From: Octadecabacter arcticus 238
Lineage (GTDB): Bacteria; Pseudomonadota; Alphaproteobacteria; Rhodobacterales; Rhodobacteraceae
Direction: 5' to 3'
Assembly: GCF_000155735.2 (NCBI RefSeq)
Contig: NC_020908.1
Location: 2,361,001 to 2,425,000 of the forward strand
DNA: 64,000 nucleotides
Notes under the pieces: model-generated
Database searches by the model: none
Seen by the model: only the letters and a program-made list of their open reading frames with translations
Told to the model about the DNA's origin: nothing
Translations under genes and position numbers: made by a program
Shown here: positions 1 through 64,000 of the stretch, piece by piece
Layout of the letters: each line of letters opens with the position of its first letter
Numbering within the stretch: position 1 is the stretch's first letter

Positions 1-1
1 T

Positions 2-76
2 CACGTTGACGCTGGCTACCACGTTGTTGGCATGAAGGCCGTCGATGCCCCCGATATGTCCCCGAATAAAGACTAA
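2..76 (+). CDS. C-terminal end of an unidentified protein (cut by left edge)
   Basis: An open frame enters from the left edge and ends at TAA 74-76. It gives 24 residues ending in DAPDMSPNKD. The codon choice resembles the neighbouring genes and the stop lies 24 bases before gpt, so it is probably the last part of the gene upstream of gpt. The fragment is too short to name a family. Confidence 0.5.
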   Translation, partial: HVDAGYHVVGMKAVDAPDMSPNKD

Positions 77-100
77 CAAAGACCAAACAAGGACGATGCC

Positions 101-631
101 ATGACCGCCAAAGACGAAAGCCGCCTGCCCCACGAAAAAGGTTTCCATATTTCATGGGATCAAATCCACCGCGACAGCCGCGCGCTTGCATGGCGCCTTG
201 ACGGTAAAGGTCCTGATGATGGGGCGTGGAAAGCCGTTGTTGCGATCACCCGTGGTGGCATGGCGCCTGCGATGATCGTGGCGCGCGAACTCGACATTCG
301 CACGGTCGATACAATTTCGGTCATCTCGTATTATTCCGGTGGCGGGGCAGCCGATCAACGACGCGAAGCCCGCGTGCTGAAATCCCCCGATGCCACGATG
401 ATGGGCGACGGAACTGGTATTCTTGTCATTGATGATTTGGTCGACAGCGGCAAAACCCTTGAACTGGTGCGCGCGCAATATCCAAAAGCACATTTCGCGA
501 CTGTCTATGCCAAACCCGAAGGTGAACCGCAGGTCGATACGTTCATCACCGGCGTGTCCCAAGACACATGGATTTTCTTCCCGTGGGACATGGCGCTGCA
601 ATACGTCGAACCGTATCGCGGCAAAGATTAG
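101..631 (+). CDS. gpt: xanthine phosphoribosyltransferase
   Basis: Purine salvage enzyme that transfers phosphoribose from PRPP to xanthine or guanine in the cytosol. The 176-residue product has a type I phosphoribosyltransferase fold, with the PRPP-binding loop [11 protein letters not shown] at residues 109-119 and the TRGG hydrophobic/PPi loop near residue 50. The length is slightly above the 150-160 residues of E. coli Gpt because of an N-terminal extension of about 10-15 residues, which is common in alphaproteobacterial versions. The start ATG at 101 follows a purine-rich AAGGACG. Substrate choice (xanthine versus guanine or hypoxanthine) is inferred from the family only. Confidence 0.85.
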
Positions 632-673
632 GCGCGCTTGAGCGAAACCGGCCCTTCGGGGAGAGTTTATCTG

Positions 674-709
674 GCCAAGATGAAGATGGGCTTTATTCTT
701 CATCTTGGC
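674..709. terminator. perfect 13-bp hairpin after gpt
   Basis: Arms 674-686 (GCCAAGATGAAGA) and 697-709 are exact reverse complements around a 10-base loop. It lies 43 bases after the gpt stop and 29 bases before the next start codon. It is not GC-rich and is followed only by TTTACA, so it is not a textbook rho-independent terminator. It could be an attenuator, an RNA-stabilising hairpin or a short intergenic repeat. Structure is certain; role is inferred. Confidence 0.5.
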
Positions 710-738
710 TTTACAACTCCCGCCGGAGGCTCCTGCAG

Positions 739-1917
739 ATGAGAAAAAATATGACCCTTCCCCGCACCGCCACGACATTCTCCCCACCAGTCATGGAGGC
801 GCGACGCTGGTTGGACGGCGTCGATTTTAGCACCCGCCCGCTTATTAATGTCAGTCAGGCCGCCCCTGTGGACCCGCCCCCTTTGGCGATGCGCGAGGCG
901 ATGGCGCGGATGATTATTGAAGACGATACGACCCATTTATATGGCCCTGTCCTCGGCCTGCCTGACTTGCGCGCAGAAGTCGCGGCGCAGTGGTCGCGGG
1001 CTTATGGTGGGACAATCACACCCCACAACGTGGCGATCACGTCTGGCTGCAATCAGGCGTTTGCGGCGGCAATTTCCACACTCTGCGGTGAGGGCGATGA
1101 GGTTATTCTCCCCGTGCCGTATTATTTCAACCACCGCATGTGGCTCGATATGGCGGGCGTCACAACCGTGCCTCTTGCCGCACCCAATGGCTTAATCTCC
1201 AGCGCAAAAGATGCCGCAGCACTGATCACCGACAAAACCCGCGCAATCGCGCTGGTCACACCGAATAACCCGGGCGGCGTCGAATATCCGGCTGAAACGG
1301 TGCAAGCCTTCGCAGACCTCGCGCGCGGGCGCGGCATTGCGCTGATCATTGACGAAACCTACCGCGATTTTGACAGCCGGACAGGCGCACCGCATCAGTT
1401 GTTCGGCGACCCGAACTGGGACGACACATTGATCCAGCTTTACTCGTTCTCAAAGGCATATCGATTGACGGGCCACCGTGTCGGTGCCTTGATCGCGTCT
1501 TCTGAACGTTTGGCCGAAGTGGAAAAGTTCCTCGACACGGTCACGATCTGCCCCAACCAATTGGGCCAACACGCCGCCCTTTGGGGCATGCGCAACTTGC
1601 GCGATTGGCTGGCGGGGGAACGCCGCGAGATACTGGACCGGCGCGCTGCGATTGAGGATCAATTTCCACGTCTTGCGGCAAAAGGCTGGGAACTGGAGGG
1701 CTGCGGCGCCTATTTTGCCTATCTGAAGCATCCGTTTGATATGGCGTCGGATGCGCTGGCACAGGACCTTGTGAAACAGGCAGGCGTTCTCACCCTACCG
1801 GGTACGATGTTTATGCCCGATAATGGTGGCCAACAGCACCTTCGCATCGCCTTTGCCAACGTGGATCGCGCTGGGATAATGGCATTGTTTGACCGTCTGG
1901 TGGCCTATCAGCCTTAA
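739..1917 (+). CDS. PLP-dependent aminotransferase, class I/II
   Basis: Fold-type I aminotransferase of 392 residues. The PLP-binding lysine is K239 in the motif SFSKAYRLTGHRVG. NNPGG, which positions the cofactor, lies near residue 175, and the DETYRDF motif with the pyridine-contacting Asp follows. The frame is open further upstream to 568, inside gpt, but ATG 739 is the better start because GGAGG precedes it at about 10 bases and upstream extension would overlap gpt. Substrate cannot be told from sequence; aspartate/aromatic or alanine-type donors are all possible. It follows gpt in the same direction behind a strong hairpin, so it may have its own transcript. Confidence 0.85.
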   Translation: MRKNMTLPRTATTFSPPVMEARRWLDGVDFSTRPLINVSQAAPVDPPPLAMREAMARMIIEDDTTHLYGPVLGLPDLRAEVAAQWSRAYGGTITPHNVAITSGCNQAFAAAISTLCGEGDEVILPVPYYFNHRMWLDMAGVTTVPLAAPNGLISSAKDAAALITDKTRAIALVTPNNPGGVEYPAETVQAFADLARGRGIALIIDETYRDFDSRTGAPHQLFGDPNWDDTLIQLYSFSKAYRLTGHRVGALIASSERLAEVEKFLDTVTICPNQLGQHAALWGMRNLRDWLAGERREILDRRAAIEDQFPRLAAKGWELEGCGAYFAYLKHPFDMASDALAQDLVKQAGVLTLPGTMFMPDNGGQQHLRIAFANVDRAGIMALFDRLVAYQP

Positions 1918-1995
1918 GTCCGCTTGCACCCTGCCCACCGCGCGCCTATTCAGTTGCAAACGTGAATTCTGACTTATTATTTGGGCGATTGCATC

Positions 1996-3840
1996 ATGAC
2001 CAAGGGCAAAACGAAAAACTTCTTCGTGTGGATCATACTGGGCCTGCTTTTTGTGGGACTGATGGGCTTTGGCGCATCCGGTCTGTCGGGCAACCTGCAA
2101 TCCATTGGGGCGGTGGGCGATAAAACCCTGTCCGCGCAACGCTATTACCAAGAATTGCAAACCCAGATCAGACTTCGAAGCGCGCAAGAAGGCCGCACAA
2201 TTTCCTTCCCCGAAGCTCAGGACGCACAAGTTCCTAGTCGGGCGTTGCAGATCGTCGTGGCCGAACGCAGCTTGGACAACGAAGCCGCAATTCTTGGTCT
2301 GTCGGTGGGCGACCGCGTCATCAGCGAGCAGGTTCTGGCAGACCCGAACTTTCGCGGCTTCGAGGGCACCTTTGATCGCACAACCTACCGCGAAACGCTG
2401 TCTCGGTCCGGTATGAACGTGCGTGAATATGAAACCGACCTGCGTGAGGGCGCTGCGCGTGCCTTGCTGCAAGGTGCTGTCTTTACCGGCGTCCCCGATC
2501 CGTCCGTGTTCGGTGAGGTGGTTGCGCAGTTTATTCGCGAAGGGCGCACATTTACATGGGCTGCGCTGAATGCCGCTGACGTCGACATCACCCTGCCAGA
2601 GCCGAGCGAAGATGATTTGCAAGCGCACTACGACGCCAACCCAAATCTTTACACCAGTTTGGAAACCCGCGAATTGCGCTTTGCGTGGATCGTTCCGTCG
2701 ATGATTCAGGATGACATGCCTGTGGACGAAGAAGAACTGCGCCTAGAATATGACGAGCGCATTGACGAATTCGTACAGGCGGAACGCCGTCTGATTGAAC
2801 GCTTGGTTTTCGCCAATGACGAAGCCGCACAAACCGCACTGGATGCGATCAACGCCGGCGACACCACGTTCCCGCAATTGGTGGCCGATCGCGGCCTCAG
2901 CCTTGACGATGTCGACGGTGGCGATGTCAGTCTGGCCCAATTGGGCGCAGCAGGAGAGGCCGTGTTCGCATCTGAAACCGGTGGTGTGTCCGGCCCGTTC
3001 CCAACCGATCTTGGCCCTGCATTGTTCCGGATGAACGCGGTTCTTGCAGCGCAAAACACGACTTTTGAGCAAGCCCTGCCCGCGCTGCGCGAAACCCAGT
3101 CGGCAGCGCGCGCGCAGCGTTTGATCGAAGACCAGATCGATCCGATCACCAACCTGTTGGCCGGTGGCGCATCTTTGGACAACTTGGTCGCGCAAACCGA
3201 TATGGTGCTGGGCGAACTCGACTTTACCAGCCTCACCACCGATGATATCGCCGCCTACGCCGCCTTTCGTGATGTGGCCGCAACGCAAGACGTCGGGGAC
3301 TTTCCGGAACTGGCAGAACTTGATGACGGCGGCTTGTTTGCCGTTGATGTGATCGACGTGCGCCCACCTGCCCTGATCCCGCTGGATGACATTCGCGACC
3401 AAGTTGTTGCGGGCTGGGAAGCCCAAGAAACCGCCGCAGCGGTCATTGCCGCCGCCGAAGCTAAGCAGGCACAACTCATGTCTGCGGTGCAGGATTTCGC
3501 ATTCCTTGACCTGAACGCGATCCAGGAAAACAACATCACACGGCGCGGCTTTATCAATGGCACGCCGCCTACGTTCCTCAGGGATGTGTTTGAAATGGAA
3601 ATCGGCAACGTGCGCGTGCTGCCGACAGAGAACGGCGCGATCATTGTGCGGCTTGACGCGATCACCGCCGCCGACTCGTCCGACGAAGCCTACACAGCTG
3701 AAGTCGCGTCCGTCGCTGAATCAGCAGGTGAAGGCATCGCGCAGGACATCTACGAGTTGTACAGCCGAACCGTGCAGTTGCGAACCGATGTGCAAGTCAA
3801 CGAACAGGCGCGCAACGCTGTTCACACAAACTTCCGCTAG
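1996..3840 (+). CDS. membrane-anchored peptidylprolyl isomerase, PpiD/SurA-N type
   Basis: Periplasmic folding factor of 614 residues. A short cytoplasmic lysine-rich start (MTKGKTKN) is followed by one transmembrane helix at about residues 9-28, then a SurA_N-like helical domain and a parvulin-type PPIase region in the middle third, as in PpiD. The parvulin core is weakly conserved, which is usual for PpiD. ATG 1996 places the positive charges directly before the helix; an upstream TTG at 1981 is in frame but less likely. The stop is followed after 3 bases by trpE, so the two genes are probably co-transcribed; this order is typical of Rhodobacterales. Confidence 0.8.
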   Translation: MTKGKTKNFFVWIILGLLFVGLMGFGASGLSGNLQSIGAVGDKTLSAQRYYQELQTQIRLRSAQEGRTISFPEAQDAQVPSRALQIVVAERSLDNEAAILGLSVGDRVISEQVLADPNFRGFEGTFDRTTYRETLSRSGMNVREYETDLREGAARALLQGAVFTGVPDPSVFGEVVAQFIREGRTFTWAALNAADVDITLPEPSEDDLQAHYDANPNLYTSLETRELRFAWIVPSMIQDDMPVDEEELRLEYDERIDEFVQAERRLIERLVFANDEAAQTALDAINAGDTTFPQLVADRGLSLDDVDGGDVSLAQLGAAGEAVFASETGGVSGPFPTDLGPALFRMNAVLAAQNTTFEQALPALRETQSAARAQRLIEDQIDPITNLLAGGASLDNLVAQTDMVLGELDFTSLTTDDIAAYAAFRDVAATQDVGDFPELAELDDGGLFAVDVIDVRPPALIPLDDIRDQVVAGWEAQETAAAVIAAAEAKQAQLMSAVQDFAFLDLNAIQENNITRRGFINGTPPTFLRDVFEMEIGNVRVLPTENGAIIVRLDAITAADSSDEAYTAEVASVAESAGEGIAQDIYELYSRTVQLRTDVQVNEQARNAVHTNFR

Positions 3841-3843
3841 ATC

Positions 3844-5346
3844 ATGACACCCGATTTTGACACTTTCAGCGCGGGATATGACGCGGGTGAAAACCAGATC
3901 GTCTACACCCGTCTGACCGCCGATCTCGACACGCCTGTGTCGCTGATGCTGAAACTCACCGCAGCTGGCAAACACGCGTTTTTGCTGGAATCTGTGACGG
4001 GCGGCGAAATTCGGGGTCGCTATTCTATTGTTGGGATGAAGCCGGATCTGATTTGGGACTGCAACGGCACGCAAAGCCGCATCAACCGCGACGCACGCTT
4101 TGACGAAGACGGATTTATCGATCAGTCCGGTGATCCCCTCGATAATCTTCGCAGCCTGATCGCGGAAAGCCAGATTGATCTGCCTGCTGATCTTCCAGCC
4201 GCCAGTGCGGGCCTGTTTGGCTACCTCGGCTATGATATGATCCGGCTGGTTGAACACCTGCCCGATGTAAACCCCGACCCGCTTGGCTTGCCCGACGCTG
4301 TGATGTTGCGCCCCTCTGTTGTGGCCGTGCTGGACGGTGTAAAAGGCGAAGTCATCCTCGTGGCGCCTGCCTATGCGACCTCCGGCCTCACGGCCAAAGC
4401 CGCCTATGCGCAAGCCGCTGAACGGGTGATGGACGCGCAGCGCGCGCTGGAATTGCCCGTGCCATTAACCGAACGCACCTTGGGCAGTGCAGTCGACGTC
4501 CCCGACCCCGTGTCGAACTTTACCAAATCGGGCTATATGGACGCCGTTGAAAAGGCCAAAGACTACATCCGTGCGGGCGATATTTTCCAATGTGTGCCGT
4601 CGCAACGCTGGACACAAACCTACAGTGAACCGCCCTTTGCATTGTATCGTTCCTTGCGCCGCACCAACCCGTCACCGTTCATGTTCTATTTCAACTACGG
4701 CGATTATCAGGTCATCGGTGCCAGCCCTGAAATTCTGGTCCGCGTGTTCGGCTCGGAAGTCACGATTCGCCCGATCGCGGGCACCCGCCCCCGCGGCGCC
4801 ACACCAGAGGAAGACAACGCGTTTGAAGCTGATTTACTAGCCGACCAAAAAGAGCTTGCCGAACATTTGATGTTGCTTGATCTTGGCCGCAACGACACTG
4901 GCAAGGTCTGCAAGATCGGCACAGTGCGCCCGACGGAACAATTCATCGTCGAACGCTACAGCCACGTCATGCACATCGTATCAAACGTCGTGGGCGAGTT
5001 GGCCGACGATCAAGACGCGCTGTCAGCGTTTTTTGCTGGTATGCCCGCAGGGACTGTCTCGGGCGCGCCCAAAGTCCGAGCGATGGAAATCATTGACGAG
5101 TTGGAACCGGAAAAGCGTGGGCTTTACGGCGGCGGTTGTGGCTACTTTTCAGCGAACGGTGACATGGACATGTGCATCGCGCTGCGTACTGCCGTGCTGA
5201 AGGGTGACCAGCTTTATATCCAAGCGGGCGGCGGCGTTGTCTATGACAGCGACCCAGAGGCCGAATATATGGAAACCGTGCACAAATCGAACGCCATTCG
5301 CCGCGCCGCTGCCGACGCGACGATGTTCAGGTCAGGCAATTCATAG
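3844..5346 (+). CDS. trpE: anthranilate synthase component I
   Basis: Catalyses chorismate plus ammonia to anthranilate in tryptophan synthesis and receives ammonia from the TrpG subunit encoded at 7062-7655. The 500-residue length is full for the family. The N-terminal tryptophan-feedback motif LLES is present at residues 47-50, with a serine 11 residues later, so the enzyme is expected to be feedback-inhibited. The C-terminal chorismate-binding domain shows the family signatures IAGTRPRGATPEED and the GAPKVRAMEI stretch. It starts 3 bases after the PPIase gene. It is separated from trpG-trpD by a gene on the opposite strand. Confidence 0.95.
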   Translation: MTPDFDTFSAGYDAGENQIVYTRLTADLDTPVSLMLKLTAAGKHAFLLESVTGGEIRGRYSIVGMKPDLIWDCNGTQSRINRDARFDEDGFIDQSGDPLDNLRSLIAESQIDLPADLPAASAGLFGYLGYDMIRLVEHLPDVNPDPLGLPDAVMLRPSVVAVLDGVKGEVILVAPAYATSGLTAKAAYAQAAERVMDAQRALELPVPLTERTLGSAVDVPDPVSNFTKSGYMDAVEKAKDYIRAGDIFQCVPSQRWTQTYSEPPFALYRSLRRTNPSPFMFYFNYGDYQVIGASPEILVRVFGSEVTIRPIAGTRPRGATPEEDNAFEADLLADQKELAEHLMLLDLGRNDTGKVCKIGTVRPTEQFIVERYSHVMHIVSNVVGELADDQDALSAFFAGMPAGTVSGAPKVRAMEIIDELEPEKRGLYGGGCGYFSANGDMDMCIALRTAVLKGDQLYIQAGGGVVYDSDPEAEYMETVHKSNAIRRAAADATMFRSGNS

Positions 5347-5405
5347 CGCGAATTGTGCCGCATTGACTTTTATCGCCGCACAATATCTGCCACCCGTTTT
5401 TGCCG

Positions 5406-6893
5406 CTACTGTGCGCGCAAGACCGCGCTGAGCGGCACAATGGCAATTTGGTCATCTTGGCTGGTCGATCCCCAAAGGATCAACGCCGAAATCGTGTCGG
5501 GGCGCATACGACCCACCAGCACGACACCACTTTCCTGACGGGTACGAAACGCAGCTTGATCCACAAAGCGGCGCACTACCCGCGCGTCCTGATCATCATC
5601 GTCCAGATCTGTGTAGACCACTGCCGCAGGCACGCCCGCCTGTTCAGCGGCACGTACCGCCATGTTCAATCCTTGGCTCATGGTCACGAAACCGCGCCCT
5701 TGCGAGGCCAGAACATTCATCACCTGATCAGTCACAGCGCGGTGCGTCTGTAAACCACCGTTACCAATATCAAGCACCGCAATCGTTTCTGGCAAGGTGC
5801 TAAAAACGCTCTCGAATGTGATTTCTACATCACTTGGCACCGCGCCCTCTGGCAGCTTGGCCAATACCGCGACCTCAAAGCCGTCGTCGCGGTAGCGCGC
5901 CATCAATGCCGAAGCATTTTCCTGCAGTGGATCCAGCGCGATTGTCACCGGAAATGCCAAACCCGCCAATGCGGCTGCTGCAGCCGACATAGACCCGTCA
6001 TCAATCAAAACAATCGACATCAGCGGCTTTGATCCGTCGTCGCCCGACGTCGCAGCAAAATCCAACAGCGCATTGATCTGCGCCGTGGTCTCGGTCTCTT
6101 CGGGCGCGGCCACGGCATCGCCAGTGGGTCGTCGCACGGTCACACCCGTTGCGCGCTCAGCCAGCAACGTGTTTTCGCCGCCCTGCAACTGAAGGCGCGG
6201 TATCGCAGGCGCGTCCTCACTCTGGGTTCCAGAGGCCAAAACCTCATCCGCAGGTTGGTCTGTCGGGGCGTCTTCAATCCCCTCAGGCGCTGCGCCCAAA
6301 TCCACCACAAACGTGTCCTCGGATGGCGGCACCGCAACGTCCGAAACCGCAGGGTCGTCCGCTATAATTTCACTTTCGTCCACTTCCGGTTCAACGACGA
6401 CGGTCGGCTGGGCGGGTGTGGTCAAAATGGTCAAATCCGCCTCGTTCACTGGCGTTTGTGGCGCCAATGACTGCGGGTTGGGCAACACCGGATCAACGGG
6501 CTGGGCCAGCAAAATAACAGCTTCGGAGGCATTCGGCGCGGTCATCACTCCTTCAATTGACAAAACCTCGGGCTCATCAAGCGGGTCAGTGTCCGCGCGC
6601 GGCGCTTGGGCTTCCGGCGCTGAGGGTTGCGGCGCACCTGGCTCTACAATCGCCGCCTCACCGTCGGGCAAATCCGGTGCCTGTGGTTCTTGGATGGAGA
6701 GACTGCCCACCGGTGTAGTCAGATTGCTCGTCTCATCTGCATCTACCGCAACGGGCTCTGCTATCGGGGCGTCAATCAATGGTGGCGCGGGGGGTGTCAG
6801 CCCTGCGGGCAGCTCGCTCATTATGGATGCTGCACCCAAGCCCAATGCGGACACCAAGCCGCCCGTCAATATCCCACCTATCATTCCGCGCAT
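5406..6893 (-). CDS. divergent polysaccharide deacetylase family protein (YibQ/DUF610-like)
   Basis: Predicted envelope protein of 495 residues. An N-terminal hydrophobic segment at about residues 5-25 suggests a signal or anchor. A long Pro/Ala/Asp/Glu-rich linker follows to about residue 240, then a C-terminal NodB-fold domain of the divergent polysaccharide deacetylase family (VLIDDGSM, IALDPL, TVAVLDIGNGGLQTH-like features). The family lacks a firmly established reaction; in enterobacteria it sits next to EnvC, which suggests a cell-wall role. It is convergent with trpE (59-base gap) and divergent from trpG. The acidic low-complexity linker is common in Rhodobacteraceae homologues. Confidence 0.75.
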   Translation of the reverse strand: MRGMIGGILTGGLVSALGLGAASIMSELPAGLTPPAPPLIDAPIAEPVAVDADETSNLTTPVGSLSIQEPQAPDLPDGEAAIVEPGAPQPSAPEAQAPRADTDPLDEPEVLSIEGVMTAPNASEAVILLAQPVDPVLPNPQSLAPQTPVNEADLTILTTPAQPTVVVEPEVDESEIIADDPAVSDVAVPPSEDTFVVDLGAAPEGIEDAPTDQPADEVLASGTQSEDAPAIPRLQLQGGENTLLAERATGVTVRRPTGDAVAAPEETETTAQINALLDFAATSGDDGSKPLMSIVLIDDGSMSAAAAALAGLAFPVTIALDPLQENASALMARYRDDGFEVAVLAKLPEGAVPSDVEITFESVFSTLPETIAVLDIGNGGLQTHRAVTDQVMNVLASQGRGFVTMSQGLNMAVRAAEQAGVPAAVVYTDLDDDDQDARVVRRFVDQAAFRTRQESGVVLVGRMRPDTISALILWGSTSQDDQIAIVPLSAVLRAQ

Positions 6894-7061
6894 ATGCTCG
6901 TCGCCTCTTTTGTCGGTCCCAATTGGCCTCTTATGGGCCGGTTTGGGGTGTAATGCAGGTCTTGACGCAACTTGCGCTCCAGCCCATGTATGGACACACT
7001 ATACAAGGGGCCACGGCATGAAAGTAGCCCCAATTTAACCCATCCCAAAGGTGGCAATTCC

Positions 7062-7655
7062 ATGCTTCTTCTGATCGATAACTATGACAGCTTCACCTAC
7101 AATCTGGTGCATTATTTCGGCGAACTTGGCGCGGATGTTGTCGTTCGCCGCAATGACGCGATTGACGTTGAAACGGCAATGGGCATGGGGGCGTCCGGCA
7201 TTGTGCTGTCGCCTGGTCCCTGCGATCCGGCGCAGGCTGGCATCTGTCTGGCCCTGACCAAAGCCGCCGCCGAAACAAAGACCCCGCTGATGGGCGTGTG
7301 CCTTGGTCATCAAACCATTGGCGAAGCCTTCGGCGGCAAGGTTATTCGCTGCCATGAAATCGTCCATGGCAAAATGGGCACCATGCATCACAACGGCAAA
7401 TCGGTGTTCAAGGGTCTGCCCACCCCGTTTGAGGCGACGCGTTATCATTCCCTCACGGTTGAACGCGAAACGCTTCCCGATTGCCTCGAGATCACCGCCG
7501 AGCTGAGCGATGGGACGATCATGGGCCTGCAACACCGCGACTTGCCAATCCACGGCGTGCAATTTCACCCCGAAAGCATCAAATCCGAACACGGCCACGC
7601 TATGCTGCAAAACTTCCTAGATGTAATGCCCTCAAAGTCGAAAGTCCCAGCATGA
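7062..7655 (+). CDS. trpG: anthranilate synthase component II (glutamine amidotransferase)
   Basis: Class I glutamine amidotransferase of 197 residues that releases ammonia for TrpE. The triad is visible: nucleophile C80 in GVCLGHQ, H169 and E171 in QFHPES. The oxyanion motif SPGPCDP lies at 50-56. ATG 7062 is preceded by AAAGGTGG at a good distance, and the ATG gives the canonical [11 protein letters not shown] start; the longer open frame to 6972 has no support. The TGA overlaps the ATG of trpD (ATGA), so translation is coupled. No tryptophan-rich leader peptide was found in the 168-base upstream region. Confidence 0.95.
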
Positions 7656-8665
7656 GCGATATGATGAAGCCCCTGATCTACGCCGCATCCGAAGGCCCGC
7701 TCAGCCGTGCACAGGCAGAAATGGCCTTCGACGCCCTGTTTGAAGGTAGCGCGACACCCTCACAAATCGGCGGACTGCTGATGGCGATGCGCGCGCGCGG
7801 CGAATCTGTGGCAGAATACGCAGCAGCCGCCTCGGTCATGCGCGCGCGCTGCGTCCCCGTCAAAGCCCCAATCGGTGCGATGGACATTGTTGGCACTGGC
7901 GGCGACGGCAAAGGCACGCTCAATATTTCAACCGCCACCGCCTTTGTGGTCGCGGGTGCGGGCGTGCCCGTCGCCAAGCACGGCAACCGCAATCTGTCCT
8001 CGCTGTCAGGTGCTGCAGATGCGCTCGGGGAAATGGGCGTCAATGTCATGGTCGGCGCGGACGTGGTCGAACGCTGCATCAGCGAGGCCGGTATCGGCTT
8101 TATGATGGCCCCAATGCATCATCCAGCCATCAAACACGTGATGCCGACCCGTCAGGAACTGGGCTGCAAAACGATTTTCAATATCCTCGGCCCGCTGACC
8201 AATCCTGCAGGCGTCAAACGCCAACTGACAGGGGCCTTCGCCATTGATTTGATCTTCCCGATGGCAGAAACCCTCAAAGACCTCGGGACCGAAGCCGCAT
8301 GGTTGGTCCACGGCTCAGACGGTACCGACGAAATCACGATCTGCGGCACAACGTCTGTGGCGGCCCTGTCGCAGGGGATGATCACGGCGCGCGAAGTCCA
8401 TCCCGAAGACGCAGGCCTGCCTGTGCATCCGTTCCATTCCATCTTAGGCGGATCACCCGCAGACAACGCCAAGGCCTTCCGCGCCCTGCTGGACGGTGAA
8501 GCCTCCGCTTACCGCGACGCGGTGTTGCTCAACGCCTCCGCTGCATTGCTGGTGGCAGGCAAGGTCGAAGGCCTCAAAGCTGGCGTGGAAATGGCCAAGG
8601 AAAGCATCGACAGCGGCGGCGCCAAAACAGCCCTGCAAACCTTGGCCAAAATCACCCAAGGCTAA
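7652..8665 (+). CDS. trpD: anthranilate phosphoribosyltransferase
   Basis: Joins anthranilate to PRPP in the second tryptophan-specific step. The 337-residue product carries the PRPP motif GTGGDG at residues 81-86 and the KHGNR anthranilate/PRPP motif near residue 108. Its start overlaps trpG by four bases. In most Rhodobacterales the next gene is trpC, followed by moaC and moeA. Here the coding DNA stops and transposase debris begins 30-100 bases later, so the usual trpGDC order is broken at this point. The gene itself is intact. Confidence 0.95.
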
Positions 8666-8690
8666 ACTCACCTCACCCTGCCTCGCGTCT

Positions 8691-8730
8691 TTGCATCAAA
8701 AGTATCCCGGGGCGCAAAGCGGGGTCAGCG
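8691..8730. repeat. intergenic TATCCCGGGG repeat, copy 1
   Basis: The segment TTGCATCAAAAGTATCCCGG and the following GGGG...GTCAGCG resemble a second copy at 32564-32613 and more weakly a third at 21670-21693. All three lie just downstream of a coding region. Similar GC-rich intergenic segments are frequent in Roseobacter genomes, which is general knowledge and was not searched here. The role is unknown; a processing or termination site is possible. Confidence 0.45.
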
Positions 8731-8739
8731 TTTATAAAT

Positions 8740-9004
8740 GCGTTACCTTTCGGTGGCGGTCTCAGCCGATCGACGCAACACACTCGGCGAACGTCTCTGC
8801 TGGCGTCCGATCCGCGTTGCCAAGGCGACTGCGGGTCGCAGAAGTAGACGTCAACATTGGTTGCCAATGTGAAGCACGGAGGGTCTTCCAGCCGCCAGTT
8901 TTCTGCTTGTCGGCATTGCCGATCTCCTTCAACGTCTCACCGTAAGAATGGAGCTTATCGTTGACGAAGATATGAGGGCGGCCACGCCGCTTCATTGATT
9001 TCTT
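8740..9004 (-). pseudogene. mosaic of transposase remnants (IS6-like plus IS30-like)
   Basis: Reading leftward from 9004, the minus strand encodes KKSMKRRGRPHIFVNDKL, then HSYGETLKEIGNADKQKTGG, which matches the middle of IS6/IS26-type DDE transposases. The match stops near 8885. Immediately after, in another frame (about 8806-8866), comes VYFCDPQSPWQRGS, the conserved C-terminal block of IS30-family transposases, which also breaks off. The last part (about 8762-8805) can be read as PAETFAECVASIG but I cannot assign it. None of the pieces is functional. The IS6-like piece is cut at 9004 by the left end of the IS66 element. Confidence 0.65.
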
Positions 9005-10609
9005 GTAACTCCCAAGCACCCCAGCCGATAACGGGTTTTTGTCAGTTTTGATGTGAGTCTCCTTGGCCATTAGGCGCATGAATTTTCTGTTGTGGTCTGA
9101 ATTTCGTGGTGCTGTGACGATTTCTCTGAATCATTGGTGGAATGGACCAAGTTACTGCTCTTGAACAACTCCTTGCCACGGCTCTGCGCAGGATCGCCGA
9201 GTTGGAAGCCGCGTTGGCGAGCATGGCGCAAGAGAATGCGGATCTGCGGCGTCAGTTGGCCAAGAACAGCAGTAATAGCAGCAAGCCGCCTTCGAGTGAT
9301 GGGTTGAAGAAGCCGGTACCGCGTAGCCTGCGTGGTAAGTCCGGTAAGAAAAGTGGTGGTTAAGTTGGCCACCGAGGCGACACCCTACGTCAGACAGCAA
9401 CGCCTGACTTTGTGGAGCGACATGAGGCTGAGGCCTGTGGCACCTGTCAGCATGGCTTGACGGCTGGGATGATCAAGGCGGTGGAGAGGCGTCAGGTTTA
9501 TGACATACCGGTGCCGCGTCTGGAGGTCACAGAGCATCAGGCAGCGATTTATTGTTGTGGCCATTGCCGAGCCACGACGACAGCCACCTTTCCCGATGGC
9601 GTGAATGCACACGTGCAATACGGTAAGCGCATTCGGGCGGCGGCGGTCTACTGCAATGTTCAGCAGCTGATCCCCGAGGATCGGGTCTGCCAACTCCTGC
9701 GTGATTTGTTTGGTGCCACCAGCCTATGCGCGGCCAGCGTGACCAACTGGGTGAACGGCACAGCGCGTACCTTGGGTGGCGTCGTCGAACACATTCTGGC
9801 CCGGCTCAATGAAGGCGGCGTTCGGCATCTGGATGAGACCGGACTTCGTGTTGATGGTAAGCTGCACTGGCTGCACTCAATCAGCGATCTCGCCTTCACG
9901 CATTATCGCATCAGCGCCAAGCGCGGTGCTGTTCCATCCTTCCTGACCGGCGGGACAATTGTTCATGACCACTGGAAGTCCTATTACGCCCATATGAGTG
10001 GGGTGGACGCGCACGCCCTGTGCGGGGCGCATCATTTACGGGAACTCAAGGCCATCGAAGAAATCGAAAAGGAGCCGTGGGCGTGCGCGATGAGCGTGCT
10101 GCTCAACAGCGCCAATCAGCTCAAGTGCGCGGCTCAGGGGCGAGGCGAGACCGAACTCCCCACGTCGGTTCACCACGGCATCCTCACCAAATACATGGCG
10201 ATCCTCACCGAGGGCCTCGCCTTCCATGAGCGACAAGACCCACTGGCTAGACGCACTGGTGCGCGAGGCCGAAAAGCCAGGCGGCCAGGCCATAACCTTC
10301 TGGTCCGCTTGCGCGACTACCGTGATGACGTCCTAAGGTTCCTTACGGACTTCACAGTTCCCTTCACCAACAATCAGGCCGAACGGGACCTGCGCATGAT
10401 GAAGTTGCGCATGAAAATCTCGGGAACTTTCCGCACCCTCGAGGGCGCGCAGATCTTCGCTGACATCAGATCCGTCATCTCGACGGTCAGAAAACACGGG
10501 TGCAATATCCTCGAAACACTCACCCTATCACCACAACAGATCATCGCTCGGCTCTAACGTCGCAAGGGCAACACAAAACCCGATATCCGATGGGGTCCTT
10601 GGGAGTTAC
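9005..10609 (+). mobile_element. IS66-family insertion sequence (single-gene type)
   Basis: The ends are imperfect inverted repeats of about 35 bases: the left begins GTAACTCCCAAGCACCCC at 9005 and the right, read on the minus strand from 10609, begins GTAACTCCCAAGGACCCC. Both end near an ACGGG/TCGGG-TTTT run. IS66 elements start with GTAA, so the family call is supported by both ends and protein. At 1605 bases it has only a tnpC-type gene and lacks tnpA and tnpB, as in the ISBst12 group. Flanking 8-mers (GATTTCTT left, AAAATAAC right) do not match, so no target duplication remains and the flanks have probably been rearranged. Confidence 0.85.
9142..10557 (+). pseudogene. tnpC: IS66 transposase (TnpC) with in-frame TAA
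   Basis: The frame encodes the full IS66 transposase: a coiled-coil N-terminus (LEQLLATALRRIAELEAAL), the serine-rich NSSNSSKPPSSDG linker, a Cys-His zinc-binding region (CGTCQHG, YCCGHC), and the DDE catalytic domain with HLDETGLR (first D), IVHDHWKSY (second D), and the TNNQAERDLRMMK block with the final E. A TAA at 9361-9363 interrupts the otherwise open frame. The expected residue is glutamine (KSGG-Q-VGHRGDTLRQ), so a single CAA-to-TAA change explains it. Without suppression the product would be 73 residues, so the copy is probably inactive by itself. Confidence 0.85.
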
Positions 10610-10772
10610 AAAATAACATGACAATATGCCGCAGTCGATTAAAAAATCCACATATCGCTCAAAAAGCGGCTTTCTGGCGGGTTTAACCCCTATTTTCGCG
10701 TTAAACGTGTGCGGTCATTCACCAACCAGCTGACTGTTTGGCGACTGCGACTCATCAGATCACTGACATTCG
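10610..10772. other. non-coding spacer between IS66 and Anbu gene
   Basis: This 163-base spacer is richer in A+T than the surrounding genes and holds no credible frame. It contains the short inverted repeat GCTCAAAAAGC near 10660 and the GGGTTTAACCCC palindrome at about 10679-10690, either of which might end the minus-strand Anbu transcript. It shows no relation to the IS6-like remnant on the other side of IS66. Confidence 0.35.
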
Positions 10773-11504
10773 CTACACACCGTAGTTCGGCAATTTCGTG
10801 AACGCATCGCGCAGCGCAGCGCCCCAGCCCGATGAAATCGCCTGGTAAACTGGATCATCCTCTTCGATCCGTGTCACGCGACTGCTATCCAACGATCCAA
10901 ATTCGTAAATTTGCAAATCAAACGGCATGCCAACGGACAGGTTGGATTTGACCGTTGAATCAAAAGACACCAACAACAATTTCACCGCTTCTTCAAAGCT
11001 CATCGCGGCTTCATATGCCCGTATCAAAATCGGCTTGCCGTACTTGGTTTCCCCAATCTGGAAAAACGGGGTGTCGTCCGTCACTTCGATAAAATTTCCA
11101 GCCGGATAAATCATGAAAATCGCAGGTTTGCCGCCGTGGATCTCTCCACCGACAATGATTGACGCCCCAAACTTGTCGCTGGCAGTTTGGCCTGTTGGGG
11201 CGCTGTCCGCGATCACCTCTTTCAGGGTGGCGCCGACCAGTCGGGCGACCTGAAACATCGTCTCAGCAGCCAAAATGCTTGGATTGCGATCCGCGGGTGA
11301 TTTTGACCGTTCCTCGAGCAGGCTGATCAACGATTGCGTCGTCGCCAGGTTACCGGCGGTCATGATCGTAATTGCGCGCTCGCCCGGAACATTCCAAGTA
11401 AACATTTTCTTAGCAACGGCGAAATTGTCTAGGCCCGCGCTTGTGCGGGTGTCCGACATGAACACCAGCCCTTTGTCGAGCCGCATGCCGATGCAGTAAG
11501 TCAT
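10773..11504 (-). CDS. Anbu, proteasome-type peptidase
   Basis: Member of the Anbu (ancestral beta subunit / BPH) branch of the Ntn-hydrolase proteasome family, 243 residues. After removal of the initiator Met, Thr1 would be the nucleophile (MTYCIGMRLDKG); Asp17 in SDTRTS and a lysine at about position 32 (AVAKKM) match the catalytic triad positions. The GASIIVGG strand is typical. Known Anbu proteins form open lock-washer rings in the cytosol and have weak or unknown protease activity. It is the last gene of a four-gene minus-strand operon with the three genes upstream (11539-14702), which is the diagnostic Anbu neighbourhood. The physiological substrate is unknown. Confidence 0.9.
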   Translation of the reverse strand: MTYCIGMRLDKGLVFMSDTRTSAGLDNFAVAKKMFTWNVPGERAITIMTAGNLATTQSLISLLEERSKSPADRNPSILAAETMFQVARLVGATLKEVIADSAPTGQTASDKFGASIIVGGEIHGGKPAIFMIYPAGNFIEVTDDTPFFQIGETKYGKPILIRAYEAAMSFEEAVKLLLVSFDSTVKSNLSVGMPFDLQIYEFGSLDSSRVTRIEEDDPVYQAISSGWGAALRDAFTKLPNYGV

Positions 11505-11538
11505 TTTGATACCTTAAGGAATTCTATGAACTTTGTCT

Positions 11539-12336
11539 TTACTGCTGCACCTGCAAAGATACAATTAGGCTCTCATCGGCATTGCCCATGCGCAAACCTT
11601 TGATCGGCGACGCGTCGCTTGCGTCACGCCCAGTGGCGATGCGCACGTAGCGTTCATCAGGGGAATATCCGTTGGAAACATCAAACCCGACCCAACCAAG
11701 CCCGTCGATATGCGCTTCGGCCCATGCGTGGCTGGCGTCTTGGTCAACGGTTTCGTTCATCATCAAATAGCCGCTGACGTAACGTGCCGGAATACCCGCG
11801 ACCCGCGCCGCAGAGATGAAAATCTGTGCGTGATCCTGACACACCCCTGCCCCGATGCGCAGCGCATCTTCAGCACTGGTCTGCGCGTCAGTCGCCCCAA
11901 TTGTATAGGGTGCAGCGCTAAGCACGGCCGCAGACATTGCGTGCAATCCGTCCAGAACCGAACCGTCTTGATCGATCAGCTTTGCCAGCGCCTTGACCCC
12001 GTCACCTGCCATCGTCTTATCAGTTGGCTGCAAAAAATGCCAAAGCGGTGCGCGCCCGAAGACCATTCCCAAAACGCCATTAGACGGCATGGTTTCAACC
12101 GTTCCACTGGCAAAAATCGTCAAGGATTGCCCGCCCGAATCGATGCTACACAGATCGACATGGTTGCCATAATGATCAAGGTATCCAGTCTCGATCTTGC
12201 CGCCCGTGACGGTGTTCGTCCAATCCAGCACCGTTTGCTGTGGATTTGACAGCGGCCGCAAGCGCACTTTTTGCAGCGCGTATCCGACAGGCGCACTATA
12301 GGCGTAGTCTGTTTTATGACTAATGTGCAGTTTCAT
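11539..12336 (-). CDS. transglutaminase-like cysteine protease of the Anbu operon
   Basis: Predicted cytosolic papain-fold enzyme of 265 residues. The N-terminal half matches the bacterial transglutaminase-like N domain; the C-terminal catalytic domain has C166 (GAGVCQDHA), H203 (SHAWAEAH) and D219 (GFDVSNG) as the triad. No signal peptide is visible. In this gene context the family is thought to hydrolyse or transfer peptide bonds made by the neighbouring ATP-grasp enzyme; that is inference. It begins directly after the stop of the alpha-E gene (no gap) and ends 34 bases before the Anbu start, so the genes are surely co-transcribed. Confidence 0.88.
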   Translation of the reverse strand: MKLHISHKTDYAYSAPVGYALQKVRLRPLSNPQQTVLDWTNTVTGGKIETGYLDHYGNHVDLCSIDSGGQSLTIFASGTVETMPSNGVLGMVFGRAPLWHFLQPTDKTMAGDGVKALAKLIDQDGSVLDGLHAMSAAVLSAAPYTIGATDAQTSAEDALRIGAGVCQDHAQIFISAARVAGIPARYVSGYLMMNETVDQDASHAWAEAHIDGLGWVGFDVSNGYSPDERYVRIATGRDASDASPIKGLRMGNADESLIVSLQVQQ

Positions 12337-13278
12337 TTAGCCGGTGAACCGGTAGTCCCTTTCGATTTGGCCCGCCAATTGCGACGTGTCAGCAATGACA
12401 CGGCTCACAAACTGGTGCAGACCTTCTTCAAAAATCGACCCGATATCGCGGCCCTTAAACAACGCCTGAAGCGCGTCCGCTTGATCGTTTGAGCCGAGCT
12501 TCTCACCGTAGTCGTTCGCCAAATGACCAAGGTTCTTGGTAATTTCACCAGCGCAAAACGCCAACGATCGCGGCATCCGGCCATCCAAAATCAAAAACTT
12601 CGCAATCGCAGGGGCTGCAAAATCATCGTCAACGGCCCATCGGAACGCGCGGTGCGCCGACACCGACCGCAGCAAGGTTTCCCACTGCACATTGTCCATT
12701 TTGCTGCCCACAAACGCAGGTGACGGCAGCAGCGCGTAGTATTTAACGTCAATGATCCGCGCCGTGTTGTCCATCCGTTCAAGTGCGGTACCAAGGCGAC
12801 AGAAATGATACATATCGTTGCGCAACATCGTCCCCACCAACGCGCCGCGCACCAATGCCGATTGCTGGCGGATCGTTGCCAGAACGGCTGGAAGCTCGGT
12901 CTCGGGGATCGGGTCTTTTAGCAAGTCTTTTAACGCCATCCATGTGTCGTTGATCGCGTACCAGACTTCGGACGTCAGGGCTGTGCGGGTCAGGCGGGCG
13001 TTGTTGCGCGCAGCTTTTACCATCGACAAAACCGAACCGGAATTGGTTTCGTCACGCAACAGAAAATCAACCACCTGTGTGCTGTCGTAGCTTTCATGTT
13101 TGGTCTTGTACTTGGTGTTACTGGCGAGCGTGACAATAACCGACTTCCATTCGGCTTCGGCGTCGTCGGACCGTGTCAGCGCAATGCGAAACCCCGCTTC
13201 GATCAAGCGCGCAGTGTTCTCCGCCCGCTCAAGATAACGGAACATCCAGTACAGACCACCTGCAGTTTTTCCCAGCAT
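12337..13278 (-). CDS. alpha-E domain protein (DUF403)
   Basis: Helical protein of 313 residues with the start MLGKTAGGLYWMFRYLERAE typical of alpha-E proteins. The family is found almost only beside circularly permuted ATP-grasp enzymes and transglutaminase-like proteases. It has no proven reaction; a scaffold or peptide-binding role has been suggested. ATG 13278 overlaps the stop of the ATP-grasp gene as TGATG, which favours this start over an ATG 18 bases upstream at 13296. Confidence 0.88.
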   Translation of the reverse strand: MLGKTAGGLYWMFRYLERAENTARLIEAGFRIALTRSDDAEAEWKSVIVTLASNTKYKTKHESYDSTQVVDFLLRDETNSGSVLSMVKAARNNARLTRTALTSEVWYAINDTWMALKDLLKDPIPETELPAVLATIRQQSALVRGALVGTMLRNDMYHFCRLGTALERMDNTARIIDVKYYALLPSPAFVGSKMDNVQWETLLRSVSAHRAFRWAVDDDFAAPAIAKFLILDGRMPRSLAFCAGEITKNLGHLANDYGEKLGSNDQADALQALFKGRDIGSIFEEGLHQFVSRVIADTSQLAGQIERDYRFTG

Positions 13279-14702
13279 CAGTCTTCCAATACCCACGTAT
13301 CTTTGGTGCCGCCGCCTTGCGATGAATTCACCACCAGCGACCCTTCGGCCAACGCCACCCGCGTCAAACCACCCGGCGTGATGCTCACGCCTTTCGGCGA
13401 CATCAACGCAAACGGGCGCAAATCGACATGGCGCGGCGCAAGCCCTGCATCGGTGAAAATCGGCACAGTCGACAGCGCCAGCGTTGGCTGCGCGATGTAA
13501 TTTGACGGACGCGCTTTCAGCTTTATCGCAAAGTCAGCAATTTCTGTTTTGGTCGCCGCTGGCCCGACAAGCATGCCGTAGCCACCCGACCCGTGCACTT
13601 CTTTGACAACCAGATCAGCAAGATTATCGAGGACATATTTCAGCGTATCCGGTTCCGAACAACGAAACGTCTCAACGCTCTTCAGGATCGCACGTTCACC
13701 TGTGTAAAATTTTATAATATCAGGCATATAGCTGTAGATCGCCTTATCATCCGCGACACCGGTTCCGGGTGCGTTGGTGATCGTGATATTGCCCGTACGG
13801 TAGACATCCATGATGCCGGGAACGCCCAACATCGACGTCGGATTGAACGTCAATGGATCAAGGAATTCATCATCCACGCGGCGATAAATTACATCGATGA
13901 CTTTGTAGCCGCGCGTCGTGCGCATGGCGATATGGCCGTCCACGACCTTCAGATCATGGCCTTCAACCAGCTCAACACCCATCTGGTCCGCCAGAAAGCT
14001 GTGTTCGTAATAGGCCGAATTGTGAATCCCCGGCGTCAGAACCACCACACAGGGCCGCCCTTCGCACGATTTTGGCGCTGATGCCTCAAGGGCGCGGCGC
14101 AGGTTTTTCGGGTAATCGCTGACCGGCTTAACCTTAATCGACGCGAACAGTTCGGGGAACATCTGCAGCATAGTTTCGCGGTTTTCCAACATATAGCTCA
14201 CGCCAGACGGGGTGCGTGCGTTGTCTTCAAGCACGAAAAAATCGTCAGGTCCGGTACGCACGATGTCGGTGCCGACGATGTGGGTATAAATCCCGCCCGG
14301 TGGCGTGAAATCCATCATCTGCGGCAGGAACGCATCGTTGTTGGCAATCAGTTCGGTCGGCACAATACCAGCCCGCAAAATTTCTTGACGGTTGTAGATA
14401 TCATGCAAAAACGCGTTGATCGCGTAGACGCGCTGTTCGATGCCTTTGGACAGCTTTGTCCATTCCTTGTCCGAGATGATGCGCGGAACCAGATCGAACG
14501 GGATCAGCCGTTCTTCTGCGTCAGACTGGCCATAGACATTGAACGTAATACCAGTACGCCTAAAGAACGCATCAGCCTCGGCGGACTTTTGCGCCAAGCG
14601 TTCGTTGTTCTGCTGGGCAAACCACGCGTCATACTTGGTATACGGATCGCGCGCACCATTGCCAGATCGCATCTCATCGAAAAAAGTACTCGTTTTAACC
14701 AT
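13278..14702 (-). CDS. circularly permuted ATP-grasp type 2 amidoligase
   Basis: Predicted ATP-dependent carboxylate-amine ligase of 474 residues, first gene of the Anbu operon. The family (DUF404/DUF407, CP_ATPgrasp_2) has an ATP-grasp domain whose order is permuted; conserved blocks include NAFLHDIYNRQEI, GIYTHIVGTDIVRTG, the VLEDNARTPSGVSYMLENR segment with metal/ATP-binding acids, and HGSGGYGM. I chose the start MVKTSTFFDEM at 14702 because family members begin at this motif; the frame remains open to 14795. It probably builds an amide-linked peptide or tag that the transglutaminase and Anbu act on. That link is a published genomic-context hypothesis, not shown here. Confidence 0.88.
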   Translation of the reverse strand: MVKTSTFFDEMRSGNGARDPYTKYDAWFAQQNNERLAQKSAEADAFFRRTGITFNVYGQSDAEERLIPFDLVPRIISDKEWTKLSKGIEQRVYAINAFLHDIYNRQEILRAGIVPTELIANNDAFLPQMMDFTPPGGIYTHIVGTDIVRTGPDDFFVLEDNARTPSGVSYMLENRETMLQMFPELFASIKVKPVSDYPKNLRRALEASAPKSCEGRPCVVVLTPGIHNSAYYEHSFLADQMGVELVEGHDLKVVDGHIAMRTTRGYKVIDVIYRRVDDEFLDPLTFNPTSMLGVPGIMDVYRTGNITITNAPGTGVADDKAIYSYMPDIIKFYTGERAILKSVETFRCSEPDTLKYVLDNLADLVVKEVHGSGGYGMLVGPAATKTEIADFAIKLKARPSNYIAQPTLALSTVPIFTDAGLAPRHVDLRPFALMSPKGVSITPGGLTRVALAEGSLVVNSSQGGGTKDTWVLED

Positions 14703-14848
14703 GGCGATCACAATACTCAAACCTTGCCGGTGTGCAATCCACGACAGCGCGTTGGGTCCAGATTTAAATTTTGTTCGGGATGACGGCCCCGCCAATCACC
14801 CCTCAAAACAATCATAATTATGGATCTGCCACAAAAAGCAGCACTACA

Positions 14849-14878
14849 AAAACGCCCGACACCCAGGCCGAGCGTTTT
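14849..14878 (-). terminator. rho-independent terminator, minus strand
   Basis: AAAACGC at 14849-14855 pairs with GCGTTTT at 14872-14878, and on the minus strand the structure ends in GCGTTTTT. It lies 18 bases downstream of the stop of the minus-strand gene at 14896-15243 and before the promoter region of the Anbu operon, so it insulates the two. Confidence 0.65.
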
Positions 14879-14895
14879 GCAATATTCAAAAGGTT

Positions 14896-15243
14896 TTACA
14901 GCTCTTCGAGGATCACGTCGAAATCGACACGGCTATCGCTCAGCGTGTTAGTCAGCACGATATTCGACATCGGTCCTACAGCGGCGATCACAGCAGTGGC
15001 GAGATCGACAGGTTCAACGTCCAGCGCCTCGGCCACGTCTTGATCTGCACCATCAAATGAAATGTTTATGCGGTCCAGAAATCCGGACCCGACAGCCAAT
15101 ATGGCCACAGTCGGCGCGATCCAAGGCAGATTTTTCAAAAAAATATTACTTATTATTCCACCAAGCAGGTCATCTATGTGACTCTCGACCACATGCGGCA
15201 GCGAGGCGGTCTGTATGTATGTATGTAGACTTTGGTATGACAT
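14896..15243 (-). CDS. hypothetical protein, 115 residues
   Basis: I do not recognise this protein. It begins MSYQSLHTYIQTASLP, has one hydrophobic stretch at about residues 42-52 (APTVAILAVGSG) too weak to be a sure membrane helix, and an acidic C-terminus ending DVILEEL. Support for a real gene is the neighbour-like codon use and the terminator directly downstream on the same strand. The start is uncertain because the region near 15210-15225 contains a (GTAT)n-like short tandem tract. It sits between the Anbu operon and an ISNCY element, so its promoter region lies close to the insertion. Confidence 0.5.
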   Translation of the reverse strand: MSYQSLHTYIQTASLPHVVESHIDDLLGGIISNIFLKNLPWIAPTVAILAVGSGFLDRINISFDGADQDVAEALDVEPVDLATAVIAAVGPMSNIVLTNTLSDSRVDFDVILEEL

Positions 15244-15282
15244 TTAGTTGTGAAGCTAGATCGAATATCAACATAACATAAG

Positions 15283-15291
15283 TTATCCACA
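15283..15291 (+). other. isolated consensus DnaA box
   Basis: TTATCCACA is a perfect DnaA-box 9-mer. It is 8 bases from the left end of the ISNCY element. I see no second box or AT-rich unwinding element in the neighbourhood, so I do not call an origin. It may be chance. Confidence 0.3.
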
Positions 15292-15879
15292 GATCAGCTG
15301 TACGCGCAAAGTTAGAATGTCCCACATCTGCAAAGTAGAAATGGCACACTTCCCTGTCTGAAGCAGGATTGGAGTGTGGCTGTGGGACTGGTGATTATGA
15401 GCGAACGTGAGCTGAACCGCATTGAAGTATTGAGCCAAGTGACACAAGGCCGGATGACGGCTGTGACCGCGGCCAACGTGTTGGGACTGAGCCGACGACA
15501 AGTGCATCGATTGCTGAGGGATTTCCAGACCGATGGTCCCGCTGCGATCCGCCACAAAGCGCGCGGCCGAAGATCGAACAACCGGATCGACCCAGCGGTG
15601 CGTGGGTTTGCGGTGACACTGGTTCGCGAGACCTACATCGATTTTGGGCCCACGTTTGCAGCTGAGAAGCTGGCCGAGGATCATGGCTTGAAGGTTTCGC
15701 GTGAGACGTTGCGCAAGTGGATGCAGGACGCCGGGATCTGGTTGAGCCGCAAACAGCGCCGCACGTTCCATCAGCCTCGTTTGCGTCGGGAATGCTTCGG
15801 CGAACTGATCCAGATCGATGGATCTGATCACCATTGGTTTGAGGGTCGCGGTCCGCGATGCACCCTGCTCGTGTTCATC

Positions 15880-15920
15880 CCCTCTCGGCAGATTGCTGCG
15901 CAATCGCCTGCCGGGCAATG
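15880..15920 (-). repeat. short palindromic element A (41 bp) inside transposase
   Basis: Insertion defined by comparison with the expected protein frame. It folds into CGGCAG(a)/CTGCCG and ATTGC/GCAAT with loop TGC and a 3-base bulge. Read on the minus strand it runs CCGGCAGGCGATTGC, loop, GCAAT, CTGCC, then GAGAGGG. The first 15 bases match element B (16101-16139) at 12 positions and the GAGAGG tail is shared, so A and B appear to be relatives in opposite orientation. Exact ends are uncertain by a base or two. Confidence 0.75.
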
Positions 15921-16100
15921 GACGATGCGACCAGTACGTTGATGCAGCTGCGGTTTGTGACGTCTGAGAGCACGTTCAGTTATTTTGAGGCGCTCGATTT
16001 GTATCTTGCGGCACATGGCCGGCCGGTTGCTTTCTATTCTGACAAGCACACGGTGTTTCGTGTGGCAAATCAATCCGCCAAATCCGGGCATGGAATGACC

Positions 16101-16139
16101 ACTGACCGACAGTCGTTTGCTTGCAAACGATGAGAGGTG
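16101..16139 (+). repeat. short palindromic element B (39 bp) inside transposase
   Basis: In-frame insertion with a perfect 8-bp stem TCGTTTGC/GCAAACGA (16113-16120 and 16123-16130) around TT. It begins ACTGACCGACAG and ends GAGAGGTG. The part CCGACAGTCGTTTGC aligns with element A, and both end in GAGAGG. If translated it adds TDRQSFACKR and a stop to the transposase. Confidence 0.75.
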
Positions 16140-16953
16140 CAGTTTGGTCGGGCGTTGAACGCGCTAAACGTCGAGATTCTTTGTGCAAACAGCTCGCAGG
16201 CGAAGGGCCGCGTCGAGCGCGCCAATCGCACGTTACAGGACCGTTTGGTCAAAGAGCTCAGGCTTGCAGGCATCTCGGATATGGACGCCGCCAATGTGTT
16301 TCTGCCCAGTTTTACGGACCGCTATAACGTCAAGTTTGCAAAGGTCCCGCGCCGCGCTGACAACTTGCATCGGCCCATGAACATCGAACCCGATCGACTG
16401 CGAGATGTGTTCGCGCTCCAAGACGAACGTCTCGTCGGGGCTCAACTTGCGTTCTCCTATGAACGCCAACGCATCATTCTTGCCGAGAATGAGATGACGC
16501 GCGATTTGCCGGGCAAATATGTGGATACGTTTGCCTTCCCGGATGGGCGATTTGAGGTCCGCTGGAAAGGTGTTTCAATCCCCTACACGGTCTTCGACAA
16601 GGATCAGCGCGTGACACATGCGGCGATCACCGAGAACAAACATCTCAGCGCGGTCCTGGAGCATATCAAAGCCGAACAGGACAAAGCGGCTCCAAAAAAA
16701 CGCCGCGCCGGCAAGCAAACAACGCGCTATCAACCCACTGGAAAGCGCAATGATGGCTGGAACTCAAAGCTAGCTAAACGTGCGAAGGAGAAGGCAGCAG
16801 CGGCGTCAAAACATGCTGCAGAATAACCCCGACCGCATGGCTGGTCAGGGCTGCGATGTGTGAGGTCTCCACCCAGCCCAGCCATGCTACCACACCACCA
16901 AGTGTGACATTTCTACTTTGCACAGAGGCGGACATTTCAACTTGGTTGCAACA

Positions 16954-17423
16954 TCAGCCCCCAAATCGACACCCAGAATGCCCCGTTCTTGAGCGTCCAA
17001 TCACGTTATTGTGCTGCTTGCGGAAACAATTGCCCCATTTACGCCACATTAGCGCCGCCTCAGAACCATCTTCGCGCGCTTTAAGGGATGCACGGTCCGC
17101 CAAGAGGCCCATATCCAGACGGTCCTTCAACCGTCATGAGGCAGAGATCAAAGGCAAAAAGGAAACGCACCATGCCGACGCATCCCCCAGCGCCACTTCC
17201 ATCGGCCCCCAAACCGTCGCCCATTGGTACGCGTCACCGCCCAGAACCACCCAAGCCCGTCGTCTTCAAAGACTTCGCGAGCATCTAGTTTTACGTCTGC
17301 GCCGCTGACCCCTATGTCAGGTTGCGGAAAAACCGATCAGTGAACGCGCCAGCACCGGTGTCCTCCCTCACCGCCGCCGCGCGCCCACTGGTCCTTTTTT
17401 CGACCCCATTGTAGGGTTTGGAA
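16954..17423. other. gene-poor stretch right of the ISNCY element, with a proline-rich frame
   Basis: This 470-base stretch has no recognisable gene. The one frame of interest runs 17139-17288 on the plus strand (start ATG 17139 or 17172) and gives a lysine/arginine-rich start followed by a proline-rich tail ending PKPVVFKDFASI. Twelve of the last 33 residues or so are proline. It lacks a good ribosome site, so it may be a remnant of a decayed gene. The rest has GC content like coding DNA and may be old coding sequence that was interrupted. Confidence 0.35.
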
Positions 17424-17750
17424 ATGGCAGCAATTTCAACCATCAGAAACATCGGCCCCGCAACAGAAGCGTTGTACAACGCCGCCGGCATCATGACGGC
17501 GGAAACCTTGCATGATATGGGTGCCGACGCTGCATATGCGCGTCTGCTGCAGACCGGCAACCGCCCACATTTCATCGGTTATTATGCTTTGCACATGGCA
17601 TTGCAGGGTCGCCCTTGGAACGACTGTAAAGGCGAAGAAAAGAAGGCGCTGCGCCGCGCATTTGATACCCTGAAAGCCAGACATTTCAACACAGAAAAGT
17701 CTGAACTGGATGCCTTCATGGATCAGTTTGGCCTGATTGATCGGCAATAA
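17424..17750 (+). CDS. TfoX/Sxy C-terminal domain protein
   Basis: Small cytosolic protein of 108 residues corresponding to the TfoX C-terminal domain alone. It has the helix-hairpin-helix-like pattern ISTIRNIGPATEALYNAAGI followed by the conserved segment GADAAYARLLQ and the YYALHMALQGRPW motif. Full-length TfoX/Sxy proteins regulate competence; the stand-alone C-terminal domain has no defined task in alphaproteobacteria. ATG 17424 is chosen over an upstream TTG. It is transcribed away from the ISNCY debris and may share a transcript with the transglycosylase gene 60 bases downstream. Confidence 0.75.
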   Translation: MAAISTIRNIGPATEALYNAAGIMTAETLHDMGADAAYARLLQTGNRPHFIGYYALHMALQGRPWNDCKGEEKKALRRAFDTLKARHFNTEKSELDAFMDQFGLIDRQ

Positions 17751-17810
17751 ATCGCGCGGTCGCAATCGATCCACTGTTGCGTTCAGCCCCGAACCACTAT
17801 GCTTGCTGCT

Positions 17811-18290
17811 ATGAAACATCTCCTGCTGACATTCTGCCTTGCGCTGAGCGCGTGTTCTCAAGCCCGCGAGCCAGCACTGCAGGCGGCTGCCCAAGCAGCC
17901 CTTTATCCGAATGAAACGCGACACATGCGATCACTGATCGTGAAATACGCAGAAATCAATGACATCCCCGAAGACCTGCTACACGCCGTGATCCAGCGCG
18001 AAAGTGATTACCGCCCGCGTGCACGCAACGGGCCCTACTACGGATTGATGCAAATTCTGCCGCAAACCGCGCGCGGTATGGGCTTTTCTGGCGCTCCAGA
18101 CGAATTGCTCGAGCCGGAAACCAATTTAATATACGCGGGCCGTTATTTGCGCGGCGCGTGGCTTGTGTCAGACGGAGACATCGACACAGCCGTCGGATGG
18201 TACGCCCGCGGCTATTATTACGAAGCTCGCGATCGCTGCCTCTTGGTTGAAACCAGACTGCGCAACAGCGAAGTGCGCCGCCACTGCTAG
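17811..18290 (+). CDS. lytic transglycosylase lipoprotein (SLT domain)
   Basis: Predicted lipoprotein of 159 residues that cleaves peptidoglycan in the periplasm. A signal peptide ends in the lipobox LSAC with acylated C15. The SLT fold shows the catalytic glutamate in VIQRESDYRP, the GLMQILPQTA motif, and the NLIYAGRYL segment. It is short for the family, basically the catalytic domain plus lipid anchor. An in-frame ATG lies 12 bases upstream (17799), but ATG 17811 gives the standard MKHLLL signal start. Confidence 0.85.
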   Translation: MKHLLLTFCLALSACSQAREPALQAAAQAALYPNETRHMRSLIVKYAEINDIPEDLLHAVIQRESDYRPRARNGPYYGLMQILPQTARGMGFSGAPDELLEPETNLIYAGRYLRGAWLVSDGDIDTAVGWYARGYYYEARDRCLLVETRLRNSEVRRHC

Positions 18291-18297
18291 GACCTCT

Positions 18298-19119
18298 CTA
18301 GCGCCGTATCACCGCGACCCCTATCCCACCCAGCACCACGACGGACGCCATCACAATATCAAACGTGATGACCTCCCCCAGCAAAATTGCGCCTGCAATT
18401 ATCGCAATGACCGGCACGCTTAACTGCGCCACCGCCCCTGTTGTTGCCGCGATCTGTGGCAAAACGCGGTACCACAGCGCATAGCCAAGGCCCGACGTCA
18501 CGCCACCACATAGGACCGCCACGACAACGCCAGACAGCGACCAACCGCCGCCCAACACCATCAACACCAGCGCAATAGGCAGCAACGCCACAAAGCTTAT
18601 CCCCATATCGCCCAAGGGATCGCGCGATCCGCGTCCGCGCAGCGAAAACACACCCCAGCCGACGCCTGCCAATGCCATGAACGCAACGCCTAGCCCGTCT
18701 AGCGCCAATGTCTGCGACGGCAAAAGCAGCCAACTCAGTCCCGTCATCGCGATTCCCATACCAATCCATTGGCGACGTGTGGGATGCGCGCCCGCCATGG
18801 CCGATCCAGCGAACATCGTGATTTGCACAACCCCGAACAAGATCAACGCACCCACGCCCGACGGCAACGTCAGGTAGGCCAGCGAAAACGGCACTAAATA
18901 AATCAACAGCGCACCCGCCGTCAGGCCGCGGTTGCGGTCCAGCCTCGGCCACCCGCCGCGCAAACTGACCAAAACCGCCAACATCGCGGCCCCCGACGCC
19001 AGCCGAATGCCCGAAAACAGCAAGGTGTCCATGTCGAAAACATAAATCCCCGCGCGGCTCAGCACCGAATTGGCGGCAAAGTTTATCATCACAACAGCGA
19101 TAAGCCCGAAAAGCGGCAT
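18298..19119 (-). CDS. DMT-superfamily exporter (EamA domains)
   Basis: Inner-membrane transporter of 273 residues with about ten hydrophobic segments arranged as two EamA repeats. The substrate is unknown; relatives export amino acids or metabolites. It is convergent with the transglycosylase gene (7-base gap) and its start at 19119 has AAGGA eight bases upstream. The product is somewhat shorter than the typical 290-310 residues, mainly through short loops. Confidence 0.78.
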   Translation of the reverse strand: MPLFGLIAVVMINFAANSVLSRAGIYVFDMDTLLFSGIRLASGAAMLAVLVSLRGGWPRLDRNRGLTAGALLIYLVPFSLAYLTLPSGVGALILFGVVQITMFAGSAMAGAHPTRRQWIGMGIAMTGLSWLLLPSQTLALDGLGVAFMALAGVGWGVFSLRGRGSRDPLGDMGISFVALLPIALVLMVLGGGWSLSGVVVAVLCGGVTSGLGYALWYRVLPQIAATTGAVAQLSVPVIAIIAGAILLGEVITFDIVMASVVVLGGIGVAVIRR

Positions 19120-19180
19120 GCAGCAGGTCCTTGAATGAACGCGGGGTCTAAAGCAGGATCATAAAACGTGGTCATAAACC

Positions 19181-19218
19181 AAAAAAGGCCCCACCGGATC
19201 GCTCCAGCAGGGCCCTTA
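19181..19218 (-). terminator. terminator after ndk
   Basis: On the minus strand AAGGGCCC and GGGGCCTTTTTT form a stem with one mismatch, followed by a T run. It begins 20 bases after the ndk stop. Confidence 0.75.
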
Positions 19219-19237
19219 ATCTTAAATGCTAGGTGGC

Positions 19238-19660
19238 TTAGCCGACCAGCTCAAGACCGGAAAAGAAGTAAGCGATTTCTTCGGCAGCCGTTTCAGGCGC
19301 GTCGGACCCGTGCACGGAATTCTCACCGATGCTCAGGGCGAATTCTTTGCGGATTGTGCCGTCTGCTGCGTCGGCAGGGTTTGTTGCGCCCATAACTTCG
19401 CGGTTTTTCGCGATTGCGTCTTCGCCTTCAAGAACCTGAACAACAATTGGCTCAGAAATCATGAATTCGGTCAATTCGCCAAAGAACGGACGCTCTGAAT
19501 GGACGCCGTAAAAGTCTTGTGCCTGAGCCAGTGACAGCTGAATGCGCTTGGATGCGATGATACGCAGGCCTGCTGCTTCAAATTTGGCGGCAATCGCGCC
19601 TGTCAGGTTACGCTTTGTGGCGTCTGGTTTGATGATCGAGAATGTGCGCTGGATAGCCAT
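19238..19660 (-). CDS. ndk: nucleoside diphosphate kinase
   Basis: Transfers the gamma phosphate of ATP to other NDPs in the cytosol, balancing nucleotide pools. The product of 140 residues has the phosphorylated H117 within the signature NSVHGSD, and the N-terminal TFSIIKPDA motif. Full length for the family. It is followed by a clear terminator and is divergent from the ABC-F gene (107 bases between starts), so it probably forms its own transcript. The start has GGGAGG about 6 bases upstream. Confidence 0.97.
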
Positions 19661-19767
19661 GGGAGGTCCCTCGTTTAGGTTGATTGAATTGGCCGCGTGC
19701 TAGCATGACCCCCTGCCCTTGAAAACACCTGATTGACCGCCGCCCCGCACCGTGGCAATGCCCTCTA

Positions 19768-21624
19768 ATGTTACGCATCTCAGAAATCACATATTCCGTG
19801 CAGGGCCGTACCCTGATTGAAAACACCACCGTCACGATTCCGACTGGCCATAAGGTTGGCCTTGTTGGACGTAACGGAACGGGTAAAACCACGCTGTTTC
19901 GCATCATTCGCGGCGAAATGGTCTTGGACACGGGCGAAATCTCCATGCCCAAGGGCTGGAAAATCGGCGGTGTCTCCCAAGAGGTGCCCGGCAACGAAGT
20001 GTCGCTGCTCGACACCGTGCTCGCGTCCGACGTAGAACGGGTCGATCTGCTGGCGGAGGCGGAGTCTGCCACCGACCCGACCCGCATCGCCGACATTCAG
20101 ACCCGCCTGACAGATATTGACGCATGGTCCGCCGAAGCGCGCGCCTCCTCTATCCTCAAGGGTCTGGGCTTTACCGCGCCAGAACAACTGCAACCCTGCT
20201 CGGCGTTCTCAGGCGGGTGGCGTATGCGCGTCGCCCTTGCGGCCGTCTTGTTCAGCGAACCCGACCTGTTGCTGCTCGACGAGCCGACAAACTACCTCGA
20301 CCTTGAGGGGGCGCTGTGGCTTGAAAACTATCTGGTGAAATACCCCCACACGGTCCTCATCGTTAGCCACGACCGCGAATTGCTGAACCGTTCTGTGGGC
20401 GGCATCCTGCACCTCGAAGACAAGGGCCTAATCTATTACACTGGCAACTACGACATGTTCATCAAACAGCGTGCCGAAAAGCGTGCGTTGGTTGCCTCTG
20501 CCGCCAAGAAACAAGACCTTAAACGCGCCCACTTGCAGGCGTTTGTTGATCGCTTCAAAGCCAAGGCATCGAAAGCCAAACAGGCCCAGTCGCGCGTCAA
20601 AGCGCTTGAAAAGATGGAAACAATCCGCGCGCCCGAAGACGCGGCGCGCACTGTCTTCACCTTCCCTAAGCCCGAAGAACTGTCACCGCCAATCATCGCG
20701 ACCGAAGGCGTGTCCGTGGGCTACGGTGACACAATCGTGCTCGATAAACTCGACCTGCGGATCGATCAAGACGATCGCATCGCGCTGCTCGGGCGCAACG
20801 GCGAAGGCAAATCGACGCTGTCCAAACTGCTGTCGGGCCGCCTTGAAAAGATGGGTGGCAAGTTCTCGTCGTCCAACAAATTGCGCATCGGTTTCTTTGC
20901 CCAACACCAAGTCGACGAACTCTACGTTGACGAAACCCCGCTGGAACACCTGATCCGCGAACGCGCCGCCGAAGGCCAAGCGCGCCTTCGCGCACGTCTT
21001 GCCGGATTTGGCCTTGGCGCCGATCAGGCTGACACCGAAGTTGGCCGCCTGTCGGGTGGTCAAAAGGCCCGCCTATCGCTGTTGTTGGCCACCATCGACG
21101 CGCCACATCTGTTGATTTTGGACGAACCGACCAACCACCTCGACATCGAATCGCGCGAAGCCCTTGTGGAAGCCCTGACCGCCTACACAGGCGCTGTGAT
21201 TCTGGTTTCCCACGACATGCACCTGCTGTCGCTGGTTGCAGATCGCCTTTGGCTGGTCAAAGACGGCCGCGTCACCACCTACGACGACGACCTTCCGGCC
21301 TACCGCCGTATGTTGTTAACGCCCGACACCCGCAAAGCCGACAAGGCCAAGCCACCAAAACCCGTAAAGCCCAAAGCGTCGCGCGAACAGCTGAATGCGA
21401 TGAAGGGCGACGTGCGCAAATGCGAAGACCGTGTCAATAAAATCAATGATATGGCCGATAAACTGTCCAAAAAGCTCGCCGACCCTGCGCTCTATGAGGA
21501 CGCCCGCGTCGGTGAACTTGAAACATGGAACCGCAAATACGCCGAGATTCGCGAAGCCTTGAAAAAGGCCGAAAGCCTGTGGATGATCGCCCTAGAAAGA
21601 CTGGACTCCGCAGACAAGCCTTAA
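19768..21624 (+). CDS. ABC-F family ATPase (ribosome-associated type)
   Basis: Soluble protein of 618 residues with two ABC ATPase domains and no membrane part. First Walker A GRNGTGKTT at about residues 34-42, first LSGG-like FSGGWRMR, Walker B LLLLDEPTNYLD. A basic linker of about 80 residues follows, then the second Walker A GRNGEGKST, LSGGQKAR and LLILDEPTNHLD. The C-terminus is a charged coiled-coil extension after about residue 530. ABC-F proteins bind the ribosomal E site and help translation. Layout is closest to YheS/Uup-like members; exact subfamily is not certain. A second ABC-F gene lies at 39881-41686. Confidence 0.88.
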   Translation: MLRISEITYSVQGRTLIENTTVTIPTGHKVGLVGRNGTGKTTLFRIIRGEMVLDTGEISMPKGWKIGGVSQEVPGNEVSLLDTVLASDVERVDLLAEAESATDPTRIADIQTRLTDIDAWSAEARASSILKGLGFTAPEQLQPCSAFSGGWRMRVALAAVLFSEPDLLLLDEPTNYLDLEGALWLENYLVKYPHTVLIVSHDRELLNRSVGGILHLEDKGLIYYTGNYDMFIKQRAEKRALVASAAKKQDLKRAHLQAFVDRFKAKASKAKQAQSRVKALEKMETIRAPEDAARTVFTFPKPEELSPPIIATEGVSVGYGDTIVLDKLDLRIDQDDRIALLGRNGEGKSTLSKLLSGRLEKMGGKFSSSNKLRIGFFAQHQVDELYVDETPLEHLIRERAAEGQARLRARLAGFGLGADQADTEVGRLSGGQKARLSLLLATIDAPHLLILDEPTNHLDIESREALVEALTAYTGAVILVSHDMHLLSLVADRLWLVKDGRVTTYDDDLPAYRRMLLTPDTRKADKAKPPKPVKPKASREQLNAMKGDVRKCEDRVNKINDMADKLSKKLADPALYEDARVGELETWNRKYAEIREALKKAESLWMIALERLDSADKP

Positions 21625-21669
21625 AGACAGACAGGCCTTAAATCTTGTTCGTCTTGGCTGTGCCTTTGT

Positions 21670-21693
21670 CTTCTAAATATCCCCCGCGGCGCG
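21670..21693. repeat. intergenic ATATCCC repeat, degenerate copy 3
   Basis: CTTCTAAATATCCCCCGCGG lies in the spacer between the ABC-F and MarC genes and resembles the core of the repeats at 8691 and 32564. Similarity covers only about 20 bases, so kinship is tentative. Confidence 0.3.
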
Positions 21694-21737
21694 TCCAAAC
21701 CTTGCGATCCACGCGCCGCTCGTAAAGGATCGCTGTC

Positions 21738-22361
21738 ATGGACCCGCAATTCCTCATCACCGCCTTCGTGGCGCTGTTCGTCGTTATCGACCCCATCGGC
21801 CTGGCGCCGCTTTTTGTCGCGCTGACTTCTGGAATGTCAGTCCAGAAACGCCGCGCCATCGCAATTCGCGCCTGCCTCGTTTCAATCGGCATCTTGCTGG
21901 TGTTCTCGATATTCGGCCACAACATCCTGAATTTCGCAGGCATCTCGATGCCGGCCTTCCGCATTGCGGGCGGTATCTTGTTGTTCCTCACAGCGCTGGA
22001 GATGTTGTTTGAACGTCGCCAAAAGCGTCGTGAAGGCCGCGCCGAAGAAGACGACATCGACGATGACGACCCTTCGGTGTTCCCCCTTGCGATCCCCCTC
22101 ATTGCCGGTCCCGGCGCGATCACCACGATCATCCTGCTGGTCGGCCAAACCGACGGCACCAAGGGCTACGCCGCCGTTATGGGCGTTCTTCTGGCAATAA
22201 TCGCGTTGGTGTTTTTGATGTTTCTCAGCGCCAGCACCATCGAACGGTTGCTCGGCAAAACCGGCATCACGGTCGTCACCCGCCTGTTGGGCATGTTACT
22301 GGCCGCTCTGTCAGTGCAATTCGTTCTCGACGGGCTCGGCTCTTTTGGTTTGGGAAGCTAG
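21738..22361 (+). CDS. MarC family integral membrane protein
   Basis: Inner-membrane protein of 207 residues with six predicted helices and the conserved start VIDPIGLAPLFVAL and central IPLIAGPGAITTII motifs of the MarC (UPF0056) family. The name comes from the mar locus but a drug-resistance role was withdrawn; transport of small metabolites is the usual guess. A charged cytosolic loop (RRQKRREGRAEEDD, acidic DDDD) separates the two halves. The following retropepsin gene starts 6 bases after the stop, so they are co-transcribed. Confidence 0.82.
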   Translation: MDPQFLITAFVALFVVIDPIGLAPLFVALTSGMSVQKRRAIAIRACLVSIGILLVFSIFGHNILNFAGISMPAFRIAGGILLFLTALEMLFERRQKRREGRAEEDDIDDDDPSVFPLAIPLIAGPGAITTIILLVGQTDGTKGYAAVMGVLLAIIALVFLMFLSASTIERLLGKTGITVVTRLLGMLLAALSVQFVLDGLGSFGLGS

Positions 22362-22367
22362 CCCTAT

Positions 22368-22937
22368 ATGTTGGGTATGGATGTTGGACAAATCATTGCA
22401 ATCGCCTTGCTGCTCATACTGGCCCTGTCGCTCTTTGGCTCGCTTCTGAAATCTGCGCGGTTGCGCAACGCCCTGATCTGGGTGCTGATTTTTGGCGGCT
22501 TCATCTTTGGCGCCGGTGGCTGGGACGAAATCAGCCGCAGTTATTTTCAACCCCAAGCGACCTTCACAGAAGCCCGCGTTGAAGTTCCCAAAGGCCGCGA
22601 CAACCATTTCAGATTAACCTTGCAGATCAACGGGGTAGACGTGGATTTCTTGGTTGATACAGGCGCAAGTCAAGTTGTGCTAAATCAGGCAGATGCGGCC
22701 CGCGTCGGTCTGAACCCTGATACCCTCGCCTATATTGGCATCGCTCAGACCGCGAACGGCGACGTCGCAACCGCGCCCGTCAGGCTGGACCGTGTCGTTC
22801 TTGGCGACATCAGCGACACGCGGGTGCGCGCCAGCGTCAACAGCGGCCAAATGGAAAGCTCGCTACTGGGCATGTCTTACCTCAGCAGGTTCGAATCGAT
22901 CGAAATCCGTCGCGACATGTTGATTTTGAGCCACTAG
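22368..22937 (+). CDS. membrane-anchored retropepsin-like aspartic protease (TIGR02281 type)
   Basis: Clan AA aspartic protease of 189 residues with one or two N-terminal helices (about residues 6-50) and a periplasmic single-lobe pepsin domain. The catalytic motif is VDTGAS within VDFLVDTGASQVVL, and a hydrophobic-hydrophobic-Gly flap-like LLGMSYL closes the fold. The active enzyme would be a dimer. A second in-frame ATG at 22377 is possible; ATG 22368 is preferred because GGGAAG lies about 9 bases upstream. Similar to PerP-type proteases of alphaproteobacteria, but the substrate cannot be named. Confidence 0.8.
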   Translation: MLGMDVGQIIAIALLLILALSLFGSLLKSARLRNALIWVLIFGGFIFGAGGWDEISRSYFQPQATFTEARVEVPKGRDNHFRLTLQINGVDVDFLVDTGASQVVLNQADAARVGLNPDTLAYIGIAQTANGDVATAPVRLDRVVLGDISDTRVRASVNSGQMESSLLGMSYLSRFESIEIRRDMLILSH

Positions 22938-23396
22938 CTACCTCTCGGCTTTCTTTTCCCAACGCCCCGAATCCTGGCTCCAATACTGCGCCGAACAACC
23001 TGCGTCCGTCAGGGTTTTCCACTGCACGCGCGCATGCGCCAAGGCATCGCCGTCGTGCCCGTCAAACAGCACACAGGTCCGCTCTGCCGCTTGCACCTCG
23101 TCAGCGCTGATGTCGCCACCATGCACCGACATCAAACAGGTTGGCGCATTGGCGGCCCCCGTCCCGATGGTCAGCAATATCGGCTGCTCGGCGTCATGGT
23201 CGCCACCTGCCAATCCGTGTGGTAAAAACCCTTCTGCCGGACCGCCCCAAAGCGCCTGATCAAGCCGTTCCATAGCCGGCCTGTCGCGCCCGCGCACATC
23301 AACCACCCATCCCGCACTGCGGGATTTTGTCAGCAACATCGGCAGGGTTTGTTCCACCGATGCGCTGGTCAGATGATAAAAGTAGGCGGCACCCAT
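22938..23396 (-). CDS. holC: DNA polymerase III chi subunit
   Basis: Clamp-loader accessory subunit of 152 residues that links polymerase III holoenzyme to SSB. The N-terminal sequence GAAYFYHLTSASVEQTLPML and the motif GWVVDVRG are typical of alphaproteobacterial HolC; the middle has LWGGPAEGFLPHG, also typical. It follows pepA, as in many proteobacteria including E. coli. Its ATG overlaps the stop of a 28-codon frame (TAATG at 23394-23398), suggesting coupling. It is exactly convergent with the protease gene at 22937. Confidence 0.88.
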   Translation of the reverse strand: MGAAYFYHLTSASVEQTLPMLLTKSRSAGWVVDVRGRDRPAMERLDQALWGGPAEGFLPHGLAGGDHDAEQPILLTIGTGAANAPTCLMSVHGGDISADEVQAAERTCVLFDGHDGDALAHARVQWKTLTDAGCSAQYWSQDSGRWEKKAER

Positions 23397-23482
23397 TAAG
23401 TTAATCCCGTTTCAAACAAATATCGGATCACCTGCGCGTCCAAACACAGCGACAGGTCAGGGGTGGCAATGTAGGCAAGCAT
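23396..23482 (-). CDS. candidate 28-residue ORF between pepA and holC
   Basis: ATG 23482 lies 9 bases after the pepA stop with AAGGTGG just upstream, and the frame ends in TAA overlapping the holC ATG. The product would begin MLAYIATPDLSLCLDAQVI and end ETGLT. It fills the spacer exactly and has a good ribosome site, which suggests it is translated, either as a tiny protein or as a coupling leader for holC. No family is known to me, so the call rests on position and signals. Confidence 0.4.
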   Translation of the reverse strand: MLAYIATPDLSLCLDAQVIRYLFETGLT

Positions 23483-23491
23483 ATTCCACCT

Positions 23492-24961
23492 TCACTCCAC
23501 CTCATAACCGTCCGCGATGAAACGATTAAGCGCCATCACGCCCCAGCCCGTTGCCCCCGCTGGTGCCAGCGCGGTTTCAGTCTTCACAGACGCCACACCG
23601 GCAATATCCAGATGGATCCACGGCATGTCATCTTTGATGAACCGCTTGATGAACTGCGCAGCTGTGATCGATCCGGCATCGCGCCCGCCGACGTTTTTCA
23701 CATCGGCAATCCGGCTTTTTAGGGCAGCATCATAGGCCGCCGACATCGGCATCCGCCATGCGCCCTCACCCTCTGCGTTCGCCGCTTTCATAAACCCTTT
23801 GGTCAATTCGTCATTGTTGGAAAACACACCAGCATTTTCATGGCCCAACGCTACAATCACTGCGCCCGTCAGGGTCGCAAGATTGATCACACCTGTCGGC
23901 TTGAACCGTTCCTGCGCGTACCAGACCACGTCGGCCAAAACCAAACGCCCCTCGGCGTCGGTGTTGATGACCTCGATCGTGTCGCCCTTCATGGATGTGA
24001 CCACGTCACCGGGCCGCGTCGCGCGATCAGACGGCATATTTTCAACCAGCCCGACAAGCCCGACCACATTCGCTTTGGCTTTGCGCAGCGCCAGCGTCTT
24101 CATGACACCGGCGACCACGCCCGCGCCACCCATATCCATGGTCATATCTTCCATGCCCGCAGCAGGTTTGATCGAAATTCCGCCCGTGTCGAACACGACG
24201 CCCTTGCCGACCAATGCGAACGGCGCTTCATCGCCGCCACCATTCCACTGCATCACCACCACTTTCGATGGGCTCGCGGACCCGAGACCGACACACAACA
24301 ACGACCCCATCCCAAGCTTTTCCAGCGCGTCTTCTTCCAGAACCTCGACCGTCATGCCAAGGCTTTCCAGCTCAACCAGACGGTTAGCAAATTCAGTTGT
24401 GGTCAGTACATTCGCAGGCTCATTCGTCAAATCACGTGTGAAAACAACGCCCTGCGCCACGGCCATCGCAACGTCGGCTGCGGCTTGCAGATCGTGGGGC
24501 GCTGTGACCATCACCTCAATCGCGCCAAGCGCGTCCTTGTCGCCTGTCTTGTGCGGCGTAAACGCATAGCTGCGCAGCGCGGTTCCCGTGGCGACGTCTT
24601 CCATACGGCCAATGTCGCCGCCCATGATCAGCACATCGTCTTCACCGCGCGCCTTGGCGATGGACGCCCCCGCTTTGCGCGCGTCCGCAACCGATGGCCT
24701 GCGTCCTAACTTCACCACGATCACCTTGGTCGCAGCAATCCCTGCCGGAAACGACAGGGTCATCGCGTCACCGACTTTGGCTTTTTCGAACTGCGCGCTT
24801 TCAGTCGCCCGCGTAACGGCCTTTTTGGTCAATCCGTTCACCTTGCGCGCCGCCGCGTCCAGTTTGCGGTCCGGAGTGGCGAAAACCGCAATCGCACCAG
24901 CGTGGGTGGTCAGTTCTTCAAGGTTGGTTTCAGAGATTTTCAGTGTTGCAAGTTCAGTCAT
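23492..24961 (-). CDS. pepA: leucyl aminopeptidase (M17)
   Basis: Cytosolic di-metal aminopeptidase of 489 residues, normally a hexamer. The C-terminal catalytic domain shows GKGVVFDTGGISIKP, the metal- and bicarbonate-site motif NTDAEGRLVLADV and the DMGGAGVV segment. The N-terminal macro-like domain is also present. Full length for the family. It leads a pepA-(28-residue frame)-holC unit and is divergent from lptF, with 146 bases between starts holding both promoters. Confidence 0.95.
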   Translation of the reverse strand: MTELATLKISETNLEELTTHAGAIAVFATPDRKLDAAARKVNGLTKKAVTRATESAQFEKAKVGDAMTLSFPAGIAATKVIVVKLGRRPSVADARKAGASIAKARGEDDVLIMGGDIGRMEDVATGTALRSYAFTPHKTGDKDALGAIEVMVTAPHDLQAAADVAMAVAQGVVFTRDLTNEPANVLTTTEFANRLVELESLGMTVEVLEEDALEKLGMGSLLCVGLGSASPSKVVVMQWNGGGDEAPFALVGKGVVFDTGGISIKPAAGMEDMTMDMGGAGVVAGVMKTLALRKAKANVVGLVGLVENMPSDRATRPGDVVTSMKGDTIEVINTDAEGRLVLADVVWYAQERFKPTGVINLATLTGAVIVALGHENAGVFSNNDELTKGFMKAANAEGEGAWRMPMSAAYDAALKSRIADVKNVGGRDAGSITAAQFIKRFIKDDMPWIHLDIAGVASVKTETALAPAGATGWGVMALNRFIADGYEVE

Positions 24962-25107
24962 AGATCACCTGTTCGGGTTGGGGATTTCACGTTTGGGCAA
25001 TAGCTAGCTTGCCCCCCACCCAAAAGCCAGTCAGCACTTGGGTCCACAGGTCAAATGCGCTAGCAACGGGGCATTGCTTTGGGCGTCAAACAAGGGGGGA
25101 TGCACGC

Positions 25108-26247
25108 GTGGCGCGATTTGACCGCTATATGCTGGGCCAACTACTTGTATTCTTTGGGTTCTTTTCCCTCATTCTGGTACTGATTTACTGGATCAATCGA
25201 GCCGTGCGGCTGTTTGATCGCCTGATTGCCGATGGCCAATCTGCATGGGTGTTTCTTGAACTGACGTCGCTGTCCCTGCCCAGTCTCATCCGGATCGTAT
25301 TACCACTGTCGGCGTTTGTGGCCGCGGTTTACGTCACCAACCGTATGTCATCAGATTCTGAACTTACGGTGGTGCAGGCCACGGGCTATTCGCCGTTCCG
25401 TCTGGCGCGCCCTGTCATTGTGTTCGGCGTCATCGTGGCAGTCTTGATGTCTATCCTGACCAATATTCTGGTGCCACTGTCGACCGAACGACTGATCACG
25501 CGCCAAGCGGAGATTGCGCAAACCATGACCGCGCGACTATTAACCCCCGGTGAATTTCTTACGCCGACCGACGATGTGACATTCTACATCCGCGAACTCC
25601 CCCCCGGCGGTGAAATGCTGGATATTTTCATCTCAGAATCCACCAGCCCGACCCAACGCACCACGTATACCGCGTCGCGCGCCTATCTTGTGCGCACTGA
25701 AAATGGCCCACAATTGGTGATGGTCGACGGGTTGACGCAGACGCTAAACCTCGAAACCAGCCGCCTTCTGACCACCCGATTTGAGGATTTTGTCTACAAC
25801 GTCAGCGCACTGATGAACGATGATCCCGTGCGTAAAACTTCCGTCAACGGCCTGTCCACCATGGCCCTGCTACGCCCGAGTGCGGAAACTATTGCCGATA
25901 CAAACCAAACCGGCGATCAATTGAAACTGCGTGGCCATGATCGCATTGCGCAGGCGGCTTTGGGATTTGTGGCCGGACTTGTGGGTTTTTCGGCGCTGGT
26001 CGTTGGGGGCTTCAGCCGCTTCGGGTTGTGGCGTAACATAATATTCGCCGTCGGCTTGGTGATCCTGCTCAAGCTTTTGGAAGGCACAGGCACCAGTATC
26101 GCAACCACAAACGCGGCCCTTTGGCCATTCGTGTACCTTGCGGGAATCGGCGGAGTTGTGATTTCTGCCATGCTGCTCCACATCGCGACGCGTCCGTATT
26201 TCTTCAAGCGCCGCCCTAAACCTTACGTTCGGGGTGCAATCACATGA
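25108..26247 (+). CDS. lptF: LPS export permease LptF
   Basis: Inner-membrane subunit of the LptB2FG ABC transporter that extracts LPS from the inner membrane. 379 residues with the YjgP/YjgQ fold: three N-terminal helices, a periplasmic beta-jellyroll domain (about residues 130-260) and three C-terminal helices. The start is GTG 25108, which follows AAGGGGGG at a good distance and gives the usual start (V/M)ARFDRYMLGQLL; the frame is open further upstream but without family similarity. It overlaps lptG by ATGA. The divergent spacer before it contains the promoter. Confidence 0.92.
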   Translation: MARFDRYMLGQLLVFFGFFSLILVLIYWINRAVRLFDRLIADGQSAWVFLELTSLSLPSLIRIVLPLSAFVAAVYVTNRMSSDSELTVVQATGYSPFRLARPVIVFGVIVAVLMSILTNILVPLSTERLITRQAEIAQTMTARLLTPGEFLTPTDDVTFYIRELPPGGEMLDIFISESTSPTQRTTYTASRAYLVRTENGPQLVMVDGLTQTLNLETSRLLTTRFEDFVYNVSALMNDDPVRKTSVNGLSTMALLRPSAETIADTNQTGDQLKLRGHDRIAQAALGFVAGLVGFSALVVGGFSRFGLWRNIIFAVGLVILLKLLEGTGTSIATTNAALWPFVYLAGIGGVVISAMLLHIATRPYFFKRRPKPYVRGAIT

Positions 26248-27338
26248 TATTGCACCGCTACTTTGCCCGCCGTTTCGCGTGGACGTTTGCTGCGACGTTT
26301 GGCGGGTTCTTTGTGCTGATGCTGCTGATCGATCTGGTCGAACAACTGCGTCGGTACGGCGGCGACGCCAGCCTTGGGGACATGTTTCAGCTTAGCCTTC
26401 TGAACCTTCCAACCGGTATTTACGCCATTTTACCCCTCATCATGGTGCTGGCGACAGTCACGACGTTCCTTGGCCTTGCGCGATCCTCGGAATTGATCGT
26501 GACTCGTGCGGCGGGGCGATCTGCCTTAAATGCGCTTATCGCCCCGTTGATCGTAACACTCATCATTGGGGCGATTGCCATCGGCGTTCTAAACCCGCTC
26601 GTCGCCGCCACATTAAAAGAATACGAGGCCCGCGAGAACGCATTGCGATCCGACGGGCCGTCCGTATTGGCGATCTCCGAAAACGGGCTGTGGTTGCGTC
26701 AGGGCGATGACAACAGCCAGACCGTCATTCGCGCAGGCCGCGCCAATCTGGACGGCACACAATTGCAGGATGTTACGTTCATCACGTTTCCCCCCACCGG
26801 CGGCCCGACCCGCCGGATTGAAGCTGCGTCTGCCAACCTGACGCAAGGCGCTTGGGAATTGAGCGAGGCCAAAGCATGGCCGCTGAACAGCGGTCGCGTC
26901 GCCGAAAGTGTGGCAACAACCCACACCACCCTGCGCATCCCCTCGACCCTGACAGCAGACCAAATCCGCGACAGTTTCGGCGTGCCATCCTCAATTCCGA
27001 TTTGGGAATTGCCCGCGTTCATTGACCGGCTCGAAGTCGCCGGTTTTTCGGCCGCCCGCCATCAGGTCTGGTTTCAAATGGAACTGGCTCAACCTGCCTT
27101 TTTGCTGGCCATGGTTCTGATTGGTGCGGGCTTCACCATGCGCCACCAACGCGGCGGGCGCACGGGCGTTATGGTCCTGACTGCAATCCTGATATGTTTT
27201 GCGCTGTTCTTCTTGCGCAATTTCGCGCAAATTCTCGGGGAGAACGGCCAAATCTCCGCAGGTCTTGCGGCATGGGCGCCGCCCCTCGCGGCCATCGCCG
27301 CATCCCTTGGCCTGTTGCTGCATCTGGAGGACGGCTGA
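26244..27338 (+). CDS. lptG: LPS export permease LptG
   Basis: Second permease of the LptB2FG transporter, 364 residues, same architecture as LptF: N-terminal helices, a periplasmic jellyroll and three C-terminal helices. Begins MILHRYFARRFAWTFAATFG. Its ATG overlaps the end of lptF by four bases and its stop overlaps the lptD start (TGATG), so the three Lpt genes are translationally coupled. The ATPase LptB is not in the window. Confidence 0.92.
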   Translation: MILHRYFARRFAWTFAATFGGFFVLMLLIDLVEQLRRYGGDASLGDMFQLSLLNLPTGIYAILPLIMVLATVTTFLGLARSSELIVTRAAGRSALNALIAPLIVTLIIGAIAIGVLNPLVAATLKEYEARENALRSDGPSVLAISENGLWLRQGDDNSQTVIRAGRANLDGTQLQDVTFITFPPTGGPTRRIEAASANLTQGAWELSEAKAWPLNSGRVAESVATTHTTLRIPSTLTADQIRDSFGVPSSIPIWELPAFIDRLEVAGFSAARHQVWFQMELAQPAFLLAMVLIGAGFTMRHQRGGRTGVMVLTAILICFALFFLRNFAQILGENGQISAGLAAWAPPLAAIAASLGLLLHLEDG

Positions 27339-29434
27339 TGCGATTTATTCTTGCGTGTCTGCTGACGCTGTTGCCGATCATGGCCTCCGCTCAGGCGGCT
27401 GCGACCCTTGTGGCCGATACCGTGTTTGTGCCCGCAGGTAGTCAGCAATTGATCGCCGAAGGCAACGTCGAAGTCTTCTTTGAAGGCACCCGCCTGTCGG
27501 CGCGCCGCATCACGTTCGATCAGGCCGCGGACCGACTGACAATTGATGGGCCCGTGTTCATCGTCACCCCCGATGGCACAATCCTGACCGCGGACACCGC
27601 ATCGCTGGACCCGCAGCTAGAAAACGGCATCCTGCGCGGCGCACGGTTGGTACTGGATCAACAACTGCAACTGGCCGCCAACCAGATTGACCGCGTCGAT
27701 GGCCGCTTTACGCAGCTGTATCAGGTTGCAGCCACGTCCTGTCATATCTGTGCCACTGGTGAAACGCCGCTCTGGGAAATCCGCGCGCGGCGGATCATTC
27801 ACGATCAAGAACAACGCCAGCTTTACTTTGAGGACGCGACCTTTCGCATTTCCGGCGTGCCAATCGCATATATTCCGCGCATGCGCCTACCCGACCCGAC
27901 GTTGACTCGCGCAACCGGCCTGCTGATCCCGAGCTTTGAATCCTCCGACACCTTGGGCACCGGCTTCAAACTGCCCTACTTCATCAAGCTGGGCGATCAT
28001 CGCGACCTGACCCTAACCCCTTATCTTGCAACATCGACCACAACACTCGAAGCGGCCTACCGCCAAGCCTTCCTGCGCGGCGACCTTTCCATTGAAACCG
28101 CAATGACCAATGATGATCTAACGGACGACCCGCGCGCCTATGTTTTTGCCAGCGGACTTTTTAATCTCGGATCCGATGTAACGCTGGGCTTTGACCTCGA
28201 GCTCACTTCCGATGACGCCTATCTGCTGGAATACGGCTATTCTGGCAAAGACCGCCTCGACAGTGAAATCGCTTTGCAACGGGTGCGTGACCGCGACCTG
28301 ACGCAGGCGTCTCTGACCTATTATTCCTCGCTTCGGGCGACCGAAGATTCCGCCACATTGCCACCGCTGCTGGCCGACATCAGCTGGGAACGCCGCGTCA
28401 CACCAAGCTGGGGCGGGACGCTGACAGTGACATCGAATCTGCAAAGCCATTATCGCGACACAAATATTGATGTGATAGGACGCGACGTGGCGCGCGCCAG
28501 TGTTGGCACTGCATGGCAAGGGGATCGAATCACGCGCTACGGGTTGGTTGTCGATGGCACCGTCGGCGTTGATTTGGACTATTACAATGTTGGCGACGAC
28601 AGCGTTGTGGGCGACACCCTGCGCACGATTATCTTTGGCCAAACCACACTGCGCTATCCACTGATCCGCCAAGGCCACGGCGCGACACATGTGGTGGACC
28701 CCTTTGTACAATTGGCCTGGTCTGATGTGCAGGGCGGCACCGTCACCAATGAAGACAGCACCGCCACCGAATTTGACCAAGCCAACCTGTTGGCCCTGTC
28801 ACGCTTTTCCGGCGAAGACGCTGTGGAAACGGGGTTGCGCGGCGCGGCTGGCCTGTCATGGACACGCATTGGAACGGCGGGCTGGGACAGCACCATGACC
28901 GTCGGGCGGGTGTTTCGCGAAACGCCCGATCTGAATTTCTCTCTCAAATCTGGTCTGCGCGACACCGCGTCCGACTGGCTGATCGCGGGGCAGTTGCGCG
29001 CGCCCTCAGGCTTTGCCATCGACGGCCGCCTGTTGGTCAACGCCAGCTTTGACGTCACAAAATCCGAAGCCCGCGTCGGCTGGAACAGCCGCAAACTCGA
29101 TCTCGCGGCCAGCTATATCTTCCTGCCTGCCGATACATTTGAATCCCGCCCCTCGGACGTGCGTGAATGGACCATCGACACCACCTATCGCTTCGATGAA
29201 ATCTGGTCCATGGGGCTGGACGCGCGCTATGACTTGGGGGGGAATGCGCCCACCAGCACTGGTCTGCAAATCGGCTGGCAAAACGAATGTGTGACGGTTG
29301 ATTTTTCGGTGTCGCGCCGCTTCACGTCTTCCACTACACTTACCCCAAGCACAGACTTTGGGCTGTCAGTTGGCTTAAACGGCTTTAGTGCCGGACGCAC
29401 CAATACTGCCGCGAGCCCGAGCTGCACCGGCTGA
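27338..29434 (+). CDS. lptD: outer-membrane LPS assembly protein
   Basis: Outer-membrane translocon subunit that inserts LPS into the outer leaflet. 698 residues, somewhat shorter than the 784 of E. coli. Signal peptide at 1-18 (MRFILACLLTLLPIMASA), an N-terminal OstA/LptA-like beta-jellyroll (about 25-180), then a C-terminal beta-barrel of the OstA_C type. It has few cysteines (TSCHICATG near residue 133 and two near the C-terminus), so disulphide pairing between jellyroll and barrel is possible. ATG 27338 overlaps the lptG stop; the open frame upstream lies within lptG. Confidence 0.92.
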   Translation: MRFILACLLTLLPIMASAQAAATLVADTVFVPAGSQQLIAEGNVEVFFEGTRLSARRITFDQAADRLTIDGPVFIVTPDGTILTADTASLDPQLENGILRGARLVLDQQLQLAANQIDRVDGRFTQLYQVAATSCHICATGETPLWEIRARRIIHDQEQRQLYFEDATFRISGVPIAYIPRMRLPDPTLTRATGLLIPSFESSDTLGTGFKLPYFIKLGDHRDLTLTPYLATSTTTLEAAYRQAFLRGDLSIETAMTNDDLTDDPRAYVFASGLFNLGSDVTLGFDLELTSDDAYLLEYGYSGKDRLDSEIALQRVRDRDLTQASLTYYSSLRATEDSATLPPLLADISWERRVTPSWGGTLTVTSNLQSHYRDTNIDVIGRDVARASVGTAWQGDRITRYGLVVDGTVGVDLDYYNVGDDSVVGDTLRTIIFGQTTLRYPLIRQGHGATHVVDPFVQLAWSDVQGGTVTNEDSTATEFDQANLLALSRFSGEDAVETGLRGAAGLSWTRIGTAGWDSTMTVGRVFRETPDLNFSLKSGLRDTASDWLIAGQLRAPSGFAIDGRLLVNASFDVTKSEARVGWNSRKLDLAASYIFLPADTFESRPSDVREWTIDTTYRFDEIWSMGLDARYDLGGNAPTSTGLQIGWQNECVTVDFSVSRRFTSSTTLTPSTDFGLSVGLNGFSAGRTNTAASPSCTG

Positions 29435-29486
29435 CGACACCGACGATATAACCGACCCGAGAAGTTAATAAAAAACGAGGATTTCG

Positions 29487-30704
29487 ATGCGCGCTCTGAT
29501 ATCTGCACTCGCCCTTACATCGGCCACAACCTTGGCCATGTTGTCACCCGTCATGACGGCGGCCCAGTTGGCCCCCGCCATTACCGTCAACGACAGTGTC
29601 GTAAGCGAATTTGAGATTGATCAGCGTGTGATCATGCTGGGCACATTTCGCACGCCCGGCAATCTCGAAGACACCGCGCGTGAACAGCTCATCGAAGACC
29701 GCCTTAAACTTGCGGCGCTGAACTCTGCCGGATTGCGCATCACCGATGAAGGCCTTGTTGGCGCGATGGGTGAATTTGCCACCCGCGCGAACATGGACCT
29801 CGACCAGTTCATCACCATGCTCGGCCAATCCGGCGTCTCGGAAGAAACGTTTCGCGATTTTGTCCGCGTCAACGTCAGCTGGCGCGACTTTATCCGGACG
29901 CGTTTCAATGATCGCGCGCAAGTCTCTGAGGCTGATATCGACCTTGCCCTCGGGCAATCCGACGCCTCCTCAAGCATCGAAGTTCTGCTCAGCGAAATTA
30001 TCATTCCCGCCCCGCCGGAGAGCGCGGAGCAGGCCAACGCCACGGCCGACCGCATCGCACAATTAACCTCCACAGCCGCGTTCGAGGCCGAGGCACGCCG
30101 CGTGTCGGCGCTGCCGTCCAAAACCCGTGGCGGCCGCCTTGATTGGCTGCCGATCTCGAATTATCCAGCGGGCTTGCGCGGACTTCTGCTCAATCTCGCA
30201 CCCGGTGAAATCACCGCACCGCTTCCGATCACCAATGGCGTGGCCCTGTTCCAGATGCGCGACGTGCGCGAAGTGCCCCGTGCTGCGCCAGAGCCCGCCG
30301 CAATCGAATACGCTGCCTTTTACATCGCCGGTGGTCTCAGTGAACGTGGCTTGGCCGAAGCCCGCCGCATTGATGCCCGCGTTGACACTTGCGATGATCT
30401 CTACGGTGTCGCGCAGGGCTTGCCCGAAGAGCAGCTCGACCGTGACGTTCTGGCCCCCGCCGACATCCCTGCGGATGTGGCCATGGAACTTGCCAAACTC
30501 GACGCAGGCGAAGCGTCCTATGTGCTGACCCGCGCCAATGGTGAAACGCTGGTGTTTTTGATGATGTGTGGTCGCACACCCGCACTGGGCGACGGCGTTG
30601 ACCGCGAAACCATCCGCGGCCAGCTGCGCACGCAACGTTTGAACACCTACGCAGATGCCCTGCTCGCCGATCTGCGGGCTGCCGCGACGATCACGTATAA
30701 CTAA
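29487..30704 (+). CDS. surA: periplasmic chaperone/peptidylprolyl isomerase SurA
   Basis: Escorts outer-membrane proteins, including LptD, through the periplasm. 405 residues: signal peptide at about 1-27, a SurA_N helical domain (about 30-170), a parvulin PPIase domain (about 175-285) with the family pattern GGRLDWLPISNYPAGLR, and a C-terminal helical region. Only one recognisable parvulin domain is present, whereas E. coli SurA has two. GAGG lies upstream of ATG 29487. It follows lptD at 52 bases and precedes pdxA at 3 bases, so the operon continues. Confidence 0.9.
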   Translation: MRALISALALTSATTLAMLSPVMTAAQLAPAITVNDSVVSEFEIDQRVIMLGTFRTPGNLEDTAREQLIEDRLKLAALNSAGLRITDEGLVGAMGEFATRANMDLDQFITMLGQSGVSEETFRDFVRVNVSWRDFIRTRFNDRAQVSEADIDLALGQSDASSSIEVLLSEIIIPAPPESAEQANATADRIAQLTSTAAFEAEARRVSALPSKTRGGRLDWLPISNYPAGLRGLLLNLAPGEITAPLPITNGVALFQMRDVREVPRAAPEPAAIEYAAFYIAGGLSERGLAEARRIDARVDTCDDLYGVAQGLPEEQLDRDVLAPADIPADVAMELAKLDAGEASYVLTRANGETLVFLMMCGRTPALGDGVDRETIRGQLRTQRLNTYADALLADLRAAATITYN

Positions 30705-30707
30705 CGG

Positions 30708-31691
30708 ATGAAACCCGCGCCCAGACCTGTGGCGATCAGCTGCGGCGAACCAGCTGGCATCGGCCCAGAAATCGCCGTCGCAGCGTGGAACGCTGTCGGC
30801 AAAGACATCCCGCTAGTCTGGATCGGCGATCCAACCCACCTGCCCGCTGGCACCAACTGGCAAGCGGTTACATCTGCCGCCGACGCGATCACCGCCACTG
30901 CATTTCCGGTTCTGCGCCGCGATTTTGGTGCCCCGAACGTTGCAGGCCGACCCAACCCGACCCACGCACAAGGGGTTATCGATTCTATTGCCGACGCGGT
31001 CGCGCTGGTGCAATCGGGCGACTGCGCCGCACTCTGCACCGCCCCGATCCACAAACAGGCGCTGATCGATGGCGCGCACTTTGCCTATCCCGGTCACACC
31101 GAATACCTCGCAGCACTCGCGGGCCGCTCATCCGTGGTCATGATGCTTGCCAGTGACATGCTACGCGTCGTGCCTGCCACGATCCATATCCCGCTGGCGC
31201 AGGTCGCGGTCAAACTCACCGCCGCGACCCTGAACGACACGATCCTGATCACCCACGCAGCATTGGTGCGCGACTTCGGAATTGCGAAACCGCGCCTTGC
31301 CGTCGCAGGATTGAACCCGCACGCTGGCGAAGGCGGCAAGTTTGGCTGCGAAGAAATTGAAATGATCACCCCGACACTTGATGCGCTACGGGCCGAAGGT
31401 TTGAACATCACCGGCCCGCTGTCGGCTGATACGATGTTCCATCCAGCAGCCCGCGCCACCTATGACGTCGCGATCTGCATGTATCACGACCAAGCCTTGA
31501 TCCCGATCAAAACACTGGATTTTTCTGGCGGCGTGAACATCACGCTCGGTCTGCCATTTGTGCGCACCTCCCCCGATCACGGCACGGCATTTGACATCGC
31601 AGGCACCGACACAGCCGACGCGACATCCATGATCGCCGCAATCCGCATGGCCGCTGGCATGGCGCACGCCAGAACCGCCCCCCAATCATGA
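30708..31691 (+). CDS. pdxA: 4-hydroxythreonine-4-phosphate dehydrogenase
   Basis: NAD-dependent oxidation/decarboxylation step in pyridoxal 5'-phosphate synthesis by the DXP-dependent route. 327 residues with the signatures GEPAGIGPEI at the N-terminus, HFAYPGHTEYLA with a metal-binding His, GLNPHAGEGGKFG, and MYHDQALIPIKTL. Full length for the family. The order surA-pdxA-rsmA is conserved in proteobacteria. Confidence 0.95.
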   Translation: MKPAPRPVAISCGEPAGIGPEIAVAAWNAVGKDIPLVWIGDPTHLPAGTNWQAVTSAADAITATAFPVLRRDFGAPNVAGRPNPTHAQGVIDSIADAVALVQSGDCAALCTAPIHKQALIDGAHFAYPGHTEYLAALAGRSSVVMMLASDMLRVVPATIHIPLAQVAVKLTAATLNDTILITHAALVRDFGIAKPRLAVAGLNPHAGEGGKFGCEEIEMITPTLDALRAEGLNITGPLSADTMFHPAARATYDVAICMYHDQALIPIKTLDFSGGVNITLGLPFVRTSPDHGTAFDIAGTDTADATSMIAAIRMAAGMAHARTAPQS

Positions 31692-31715
31692 GAACCACAA
31701 CATGAGCCCCTCATC

Positions 31716-32555
31716 ATGACCATCGACAGCCTTCCCACCCTCAAACAGGTCATCGACAGCCACGGCCTTGCCGCGCGCAAATCGCTTGGGCAAAACTTCC
31801 TGCTCGACCTGAACCTAACGGCCAAAATTGCGCGTCTTTCGGGGCGCAACGAAGACCACGACATCCTCGAAATCGGCCCCGGTCCGGGTGGCTTGACCCG
31901 TGGTTTGCTGGCAGAGGGCGCACGCCATATCCTCGCCATCGAAAAAGATGACCGCTGCCTGCCCGCGCTGGCCGACATCCAAGCGGCCTACCCTGACCGC
32001 CTGACAGTGCTGTGCGGTGACGCGCTCGACATCAATCCGCTGGACCACCTGACACCGCCGATCCGCGTCGCAGCCAACCTGCCCTATAATATCGGAACCG
32101 AACTGCTGGTCCGCTGGCTCACGCCGCAAGACTGGCCGCCCTATTGGGACAGCCTGACCCTGATGTTCCAACGCGAGGTCGCGCAGCGCATCACGGCTGC
32201 CCCAGGCTCCAAAGCCTACGGCCGCCTTGCAATTTTGTGCCAATGGCGCACAGACGCGCAAATCGTGATGAACCTGCCACCGGAAGCCTTTTCACCACCG
32301 CCAAAAGTCTCAAGTGCGGTGGTCCACCTCACCGCTTTGGCCGAACCGCGCTTTCCGGCAGACGCAAATATGTTGCAACACATCACAGCGACTGCGTTTA
32401 ACCAACGCCGCAAAATGCTGCGCTCCTCGCTCAAAGGGCTCAGCCCTGACATCGAAGACCATCTGATCGCGGCCAACATCAAACCGACAGATCGGGCCGA
32501 ACAGATCGACGTCGAACGCTTTTGCGCCCTCGCAAGGTCCCTCAAAGCGACCTAA
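31716..32555 (+). CDS. rsmA: 16S rRNA (adenine1518/1519-N6)-dimethyltransferase
   Basis: Dimethylates two adjacent adenosines in helix 45 of 16S rRNA late in 30S assembly (KsgA). 279 residues. SAM-binding motifs [15 protein letters not shown] and the catalytic NLPYNIGT are visible, preceded by the family start [13 protein letters not shown]. It is the last gene of the lpt-surA-pdxA-rsmA unit and is followed by a repeat and a bidirectional terminator. Confidence 0.96.
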
Positions 32556-32563
32556 TCGGGTCA

Positions 32564-32613
32564 TTGCTTCAAAAATATCCCGGGGACGACCGAAGGTCGG
32601 GGGCAGCGCCCCT
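32564..32613. repeat. intergenic TATCCCGGGG repeat, copy 2
   Basis: TTGCTTCAAAAATATCCCGG followed by GGACGACCGAAGGTCGGGGGCAGCGCCCCT. The core matches the repeat at 8691-8730 in 18 of the first 21 bases. It includes a small inverted repeat CGACC/GGTCG and another GGGGGC/GCCCC. It lies 9 bases after the rsmA stop. Confidence 0.5.
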
Positions 32614-32667
32614 ACACCCACGACCAGAAATAAGCGCGGGCATACCAACTCTGTGCCGCAAACAATA

Positions 32668-32693
32668 AAGGCCCCCAGTCTATTGGGGGCCTT
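32668..32693. terminator. bidirectional terminator between rsmA and DUF4167 gene
   Basis: A perfect 10-bp stem, AAGGCCCCCA/TGGGGGCCTT, with a 6-base loop and A/T-rich flanks on both sides. It lies between the convergent genes rsmA (plus) and the DUF4167 gene (minus) and can stop transcripts from either side. Confidence 0.85.
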
Positions 32694-32697
32694 AAAA

Positions 32698-33279
32698 TTA
32701 TTCTGCAGGGTCCGGCGTTGGGCCAGCCTCGACTGGCTGATCGGGCCGGGCCTTGGGTTTGCGCGTGCGGCGTTTTTTAGGGGCTTCTACCAGCTTAGGG
32801 GTTTCTTCCGGCGTTTCCACCAATCCAGAATCACCATCATCGATTTGCACCGGCTGCTCGACGGGCGCTGGTTCAGGCGCTGGGGCTGCTGCCGCAGCCT
32901 CCTCTTGCGCCTTCAAACGGGCATCGCGCTCGCGATCCCGTTCCGCCTGCCGGTCACGATTTTGCTTATCTTGCTCAATCTGACGCTCACGGTTGTACTT
33001 TTCTTGCTCTTCGCGCTTGGCATCAATCTCTTTTTGCGCTTCTGCCAACATCCGCGTGTAATGCTCTGCGTGCTGCGCAAAATTTTCCGAATTCACCGAA
33101 TCGCGCGCCAACAAAGAATCGCGATGCAGCTGGGCGTATTTTTCGACAATCTGCTGCGGCGTTCCGCGCACCTTGCCTTCAGGACCGGAGCTGTCAAACA
33201 CTCGGCTAATAATATTGCCACCCGTTGGGCGGGTGTTGCTGCGGCTTTTATTCCGCGAACGGGATCGAGAAGGTTTCAT
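32698..33279 (-). CDS. DUF4167 domain protein
   Basis: Basic, probably RNA-binding cytosolic protein of 193 residues, conserved in alphaproteobacteria next to prmC-prfA. The DUF4167 core occupies about residues 1-80, beginning MKPSRSRSRNKSRSNTRP, then GGNIISRVFDSSGPEGKVRG and the HRDSLLARDSVNSEN stretch. The remainder is a highly charged Arg/Glu-rich coiled-coil-like segment and a Pro/Ala/Lys tail. The frame is open for 62 codons upstream, but the family starts at Met 33279. The 198 bases between this gene and prmC hold no other gene that I can support. Confidence 0.85.
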   Translation of the reverse strand: MKPSRSRSRNKSRSNTRPTGGNIISRVFDSSGPEGKVRGTPQQIVEKYAQLHRDSLLARDSVNSENFAQHAEHYTRMLAEAQKEIDAKREEQEKYNRERQIEQDKQNRDRQAERDRERDARLKAQEEAAAAAPAPEPAPVEQPVQIDDGDSGLVETPEETPKLVEAPKKRRTRKPKARPDQPVEAGPTPDPAE

Positions 33280-33477
33280 AAAGGAAGTCCAGTTTGTGTT
33301 TTCGGTCGCGGCCCGACCCCACCTCATGCGGGACAAATCAAATACGCGAGCTTGCGATGTTCTGGCGTGTGTCGGAGACGGGACCAAAGGGGCCATGCTC
33401 CATCCGACTTCTATGAATATGATGCTCAAGGCATAAATCGCAAGTGGTTTCTGCGAAGGAAACATGAATTCCTGCGT

Positions 33478-34308
33478 TTAATGCGGCTTTTTGCCCACAA
33501 CCACGCGGTCCCGCCCATCTAAATCAACGCGAATCCCTACCTGCTCCAGCCCAGCGACCTCAAACAGGGCGATCACCGCGCCGCCTTGAGTCGGTCCTAT
33601 CTCAACCATGAGCCACCCCCCTTGCCGCAGATGCCCAGCGGCACCCGCCGTGATCTCACGGTAGGCCGCCAGCCCGTCACCCTCATCCGTCAGCGCCAGT
33701 CGCGGCTCATAGCCTAACTCAGGTGCCAGACCCGCCATCTCATCCAAGGCAATATAGGGCGGGTTCGACACGATCAGATCAAAGGGTACGCCAACCCCTT
33801 TGAACCAATCGCTGACCGCAAACGCACAGCGATCCTGCACCCCCAGCCTCAGTGCATTCTGCTCTGCAACCGTAACAGCGCGCGGCGACACATCAACGCC
33901 GATGCCCGTCACCGCACCGCGCTCCGCCAGCAGCGTGACCAGAATACAGCCCGACCCCGTCCCAAGGTCCAACACATCTGCAAACGGCACGGCCAAAGCC
34001 GCCTCAATCAAGGTTTCAGTGTCGCCGCGCGGGTCGAGCACATCGGGCGTCACTTGAAACCGCCGCCCGTAAAAGTCGCGATAGCCCAGCAGATGCGACA
34101 CCGGCGTTCGGGCCGCCCGCTGACCAATGTCAGCAAAAAACGCCGCCTCGGGCGCATCTTCAAATTCGTCGTGCGCATGCAGCGTCAGCCGACCAAAAGG
34201 AATGTCCAAACAGGCCGCCATCAGCACCCGCGCATCGCGCACCGGATCCTCGAGCTTGGCTTGTTTTAATATTTGAACCGCCATCGCCAACGCAGCTTGG
34301 ACGATCAC
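33478..34308 (-). CDS. prmC: peptide chain release factor N5-glutamine methyltransferase
   Basis: Methylates the glutamine of the GGQ motif of release factors 1 and 2, speeding peptide release. 276 residues with SAM motif DLGTGSGCI at about 114-122 and the catalytic NPPY at residues 182-185. An N-terminal helical domain recognises the release factor. The ATG overlaps the end of prfA by four bases, so the substrate and its modifying enzyme are co-expressed. Confidence 0.95.
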
Positions 34309-35360
34309 CCGCCCATCTCCGCCAGTGCGCTTGCCTGCGCGTCTTGGATCAATCCATCAATCACCTCATCCAAATCACCCTGCAACACTGCATCCAATTT
34401 GTATAAGGTCAGGTTAATGCGATGATCCGTCATCCGTCCTTGTGGGAAATTATAGGTCCTGATCCGTTCAGACCGGTCCCCCGATCCAACCTGCGCAGCA
34501 CGATCCGCGCTGCGTTCATCGTGCACTTTCTGGCGCTCTGCATCATACAGCCGCGTCTTCAGAACCTGCATCGCGATCTCGCGGTTACGGTGCTGTGATT
34601 TCTCCGAACTCGTCACCACAATCCCGCTGGGCATATGCGTGATGCGGACCGCTGAATCGGTCGTGTTGACGTGCTGCCCGCCCGATCCGGACGCACGCAT
34701 CGTATCAATCCGGATGTCATTGGCGTTGATCTGAATGTCCACATCTTCCGCCTCGGGCAAGACCGCGACCGTCGCCGCAGACGTATGAATCCGCCCACCA
34801 CTTTCCGTCTCAGGGACCCGTTGAACACGGTGAACACCGCTTTCATATTTCATCCGCGCAAAGACGTTGTTGCCAGCAATCCGAGCCGTCACTTCCTTGA
34901 TGCCGCCCAACTCCGATTGGCTCTCTTCGAGAATCTCGAACGTCCAGCCGCGATTTTCGGCGTATCTTTGATACATTCGCAACAAATCAGCAGCAAACAG
35001 CGCAGCTTCGTCACCACCAGTTCCAGGGCGAATTTCCAGCAATGCCGGCTTGCCATCAGCGGCATCTTTTGGAATCAACGCCAGCTTCACCGCGGCTTCG
35101 GCGGCAGGCAGCTGTTGACGCAACTGCGGCAATTCCATCTCTGCGAGCTCTTTCATTTCCGGATCAGACAGCATCGCTTCAGCGCCTTCAATCTCTGCCG
35201 TCAAGTCTTGGTACGTGCGCACAACCTCGACCACCGGTCGCAGCTCGGCATACTCGCGACTGACGGCAACAAACGCCTCGCCGCCTAGCCCCTCGCCCAT
35301 TTGGGCCTCAAGGAATTCGAACCGTTCAGTGATCTGCATAAGGCGGTCATTTGGTATCAT
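34305..35360 (-). CDS. prfA: peptide chain release factor 1
   Basis: Recognises UAA and UAG stop codons and triggers peptide release. 351 residues, full length. The catalytic GGQ lies at residues 227-229, and the codon-recognition tripeptide region is RVPETES around residue 184 with GGRIHTS following. It overlaps DUF1499 upstream (four bases) and prmC downstream (four bases). Confidence 0.96.
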
Positions 35361-35827
35361 TGCGTCGGTGTACCCGTTCCCGTGCGTGCGTCAAGTTCGC
35401 CTAGCCAGCCTTGTATGCGCGTGCGGTTCACACCCATATCCGACTTCCCGAACCGCAGCCGCCCGAAAACTTGCAGCGTACTTCGTTCCAATGGCGCCAA
35501 CGAGGCGAGCGTAACAGTCGTATAATCCGGAAACCCCATCACGCGGCTGCGCGTCACATACGTGATCTTTCCCGCATCGAGGGCACCTGCAAAAACAATC
35601 GTGCGCGGCGTCGCCCGAATGATCGCGTCAAGACGTGCAAGTGTTTCGACCCCGTCGCCCTCCACGGCACGCTGCGACACAAAGCTGTCCGGGCTTGGAT
35701 ACTCGCCCGGGCTCATAACAGGCAGCTGCGGGTTGTGCCAAAACGCGGCGTCCGTCGGCGCCAAGCGCACCCAAACCGCAAAGGCCACAAACAGGCCAAT
35801 AAGCCCCAAGACAATAATCTTAAGCAT
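35357..35827 (-). CDS. DUF1499 family membrane-anchored protein
   Basis: 156 residues with a single N-terminal hydrophobic segment at about residues 3-22 followed by a soluble DUF1499 domain, including the pattern [13 protein letters not shown] and the C-terminal [21 protein letters not shown] typical of the family. The role is unknown. It is the first gene of the DUF1499-prfA-prmC unit and overlaps prfA by four bases. A repeat at 35840-35869 lies 12 bases upstream of its start and could include the promoter or a binding site. Confidence 0.78.
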
Positions 35828-35839
35828 CCGAATTCCCTA

Positions 35840-35869
35840 TGTGTGCATACAGGTTGTGTACAGCTTGTG
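35840..35869 (-). repeat. 30-bp intergenic repeat, copy 1
   Basis: The plus-strand sequence TGTGTGCATACAG followed by GTTGTGTACAGCTTGTG matches 57095-57124 at 22 of 30 positions without gaps. The blocks TACAG, TGTGTAC and CTTGTG are identical and equally spaced. Here it lies upstream of DUF1499-prfA-prmC and downstream of the ureohydrolase gene. Confidence 0.55.
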
Positions 35870-35900
35870 TAAGCGATGTGCACCGGCTGTGCCGCCCTGT

Positions 35901-36842
35901 TCAGCGGTATTTGACGCCCGGCAGAATGCTGAGCATTTCAAACATGATATTAGCCCCAACAAGGGCGGTGTTACCAGACGTATCATAGGGTGGTGAGACT
36001 TCAACCAAATCACAACCAACGACGTTCAACCCCTTGAGATTGCGGATCAATTCCATCGCCTGCGGTGTCGTCAACCCACCGATTTCAGGCGTGCCTGTTC
36101 CCGGCGCAAAGCTTGGGTCAAGGCTGTCGATATCATAGGTGATGTAGCACGGCTGATCACCGATAGACGCGACAACCTCTTCGCCTAGCGATATCAATGA
36201 CTTATGCCACAAATCTGATGCAAGTCGCTGGTTGAAGCCCCAATCGGCGGCCTCACTGAAATCTTCCGCCGTATAACCTGTACCACGAAGCCCAATTTGC
36301 CATACTTTTGAGGGTGTTATGAGGCCTTCTTCATAGGCCCTGCGAAACACGGTGCCATGGGTTTCACGCTCGCCAAACATCTCATCATTCACATCGGCAT
36401 GGGCATCCACATGCACCAGCGCAACAGGCCCGTGTTTCTTGTGCATCGCCCGCAAAATCGGCAGCGTCAAAGAATGGTCCCCGCCAAGCCCCATAGGGAT
36501 CACTGGGTGCTTTGAGATACTCTCGTAAGTATCTTGAATAATTGATAAACTTTTGCTCAGTGAAAACGTATTGATCGCGATATCACCAAGATCGGCACAT
36601 TGTAGACTGTCAAACGGTGCAGCCCCTGTTTGGATATTATAGGGCCGGATCATCGCGCTTTCTTGGCGCAATTGTTTGGGCCCAAACCGCGTGCCAGATC
36701 GCCAGCTTGTGCCAATATCCATCGGGATGCCAACGAACCCAACATCAAGTCCTTCAGCACTTTCTACCGCTGGCAATCGCATGAACGTTTGCGGGCCAGA
36801 AAACCGCGCCAGATCATTTCCGGAAATCGGTTGATTTTTCAT
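35901..36842 (-). CDS. arginase/agmatinase family ureohydrolase
   Basis: Binuclear manganese ureohydrolase of 313 residues. The metal ligands are visible: H123 in GGDHS, D146, H148 and D150 in DAHAD, and the two acids of DIDSLDP near residue 230. NCBI-style annotation would be agmatinase (SpeB), making putrescine and urea, but the same fold includes guanidinobutyrase, guanidinopropionase and guanidine hydrolase, and the substrate loop cannot be read with confidence. The start Met 36842 follows the previous gene's stop by 4 bases; the longer frame lies within that gene. Confidence 0.82.
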   Translation of the reverse strand: MKNQPISGNDLARFSGPQTFMRLPAVESAEGLDVGFVGIPMDIGTSWRSGTRFGPKQLRQESAMIRPYNIQTGAAPFDSLQCADLGDIAINTFSLSKSLSIIQDTYESISKHPVIPMGLGGDHSLTLPILRAMHKKHGPVALVHVDAHADVNDEMFGERETHGTVFRRAYEEGLITPSKVWQIGLRGTGYTAEDFSEAADWGFNQRLASDLWHKSLISLGEEVVASIGDQPCYITYDIDSLDPSFAPGTGTPEIGGLTTPQAMELIRNLKGLNVVGCDLVEVSPPYDTSGNTALVGANIMFEMLSILPGVKYR

Positions 36843-36846
36843 CAGC

Positions 36847-37806
36847 TTACCTCTTATTCCAAAGTGCCAAACAGCACAATTCAAACCCGACATGCGCCCC
36901 CGCGACCGCCGTGATGCCGCTGGGGTCATAGGGCGGTGACACCTCAACAATGTCACCCCCGACCATGTTGATCCCCGCCAAATCGCGCAACATCGCGGCC
37001 GCTTGCCAACTGGCCAGACCGCCCCAAACCGGGGTCCCCGTCCCGGGTGCAAACGCCGGATCCAATGCGTCGATATCAAAGGTCACGTAGGTCGCGTTGT
37101 CGCCGACAATCTCTTTGGCGCGTGACGCCGTCCACGCAACTCCCTTTTCATGAACCGTGCGCGCGTCGATGTATTCCATCCCGCAATAGTCGTCACACTC
37201 AGTCCGAATGCCGATCTGCACCGATCGCTTGGGATCCACCAATCCCAGTTTCACGGCCTTATACATGAACGTTCCATGATCGAAGCGGTCCATATCGTCG
37301 TCCGCCCAAAGGTCGGAATGCGCATCGAACTGGATCACACTCAGCAGGCCAAACTTGGCCGCATAGGCCTTCAAGATTGGCAGCGTAATGAAATGATCGC
37401 CCCCCAATGTGACAGTCCCCACATCTGCCGCCAGAATACCCGCGATATAGGCTTGGATCGCCGCAGGGGTGGCCGCCACGTTGGCATAATCAAACGCCAA
37501 ATCACCGTAATCCGCGATGGCAAAATCGCTGAGCGGATCAAAACCCCAACCATAGGGCGGATCATAGGGTTGCAGCGTGCTGGCCTCACGTATAGCGCGC
37601 GGTCCAAACCGCGTTCCTGGCCGGTTTGTGACCGCCTGATCGAACGGGATGCCCGTGACGCACAGGTCCACCCCTTTCAAATCCTTGGTGTATTTGCGCC
37701 GCAGGAATGACGTGGCCCCGCCAAACGTGTTCTCGAACGCGCAGCCTTTCAAGTCGTCGCGAGTGAACGCGAGATCAATCTGGCCCTTGGCATCCTCCAG
37801 CGCCAT
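36847..37806 (-). CDS. second arginase/agmatinase family ureohydrolase
   Basis: A paralogue, 319 residues, with ligands H138 (GGDHF), D161, H163 and D165 (DAHSD) and the acids of DIDALDP. It differs from its neighbour in the N-terminal region and in the substrate-side loops (DADDMDRFDHGTF-type versus MFGERETHGT), so the two probably act on different guanidino compounds. It lies in a three-gene unit with the downstream paralogue and the upstream amidohydrolase, with gaps of 4 and 0 bases. Confidence 0.82.
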   Translation of the reverse strand: MALEDAKGQIDLAFTRDDLKGCAFENTFGGATSFLRRKYTKDLKGVDLCVTGIPFDQAVTNRPGTRFGPRAIREASTLQPYDPPYGWGFDPLSDFAIADYGDLAFDYANVAATPAAIQAYIAGILAADVGTVTLGGDHFITLPILKAYAAKFGLLSVIQFDAHSDLWADDDMDRFDHGTFMYKAVKLGLVDPKRSVQIGIRTECDDYCGMEYIDARTVHEKGVAWTASRAKEIVGDNATYVTFDIDALDPAFAPGTGTPVWGGLASWQAAAMLRDLAGINMVGGDIVEVSPPYDPSGITAVAGAHVGFELCCLALWNKR

Positions 37807-38988
37807 TTAGTTGCCGCCCAGCGGTAATGCACGTTCCGCGATGCGCGCAAAGAATGATGCACCATATGGCGCTGTGGCATCGTCAAAGTCATAGTTAGGC
37901 TGGTGCAGCCCTGCCGATGCACCATTGCCGACAAACAAATAGGACCCCGGCGTTTTTTCTAGGAAATAGGCGAAATCCTCTGCGCCCATTTCGCGCGGTG
38001 CATCCGGCACCACAATCCCCTCAGCAGCCACTTCGCGCGCAACTTCCACCGCGAATGCGGTCTGGTCTGGCGAATTGATAGTCGCGGGGAACCCTTCGTC
38101 GTAGCGCAAAGTCGCCTCAACGTTGAACGCTGCGGCATGGCCCGCCACGATTTCGGTCATGCGTTTCATCACCATGGCCTTGACCGTCTTGTCGAACGTG
38201 CGCACCGTTCCGCCAAGATAAGCGTCTTCGGAAATCACGTTATCAGCCGTGCCCGCGTGGATCATCGTGACCGACACCACCAGATCATCCAGCGTGCGAT
38301 TGTTACGGCTGACAATGGTGCCCATCGCCTGTGCAATCGACAACGCCGCTGGAATCGGGTCGCGGGTGTCTTGCGGATAGGCGCCGTGGCCGCCCTCGCC
38401 CTTGATGTCCACATGAAACGAATCGACCTCTGCCATGATTGGCCCGGGCGTGGTCAGAAACTGGCCCACGGGGAGTTTTGGCAGATTGTGCAGCGCATAG
38501 ACTTCTTTGATGGCGAACGTCTCAAGCATGCCTTCCTCAACCATCAACTCGGCCCCGCCGCCGGTTTCCTCAGCCGGTTGAAAAATCAGCGCTATCCGGC
38601 CTTTGAAATTACGTGTCTCGGCGAGGTATCGCGCAGCACCCAACAACATTGTGGTATGGCCGTCATGGCCGCAGGCGTGCATTTTACCAGGCGTTTTGGA
38701 CGCCCAGTCCGCGCCCGTGGTCTCAGAAATCGGCAGCGCATCCATATCCGCGCGCAAACCAATCGTCGGCCCGTCGCCGTCCACGTAATCGCGACCAGTG
38801 ATAATTGCCACGACACCAGAAATCGCGATGCCTTCGTGAATTTCATCCACCCCGAAGTCACGCAAACGTTCCACCACGAAGCTGGCGGTCTTTTGGCATT
38901 GCTGGCCTAATTCGGGATGCTGGTGCAGGTATCTGCGCCATTCGGTCATGTCTTCGGCGAAGGCGGCAATACGGTTGATGACGGGCAT
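37807..38988 (-). CDS. M20 family amidohydrolase (HipO-like)
   Basis: Zinc-dependent amidohydrolase of 393 residues resembling hippurate and N-acetyl-amino-acid hydrolases. Metal-binding motif HACGHDGHTTMLLG and the EETGGGAELM catalytic glutamate region are present; the C-terminal MGAEDFAYFLE matches the family. As the first gene of the unit with two ureohydrolases, it may remove an acyl group from a guanidino compound, or handle an unrelated substrate. Divergent from mazG with 62 bases between starts. Confidence 0.85.
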   Translation of the reverse strand: MPVINRIAAFAEDMTEWRRYLHQHPELGQQCQKTASFVVERLRDFGVDEIHEGIAISGVVAIITGRDYVDGDGPTIGLRADMDALPISETTGADWASKTPGKMHACGHDGHTTMLLGAARYLAETRNFKGRIALIFQPAEETGGGAELMVEEGMLETFAIKEVYALHNLPKLPVGQFLTTPGPIMAEVDSFHVDIKGEGGHGAYPQDTRDPIPAALSIAQAMGTIVSRNNRTLDDLVVSVTMIHAGTADNVISEDAYLGGTVRTFDKTVKAMVMKRMTEIVAGHAAAFNVEATLRYDEGFPATINSPDQTAFAVEVAREVAAEGIVVPDAPREMGAEDFAYFLEKTPGSYLFVGNGASAGLHQPNYDFDDATAPYGASFFARIAERALPLGGN

Positions 38989-39050
38989 GGGTGGACCTCT
39001 GTTCGGTGTGGGAATAGCCTAATCTTACACCAATGGAGCCACCCTACAAT

Positions 39051-39884
39051 ATGTCCAAAGACCCTCTCATCCATTCCACCGATCCAGCCGCGCAAATGGA
39101 CCGCCTTTTGGCGATCATGGCGGCCCTGCGCGACCCGCAAACCGGCTGCCCGTGGGACATCGAACAGACCTTTGCAACAATCGCGCCCTACACGATTGAG
39201 GAAGCCTATGAGGTCGCGGACGCAATTGAGCGCGGCGATATGGATGAATTGCGCGGCGAATTGGGCGATCTGCTGTTTCAGTCCGTCTTTCACGCGCAAA
39301 TGGCCGATGACGCGGGGCATTTCAATTTTAGTGACGTGGCCCGCACGATGTCCGACAAGATGGTAGCGCGCCACCCTCATGTATTCGGAAGCGAATCCCG
39401 CGATAAATCTGCCGATCAACAAACCGCCAATTGGGAAGTCATCAAGGCCGCCGAACGGGCTGGCAAAGATCAAGGCCGCACGCTGGACGGTGTCGCAGTC
39501 GGCCTGCCCGCACTGTTGCGCGCGCTCAAGCTGCAAAAACGCGCCGCACGGGTCGGGTTCGATTGGCCGGACGTAGGGCACGTTATTGATAAAATAGCCG
39601 AAGAAGCCGCCGAAGTTGTCGAGGCCCGCGATACATTAACCCAAGATGAAGTCACCGAAGAAGTTGGAGATTTGCTGTTCGTTATGGCCAACCTCGCGCG
39701 GCATCTGAATGTCGATCCAGAGGTCGCGTTGCGCCAAGCCAACGCCAAATTCCAGCGGCGGTTCGAATTCATCGAAGACGCATTGGCCCGCGACGGCCGC
39801 ACCCCGCTCGACAGTGATTTGGCCGAAATGGACGGATTGTGGAACGCTGTAAAAGTGGCAGAAAAAAGCGCGCTAAAACCTTAG
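39051..39884 (+). CDS. mazG: nucleoside triphosphate pyrophosphohydrolase
   Basis: All-alpha NTP pyrophosphatase of 277 residues that removes aberrant nucleotides. It has two MazG repeats: the first with EEAYEVADAIE and ELRGELGDLLFQ, the second with EEAAEVVEAR and EEVGDLLFVMANL. These carry the EExxE and ExxD magnesium ligands. ATG 39051 has GGAG upstream; an in-frame ATG 18 bases earlier is less likely. The 3' end overlaps the end of the convergent ABC-F gene by four bases. Confidence 0.93.
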   Translation: MSKDPLIHSTDPAAQMDRLLAIMAALRDPQTGCPWDIEQTFATIAPYTIEEAYEVADAIERGDMDELRGELGDLLFQSVFHAQMADDAGHFNFSDVARTMSDKMVARHPHVFGSESRDKSADQQTANWEVIKAAERAGKDQGRTLDGVAVGLPALLRALKLQKRAARVGFDWPDVGHVIDKIAEEAAEVVEARDTLTQDEVTEEVGDLLFVMANLARHLNVDPEVALRQANAKFQRRFEFIEDALARDGRTPLDSDLAEMDGLWNAVKVAEKSALKP

Positions 39885-41686
39885 CGCACGGCCTTTTCTT
39901 CCAGCAGCAGCCATTCTTCTTCTGCGTCAGACAGTGTCGAATGACGGTCCACCAGCGCATCGGTGGCTTTCTGAAACTTCACCGGATGTTCAGTGAACAA
40001 CGCCGGATCCGACATCAGCTCTTCCAGTTTGGCGATCTCGGCCTCAAGGCGCGCGATGACCTTTGGCAGTTCCTCAAGGCGGTGCTTTTCGGTGAAACTA
40101 AGTCCTTCGCTGACAACAGCTTTACCCTTGCCAGATTTTGATTTCGTCTTGGTTTCCTTGGCGACAACGCCCTCAATCTCGGCGCGCTGGTTAAGATAAT
40201 CAGTCCAGCCCCCCGCGTAAGTCACAGCCTGCGCATTGCCTTCCATCGCGATGGTCGTCGTCGCGACGCGGTCGATAAAATCACGGTCGTGACTGACCAA
40301 AAGCACGGTGCCCGGATAATCCCCAAGCAGGTCTTGCAGCAGGTCAAGCGTTTCGATGTCCAGATCGTTGGTCGGTTCGTCCAACACCAAAACATTGGAT
40401 TCGCGCGCCATCAAACGCGCCAGCAACAGCCGCGCCTTTTCACCACCTGACAAAGACCGCACAGGGGCGCGCACTTGCCCTTCGTCAAACAGGAATTCTT
40501 TCAGATATCCGACAACGTGCTTGGGCTGGCCACGTACCATGATCTGGTCGGCCTTGCCGCTGACCGACATGCTCGGGTCCGTGGTCAGGTTGTCCCACAA
40601 GGTCGTTTCGGGATTAAGTTTCGCGCGCGCCTGATCAAACACCGCGATGTCCAGATTGGTGCCGTGCTTGATCGACCCCTCATCAGGTGCAATTTCACCC
40701 AGCAACATCTTGATAAGGGTGGTTTTCCCCACACCGTTGGGGCCGACAAACGCGATGCGATCACCGCGATTTACCGTCAGATCAAAGTTTGAAACGATTG
40801 GCTTTCCAGCAAATGTTTTGCTTAAACCGAATGCCTCGATCACCTTTTTGCCGGAGGCTTGGCCCGCATCCAGTGCCATTGCAGCGGCGCCTTGGCGCTT
40901 GATCTGGCCGGACTTTTCGGCCCGCAAATCCTGCAACGCCCGAAGGCGGCCCTGATTGCGTGTGCGGCGTGCGGAGATACCCTCCACCGCCCATCGCGCC
41001 TCTTGCTTGATCTTGCGATTAAGCTTGTGGCGCTGCATGTCTTCGTCTTCCCACGTCTTGTCGCGCCATTCTTCAAAATGGGCGAACCCCTTTTCCTGAC
41101 GGCGGACTTGGCCGCGATCAATCCAAAGGGTGGCGCGGGTCAGCGCGTTCAGAAACGCACGGTCGTGGGAAATCAGCACGAATCCGGTGCGAGTTTGCGA
41201 CAATTCTCGCTCAAGCCAGCAAATCGCTTCGATGTCCATGTGGTTGGTCGGTTCGTCCAGCAACATCAACCCTGGCGCTTCGGCCATCAGTTTTGCCAAG
41301 GCCGCGCGGCGACGTTCACCGCCCGATGCGACATTTACATCACGGGCCGGATCAAATTTCAGCCCTTCGGCCACCGCATCAACGCGCCATGTATCCGATG
41401 CGTCTAGCCCGCTGGACGCATAATCGCCCAATGTGGCTGACCCTTCCATCGTCGGGTCCTGTTCCATGTAGCCCACCGACATGCCCGGTGCGACGACAAC
41501 GCCACCTTTGTCGACGTCTACCAAACCCGCCATCACCTTGAGAAGGGTGGATTTTCCCGACCCATTGCGCCCAACCAATGCGACACGGTCGCCCGGTTGT
41601 ACGACCAAAGACAGGTCTTCAAAGACAGGATCCCCACCAAAAGTGAGGGCGATATCGGTAACTTGTAATAGGGGTGCTCGTGCCAT
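39881..41686 (-). CDS. ABC-F family ATPase (Uup-like)
   Basis: Soluble tandem-ABC protein of 601 residues. First Walker A GRNGSGKST, signature ASGGERRR, Walker B LMLLDEPTNHMD; second Walker A GPNGVGKTT, LSGGEKAR and LVLDEPTNDLD. The extended charged C-terminal coiled coil (EKHRLEELPKVIARLEAEIA) is the DNA/RNA-binding type tail of Uup. Uup-like members act on ribosomes and influence transposon excision in E. coli. The start MARAPLL at 41686 is preferred over a Met 18 bases upstream. Confidence 0.87.
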   Translation of the reverse strand: MARAPLLQVTDIALTFGGDPVFEDLSLVVQPGDRVALVGRNGSGKSTLLKVMAGLVDVDKGGVVVAPGMSVGYMEQDPTMEGSATLGDYASSGLDASDTWRVDAVAEGLKFDPARDVNVASGGERRRAALAKLMAEAPGLMLLDEPTNHMDIEAICWLERELSQTRTGFVLISHDRAFLNALTRATLWIDRGQVRRQEKGFAHFEEWRDKTWEDEDMQRHKLNRKIKQEARWAVEGISARRTRNQGRLRALQDLRAEKSGQIKRQGAAAMALDAGQASGKKVIEAFGLSKTFAGKPIVSNFDLTVNRGDRIAFVGPNGVGKTTLIKMLLGEIAPDEGSIKHGTNLDIAVFDQARAKLNPETTLWDNLTTDPSMSVSGKADQIMVRGQPKHVVGYLKEFLFDEGQVRAPVRSLSGGEKARLLLARLMARESNVLVLDEPTNDLDIETLDLLQDLLGDYPGTVLLVSHDRDFIDRVATTTIAMEGNAQAVTYAGGWTDYLNQRAEIEGVVAKETKTKSKSGKGKAVVSEGLSFTEKHRLEELPKVIARLEAEIAKLEELMSDPALFTEHPVKFQKATDALVDRHSTLSDAEEEWLLLEEKAVR

Positions 41687-41725
41687 GGGGTCTGCTAGCG
41701 TCACCGCGCGGCGTCTGCAAGGGTC

Positions 41726-42528
41726 CTAACGCGAAGTCCTTGCAGCAACTGCGCGCAAGGCCTTGGCACGGGCGGGCGGAATCTTGGCAATCTCGACCCC
41801 GGTAAAGACGTGCAGCGTGTTCATCGCAGTGTCGATCACCGCATGATCACTGCCCCCCCCCCCATGGCGAGGTAGGTTTTCAACAGCATCGGCACCTGCG
41901 CCATTGCCTTCGCATGATCCAATATCGCGCGATCTGTGACACCTTGCGCATTTTTCCCAAATTCCACGACCTGCGGTGCCTTCACATCGGGATGCCACTG
42001 GTCGGGCGCCTGATGACGTTGCGCAAGTAGGTCAAACGCTTGGCCGTAGATCGCAGCGTCCGTGCCAGCAAAAGACGAACAGCCAAACAACAGGCCCACG
42101 GACCGCGCATCCACAATCGCCGCCAACATGCCCCAGGCAATGCACAAGACATCTGGATCACGCACATCCGGCACGACACAAAAACGGCCGAGTTCCAGCA
42201 TCGGGGCCGGATAGTGCGAAAGCCGTTCCAAATTATAGTATTGCGCAGAATAGCTGGCCTTGATTGCAGCGCCGGACGGGATCGACATCAGCCGATAACT
42301 GCACACCAACGCGCCAGCCTGATCCTCAACCATGATGTGATCGCAGAGCGAATCGAATTTATCGGTTTCAATCCCGCCGTTGCGGTCTTGCCCGCCTGCA
42401 TCCTCGACAAAACATCTATGGCGCAACTGCTGGCATCACTGCACATCATCGCCACTGCGGGCAAACCGCACAGCATATGCTCCGCGCCTTAACACGATCT
42501 CTTCAAGGGGTATTTGAGCTGTGGGCAT
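41726..42528 (-). pseudogene. olsB: ornithine-acyl-ACP N-acyltransferase (OlsB), disrupted twice
   Basis: GNAT-fold acyltransferase that makes lyso-ornithine lipid. The frame opens at ATG 42528 (MPTAQIPLEEIVLRRG) and continues through AVRFARSGDDVQ, then hits TGA at codon 31 (42436-42438) where relatives have a residue before CQQLRHRCFVED; CGA-to-TGA would explain it. The middle is well conserved (LELGRFCVVPDVRDPDVL). Near the end, an 11-base G tract (41853-41863) puts the reading out of frame; in the other frame the expected SDHAVIDTAMNTLHVFTG-type C-terminus continues to 41726. No adjacent olsA is present. Either fault alone would inactivate it, unless the tract is phase-variable or a read error. 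Confidence 0.8.
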
Positions 42529-42589
42529 TGTTATTCAGGCCCGTCTTTTTTCAGGCCCGTGGCTAAGGATTGCTGCGCAGGATGCGCCC

Positions 42590-43051
42590 TCACCCTTCAC
42601 CCAAGAAATCACCGGCGTCAAACCGACCGATGGACCCGAACAACTGACGCAGGAATGTGGTGTCGCGCACGTTATCTTGGGTCACGCGGCGCGACAAAGC
42701 CACGACATTGCCGTTCTCAAGCCCAAAGCGTTCCACGTTGGACACAACACCCGTGTCATCAAATTGGATCGCCACAACTTCGCGGTCAATTTCCTTTGGC
42801 TCCAACGGCCCAATCAACTGGAACCGGCTTTGCACGTAGAAATACCCGCCACCGTCGGTCACGCCACCTGCCGTGGGCGGGCCAATGATATCAAAAACCG
42901 TGCCGCGCGTATCCACGCCAACCAGAACTTCGGCAAGCTGATCATCACTCGGAATATAGCCGTGGTTTCGGTAAAGCGTTGTGCACCCCACCGTCATCAT
43001 CAACACACATGCGACCAGTGCTGCGCGCGTTTTGCGACCCGTGATGTTCAT
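42590..43051 (-). CDS. bamE: BamE-like outer-membrane lipoprotein (SmpA/OmlA)
   Basis: Lipoprotein of 153 residues that supports the BAM complex. Signal peptide with lipobox (V/T)GC, cysteine at about residue 23 (MMTVGCTTLYRNHG). The SmpA/OmlA fold begins with YIPSDDQLAEVLVGVDTRGTV and the Gly-rich IGPPTAGG loop. The start at 43051 (MNITGRKTRAAL) gives a proper signal; an in-frame Met at 43114 would add 21 residues without one. Divergent from the DUF177 gene (92 bases between starts). Confidence 0.85.
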   Translation of the reverse strand: MNITGRKTRAALVACVLMMTVGCTTLYRNHGYIPSDDQLAEVLVGVDTRGTVFDIIGPPTAGGVTDGGGYFYVQSRFQLIGPLEPKEIDREVVAIQFDDTGVVSNVERFGLENGNVVALSRRVTQDNVRDTTFLRQLFGSIGRFDAGDFLGEG

Positions 43052-43143
43052 GCTTAACTGCAACCTGATATTCCCGTCTTGGCTTCTGATGGCTTTTGAC
43101 GCATTTACAGCCATTCGGAGACGTAATTCAAGGGTGACCGCAT

Positions 43144-43734
43144 ATGTCTGATCTGCCGACCCATCCCATCCGCTTCGCGGACCTGCCTACACGCAAGCGT
43201 TCACATTTCACGATTGAACCCGACAGCGACGGCCGCAAAGCGATCGCGCGAACCATCGGCGTGCTGAAGGTGAAGAAACTACGCTTTGACGGCGCACTGA
43301 TTCCCACCGGCAAACGCGACTGGCGGATCGAAGCGACATTGGGCGCGACAATCAGCCAAGCTTGCGTTATTTCGCTCGATCCCGTGACCACGCGCATCGA
43401 CGAAGAGATCACGCGCTCCTACATCTCGGACTTCGACAAGCGCGACGACACATCCGACGACACCGAAGTCGAGATGATTGAAGACGACACCACTGATCCT
43501 TTGCCTGAAACGCTCGATCTGATTGATGTCATCGCCGAAGCCCTCGTTCTCACGATGCCGCCCTATCCGCGCAAAGAGGGAATCGAGGCCGAGACAGTCG
43601 GCGTCACCGAACCCGGTAAAGCCGTCATGACAGACGAGGACGCCCGCCCGTTTGCCCGCCTCGCGGTCCTGCGCGCCGCGGCTGAAAGTAAAAACGAAGG
43701 ACCAGGCGATGAACCAAACAAGGACGAAGATTAA
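43144..43734 (+). CDS. DUF177 (YceD) family protein
   Basis: 196-residue acidic cytosolic protein of the YceD family, which in bacteria and chloroplasts is linked to 23S rRNA accumulation and nearly always precedes rpmF. Conserved region about residues 45-160 includes IEATLGATISQACVISLDPV and EALVLTMPPYPRKEG. One of the usual Cys is present. Follows in the same direction as rpmF at 178 bases. The spacer contains no further gene; a 43761-44021 frame crosses rpmF and is a shadow. Confidence 0.85.
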   Translation: MSDLPTHPIRFADLPTRKRSHFTIEPDSDGRKAIARTIGVLKVKKLRFDGALIPTGKRDWRIEATLGATISQACVISLDPVTTRIDEEITRSYISDFDKRDDTSDDTEVEMIEDDTTDPLPETLDLIDVIAEALVLTMPPYPRKEGIEAETVGVTEPGKAVMTDEDARPFARLAVLRAAAESKNEGPGDEPNKDED

Positions 43735-43912
43735 CAACACCTACTGGGAAAGGTTGCGAAGTGGCGAAATCGCCTTATCTTCGAGCCTTCTTTCAGAACA
43801 ACTCTCGACAGGCTGTCGCTAATGACCTAAAGCCCGTCCGAACGCTTGAACAAAGCACGAAATTCACACGGTCCACCTTACGATCAAAGGACCCACTGCC
43901 CGAGGTTGCGAC

Positions 43913-44119
43913 ATGGCTGTCCCACAGAATAAAATCTCCAAATCCCGCCGGAACAACCGTCGGTCCCACCACGCTCTTGACGGGGCAAACCCGAACGAGT
44001 GCGCATCGTGTGGTGAACTGAAGCGTCCACACCACGTATGCCCGTCTTGCGGCAAATACGCAGAACGTGAAGTGATTGCACAAGCAGACGAAATCGATCT
44101 GGACGACGACGCAGCATAA
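43913..44119 (+). CDS. rpmF: 50S ribosomal protein L32
   Basis: Small zinc-ribbon protein of the large ribosomal subunit, 68 residues starting [20 protein letters not shown]. All four zinc-binding cysteines are present as C30-x-x-C33 and C43-x-x-C46, so this is the zinc-containing form. It leads into plsX after 27 bases. Confidence 0.97.
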
Positions 44120-44146
44120 GCACTAGGATCGTCGGAAGGGAACATT

Positions 44147-45274
44147 ATGTCCGCGACTGACCAATCCACAGCACCACTTGTTATATCTGTCGACGCCATG
44201 GGCGGCGACGAAGGACCCGCGCCAATTGTCGCGGGTCTTGCGCGTTTCCTTCATCAAGACCGTGACGCGCACATCCTGCTGCACGGCCCAAAGGCTGAAC
44301 TTGAACCGCTGATCGCCAAGCGGAAACTCACAAAATCAGTTACAATAGTTGATGCGCCCGACGTGGTCGCGATGTCCGACAAACCCAGCCATGTTATGCG
44401 CCACGGCAAATCGACATCCATGTGGTCGGCCATCGATTCTGTGCGCAACAAAGACGCCGCCGCGTGTGTGTCGTGTGGCAACACCGGCGCATTAATGGCC
44501 GTGTCGATGATCCGCCTGCGCAAAGCCGAAGGCGTGAACCGCCCTGCCATTGCCTGCCTCTGGCCGTCGCGCAACGCCGCTGGCTTTAACGTCATGTTGG
44601 ATGCTGGTGCTGATATTCGCGCCGACGAAGAAGACCTTTTGACCTACGCACTCATGGGCGCATCTTATGCGCGAAACGGTCTGGGGCTGAGCCGCCCGCG
44701 TGTCGGATTGCTCAACGTCGGCAAAGAAGAACACAAAGGCCGCGCCGAATTAAAGGTCGCCAACGACATCATCGCCCGTGCCGCACCGCTTGGCGAATTC
44801 GATTATGTGGGATTCGTTGAAGGCGGAGATCTTCCCTCGGCGCGGGTTGATGTGATCGTCACAGACGGATTTACCGGCAATATCGCGCTGAAAACCGGCG
44901 AAGGAACGGCGAACTTTATCTCCGAATCACTGCGCGCCGCATTTAAAACAACGTGGTTTTCGCGCATCGCGGCCCTTCTCGCGCTCACATCACTTCGCCG
45001 TCTGAAGAAAAAGATTGACCCTCGTCGCGTCAATGGTGGCATCTTTCTTGGTCTGAACGGCACCGTCATCAAAAGCCATGGCAGCGCCGATGAAACCGGC
45101 GTTGCAGCCGCCGTTGCCCTCGCCGCCCAGCTCGGGCGGTCCGGCTTTTCTGACAAGCTCGCCGCGCGGGTTGCATCAGCAGCGGCACTTGGTCAAGATG
45201 ACGCAGCGACCAGTGACGCACCGGCGGCCCAGACGATCCAGCCGGCCCCAAACAAGGAAACAAGCATCAAATGA
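44147..45274 (+). CDS. plsX: phosphate acyltransferase PlsX
   Basis: Makes acyl-phosphate from acyl-ACP for phospholipid synthesis at the inner membrane surface. 375 residues beginning with the SVDAMGGDEGPAPIV motif of the family, then SCGNTGALMAVS and TDGFTGNIALKTGEG. The stop overlaps the fabH start by four bases. Confidence 0.96.
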   Translation: MSATDQSTAPLVISVDAMGGDEGPAPIVAGLARFLHQDRDAHILLHGPKAELEPLIAKRKLTKSVTIVDAPDVVAMSDKPSHVMRHGKSTSMWSAIDSVRNKDAAACVSCGNTGALMAVSMIRLRKAEGVNRPAIACLWPSRNAAGFNVMLDAGADIRADEEDLLTYALMGASYARNGLGLSRPRVGLLNVGKEEHKGRAELKVANDIIARAAPLGEFDYVGFVEGGDLPSARVDVIVTDGFTGNIALKTGEGTANFISESLRAAFKTTWFSRIAALLALTSLRRLKKKIDPRRVNGGIFLGLNGTVIKSHGSADETGVAAAVALAAQLGRSGFSDKLAARVASAAALGQDDAATSDAPAAQTIQPAPNKETSIK

Positions 45275-46242
45275 CCATTCGCGCAATCGTTCGCGGCGTC
45301 GGGCACTATCTGCCTGACCGCGTCGTCCCGAATTCGGAATTTGAAGCCACGCTCGACACCACAGACGCATGGATCAAGGCCCGATCCGGAATTGAACGCC
45401 GCCATTTCGCCGCCACAGGCCAAACAACGTCCGACCTTGCGACACGCGCCGCCAAAGACGCCTTGTCGGACGCTGGCATGGACGGGTCCGACATCGACAC
45501 CATCATATTGGCAACCTCGACCGCCGACCTGACATTTCCGTCTTCCGCGACAATGGTGCAGCGAAACATTGGCAACACCACAGGCTATGCCTTTGATATT
45601 CAAGCGGTTTGTGCCGGATTCGTATTCGCCTTGGCGAACGCAAATGCATTGATCATATCGGGTCAAGCCAAACGCGTTCTGGTCATTGGCGCTGAAACCT
45701 TCAGCCGGATAATGGACTGGACCGACCGCGGCACCTGCGTTCTGTTCGGCGACGGCGCGGGCGCGATGGTGTTGGAAGCCGCGCAAAGCGCGGACAATCC
45801 CGATGATCGCGGCATCCTCGCGACCGATTTAAATTCCGACGGCACCTATTGTGATCTACTCTATGTCGATGGTGGCGTGTCGACCCAGAACACCGGCATG
45901 TTGCGCATGCAGGGCAAAGAAGTGTTTCGACACGCGGTCGAAAAGCTCGCCTCGACAGCCACAACGGCGCTGCAAAAGGCTGGCCTCGGCCACGAAGACG
46001 TCGACTGGGTCGTCCCCCATCAGGCCAACATCCGCATCATCCAATCGACGGCCAAAAAGCTTGGCGTGCCGATGGAACGCGTTGTTGTCACCGTGCAAGA
46101 CCACGGCAATACCTCCGCCGCGTCGATCCCCTTGGCCCTCTCGGTTGGCGTGCAACGCGGCCAAATCAAACGCGGCGATCTTGTTGTCACCGAAGCGATC
46201 GGTGGCGGCTTGGCTTGGGGCGCTGTTGTCCTGCGTTGGTAG
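45271..46242 (+). CDS. fabH: beta-ketoacyl-ACP synthase III
   Basis: Initiates fatty-acid elongation by condensing acetyl-CoA with malonyl-ACP. 323 residues with catalytic C114 (AVCAGFVFA), His in VPHQANIRI and Asn in DHGNTSAASIPLAL. Coupled to plsX by ATGA. It is followed by a 92-base spacer with a run of eight T's at about 46286-46293, then ihfA. Confidence 0.96.
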   Translation: MTIRAIVRGVGHYLPDRVVPNSEFEATLDTTDAWIKARSGIERRHFAATGQTTSDLATRAAKDALSDAGMDGSDIDTIILATSTADLTFPSSATMVQRNIGNTTGYAFDIQAVCAGFVFALANANALIISGQAKRVLVIGAETFSRIMDWTDRGTCVLFGDGAGAMVLEAAQSADNPDDRGILATDLNSDGTYCDLLYVDGGVSTQNTGMLRMQGKEVFRHAVEKLASTATTALQKAGLGHEDVDWVVPHQANIRIIQSTAKKLGVPMERVVVTVQDHGNTSAASIPLALSVGVQRGQIKRGDLVVTEAIGGGLAWGAVVLRW

Positions 46243-46334
46243 CAGGTTTTCGGATTCAATGCGGCCCGACAAGCCCTTGTTATTGACTTTTTTTTCCCCT
46301 CTGCATAGAGTTGCCCAGTAACCAGGGGGACAAA

Positions 46335-46637
46335 ATGACCGACAAGACACTGACACGCATGGATTTAGCGGACGCTGTACACGAAGAAGTGGGCCTGTCG
46401 CGCAACGAAAGCGCCGATCTGGTTGAGAGCGTTTTAACCCAAATGTCTGATGCTCTCGCGGGTGGTGATAGCGTGAAGATATCATCCTTCGGGACCTTCT
46501 CGATCCGCGACAAAGCGGCCCGCATCGGTCGCAATCCCAAGACGGGTGAAGAAGTGCCAATCACGCCGCGCCGCGTGTTGAGCTTTCGCCCAAGCCATTT
46601 GATGAAAGACCGCGTCGCTGCGGGCAACAAAGGTTAG
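46335..46637 (+). CDS. ihfA: integration host factor subunit alpha
   Basis: DNA-bending nucleoid protein, 100 residues. The HU/IHF fold is complete, and the beta-arm carries the IHF-type motif [22 protein letters not shown] with the proline that intercalates DNA. Met 46335 follows CAGGGGGAC; the in-frame TTG/ATG upstream at 46311 lacks support. The partner subunit IhfB is not in the window. Usually precedes the MerR-like gene that is also found here. Confidence 0.95.
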
Positions 46638-46648
46638 GAACCTCGGAC

Positions 46649-47368
46649 GTGTCCAAATCCCGTGACGCATTCCGCACAATTTCCGAAGTCTCAGATGAGC
46701 TGGCAACCCCAGCCCACGTGTTGCGCTTTTGGGAAAGTAAGTTCAGCCAAGTCAAACCTGTAAAACGTGCAGGCGGTCGGCGCTACTATCGGCCCGCCGA
46801 CTTGGACCTTCTGGCAGGTATCAGAAAACTGCTTCATGATGATGGAATGACGATCAAAGGTGCACAAAAATTACTGCGCGAACAAGGTGTTAAGCACGTC
46901 GTCAGCCTCGGTGCGACAGCCCTACAGGCAGACGCGGACGCAGCTGGCAGACCCCGCGACGCGTTAGAAGTCGCCCCAGTAATCGATCCAGTCGTCGCTC
47001 CAGTGGGCGCCCCGCCCAAAGACGACACAACACCGCCCCTTGTGGTTGAGATCAGCAACGTGGTCACCCTGCCCGATCCAACCCCAACGGGCCCCGCGCT
47101 GTTGCTTGATCTGACACCCAAGTCCGCGCCCAGCGATCAAACAGAAGCCGCGCCAAGTGATCCATCAGACGCGCCTGCTCTGCAACAAAGCGCCGCAAAG
47201 GCTTTGAACATTCCCTCTGACCCATCCGACAAAGACAGCAAAGCGCGTGCGCGGGTGTTTCATATGTTGCGCAAAGCATCGCGCGAAGGGCTCGCCGCAC
47301 AAGCTGGCGCGATTGCGCCGCTTCTTGACCGGATGCAGATTCTGCGCGACACCATAAGCTTGCGATGA
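46649..47368 (+). CDS. MerR-family transcriptional regulator
   Basis: 239 residues with a GTG start. An N-terminal MerR winged helix (about residues 9-77: [34 protein letters not shown]) is followed by a long Pro/Ala/Asp-rich region and a short C-terminal helical part. No effector domain is recognised. It follows ihfA by 11 bases, an order common in alphaproteobacteria. Target genes are unknown. Confidence 0.85.
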
Positions 47369-47437
47369 TCACTTGGTCCGGTTTATGCGTTTTTCACCTT
47401 GCCCCGCGCCCCATTTGCGATATGACGAGCGCCAAGT

Positions 47438-47514
47438 CGGGCCATGGCGCAGTCTGGTAGCGCGTCCGTCTGGGGGACGGAAGGTCGCAGGTTCGAGTCC
47501 TGCTGGCCCGACCA
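47438..47514 (+). tRNA. tRNA-Pro(GGG)
   Basis: 77 bases including encoded CCA. The acceptor arm CGGGCCA pairs with TGGCCCG and is followed by discriminator A. The anticodon arm TCCGT/ACGGA encloses the loop CTGGGGG, giving anticodon GGG. The T arm has GTTCGAGTC within a GCAGG/CCTGC stem. It decodes CCC, and CCU by wobble. Confidence 0.95.
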
Positions 47515-47523
47515 AAACATAAC

Positions 47524-47557
47524 CGCCCGCCGCGCATCTGCGCAGGTGGGCGTTTTT
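47524..47557 (+). terminator. rho-independent terminator after tRNA-Pro
   Basis: CGCCCGCC pairs with GGTGGGCG (one G-U), with an inner GCGC/GCGC stem, followed by TTTTT. It begins 10 bases after the tRNA. Confidence 0.88.
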
Positions 47558-47580
47558 GCGTCTAGGATCAAAGGTTTGCG

Positions 47581-48663
47581 ATGAAAAACGGCGTACTTTC
47601 CGACACTCAGATCAGCACCTTGATCGATGGTGGTGCAATCTCTGCATCTGTTGGTTTTGAACATGGACAAGTGCAACCTGCCTCGCTTGATTTGCGGCTT
47701 GGCTACCGCGCATATCGTGTTCGCGCATCGTTTCTGACGGGGCGTGGACAATCTGTGGCAGACCGTCTGGCGCAATTTACCATGCATGAAATTGACCTGA
47801 CAGATGGCGCCGTGCTTGAAAAGAATTGCGTCTATGTTGTGCCGCTGATGGAATCACTCTCCCTGCCCCAAGGCATGACTGCCGCAGCAAGTGCCAAATC
47901 CTCGACCGGACGGCTTGATCTGTTGACGCGGATCATAACGAACAACGGCGTAGAATTTGACCGCGTGCCCGAAGGCTACGCAGGCCCGCTCTTTGTCGAA
48001 ATTTGCCCGCGTTCATTTTCAGTCCTCGTACGTCCCGGATTGATGTTGAACCAGATTATTTTCCGCAACGGCAAGACCTTCATCAATGACAGTGACCTGA
48101 CCGCGCTGCATGCCAAAACCCCCATCGTTGATGGCGACGCCGTAATTTCTGACGGCCTTGGGTTCTCCGTTGATCTGAAACCCCAAAGCGGTGATTTGGT
48201 CGGCTACCGCGCCAAACCGCACACGGGCGTTATCGATCTGGCGCAAGTTTCCCATTACGAACCGTCCGATTTTTGGGAAGAGGTGCGCACGACCGACGGC
48301 CATATCATTCTTGATCCCGGTGCCTTCTATATTCTGGTCAGCCGCGAATCGATTGCGATTCCGCCCGATTGCGCAGCAGAGATGGCGCCCTACATTGCGA
48401 TGGTCGGCGAATTTCGAGTGCATTATGCTGGGTTCTTCGATCCCGGCTTCGGTTGGGACGGTGCCGGTGCCGGTGGCGCAGGATCACGCGGCGTGCTGGA
48501 AGTGCGCTGTCACGAAGCACCGTTTGTCCTGGAACACGGGCAAATCGTCGGGCGACTGGTCTATGAACACATGTCGCAAACGCCTGCCGCGCTTTATGGC
48601 CAAGACATCAAATCGAACTATCAGGGTCAGGGCCTCAAACTATCCAAACACTTTAAGACCTGA
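47581..48663 (+). CDS. dcd: 2'-deoxycytidine 5'-triphosphate deaminase, long form
   Basis: Converts dCTP to dUTP for thymidylate synthesis. At 360 residues it is the long alphaproteobacterial form, which looks like two dUTPase/Dcd-fold halves, rather than the 190-residue E. coli type. Conserved stretches are VQPASLDLRLGYRAYRV, AAASAKSSTGRLDLL (SAKSS substrate loop), and a C-terminal half with LDPGAFYILVSRESIAIP and the GHPGFGW-like FDPGFGWDGAG segment. ATG 47581 follows AAAGG. It lies directly downstream of the tRNA terminator. Confidence 0.88.
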   Translation: MKNGVLSDTQISTLIDGGAISASVGFEHGQVQPASLDLRLGYRAYRVRASFLTGRGQSVADRLAQFTMHEIDLTDGAVLEKNCVYVVPLMESLSLPQGMTAAASAKSSTGRLDLLTRIITNNGVEFDRVPEGYAGPLFVEICPRSFSVLVRPGLMLNQIIFRNGKTFINDSDLTALHAKTPIVDGDAVISDGLGFSVDLKPQSGDLVGYRAKPHTGVIDLAQVSHYEPSDFWEEVRTTDGHIILDPGAFYILVSRESIAIPPDCAAEMAPYIAMVGEFRVHYAGFFDPGFGWDGAGAGGAGSRGVLEVRCHEAPFVLEHGQIVGRLVYEHMSQTPAALYGQDIKSNYQGQGLKLSKHFKT

Positions 48664-48669
48664 CCCAAA

Positions 48670-48804
48670 TCAGGCGGCTGCACCGACTGATGTATCCTGC
48701 CGTTTTGTCGTGCGTTCAGGGCCTGCCAATGGTCCGGTGACACTGACGTTGGCTTTGCGAGCGTACTTCGCCATCTCACCTGCTATTTTCGCGAGGTGCA
48801 GCAT
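48670..48804 (-). CDS. candidate 44-residue protein downstream of a membrane protein
   Basis: ATG 48804 comes one base after the TGA of the upstream membrane-protein gene, and the frame ends in TGA at 48670. The product begins MLHLAKIAGEMAKYARKANV and ends in Ala-Ala-Ala. Codon use is like that of neighbouring genes. It is likely a translationally coupled second gene. A frameshift that once joined the two frames is the main alternative. I know no family for it. Confidence 0.45.
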   Translation of the reverse strand: MLHLAKIAGEMAKYARKANVSVTGPLAGPERTTKRQDTSVGAAA

Positions 48805-48805
48805 A

Positions 48806-49336
48806 TCATCTGCGCGTGATCACATCGCCTGACAGGAGCGCGGCATGCAGGAACGGGCGGTGACTATATACCGACACCATGGCAAGGGACGCAAAGCCCA
48901 TGCTGAGCAAGGCAAACCCGCCAATCGAGCCGCCATAAAATGTCATGCCAAATCCTGCGACCGGGCCGAACAGACCGCCCGACACAGACCCTGTCGCGCT
49001 TGATAGCATCCCATCCATCAGACGCGCAATGCTGACATATAAAATGGCAGTCAAAACACCGATACGAACCATTGACGATAAGCCACGTCGCTTTGTGCGC
49101 AGCACGCAGCCTGCGAGTACGATCAGGCACAGCCCGGTCAAAGGATGGGTTGCGCCACCATTTGCGCCACCGTTTGCCAAGAATCCTCCCGACAGGTCAG
49201 CGCCCGTAAAGCCCACCACAAGCCCAACACCAGCTAATGCGATCGCCGCCCATGTGAGCGGTAAACCTAAGCGCAATGCGGCGCGAACAAATTGGAAATG
49301 ACCGCCCGCAGATCGGGACAATGATAGATTCGGCAC
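48806..49336 (-). CDS. hypothetical integral membrane protein
   Basis: 176 residues with about four hydrophobic helices separated by glycine-rich loops (GADLSGGFLANGGANGGA and FGPVAGFGMTFYGG). The start is GTG 49336 with GAGG about 6 bases upstream. No family is recognised and no motif suggests an enzyme. It is convergent with dcd and followed by the 44-codon frame above. Its glycine-rich middle could be a channel-like packing motif, which is speculative. Confidence 0.6.
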   Translation of the reverse strand: MPNLSLSRSAGGHFQFVRAALRLGLPLTWAAIALAGVGLVVGFTGADLSGGFLANGGANGGATHPLTGLCLIVLAGCVLRTKRRGLSSMVRIGVLTAILYVSIARLMDGMLSSATGSVSGGLFGPVAGFGMTFYGGSIGGFALLSMGFASLAMVSVYSHRPFLHAALLSGDVITRR

Positions 49337-49405
49337 CTTGAACCTCGCAAATTGACTTGCGACGTTTATGAGTTTCTGACGCTGAAAATTTCGCTAACGA
49401 CGGCT

Positions 49406-49603
49406 TTAAAACTTCGTGAAACGCCGCATAAGCCGGCTTGTCTGGCGCAAACCACGCGTTGTTTGCCTGCCCTGACGTTCCGGATCACTGTCTTGCTGGG
49501 TCTGGTCGCGGTTGCGGTTGCCACGATTGCTGGCAGCCCGAATACCGCTGTTAATGCCCTTATTCAAAAGGCGACGCAGGATCATACTGATAATTCGTTC
49601 CAT
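49406..49603 (-). CDS. small basic protein, 65 residues
   Basis: Begins MERIISMILRRLLNKGINSG and continues with a very Arg/Gln/Asn-rich tail (net positive). GAAGGA is positioned about 8 bases upstream of the ATG. The start resembles small Rhodobacteraceae proteins of unknown function that begin with an amphipathic helix. The plus-strand frame across the same bases (49352-49636) lacks such support and is treated as a shadow. Confidence 0.55.
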   Translation of the reverse strand: MERIISMILRRLLNKGINSGIRAASNRGNRNRDQTQQDSDPERQGRQTTRGLRQTSRLMRRFTKF

Positions 49604-49693
49604 GGTATCGTCCTTCTGTGGGTGCCCTATACATAGGGGTTTGGGCCCTAATTACAATTATCCTCTAAAAATCCGGCAAATTGAGGGCACTTT

Positions 49694-50380
49694 TCAAGTT
49701 TCATCGAACAATTCGCTTTGATCCCCATTATCTTCGGCCTCACTGCCATCATCATCTTCATCCACAACGGCGTCGCCCATCCCCGGCGCGGGCCGGCTTT
49801 CGAGCAATCCGGCAGATCGCAACTCCTGAAGTCCTGGCAAATCACGCGCGCTTTCCAATCCAAAATGATCAAGAAAATCTTGCGTCACCACGAACGTCAC
49901 AGGGCGCCCCGGTGTCATGCGCCGCCGTCCAAACCTGATCCATTCCAATTCAATCAACTGATCGACAGTGCCACGGCTGACACTGACGCCGCGGATTTCT
50001 TCGATTTCGGCGCGAGTCACCGGCTGGTGATAGGCCACAATCGCCAGCGTTTCGACGGCAGCCCGCGACAGTTTGCGCGTCTCAACCGTTTCTTTTTGCA
50101 TCAAAAATCCCAAATCGGGCGCGGTGCGCAAGGCCCAAGCATCGCCGATCTTGACCAGCGACACCCCGCGCCCGTTATAGCGTTTGCGCAAATAGGCCAG
50201 CGCCTCTGCAGGGTCGCAGCCATGGGGCATCCGGCCTTCCAACTCCTTGACCGTGACCGGATCAGCCGTGGCAAAAAGGATCGCTTCAACCATGCGTTCC
50301 TGCTCTGCCATAAGCGGCGCGTCAAACAGGCTTTCTTCTGGCTTTTCAACCGCTTGCGCGTCAGTTCTTGGCTCGCTCAT
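49694..50380 (-). CDS. scpB: segregation and condensation protein B
   Basis: Winged-helix subunit of the SMC-ScpAB condensin, 228 residues. The two winged helices cover about residues 25-180 with the motif VETLAIVAYHQPVTRAEIEEIRG, and an acidic tail with a run of Asp/Glu near the end. The start overlaps scpA by four bases. Works with ScpA and Smc (not in the window) to compact the chromosome. Confidence 0.93.
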   Translation of the reverse strand: MSEPRTDAQAVEKPEESLFDAPLMAEQERMVEAILFATADPVTVKELEGRMPHGCDPAEALAYLRKRYNGRGVSLVKIGDAWALRTAPDLGFLMQKETVETRKLSRAAVETLAIVAYHQPVTRAEIEEIRGVSVSRGTVDQLIELEWIRFGRRRMTPGRPVTFVVTQDFLDHFGLESARDLPGLQELRSAGLLESRPAPGMGDAVVDEDDDGSEAEDNGDQSELFDET

Positions 50381-51156
50381 CGGTCTTTCTTTCTGATCTG
50401 GATCGGTGAGAACACATCGCCCTGTCGCATTTCGATCTTGCCTTCTTTGGCCAGTTCCAACGACGCCGCAAATGTCGATGCCGTGGCAGATCGCCGTTTG
50501 GCGGGGTCAATCTCCCAGCCGTCGGGCAAATACGACAGAATGTCAGTCCAGTCTCCGGCATATCCGATCAAGCCGCGCAGTCGACCTAGTGCCTCTTCCA
50601 TGGTGAATATCTTTTCGCGGTCCAACACAAACGGGCGAAATTCATCTTTGGTTCTGATCCGCGCGTAGCCCTGCATTAGATCAAGCAACGTCGCAGTGTA
50701 GGTGACCCGCCGCGTGCGCGTCACGTCCTCGGTAATACCACGGGCAAAGAAATCGCGCGCCAACTGGTCACGCGCCATAAGTTTGGCCGCCGCTTCGCGC
50801 ATCGCCGATAGGCGCTCCAATTGAAACGCCAAATGAGCCGCCAACTCCTCGCCCGATGGCCCCTCCTCGGATGGGTCCGGCGGCAATAAAAGCCGTGATT
50901 TCAAAAACGCCAACCACGCGGCCATCACCAGATAATCCGCTGCCAGTTCCAGCCGCAAATCGCGCGCCTTATGAATAAACGCGAGGTACTGCTGCGCCAG
51001 CGCCAATACAGAAATCTGGCGCAGATCGACCTTTTGGGTACGCGACAGGGTCAACAATAAATCCAGAGGCCCCTCAAACCCATCCACATCAACAATCAAC
51101 GCTTCCGCGGCAAGGCGGTCACTGACGTCAGACTCAAAGGTGGTCGTATTGGACAT
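50377..51156 (-). CDS. scpA: segregation and condensation protein A
   Basis: Kleisin subunit of SMC-ScpAB, 259 residues. N-terminal FEGPLDLLLTLSRTQKVDL is the diagnostic motif; helical middle, and a C-terminal winged helix (RSATASTFAASLELAKEGKI). Coupled to scpB. It follows nagZ by 28 bases on the same strand, forming argS-SPOR-nagZ-scpA-scpB. Confidence 0.94.
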   Translation of the reverse strand: MSNTTTFESDVSDRLAAEALIVDVDGFEGPLDLLLTLSRTQKVDLRQISVLALAQQYLAFIHKARDLRLELAADYLVMAAWLAFLKSRLLLPPDPSEEGPSGEELAAHLAFQLERLSAMREAAAKLMARDQLARDFFARGITEDVTRTRRVTYTATLLDLMQGYARIRTKDEFRPFVLDREKIFTMEEALGRLRGLIGYAGDWTDILSYLPDGWEIDPAKRRSATASTFAASLELAKEGKIEMRQGDVFSPIQIRKKDR

Positions 51157-51184
51157 GAAACTCCGTAAACCGGTGTGGCAGGCG

Positions 51185-52186
51185 CTATTGTGCCCCCGCT
51201 CCTAACAGGTCGTCAAATTCCTCTGACAAGGCCGCAATGTCAACGGTGGTGGGGGTTTTACGCATCATCAATGCAGCGTCGGCGCGGGCTTGGGCTGCGG
51301 CGTTCATCTGCCCTGCCGCCTGTCCGACTTGCACAATTTCGCCCGCGTCACCGCAGCAATGCAAGATCACGTCGCAGCCTGCCGCAATCGACGCGCGGCT
51401 GCGCTGCGCCACATCCCCCGAGAGCGCCTCCATGCCGATATCATCAGTCATCAACAGGCCCTTGAACCCGATATCGTTGCGGATCACGTCCATCATGATG
51501 CGCGACGTGGTGGCGGGTGCGCTGTCGTCGATGTCCTCGAACACGATATGCGCGGTCATCCCCATCGGCAGGTCCGCCAAGGCCATGAATGGCACAAAAT
51601 CCTGCGCCTCAAGATCGCGGCGCGCCACCGTGACCCGTGGCAAATCCTTGTGGCTGTCAACGCTGGCACGCCCATGTCCGGGAATATGCTTGAGCACCGG
51701 CAAAACACCCCCCGCCAAGAGCGCATCGGCAACCGCGCGGCTGGCATCCATCACGGTCACAGCATCGCCACCATAACAGCGGTTGCGCAAAAACGGATGG
51801 GTCAGACGGGCGGTGATATCTGCGATCGGCGCACAATTGGCATCAATCCCGACGTCGCGCAGTTCAGCGGCAATCAGGCGGTACCGCAGCCACAGCGCGC
51901 GCATCGGATCAGCGGCAATTTGCATCTGTTCAAGTGGCGGCAACCATTCGCGCCAGTGCGGTCCACGCAACCGCTGGACCCGCCCGCCTTCTTGATCGAC
52001 CAGTATGGGCGCATCATGGCCCGCAGCGTCGCGCAGGTCATCACACAACCGGCGCACTTGGTCTGGCGTGTCGATATTGCGGGCAAACAGGATAAACCCG
52101 AACGGCGCGTAGTCGCGAAAATAGGCGCGTTCCCAATCGGTGATGCGCAGCCCTTCGGGGCCGAATATCGCAGCGCCAAATTGCAT
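51185..52186 (-). CDS. nagZ: beta-N-acetylhexosaminidase (GH3)
   Basis: Cytosolic peptidoglycan-recycling enzyme that removes GlcNAc from anhydro-muropeptides. 333 residues with the GH3 signature KHIPGHGRASVDSHKDLP, in which the His of the DSH dyad is the general acid, and the catalytic Asp in LLMTDDIGMEAL. NagZ activity can influence AmpC beta-lactamase induction in species that carry ampR; none is seen here. Its start is 1 base after the SPOR gene's stop. Confidence 0.93.
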   Translation of the reverse strand: MQFGAAIFGPEGLRITDWERAYFRDYAPFGFILFARNIDTPDQVRRLCDDLRDAAGHDAPILVDQEGGRVQRLRGPHWREWLPPLEQMQIAADPMRALWLRYRLIAAELRDVGIDANCAPIADITARLTHPFLRNRCYGGDAVTVMDASRAVADALLAGGVLPVLKHIPGHGRASVDSHKDLPRVTVARRDLEAQDFVPFMALADLPMGMTAHIVFEDIDDSAPATTSRIMMDVIRNDIGFKGLLMTDDIGMEALSGDVAQRSRASIAAGCDVILHCCGDAGEIVQVGQAAGQMNAAAQARADAALMMRKTPTTVDIAALSEEFDDLLGAGAQ

Positions 52187-53245
52187 TTAGCGCACAACCA
52201 CCGGAATACAGGCCGCACCTTCCGCCGACATTGCCGAACAGAACCGCCGCGCATCGCTCAGGTCCGTGAACCCCTTGGCACGCAGGCGAAAGAACGTGCG
52301 CCCGCCAGAATTGGCTTGCTGGATAATCTGGTCTTTGTCGTCAAAGAATTCAGGGAAGCGTTGCGTCAAGCGCGCCCATTCGGAGGCCGCAATATCAGCA
52401 CTGTCAAATGCCCCGAGCTGGACTAGTTTGGTTCCAACAGGGATCACCGCAGTCGTGACTTCGCCAGTGGTGACGTCGCCAGTGACAGCTGGCGTCACAT
52501 CGGCTGATCTTACATCCGCCGAAACCGGCGTTGCAACGACGGCAGGCAGGTTCGCAGGACGCGCCGTTGGGCGCACAGAGCGGCGCACACCGGGCACGCC
52601 ATCAGGAATAAGATCGGGGTTCACAACCACACCGTTCACCGCAACCTCAATGGGTACATTTACGCCATCCGCAAGATCGCTCATCGGTGCAGCACCAGAC
52701 GCAATCTGATCTGCCAATGCCAATACATCCGCTGCCGTCAGTGGCACGGATGGATTAACGGGCATCGCTAATGCGGCAATCTGATCGCCGCCCTGCGCCG
52801 GTGTCGTTATGTCATCACTGGACAGGGATGTGGTAATCGCCACACCAAGCGGATCTTGCAAGGCGGCCACAACCTCGCCCGCCTCGACAGCTGATGTGAC
52901 CTCAAGATCTTCGGCCTGAAGTGACACATTGCTCGGGGCCAATATCAGACGGTCCTCAGGCTGAGCCGCGCCACCAAGTGCGGGAACAGAATTGACCGAC
53001 AATCCGATATGTGTAGCAATTACGCCACCTGGATTTTCCGGTGACACACGCATCTCGCCGACCAAAGCCCGCACAACAGGAACGCCAGTGACATCACGCA
53101 TCAAAAGCTTATAGCCCCAGATCCCGACCCCACCGATAAGTGCGACAGAAATCGCGGCAGCCGCGAAGTTGATGTATTTGCCCGCTTGGAAGGTTGTCGG
53201 AACCCCCGCTCCTGACCCGTTCGGGCCGGCTGTAAAACTTGCCAT
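52187..53245 (-). CDS. SPOR-domain cell-envelope protein
   Basis: 352 residues with an N-terminal transmembrane helix at about residues 28-50 (YINFAAAAISVALIGGVGIW region) and a periplasmic low-complexity middle rich in Val/Pro/Thr/Asp. The C-terminal SPOR domain (about residues 278-350) starts TKLVQLGAFDSADIAA and ends with SDARRFCSAMSAEG. SPOR domains bind denuded glycan strands at the division septum. The segment VTPVVTSPVT-like repeats near residue 245 are low complexity. Order argS-SPOR-nagZ is conserved. Confidence 0.85.
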   Translation of the reverse strand: MASFTAGPNGSGAGVPTTFQAGKYINFAAAAISVALIGGVGIWGYKLLMRDVTGVPVVRALVGEMRVSPENPGGVIATHIGLSVNSVPALGGAAQPEDRLILAPSNVSLQAEDLEVTSAVEAGEVVAALQDPLGVAITTSLSSDDITTPAQGGDQIAALAMPVNPSVPLTAADVLALADQIASGAAPMSDLADGVNVPIEVAVNGVVVNPDLIPDGVPGVRRSVRPTARPANLPAVVATPVSADVRSADVTPAVTGDVTTGEVTTAVIPVGTKLVQLGAFDSADIAASEWARLTQRFPEFFDDKDQIIQQANSGGRTFFRLRAKGFTDLSDARRFCSAMSAEGAACIPVVVR

Positions 53246-53369
53246 GTGTCTGCCTCACTGCGCAGGGGTTTGCCCCCACATTTAACGTCTTTTAAACGCG
53301 CAACTTACCCAAAAACTGTTAATACTCCTCGGATCACGCTCTCGCCTCATTACCCCAGACATGTGCGCT

Positions 53370-55106
53370 TTAGCGCATCTCTTCCGCTGGAGTTACGCCA
53401 AGAATACCCAAACCGTGGGAAATTACAACGCTTACAGATTTGATCAGCGCAATTTTCGCCTGTGTTGCTGGGATGTTGTCGACCTGCAAAAACCGCAACG
53501 ACGCATCGTCACTGCCGCGATTCCACAGCCCATGCAGTTCGGATGCAAGATCATAGAGGTAGAATGCGATGCGGTGCGGCTCATGGCCTTTGGCGGCAAT
53601 TTCGACCAGACGCGGCCATTCTGCCAGTTTGGCAGCCATCGCCAGTTCCGCCGGATGGGTTGCCAACGACAGATCGGCGTGGGCCAGATCCGACACATCA
53701 ACGCCCGCCTCGACCGCTTTGCGCATCACCGAATGAATCCGTGCACTGGCGTATTGGACATAGAATACCGGATTGTCTTTTGACTGCTCCGTCACCTTGT
53801 CAAAATCAAAATCAAGTGGTGCATCATTCTTACGCGTCAGCATGTGGAACCGCGTCACGTCAGGGCCGACTTCGGCCACCAAATCGCGCAGCATAATGAA
53901 CGTGCCCGCCCGTTTGGACATCTTGAACGGCTCGCCTTTTTTGTACAGCTTGACCAGTTGCGTCAGTTTAACGTCCAGCGGCACGGCATTATCAGACAAC
54001 GCCGCAACAGCCGCCTTCATCCGCTTGACGTAGCCGCCATGATCCGCACCAAACACATCAATAAGGGCGTCGAACCCTCTGGAAATCTTATCATAATGGT
54101 ACGCAATGTCGGGCGCGAAATAGGTCCATGCCCCGTCAGACTTCTGAATAGGCCGATCCACGTCATCACCAAATTCGGTTGATTTGAACAACGTCTGTTC
54201 GCGCGGTTCCCAATCCTCGGGCAGCTTGCCCTTGGGCGGCTCAAGCGTGCCTTTGTAGATCAGACCCTTGGTCTTCAAGTCCGCGATCGCGGCCTCGATC
54301 AATCCGGTTCCGTACAGCGATTTCTCGGAATAAAACACATCCATCTTCACACCAAGCGAGTCTAAATCCTCGCGGATCAGCGCCATCATCGCATCGGTGC
54401 CAAATTCGCGCACGTCATCCAACCAGACTTCTTCACCCTGCCCGACATAGGCATCGCCGACCCTAGCCTTCAGGTCTTGACCCGCCTGGATCAGATACTC
54501 ACCGGGGTAGGTTCCGTCCTCGAACGTCACGGCCTGACCATGCGCCTCAAGATAGCGCAAATACACCGAACGCGCCAAAACATCGACCTGCGCGCCACCG
54601 TCGTTAATGTAGTATTCCCGTGTCACATCGTATCCGGCATAGGCCAGCAAAGACGCCAAAGCATCGCCAAAAACCGCGCCACGGGTGTGGCCAACATGCA
54701 GCGGTCCCGTCGGGTTGGCGCTGATATATTCGACGTTCATTTTCTTGCCTGCGCCCAAATTCGACTTACCAAAATCTGCATCCGTCAGCACAGCGCTTAC
54801 TACACCCGCCCAAACGCCCGCATCCAGCGCGAGGTTCAGAAACCCCGGTCCAGCAATATCCGCACTGGTGATGCGCGTGTCAGCAACCAACTTTGCAGCC
54901 AGCGCGTCTGCAATATCGCGCGGCTTCATGCCCGAAGGCTTGGCCAATACCATCACCGCATTCGTCGCCATATCGCCGTGGCTCGCGTCTCGCGGGGGCT
55001 CAACTGTGACGTTGGCGAAGTCCAATCCAGCGGGCAAAACCCCCTCAATGGTCAGTGCGTCCAAACAGTCGATCACGGTTGCGCGGATATCGGCGAACAG
55101 GTTCAT
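53370..55106 (-). CDS. argS: arginyl-tRNA synthetase
   Basis: Class I synthetase of 578 residues. The HIGH-like motif is HVGH in [14 protein letters not shown] at about 130 and KMSKS-like is [10 protein letters not shown] at about 395. The N-terminal Add-1 domain that recognises the D-loop of tRNA-Arg is present, and the C-terminal anticodon-binding domain ends [15 protein letters not shown]. Full length. 124 bases separate it from the SPOR gene. Confidence 0.96.
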
Positions 55107-55272
55107 GGTACTTCCTTTTTGCGAACTGTCAGTTTAGCACCATCATATCCCACGTCAACGCGCGTTGCATGGCCCGCGACCTGTTCTTTCTCACCTGCCT
55201 TGCCTCTATGTTGACCAGCGTCTGGGCTGCTCCTCTCAGGGTTGAAAATACCAACTCTGGCGCCCCCCGCTT

Positions 55273-55434
55273 TTGAGCCATGAACGCGATCCTGACAGCC
55301 CTTACTTCAATGCCGCGACAACGGCCCATAACCCGTTTTACTATCTTGCGGCGATGTTGGTCGGGACCAGCGCGTTCGTATTTGTCGTGATTTATCTGGC
55401 CATTATCGTGCTGGCCCGTCGCGCTGTACGCTAG
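55273..55434 (+). CDS. possible small membrane protein or remnant
   Basis: The frame between TGA at 55247 and TAG 55432-55434 encodes DPDSPYFNAATTAHNPFYYL and then a strongly hydrophobic helix VFVVIYLAIIVLARRAVR. It looks like real coding sequence with one transmembrane helix, but it lacks a good ATG before the helix; TTG 55273 is the best start and has no clear ribosome site. It is convergent with dgt (8-base gap). It may be a small gene with a rare start, or the 3' end of a damaged gene. Confidence 0.4.
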   Translation: MSHERDPDSPYFNAATTAHNPFYYLAAMLVGTSAFVFVVIYLAIIVLARRAVR

Positions 55435-55441
55435 GCCTGCG

Positions 55442-56605
55442 CTACCTGACCAGTCGCGCGTGCGTTTCAATCGCAAACCGGTCCGTCATTCCCGAAATGT
55501 AATCGGACACGATCCGCGCCAGCGCTGTTTCACCGTCCGCTGCCGCCACATCCTTGCGCCATTGTTTCGGCAGATGGCTGGGGTCATGCATGAACAGCGG
55601 AAACAGATCTTCGACCACCTGCGTCACCTCGGCGCGCATTTTCACGACGCGGGGCGCGCGATACATCTGGTTGAACAGAAATTTGCGAACAACCTTCAGA
55701 TCAGCCCAAAGGTTCGGCGAAAACTGCACCATCATCCGCCCTGCCCCGCGCACATCCGCGCAGGTCTTGGGGTCAAGTGCGCTAAGGTTGGCGCGACTGA
55801 CGCCAATCACATCCTCAACCAATATGCCAAAGAACCGCCGCAACGCCTCATGGCGGCGGCGATATTTATCAAGACCGGGGTACTTGGCGTCCACTTCGCG
55901 AAAACAATCGCCGACAATCGGTAGGCCCAGCAAATCATCAGTGCTAAACAACTCCGCGCGTAACCCGTCGTGGATGTCGTGGTGATTGTAGGCAATGTCA
56001 TCTGACAGCGCCGCAGACTGCGCCTCGGCACTCGCATGGGTGTGGAGTTCCAGATCGTGCACCGCGTCATAATCCGACAGCGCATAGGGCACAGGATCCA
56101 GCACCGGACCGTCGCCCGGAACGGGCGCAACCGGACCATTGTGTTTGGCGATGCCTTCCAATGTCTCCCACGTCAGGTTCAACCCGTCCCATTCTGCGTA
56201 ATGGCGCTCCAACGATGTCACAATCCGAATGGCCTGCGCATTGTGATCAAAGCCGCCGTAGGGCGCCATCAATATCGACAAAGCGTCCTCGCCAGTGTGC
56301 CCGAACGGGGTGTGGCCAAGATCATGGGCCAGCGCCACCGCCTCGGTTAATTCCGCATTCAAGTCCAGTGCGCCCGCAATCGTGCGCGCCACTTGTGCAA
56401 CTTCAATCGAATGGGTCAGCCGTGTGCGAAAATAATCGCCTTCATGTTCCACGAACACTTGGGTCTTGTGTTTCAGGCGGCGAAACGCGGATGCGTGAAT
56501 GATCCGGTCACGGTCGCGCTGAAAGGCAGACCGAAACTCGCTCTCCTCCTCGTGAAAAAGCCGCCCGCGCGTGTTCGCGGGGCTGCATGCATACGATACT
56601 ACCAT
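55442..56605 (-). CDS. dgt: deoxyguanosinetriphosphate triphosphohydrolase-like protein
   Basis: HD-domain dNTPase of 387 residues. Metal ligands come from RLTHSIEVAQVAR (H), HDLGHTPFGHTG (HD) and a downstream Asp. Likely a dGTP-controlled dNTP triphosphohydrolase as in alphaproteobacterial relatives. The start is Met 56605 with GGGACAG ahead; the longer frame extends into the erpA promoter region. Convergent with the small membrane frame and divergent from erpA. Confidence 0.9.
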   Translation of the reverse strand: MVVSYACSPANTRGRLFHEEESEFRSAFQRDRDRIIHASAFRRLKHKTQVFVEHEGDYFRTRLTHSIEVAQVARTIAGALDLNAELTEAVALAHDLGHTPFGHTGEDALSILMAPYGGFDHNAQAIRIVTSLERHYAEWDGLNLTWETLEGIAKHNGPVAPVPGDGPVLDPVPYALSDYDAVHDLELHTHASAEAQSAALSDDIAYNHHDIHDGLRAELFSTDDLLGLPIVGDCFREVDAKYPGLDKYRRRHEALRRFFGILVEDVIGVSRANLSALDPKTCADVRGAGRMMVQFSPNLWADLKVVRKFLFNQMYRAPRVVKMRAEVTQVVEDLFPLFMHDPSHLPKQWRKDVAAADGETALARIVSDYISGMTDRFAIETHARLVR

Positions 56606-56752
56606 GTCTGTCCCTTGTCTTTTTCGACGTCCCTTGTCGCTTATCTTATCGTGCCGCACATGACTTTCCGCCACGACGTGTTGCGCATGACTTGCTGCAC
56701 GGGTCCCCCGCACCTATATTGGAACCAACGCCCAACCTAAAGGCTGCAAAAA

Positions 56753-57079
56753 ATGCTCACACTCCCCCCCAAAGTCACGCCACGTGCGTTTGAACGACTT
56801 CTTGAAATCGGCGCGAACGCAGATGGCAAAGCCCTGCGCATCGCCGTTGAGGGAGGCGGCTGTTCAGGCTTTCAATATGAAATCAATCTGGACGAAGCCA
56901 AAGACGATGATCTTGTCCTTGAGGGCTCTGGTCAGAAGGTGGTGATCGATTCGATCTCCCTGCCGTTCCTGTCCGATGCCACGATTGATTTCACCGAAGA
57001 ACTGATCGGTGCACGGTTTGTGATTGAAAACCCCAACGCCTCAAGCTCATGCGGCTGTGGCGTCAGCTTCTCTATGTAG
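56753..57079 (+). CDS. erpA: iron-sulfur cluster insertion protein (HesB/IscA/ErpA)
   Basis: A-type carrier of 108 residues that delivers Fe-S clusters to apo-proteins. All three conserved cysteines are present: C37 in GGGCSGF and C100, C102 in SSSCGCG. Full length. Divergent from dgt with 147 bases between starts; this pairing is conserved in alphaproteobacteria. ErpA-versus-IscA naming is by context, since no isc/suf genes are in the window. Confidence 0.92.
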   Translation: MLTLPPKVTPRAFERLLEIGANADGKALRIAVEGGGCSGFQYEINLDEAKDDDLVLEGSGQKVVIDSISLPFLSDATIDFTEELIGARFVIENPNASSSCGCGVSFSM

Positions 57080-57094
57080 GACGATTGTGCGCAC

Positions 57095-57124
57095 GGTGTA
57101 TGTACAGACTGTGTACGCCTTGTG
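57095..57124 (+). repeat. 30-bp intergenic repeat, copy 2
   Basis: GGTGTATGTACAGACTGTGT followed by ACGCCTTGTG; aligned without gaps to 35840-35869 with 22 of 30 identities. It lies between erpA and xth, 47 bases before the xth start and in the opposite orientation, relative to the next gene, compared with copy 1. Confidence 0.55.
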
Positions 57125-57171
57125 CCTCCCCGATTTGACAGGCAAAACAGGGTGATACTCTGGGGGCAAAG

Positions 57172-57972
57172 ATGAAAATCGCAACATTCAACATCAACGG
57201 CGTTAAGGCCCGCATCGGTGCACTGACCGACTGGCTTGAGGCGTCAAAACCTGACGTCGCCCTGCTACAAGAAATCAAATCCGTCGACGAAGGCTTCCCG
57301 CGTGAACACATTCAAGACCTCGGTTACACCGTTGAAACCCATGGACAAAAAGGATTCAATGGCGTCGCTATCTTGTCGAAACTACCGCTAGAAGACGTCA
57401 CCCGTGGCCTACCCGACCCCGAAGGCGCGGGCCGCGACGGCGAAGACGACATCGAAGCCCGCTATATCGAAGCCACGGTGATGGGTGAAAAAGCCATTAG
57501 AATCTGCGGCCTATACCTGCCCAACGGCAATCCCGCACCCGGTCCGAAGTACGACTATAAACTGCACTGGATGGACCGCCTCAAGGCACGTGCAAGCCAG
57601 CTCATAGAACTTGAAGAACCCTTCCTAATTGCAGGGGATTACAACATAATCCCCCAACCCGAAGACGCCGCGCGCCCCGATGTCTGGGCCGATGACGCAC
57701 TGTTTCGACCCGACAGTCGCGCCGCGTTTCGTCGCCTGCTGAACCTCGGCCTCACCGAGGCCTTCCGCGCCTGTCACCAAGGCAGCGGCCACTACTCGTT
57801 TTGGGACTACCAAGCAGGTGCGTGGGACAAGAACGACGGCATCCGCATCGACCATTTTCTGCTTTCAAATCAATGTGCTGACCTGTTGAAAGATTGCTGG
57901 ATCGAAAGCGACGTGCGGGGCCGCGAAAAACCATCCGACCACGTTCCCGTCTGGGTCGAACTAGACGCCTGA
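57172..57972 (+). CDS. xth: exodeoxyribonuclease III
   Basis: AP endonuclease / 3'-5' exonuclease for base-excision repair. 266 residues of the endonuclease/exonuclease/phosphatase fold: start KIATFNINGVKARIGAL, LLQEIKSVDEGFP (metal-binding Glu), AGDYNIIP (Asp/Asn) and the final SDHVPVWVEL (His general base). ATG 57172 has GGGGGC about 7 bases upstream. Stops 2 bases before the convergent monooxygenase gene ends. Confidence 0.94.
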   Translation: MKIATFNINGVKARIGALTDWLEASKPDVALLQEIKSVDEGFPREHIQDLGYTVETHGQKGFNGVAILSKLPLEDVTRGLPDPEGAGRDGEDDIEARYIEATVMGEKAIRICGLYLPNGNPAPGPKYDYKLHWMDRLKARASQLIELEEPFLIAGDYNIIPQPEDAARPDVWADDALFRPDSRAAFRRLLNLGLTEAFRACHQGSGHYSFWDYQAGAWDKNDGIRIDHFLLSNQCADLLKDCWIESDVRGREKPSDHVPVWVELDA

Positions 57973-57974
57973 CG

Positions 57975-59168
57975 TCATTTGGTCGCGTCAAACCCGTAAA
58001 GCCAGTCCAGCCTCTTCAAGAATGCATCTGGCGCAACGAAACCCAGCGTTTTCAATCCTGTATGGGCCAAACTTCGGGTCAATCCTGACAAGTGATAATT
58101 GCGCGCATTGGCATTGGCGGCCGCAATTGCGCGGCTGACCCGCAAAGCGCGCTCATGTTGAAACCGCGCCAAAGCGGTCGCCAGATCATCAGCCTCATCA
58201 CAACAGCGCGCCAAGAAATATGCATCCTCAATCGCCAAATTCGCCCCCTGAGCCAAGAACGGCAACGTCGGATGCGCCGCGTCCCCAAGGATCACCAAAC
58301 TGTCGTTATGCCATTGCTTTGCAACGGGATGTCGAAACAATCCCCACAAATATGTTTCACTGACTTGACCCAGAATATCGCGCAATTGCGGGCAGGTATC
58401 GGCGAATGCGGCGCGCAGGTTGTCGGGATCATCGCTGTGCTTCCATCCCTCTTGCGCCCATGTATCACGTTCTTGCACGGCCACGATGTTGAGCAAGTTT
58501 TCAGCCAATGGATAGGTCACGACATGGCGGTTCGGGGCCATCCAGATGCGCGCAACGGGCTCCACGTCTTTGGCCACGATTGTTGCCCGCCATGCGACCT
58601 GACCAGTAAATTCGGGCTCAGCCGTATTACCCAAAAGCAATCGCGAAATCGAATGAATGCCATCGGCACCGACGCATAAATCACAGGATACTTCGCCAAT
58701 ATTGGTGTTGAGAGTCCCGTCTTTTGCTATGCTTTCAACGCGCACATCGAACGAAATCTCAACCCCTGCCGCCTGTGCGCCTTGCGCGATCATCTCCACC
58801 AGTGCTGCGCGGTGGAAAAACCGATAGGGCGGCACTTGGCTGCTCAGATCGAAACGCGCGATGACTTTGCCGCTGATCGCATCCGTGGGCATCACGGCCT
58901 GTGCGACAATGCTGGCGGCGTCCATGGCATCGGACAACCCAAGTTCGGCCAGAACCCGTGAACCGTTCGGGGTCACTTGGATGCCTGCGCCAACCTCGTT
59001 TAACGCCGATGCTTGTTCATAAATGTGGACATTCGCACCGCGTCGCGCAAACGCCAACGCAGCCGTTAAGCCACCGATTCCGGCGCCAATAATAACGATG
59101 CGTTTATTGCGTAAAGTGCCAGATCCGCGCGGGGCGTCGTCGGGCATCACGTCAGGTTCATCCAACAT
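57975..59168 (-). CDS. FAD-dependent monooxygenase (PheA/UbiH/salicylate hydroxylase type)
   Basis: Group A flavoprotein hydroxylase of 397 residues. It has the Rossmann motif GAGIGGLTAALAFARRG with the acid at strand end (HIYEQ), and the second FAD motif GDAAHPTLPFLAQGANLAIED. An internal DG-like motif (CVGADGIHS) is present. The substrate is unknown; salicylate or hydroxybenzoate-type ring hydroxylation is typical of the family. It is convergent with xth and follows dksA at 33 bases on the same strand. Confidence 0.85.
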   Translation of the reverse strand: MLDEPDVMPDDAPRGSGTLRNKRIVIIGAGIGGLTAALAFARRGANVHIYEQASALNEVGAGIQVTPNGSRVLAELGLSDAMDAASIVAQAVMPTDAISGKVIARFDLSSQVPPYRFFHRAALVEMIAQGAQAAGVEISFDVRVESIAKDGTLNTNIGEVSCDLCVGADGIHSISRLLLGNTAEPEFTGQVAWRATIVAKDVEPVARIWMAPNRHVVTYPLAENLLNIVAVQERDTWAQEGWKHSDDPDNLRAAFADTCPQLRDILGQVSETYLWGLFRHPVAKQWHNDSLVILGDAAHPTLPFLAQGANLAIEDAYFLARCCDEADDLATALARFQHERALRVSRAIAAANANARNYHLSGLTRSLAHTGLKTLGFVAPDAFLKRLDWLYGFDATK

Positions 59169-59201
59169 TCGTCCCGCCTTTTTCCACGTACGTCTTGCGG
59201 A

Positions 59202-59624
59202 TCAGTCGGTACGATGCACCCGTTCACGGCGCTCGTGACGCTCCTGCGCCTCAAGGCTCATGGTGGCGATGGGGCGCGCATCCAGACGTTTCAGGCTGAT
59301 CGGGTCGCCCGTCACGATGCAATATCCGAATTCGCCTTCATCGATACGGCGCAACGCCCCATCAATTTTGGACACCAGTTTGCGTTCACGGTCACGGGTG
59401 CGCAATTCAAGCGAACGATCGGTTTCTTCAGACGCACGGTCAGCAACATCAGGGATATTGCGCGTGCCATCTTTCATCGACTCAATCGTGTCGCGACTGT
59501 CTTCCAGAACTTCGCCGCGCCAGTTGATCAACTTGCGGCGAAAATACTCAACTTGTTTGTCGTTCATAAACGGTTCGGAATCGACCGGTACATAATCATC
59601 CGGCAGGAATGTTTCAGCTTTCAT
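59202..59624 (-). CDS. dksA: RNA polymerase-binding transcription factor DksA
   Basis: Secondary-channel regulator that works with ppGpp, 140 residues. The coiled-coil tip motif DxxDxA is present as D59-V-A-D62-R-A64, and a long coiled coil precedes it. The zinc-finger position has a single cysteine (C102 in FGYCIVTGDPIS) instead of four, so this is the cysteine-poor alphaproteobacterial type. The start is Met 59624 (MKAETFLPDDYVP). It is divergent from the MoxR gene. Confidence 0.92.
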   Translation of the reverse strand: MKAETFLPDDYVPVDSEPFMNDKQVEYFRRKLINWRGEVLEDSRDTIESMKDGTRNIPDVADRASEETDRSLELRTRDRERKLVSKIDGALRRIDEGEFGYCIVTGDPISLKRLDARPIATMSLEAQERHERRERVHRTD

Positions 59625-59773
59625 ACTCGCCCCTCTAGAGGTGGAAACTACAGTCAAAATTTGCTGATCTGGCAATTGCATTCCCCTTCTTTGAAGCCTT
59701 CCTTTAAACCCTAGCGAGCAAGCTGTCACCCCCTTGTAGATCACCTTTTCATGGGTTGATGCTGGTTAGGGAG

Positions 59774-59789
59774 GTGTTAACGTTAACAC
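59774..59789. promoter_or_regulatory. 16-bp perfect palindrome upstream of moxR
   Basis: GTGTTAACGTTAACAC is a perfect inverted repeat in the 194-base divergent region between dksA and the MoxR gene, 30 bases before the MoxR start. A third TTAA follows at 59795. It looks like an operator for a dimeric regulator. The TTAA half-sites recall CtrA boxes, but the spacing is 2 or 8 bases rather than 7. Confidence 0.5.
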
Positions 59790-59818
59790 GATAGTTAAAC
59801 ACAACTTACGGGCAAAAA

Positions 59819-60658
59819 ATGCGCTTCACAGGAACTGATTCTTATGTTGCAACGGATGACCTTACCGTTGCGGTGAATGCGGCCGTGACGCTGGAACGTC
59901 CGTTGTTGGTCAAGGGCGAACCGGGAACGGGCAAGACCGAACTCGCGCGGCAGGTGAGCAACGCACTGAGACTGCCAATGATCGAATGGCACATCAAATC
60001 GACCACCAAGGCGCAGCAAGGTCTGTATGAATACGATGCCGTCAGCCGATTGCGCGACAGTCAGCTGGGCGATGCAAAGGTCAACGACGTCGCCAACTAC
60101 ATCAAACGCGGCAAACTGTGGCAGGCGTTTGAAGCGGACGGGCGCGTGGTTCTTCTGATCGATGAAATTGACAAGGCCGACATCGAATTTCCCAACGATC
60201 TTCTGCAAGAACTCGATCGGATGGAATTCCACGTTTACGAAACCGGTGAGACGGTCAGGGCCAAACACCGCCCCATTATGATCATCACGTCCAATAATGA
60301 AAAAGAACTGCCCGACGCGTTTTTGCGCCGCTGCTTTTTCCACTACATCCGGTTCCCTGACATCGACACAATGCGTAAGATTGTCGAGGTGCATCACCCT
60401 GGGATCAAAGACGCGCTGCTGACCACCGCGCTGACGCAATTCTATGAAATCCGCGACCAACAGGGCCTGAAGAAAAAGCCCAGCACGTCCGAAGTGCTCG
60501 ATTGGCTAAAACTGCTGCTGGCTGAGGATTTGACGTCTGAGGACCTGAAACGCGACGGGGCCTCTGCCCTGCCAAAAATGCACGGAGCCTTGCTGAAGAA
60601 CGAACAGGACGTGCATTTATTTGAACGTCTGGCTTTCATGGCCCGCAGTCAGCGTTAG
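59819..60658 (+). CDS. MoxR-family AAA+ ATPase
   Basis: 279 residues. Walker A is GEPGTGKTE (about 33-41), Walker B VVLLIDEIDKAD (about 108-119), and a sensor-1 Asn in MIITSNNEKELPDAFLRRC. MoxR ATPases act with von Willebrand factor A proteins as chaperone pairs that insert cofactors or assemble enzymes; a VWA gene lies at 62969 onward, separated by four small or unknown genes. This MoxR type resembles the CoxD/NorQ-like helpers. Confidence 0.9.
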   Translation: MRFTGTDSYVATDDLTVAVNAAVTLERPLLVKGEPGTGKTELARQVSNALRLPMIEWHIKSTTKAQQGLYEYDAVSRLRDSQLGDAKVNDVANYIKRGKLWQAFEADGRVVLLIDEIDKADIEFPNDLLQELDRMEFHVYETGETVRAKHRPIMIITSNNEKELPDAFLRRCFFHYIRFPDIDTMRKIVEVHHPGIKDALLTTALTQFYEIRDQQGLKKKPSTSEVLDWLKLLLAEDLTSEDLKRDGASALPKMHGALLKNEQDVHLFERLAFMARSQR

Positions 60659-60675
60659 AGCCCGAAGGATTGCCT

Positions 60676-60963
60676 ATGACCTTAACCATCGTTGCCCATA
60701 TCACCGCCGTTGCTGGTAAGGCAGATTTTCTGCGCTCTCAGCTTGAAGCGCTGATCGCCCCCACCCGCGCAGAAGCCGGATGCCTGCAATATGATCTGCA
60801 CGTCGACACCACAGACCCGCATGTTTTCCTTTTCTTTGAAAATTGGGAAACCCGCGATCTATGGCAGGACCACATGAACGCCAATCACATCAAACAGTTT
60901 TCAGCAGCGACACAGGGTGCGATTGCAGCTGTTGTACTGAATGAGATGACCCAAGTCGGCTGA
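60676..60963 (+). CDS. antibiotic biosynthesis monooxygenase (ABM/YgiN) domain protein
   Basis: Small dimeric ferredoxin-like fold protein of 95 residues with the pattern VAHITAVAGKADFLRSQLEA, AGCLQYDLHVD and FFFENWETRDLWQDH. ABM proteins include quinol monooxygenases and heme-degrading enzymes. Start MTLTIV at 60676. It follows MoxR by 17 bases and is probably on the same transcript; no functional link to MoxR is known. Confidence 0.75.
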   Translation: MTLTIVAHITAVAGKADFLRSQLEALIAPTRAEAGCLQYDLHVDTTDPHVFLFFENWETRDLWQDHMNANHIKQFSAATQGAIAAVVLNEMTQVG

Positions 60964-61224
60964 GGTTCGGCGCGATTCGACGTGTCAGCCACCGACACCC
61001 CACATCTTGTGGCTACATCAATAGCACCTACTAACCTGTTGAGTCTTTTGCCACACACTCCGCCGTCATTTCCACGGGGCTCTGAATTAACCCGTGATAA
61101 GCCCCCCCCCAACTCCCCTTTAAATAAAGAGCCCGAGTTCGGGGGTCGCGGAATTGTCTAATTCTGCCCCTACTTGGGCCTCAGTCCGCTGGCAGGTCGG
61201 AACTGAGCTAAAAGGAGAGCAGAG
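60964..61224. other. 261-base spacer with imperfect palindromes and a 9-C tract
   Basis: No gene is seen. It contains CCACATCTTGTGG, a near-perfect palindrome at about 61003-61015, a run of nine C at about 61102-61110, and just before the next ribosome site the inverted repeat CTCAGT/ACTGAG (about 61171-61207) with CCG/CGG extension. The last could form a leader-RNA hairpin next to the Shine-Dalgarno sequence. It may also hold a small RNA, but I cannot identify one. Confidence 0.35.
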
Positions 61225-61401
61225 TTGACCAAGGCAAAAATGCCGGTTGCCAAGCATCATACTTCACGCAAGATTAATGTGCGGGCACGACAGATGTGGA
61301 CCGATGAACTGACCTTTTCGGGGGCCACCGCAGATTGCGTTGACCCGTCTGGCATCGACCTCTATGCGCCCTCTGGCCGGCTTGATCGGGGGGCGGCATG
61401 A
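61225..61401 (+). CDS. small protein, 58 residues, TTG start
   Basis: The frame has a strong AGGAG eight bases before TTG 61225 and ends TGA overlapping the ATG of the following DUF2927 gene (ATGA). The product begins MTKAKMPVAKHHTSRKINVR and contains a single Cys-containing SGATADCVDPSGIDLY core. Good ribosome site, coupling and codon use argue for a real gene. I do not recognise the family. Confidence 0.6.
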   Translation: MTKAKMPVAKHHTSRKINVRARQMWTDELTFSGATADCVDPSGIDLYAPSGRLDRGAA

Positions 61402-62795
61402 ATAGAACCTTCCGTCGCCTTATGGCGATTTCGGTCATGTTTTTGACCGCCTGTACGCCTGTGCCCCAGTCATCATTTGGCGGCCCGACGCTGCCAACGC
61501 GCACAATGGGCCTGCAAGACAGCTTACCGCCAATGCGCTCTTTTGCGGGCAATCGCGTTATCACGCCGACACGGTCAAACCGCGAGGTCGGCAAAGATTT
61601 CATGGATCTGTCGTTCCGAATGGAAAGTGGCCGTCCCGTAACCCGCCTGACACGATTTGAAGCCCCGGTCACGGTGCGGGTCACTGGCGATGTGCCACCA
61701 AGTCTGACCCCTGATCTACGTATCCTGCTGGGCCGTTTGCGCACCGAGGCCAACATCGACATCTCGATGACTGGCGCCCAGACGGCGTCGATCACCATCG
61801 AAGCCATCCCGCGCGCGGTTCTGAACGCCGCCGTACCGAGTGCTGCATGTTTTGTGGTGCCACGCGTGTCGTCATGGGAAGAATTCAAAACCGTGCGCCG
61901 CACACCAACCGTGGATTGGACAACCTTGGAGCGGCGCGACCGTGCGGCAGTGTTTGTTCCCTCCGATGTGGCTCCACAAGAGATTCGCGACTGCTTGCAC
62001 GAAGAATTTGCACAGGCCCTCGGCCCACTCAATGACCTGTATCGCCTGTCGGATTCCGTGTTTAACGACGACAACATCCATGCGGTGCTGACATCGTTTG
62101 ATATGTTGGTTTTGCGCGCCTATTACGATCCGGCTTTAAGCAACGGCATGACCCGCGGCCAAGTCGCCGCCCGCCTTGACCCGATCCTGTCACGCCTGAA
62201 CCCAGCCGGTGACAGTCGCGCTGACCGTCCGCGCAACGACACCACCCGCAGCTGGATTGACAACATCGAAACCGCGCTAACCGCCGGATCATCCCCAGCA
62301 AGCCGCCGCAACGCCGCCTTGCACGCTGTCAGCCTCGCAGGGGCCATGAACTGGGACGGCCCACGCGACGGATTTGCCCATTACGCGCTTGGCCGACTGA
62401 ACGTGGGCTATGACAGCGACATCGCGCTGTCCGCCTTCAACCAAGCCTTGCGCATCTACAACCGGTCCCCCGAAACCCGCCTGCATGCGGCCCACGTATC
62501 CGTCCAATTGGCCGCCTTTGCGCTGTCAGCTGGCGACGGCGACGGCGACGGCGCGGCGGTTCTAAGCCTCGTCGACGGCGCAATGCCAATTGCGGCGGCC
62601 CATGAAAATGCCGCCCTTCTCGCGACTTTGATGATGTTCAAAGCCGAAGCGCTGGAAATGACCGGACGAGGCGCGGAAGCGAGCGCGGTTCGTATGGACA
62701 GTCTTGGCTGGGCGCGGTACGGATTTGGCGCGGACGCCAATGTCCGCGCGCGCTTGAGCGAGATTGCATCGCTCAACCCACTCAAAGGGATCTAA
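61398..62795 (+). CDS. DUF2927 lipoprotein
   Basis: Predicted lipoprotein of 465 residues with lipobox-like LTAC at about residue 19 in MAISVMFLTACTPVP. The DUF2927 region is about residues 60-240 (PVTRLTRFEAPVTVRV start, CLHEEFAQALGPLNDLYRL), the motif that recalls a zinc-less metalloprotease-like HExxQ fold. The remainder is helical and repeat-like and may include TPR-like helices. Function unknown; in Rhodobacterales it accompanies MoxR/VWA genes. Confidence 0.75.
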   Translation: MNRTFRRLMAISVMFLTACTPVPQSSFGGPTLPTRTMGLQDSLPPMRSFAGNRVITPTRSNREVGKDFMDLSFRMESGRPVTRLTRFEAPVTVRVTGDVPPSLTPDLRILLGRLRTEANIDISMTGAQTASITIEAIPRAVLNAAVPSAACFVVPRVSSWEEFKTVRRTPTVDWTTLERRDRAAVFVPSDVAPQEIRDCLHEEFAQALGPLNDLYRLSDSVFNDDNIHAVLTSFDMLVLRAYYDPALSNGMTRGQVAARLDPILSRLNPAGDSRADRPRNDTTRSWIDNIETALTAGSSPASRRNAALHAVSLAGAMNWDGPRDGFAHYALGRLNVGYDSDIALSAFNQALRIYNRSPETRLHAAHVSVQLAAFALSAGDGDGDGAAVLSLVDGAMPIAAAHENAALLATLMMFKAEALEMTGRGAEASAVRMDSLGWARYGFGADANVRARLSEIASLNPLKGI

Positions 62796-62798
62796 CCT

Positions 62799-62969
62799 AT
62801 GATTTACCCTCTCGGCGGTCTGTTTTTCGGGGCATTGCTGGGGGCGTATCGGGCGAAATCGCGCGGTGGCAAGGCAGCGGACATGGCACAGTGGGCCGCC
62901 GTGTTCGCAATGATCTTTGGCATAATCGGTTTGTTCATCGTGATCATAATCACCCGCAACACCGCCTGA
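62799..62969 (+). CDS. small two-helix membrane protein, 56 residues
   Basis: Starts 3 bases after the DUF2927 gene and ends TGATG overlapping the VWA gene start. Two predicted membrane helices: MIYPLGGLFFGALLGAY and FAMIFGIIGLFIVIIITR, linked by a basic loop. The position in the MoxR-VWA unit and coupling on both sides make it a likely real gene. No function known. Confidence 0.65.
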   Translation: MIYPLGGLFFGALLGAYRAKSRGGKAADMAQWAAVFAMIFGIIGLFIVIIITRNTA

Positions 62970-64000
62970 TGTTTCTGCCATTCTTTGATACCCTTCGGCG
63001 GGGCGGTGTCCCAGTTTCCCTGCGGGAATTCCTGACATTCCTTGAAGGCATGAAGGCTGGCATCGCCACCTACGACATAGAAGCATTCTACTTTCTCGCG
63101 CGCACCTGCATGGTCAAAGACGAACGCAACATCGACAAGTTTGATCGCGCCTTCGCCACCGCCTTTGAAGGCTTGGAGGCAATTCCCGATTCTGCCGTCA
63201 TGGACGCCGTCGACATTCCCCAAGGCTGGCTGGAAAAGATGGCTGAAAAGCATCTTAGCGCACAGGAAAAGGCTGAAATCGACGCGCTTGGCGGCTTTGA
63301 CAAACTGATGGAAACGCTCAAAAAGCGGATTGAGGAGCAAAAGGGCCGCCATCAAGGGGGGGCCAAATGGGTCGGCACGGCTGGCACGTCACCTTTTGGT
63401 GCCTATGGCTACAATCCAGAGGGCGTGCGCATCGGCCAAGACGCCAGCCGCCACCAACGCGCCGTCAAAGTCTGGGACAAACGCGAGTTCCGCAATCTTG
63501 ACGACTCGGTTGAAATTGGCACCCGCAACATCAAGGTCGCGCTCAAACGCCTGCGCCGCTGGGCCCGCGACGGGGCGGCAGATGAACTTGATCTTGATGG
63601 CACAATCCGCGCCACCGCCGAACACGGCTACCTTGATGTGAAAACTCGGCCCGAACGGCGCAATGCCGTCAAAGTGCTGCTGTTTCTCGATATTGGTGGG
63701 TCAATGGACCCGCACGTCAAACTCGTCGAAGAACTGTTCTCGGCAGCGAAATCAGAATTCAAACATCTCGAACACTTTTACTTCCACAATTGCCTGTATG
63801 AGGGCGTCTGGCGTGACAACCGTCGCCGCTGGGACGCACAAATGCCAACTTGGGACGTGCTGCGCACTTACGGGTCGGACTACAAATGCATCTTCGTCGG
63901 CGATGCATCCATGTCGCCCTATGAAATAGCCTACGTCGGCGGCGCCAACGAACACTACAACCAAGAAGCGGGCCAAACATGGCTGGAACGTGCCCGCGAT
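62969..64000 (+). CDS. VWA domain protein (CoxE-like), cut by right edge
   Basis: At least 344 residues without stop. The N-terminus MFLPFFDTLRRGGVPVSLREF is typical of CoxE-type VWA proteins. The VWA domain begins near residue 235 with the MIDAS motif D241-x-G-G-S as DIGGSMDP. Such proteins bind metal by the MIDAS and partner with MoxR ATPases, here the gene at 59819, for enzyme maturation or activation. The C-terminal 50 or so residues are expected beyond the edge. Confidence 0.85.
   Translation, partial: MFLPFFDTLRRGGVPVSLREFLTFLEGMKAGIATYDIEAFYFLARTCMVKDERNIDKFDRAFATAFEGLEAIPDSAVMDAVDIPQGWLEKMAEKHLSAQEKAEIDALGGFDKLMETLKKRIEEQKGRHQGGAKWVGTAGTSPFGAYGYNPEGVRIGQDASRHQRAVKVWDKREFRNLDDSVEIGTRNIKVALKRLRRWARDGAADELDLDGTIRATAEHGYLDVKTRPERRNAVKVLLFLDIGGSMDPHVKLVEELFSAAKSEFKHLEHFYFHNCLYEGVWRDNRRRWDAQMPTWDVLRTYGSDYKCIFVGDASMSPYEIAYVGGANEHYNQEAGQTWLERARD

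Follow-up and report, generated by a model that had tools for sequence, protein, structure and literature searches.

Two palindromic inserts in an ISNCY transposase gene of Octadecabacter arcticus probably belong to a family of very small mobile hairpins of Rhodobacteraceae

The interrupted ISNCY gene and its two inserts

Why is a transposase gene of Octadecabacter arcticus 238 interrupted twice by short palindromic segments, and what are these segments? The gene lies in the window analyzed here, a stretch of 64,000 nucleotides (C1:2361001-2425000) of the 5.48-Mb, three-contig genome. The original prediction took the segments for two oppositely oriented copies of one family of mobile elements, REP- or MITE-like, too small to be autonomous and suited to mobilization by a REP-associated tyrosine transposase.

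The ISNCY-family insertion sequence (IS) that holds both segments spans positions 15299-16953 on the forward strand, within a block that is identical in L001 (the window copy) and L002; its limits were set by a 5-bp target duplication, TCAGC, recognized by eye on the left (15294-15298) and on the right (16954-16958). The transposase gene, encoded on the same strand, consists of a first part at 15376-15879 (open reading frame 15376-15942, compared with that of the relative L003), a middle part at 15921-16099 (open reading frame 15858-16133, delimited by alignment) and a last part at 16139-16826 (open reading frame 16137-16826, again compared with L003). L003, which is located in the same genome, is intact and encodes an open frame of 462 aa matching the NF033594 ISNCY transposase; the one ISNCY gene and two ISNCY pseudogenes counted for O. 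arcticus in the text of PMC3646047 fit L003 plus the two interrupted copies.

Alignment of the window gene with its relatives identifies an extra 41 bp at 15880-15920 (element A) and an extra 39 bp at 16100-16138 (element B). The same 41 and 39 bases are missing from all four relatives compared, namely L003 and L004 from the same genome and the ISNCY copies on plasmids CP081164 and CP069021, so that the predicted segments are real and had been delimited correctly to within one base. At the A site, the uninterrupted sequence (a slash marks the junction) reads TTCATC/GAT in L003 and L004, and TTCATA/GAC and TTCATC/GAC in the plasmids; at the B site, it reads ATGAC/GCA in L003 and L004 and ATGACC/CAG in the two plasmids. 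The limits of A and B were taken from the boundaries of the whole hairpin family at unoccupied sites (see below); the boundary of B is good to one base, the plasmid copies being equally compatible with 16101-16139.

Element A reads head-first on the reverse strand and element B on the forward strand, that is, in opposite orientations. Read on the reverse strand, A consists of the head CATTGCCCGGCAG, a stem with the arms GGCGATTGC and GCAATC-T-GCC around a 3-nt loop, and the tail GAGAGGG, and is inserted 3' of GTC; B consists of the head CACTGACCGACAG, a stem with the arms TCGTTTGC and GCAAACGA, and the tail GAGAGGT, and is inserted 3' of GAC, following TGAC. An Rfam search produced no match within 15300-16950 at E-values up to 1. 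The expectation that one insert keeps the frame and the other does not was correct for B with respect to length (39 bp, or 13 codons), but B carries an in-frame TGA at 16131-16133 (open reading frame 15858-16133); both elements disrupt the transposase gene because A shifts the frame and B introduces this stop.

A hairpin family with fixed ends and exact insertion

A BLAST search with the IS produced dozens of short matches to A and B throughout the O. arcticus genome, and the aligned copies have both ends in common, CAYTGCCCGGCAG and GAGAGGG. The plan of the family comprises a fixed 13-nt head, CAYTGCCCGGCAG, a hairpin that varies in sequence but stays paired, and an equally fixed tail, GAGAGGN. 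The presence of this head and tail in A, on the reverse strand, and in B, on the forward strand, bears out the prediction of a single family in two orientations. Under the explanation that we favor as the probable one (see below), A and B would both belong to a Rhodobacteraceae family of non-autonomous mobile elements of very small size, mostly 37-43 bp. A non-exhaustive literature search found no earlier description of this hairpin family, which may already be described.

The further copies that the original prediction called for are plentiful: the pattern CCGGCAGN{12,42}GAGAGG occurs 66 times in the O. arcticus genome, compared to 2 occurrences of the reversed pattern. A stricter pattern, TGCCCGGCAGN{12,30}GAGAGG, retrieves 45 copies in O. 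arcticus and 289 in a congener (G002), with a reversed control of 0 in each, and 0-6 copies in each of the other 17 of the 19 genus genomes. The claim of a mobile family holds much more widely than proposed, with the pattern found in 104 of the 295 Rhodobacteraceae genomes, 22 of which contain at least 5 copies; the reversed control was positive in 9 of the 295, with one match in each, so that part of the single matches are due to chance. In a sample of 289 genomes of the class searched with a longer head, there were 3 positives, all among its 4 Rhodobacteraceae, and none among the 285 alphaproteobacterial genomes outside the family. A search of GTDB species contigs yielded at least 120 matching stretches, and the 80 that were listed are nearly all from Rhodobacteraceae/Roseobacter-type, Rhodobacterales or alphaproteobacterial sources, the exceptions being two rows of one contig of Vreelandella neptunia and one Robiginitomaculum MAG. 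The V. neptunia contig (NZ_JAKVTW010000024.1), which bears a gammaproteobacterial name, contains the elements L158 and L189, one of them beside a piece of an HTH_Tnp_1 transposase; these copies could originate from transfer by an IS or a plasmid or, alternatively, from contamination.

Several other loci were recorded in these searches. The element pattern is present in three viral contigs (L270, L271 and L272). As many as eight elements are packed within 1.3 kb of the congener G002 (C2:257152-258427), where similar loaded units lie near 1706469 and 2595234. The head itself is nearly palindromic; at L015:-:612, a head and its reverse complement are fused (GTCCATTGCCCGGCAGTGGAC) with neither hairpin nor tail, and L018:+:630 resembles this locus but has diverged. 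Longer versions, in which head and tail would lie far apart, were considered and rejected: 14 of 212 heads have no tail nearby, and by eye these look degenerate, truncated or due to chance.

The variable interior retains its capacity to pair. Among the 162 distinct interiors (distinct head-to-tail sequences from the loci compared), 128 have a stem of 7 bp or longer, counting the last G of the head, compared to a mean of 1.95 for shuffled sequences. In the 41-bp class (54 interiors), the position pairs are Watson-Crick in 48-53 of the 54, with two or three pair types at most positions; a simpler pairing measure led to the same conclusion on covariation. When folded singly as DNA, A and B are only mildly better than shuffles (z from -1.5 to -2.2), and these energies are unremarkable; the evidence for structure comes from covariation. 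A single unpaired base is found on the 3' arm of 62 of the 128 stems (T in 30), and at the base of the stem, the first pair is G-C or G-T and the second mostly G-C or T-A. Nineteen of the 162 interiors recur at unrelated sites, one of them at seven.

The ends of the elements and their targets emerge from unoccupied sites. We cut 236 junctions at CAYTG...GAGAGGN and matched the joined flanks against 272 fetched loci, with at least 15 of 20 positions matching on each side. An uninterrupted, ungapped match was obtained for 77 junctions (71 after identical ones were dropped, 8 of these from the O. arcticus genome; 53 groups at 70% identity), and 159 had no unoccupied match in this limited set of 272 loci. 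When one boundary is shifted alone, 4-22 matches remain after a shift by 1 base and none after a shift by 3; when both boundaries are shifted together by 1-3 bases, 52-76 matches remain, as up to 5 mismatches in 20 are allowed. The register is therefore set by the counts of flanking bases: the base preceding the element is the same as at the empty site in 62 of the 71 cases and the base following it in 54, and the C after the element that a one-base shift would need is present in only 5 of the 71.

The targets at the 71 empty sites are CATC (20), TGTC (12), CACC (5), CGTC (4) and others, with G as the next base in 61%; YRTC is matched exactly in 38, and the remaining 33 deviate, as does the target of B (TGAC). 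The flank profile of unselected copies agrees with the empty-site target, and the YRTC-like motif 5' of the head is already present at unoccupied sites before insertion. Comparison of occupied and empty sites at these 71 junctions shows that insertion is exact and occurs after a YRTC-like target, usually before G, with neither duplication nor deletion of the target. Within O. arcticus, IS copies with and without a 39-base insert (L071 and L079 compared to L061) are about 97-98% alike outside the insert. The exact insertions and the same hairpin at unrelated sites, both of them observations on genome sequences, support the mobility of the family. The characterization of the inserts as mobile, REP- or MITE-like in size and too small for autonomy is thereby supported.

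Residence in insertion sequences and modes of spread

The surroundings of the elements were compared with Pfam, using one open reading frame piece per context (two in a few); the contexts are not all independent. For O. arcticus, 36 of 40 contexts were tested, with the pieces picked partly by eye: 18 produced matches above the cut-off, 6 weak matches and 12 none, and 3 of the 18 were by generic helix-turn-helix families only (L001, the window ISNCY, along with L044 and L081). For named genomes, 60 of 101 contexts were drawn at random and 40 of these were tested, with the piece chosen by codon score; 23 were above the cut-off (L162 by helix-turn-helix only), 3 were weak and 14 had no match. Pooled, the 76 contexts include 37 with a transposase or recombinase, 4 with helix-turn-helix only, 9 with weak matches and 26 with none; no context among the 76 matched any other kind of Pfam family above the cut-off, and the true IS share is uncertain because of the 26 contexts without a match and the 9 with weak ones. 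Two wider Pfam scans, one of 107 of 115 pieces and one of 150 of 200, yielded 26 and 31 families, respectively, and the 25 families listed in each are all transposase, recombinase or generic helix-turn-helix families. The host types include IS3-type (rve), IS4/5-type, IS66, IS91, IS110, Mutator/IS256 and ISNCY elements and a phage-integrase gene; one tyrosine recombinase gene (Phage_integrase, L007:750-1545) carries two elements.

The text of PMC3646047 gives 1175 transposable-element genes and pseudogenes for O. arcticus, beside 4,683 predicted protein genes, and an average of about 21 transposable-element genes per megabase for roseobacters. Given this average, the density of IS seems hardly sufficient by itself to account for the residence of the hairpins in IS of the named genomes; residence could reflect survival, that is, purging of insertions elsewhere, instead of targeting. 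Strand use shows no clear bias between the halves of the O. arcticus chromosome (18 plus and 18 minus in one, 10 plus and 18 minus in the other, with the origin position presumed), which leaves lagging-strand insertion of the IS608 kind without support. Close pairs of elements (120-540 bases apart) have their heads outward in 6 of 17 cases in O. arcticus (G000) and in 13 of 16 cases from G025, G085, G279 and G093 (two of the four repeated pairs of G093 included); the six repeated pairs of G031, which lie outside the latter count, are all in the same orientation.

The hairpins also appear to be copied together with their hosts. The interrupted ISNCY IS is present twice (L001 and L002), in different places, as 1657 identical bases in a block that ends at the IS ends; TCAGC flanks the window copy, and the second copy is without such a duplication. 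Most simply, one of the two would have arisen from the other by transposition when both inserts were already in place, an intact relative having acted in trans; gene conversion could account in part for the two identical copies. Because the window IS was copied with A and B inside, hairpins travel as passengers too. This would provide a second, passive route, whereby an IS broken by hairpins would still be mobilized in trans by an intact relative, copying the passenger hairpins and spreading them from genome to genome. The arrangement would amount to layered parasitism, in which tiny hairpins break insertion sequences and are then copied along with them.

The explanation that we consider probable combines active movement of the hairpins with passive spread inside IS. 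In active movement, the element would transpose as folded single-stranded DNA that is released by cuts at both junctions and linked to the 3' side of the target; we infer the single-strand step from the conservation of the hairpin and the insertion without duplication. The mobilizing enzyme would act in trans and, in most carriers, would be something other than a resident Y1/RAYT or Y2/IS91 transposase.

The strongest competitor, which we regard as possible although clearly less probable, holds that self-transposition has ended, that the original driver is extinct and that the present copies spread only as IS passengers. The copying of the window IS together with both inserts, the many copies that reside in IS and the failure to find a driver are all compatible with such a scenario, as is genome G031, where 12 of the 15 heads belong to one repeated pair present in six copies. 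It is weakened by the 53 insertion-site groups, which are spread over several IS families, and by the copies of the same hairpin at unrelated sites; moreover, the pairs with and without an insert are about 97-98% alike within one genome, and the tightness of the head and tail argues for recent function.

The hairpins could, as originally predicted, be true REPs whose mover is a Y1 REP-associated tyrosine transposase; the hairpin itself, the small size and the insertion after a short target without duplication would all suit this enzyme, but we consider it unlikely. Y1 genes (Y1_Tnp, PF01797) are indeed present in O. arcticus and, by hand counts, occur in 16 of the 104 genomes with the pattern, a somewhat higher share than the 31 of 295 overall, and such a gene could hide in the gaps of drafts or the driver might have been lost. 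However, only 5 of the 22 genomes with at least 5 copies have a Y1 match, and the other 17, drafts included, have none at an E-value of 0.001. Furthermore, the 48 matches in O. arcticus represent, by score and length, mostly one IS200 (160 aa), and the five copies compared (among L086 and L089-L093) are near-identical, with the target TTTAC and hairpins unrelated to those of the element family, which also has no GTAG end. An element located about 50 bases upstream of the left end of an IS200 (L086/L078) was considered as an autonomous version and discarded, given that, by eye, it lies behind an IS256-type gene and that the IS200 ends differ.

A Y2/IS91-type HUH transposase is a very improbable mover. 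IS91 likewise inserts without duplication beside a tetranucleotide, and Y2_Tnp (PF04986) is found in 9 of the 22 genomes with at least 5 copies compared to 29 of 295 overall (counted by hand), but 13 of the 22 have no Y2 match, and the ends of three IS91-type groups, inspected by eye over 80 bases, contain neither a CAYTGCCCGGCAG-like head nor a GAGAGG-like tail. In a search limited to these two groups of enzymes, 10 of the 22 genomes have neither Y1 nor Y2.

Several copies of insert-bearing IS exist, as would be expected if the inserts were functional, being bypassed by the ribosome or removed from the transcript so that the genes still work, but this seems extremely unlikely given the stops and frameshifts, the intact L003 at hand for mobilization in trans, and the fact that 12 elements run with the host gene and 12 against it (L218 being counted on a weak Pfam match), an even split that speaks against removal or bypass at the RNA level. 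Equally hard to credit is that these small, repeated, non-coding elements are classical MITEs of a DDE insertion sequence, because the 71 ungapped junctions are without target duplication and the tail does not repeat the head in inverted form; the predicted likeness to MITEs holds for size but not in the strict sense.

Relation to known repeats

The family shares with GTAG REPs and their RAYTs the general plan of non-autonomous 20-40 bp hairpins with many copies and variable stems. It differs in that flank and end profiles contain no GTAG or GGAG end, most carriers have no Y1, and the elements often lie inside genes; instead of the extragenic location of GTAG REPs, 37 of the 76 contexts adjoin transposase or recombinase pieces above the cut-off. 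Elements of the IS200/IS605 type insert 3' of a short target without duplication. Miniature elements derived from them resemble the Rhodobacteraceae hairpins in this mode of insertion and in view of the unpaired base found in about half of the stems, and differ in that the ends are unlike those of the resident IS200 of O. arcticus, the hairpin is single and most carriers have no Y1. Rickettsia palindromic elements are likewise palindromes inside alphaproteobacterial genes; according to the text of PMC3733652, these lie in frame within genes and some have been shown to be expressed, whereas A and B, the two elements compared in this respect, break their gene by a frameshift and a stop.

The nearest published group is that of the CGTC-tagged REPs (Di Nocera et al. 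2013, PMC3733652), which include RPE-4 and RPE-6 of Rickettsia and dRS3 of Neisseria. As described in the text of that article, they are mostly alphaproteobacterial, mostly intergenic and without a known transposase, links to other transposase genes being few and fortuitous; the tag is CGTC, often TGTC or CCTC, the stem is 8-9 bp long with A-T as the first two pairs, the loops are of 4-5 bases and the tail is CCA. Its main text makes no mention of Roseobacter, Rhodobacter, Ruegeria or Octadecabacter. Short hairpins, varied stems and the alphaproteobacterial bias are common to both groups, and the CGTC tag resembles the pre-insertion YRTC target of the Rhodobacteraceae hairpins. The latter differ in the 13-nt head, the G-C or G-T base of the stem, the GAGAGGN tail and the frequent location inside IS; because the A-T pairs of the stem and the CCA tail are absent, we did not file the family under CGTC REPs.

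A search with a CGTC-REP core pattern was positive in 26 of the 289 genomes of the class sample, where these units, by eye, also show a fixed head, a variable hairpin and a fixed tail, and in none of the 4 Rhodobacteraceae of that sample. The linker of a ccmF-like gene (cytochrome c biogenesis, by eye; L379-L387, from congeners of G462) is a hot spot for CGTC-REP-like units, which lie in frame and differ among several species. Comparison of tag and target in the ccmF-like gene of G462 and its congeners left the site unreadable, the linker being hypervariable with several CGTC-REP-like units. We tentatively raise the possibility, which we do not regard as the likely one, that the Rhodobacteraceae hairpins and the CGTC REPs, including RPE-4 and RPE-6, form one superfamily of YRTC-targeted mobile hairpins, in which the CGTC tag would be the pre-insertion target, the mover would lie outside Y1 and Y2, and the Rhodobacteraceae branch would have become specialized for residing in other IS and being copied there.

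How alphaproteobacterial palindromes move without a RAYT was left open in 2013, in the text of PMC3733652. The exact ends, the target motif, the 71 unoccupied junctions, the near-identical IS pairs and the taxonomic range outlined here render this movement testable. Among REP-like mobile hairpins, the family described here is new and has well-defined limits, a target motif and sites known in the unoccupied state; its frequent residence within insertion sequences is unusual.
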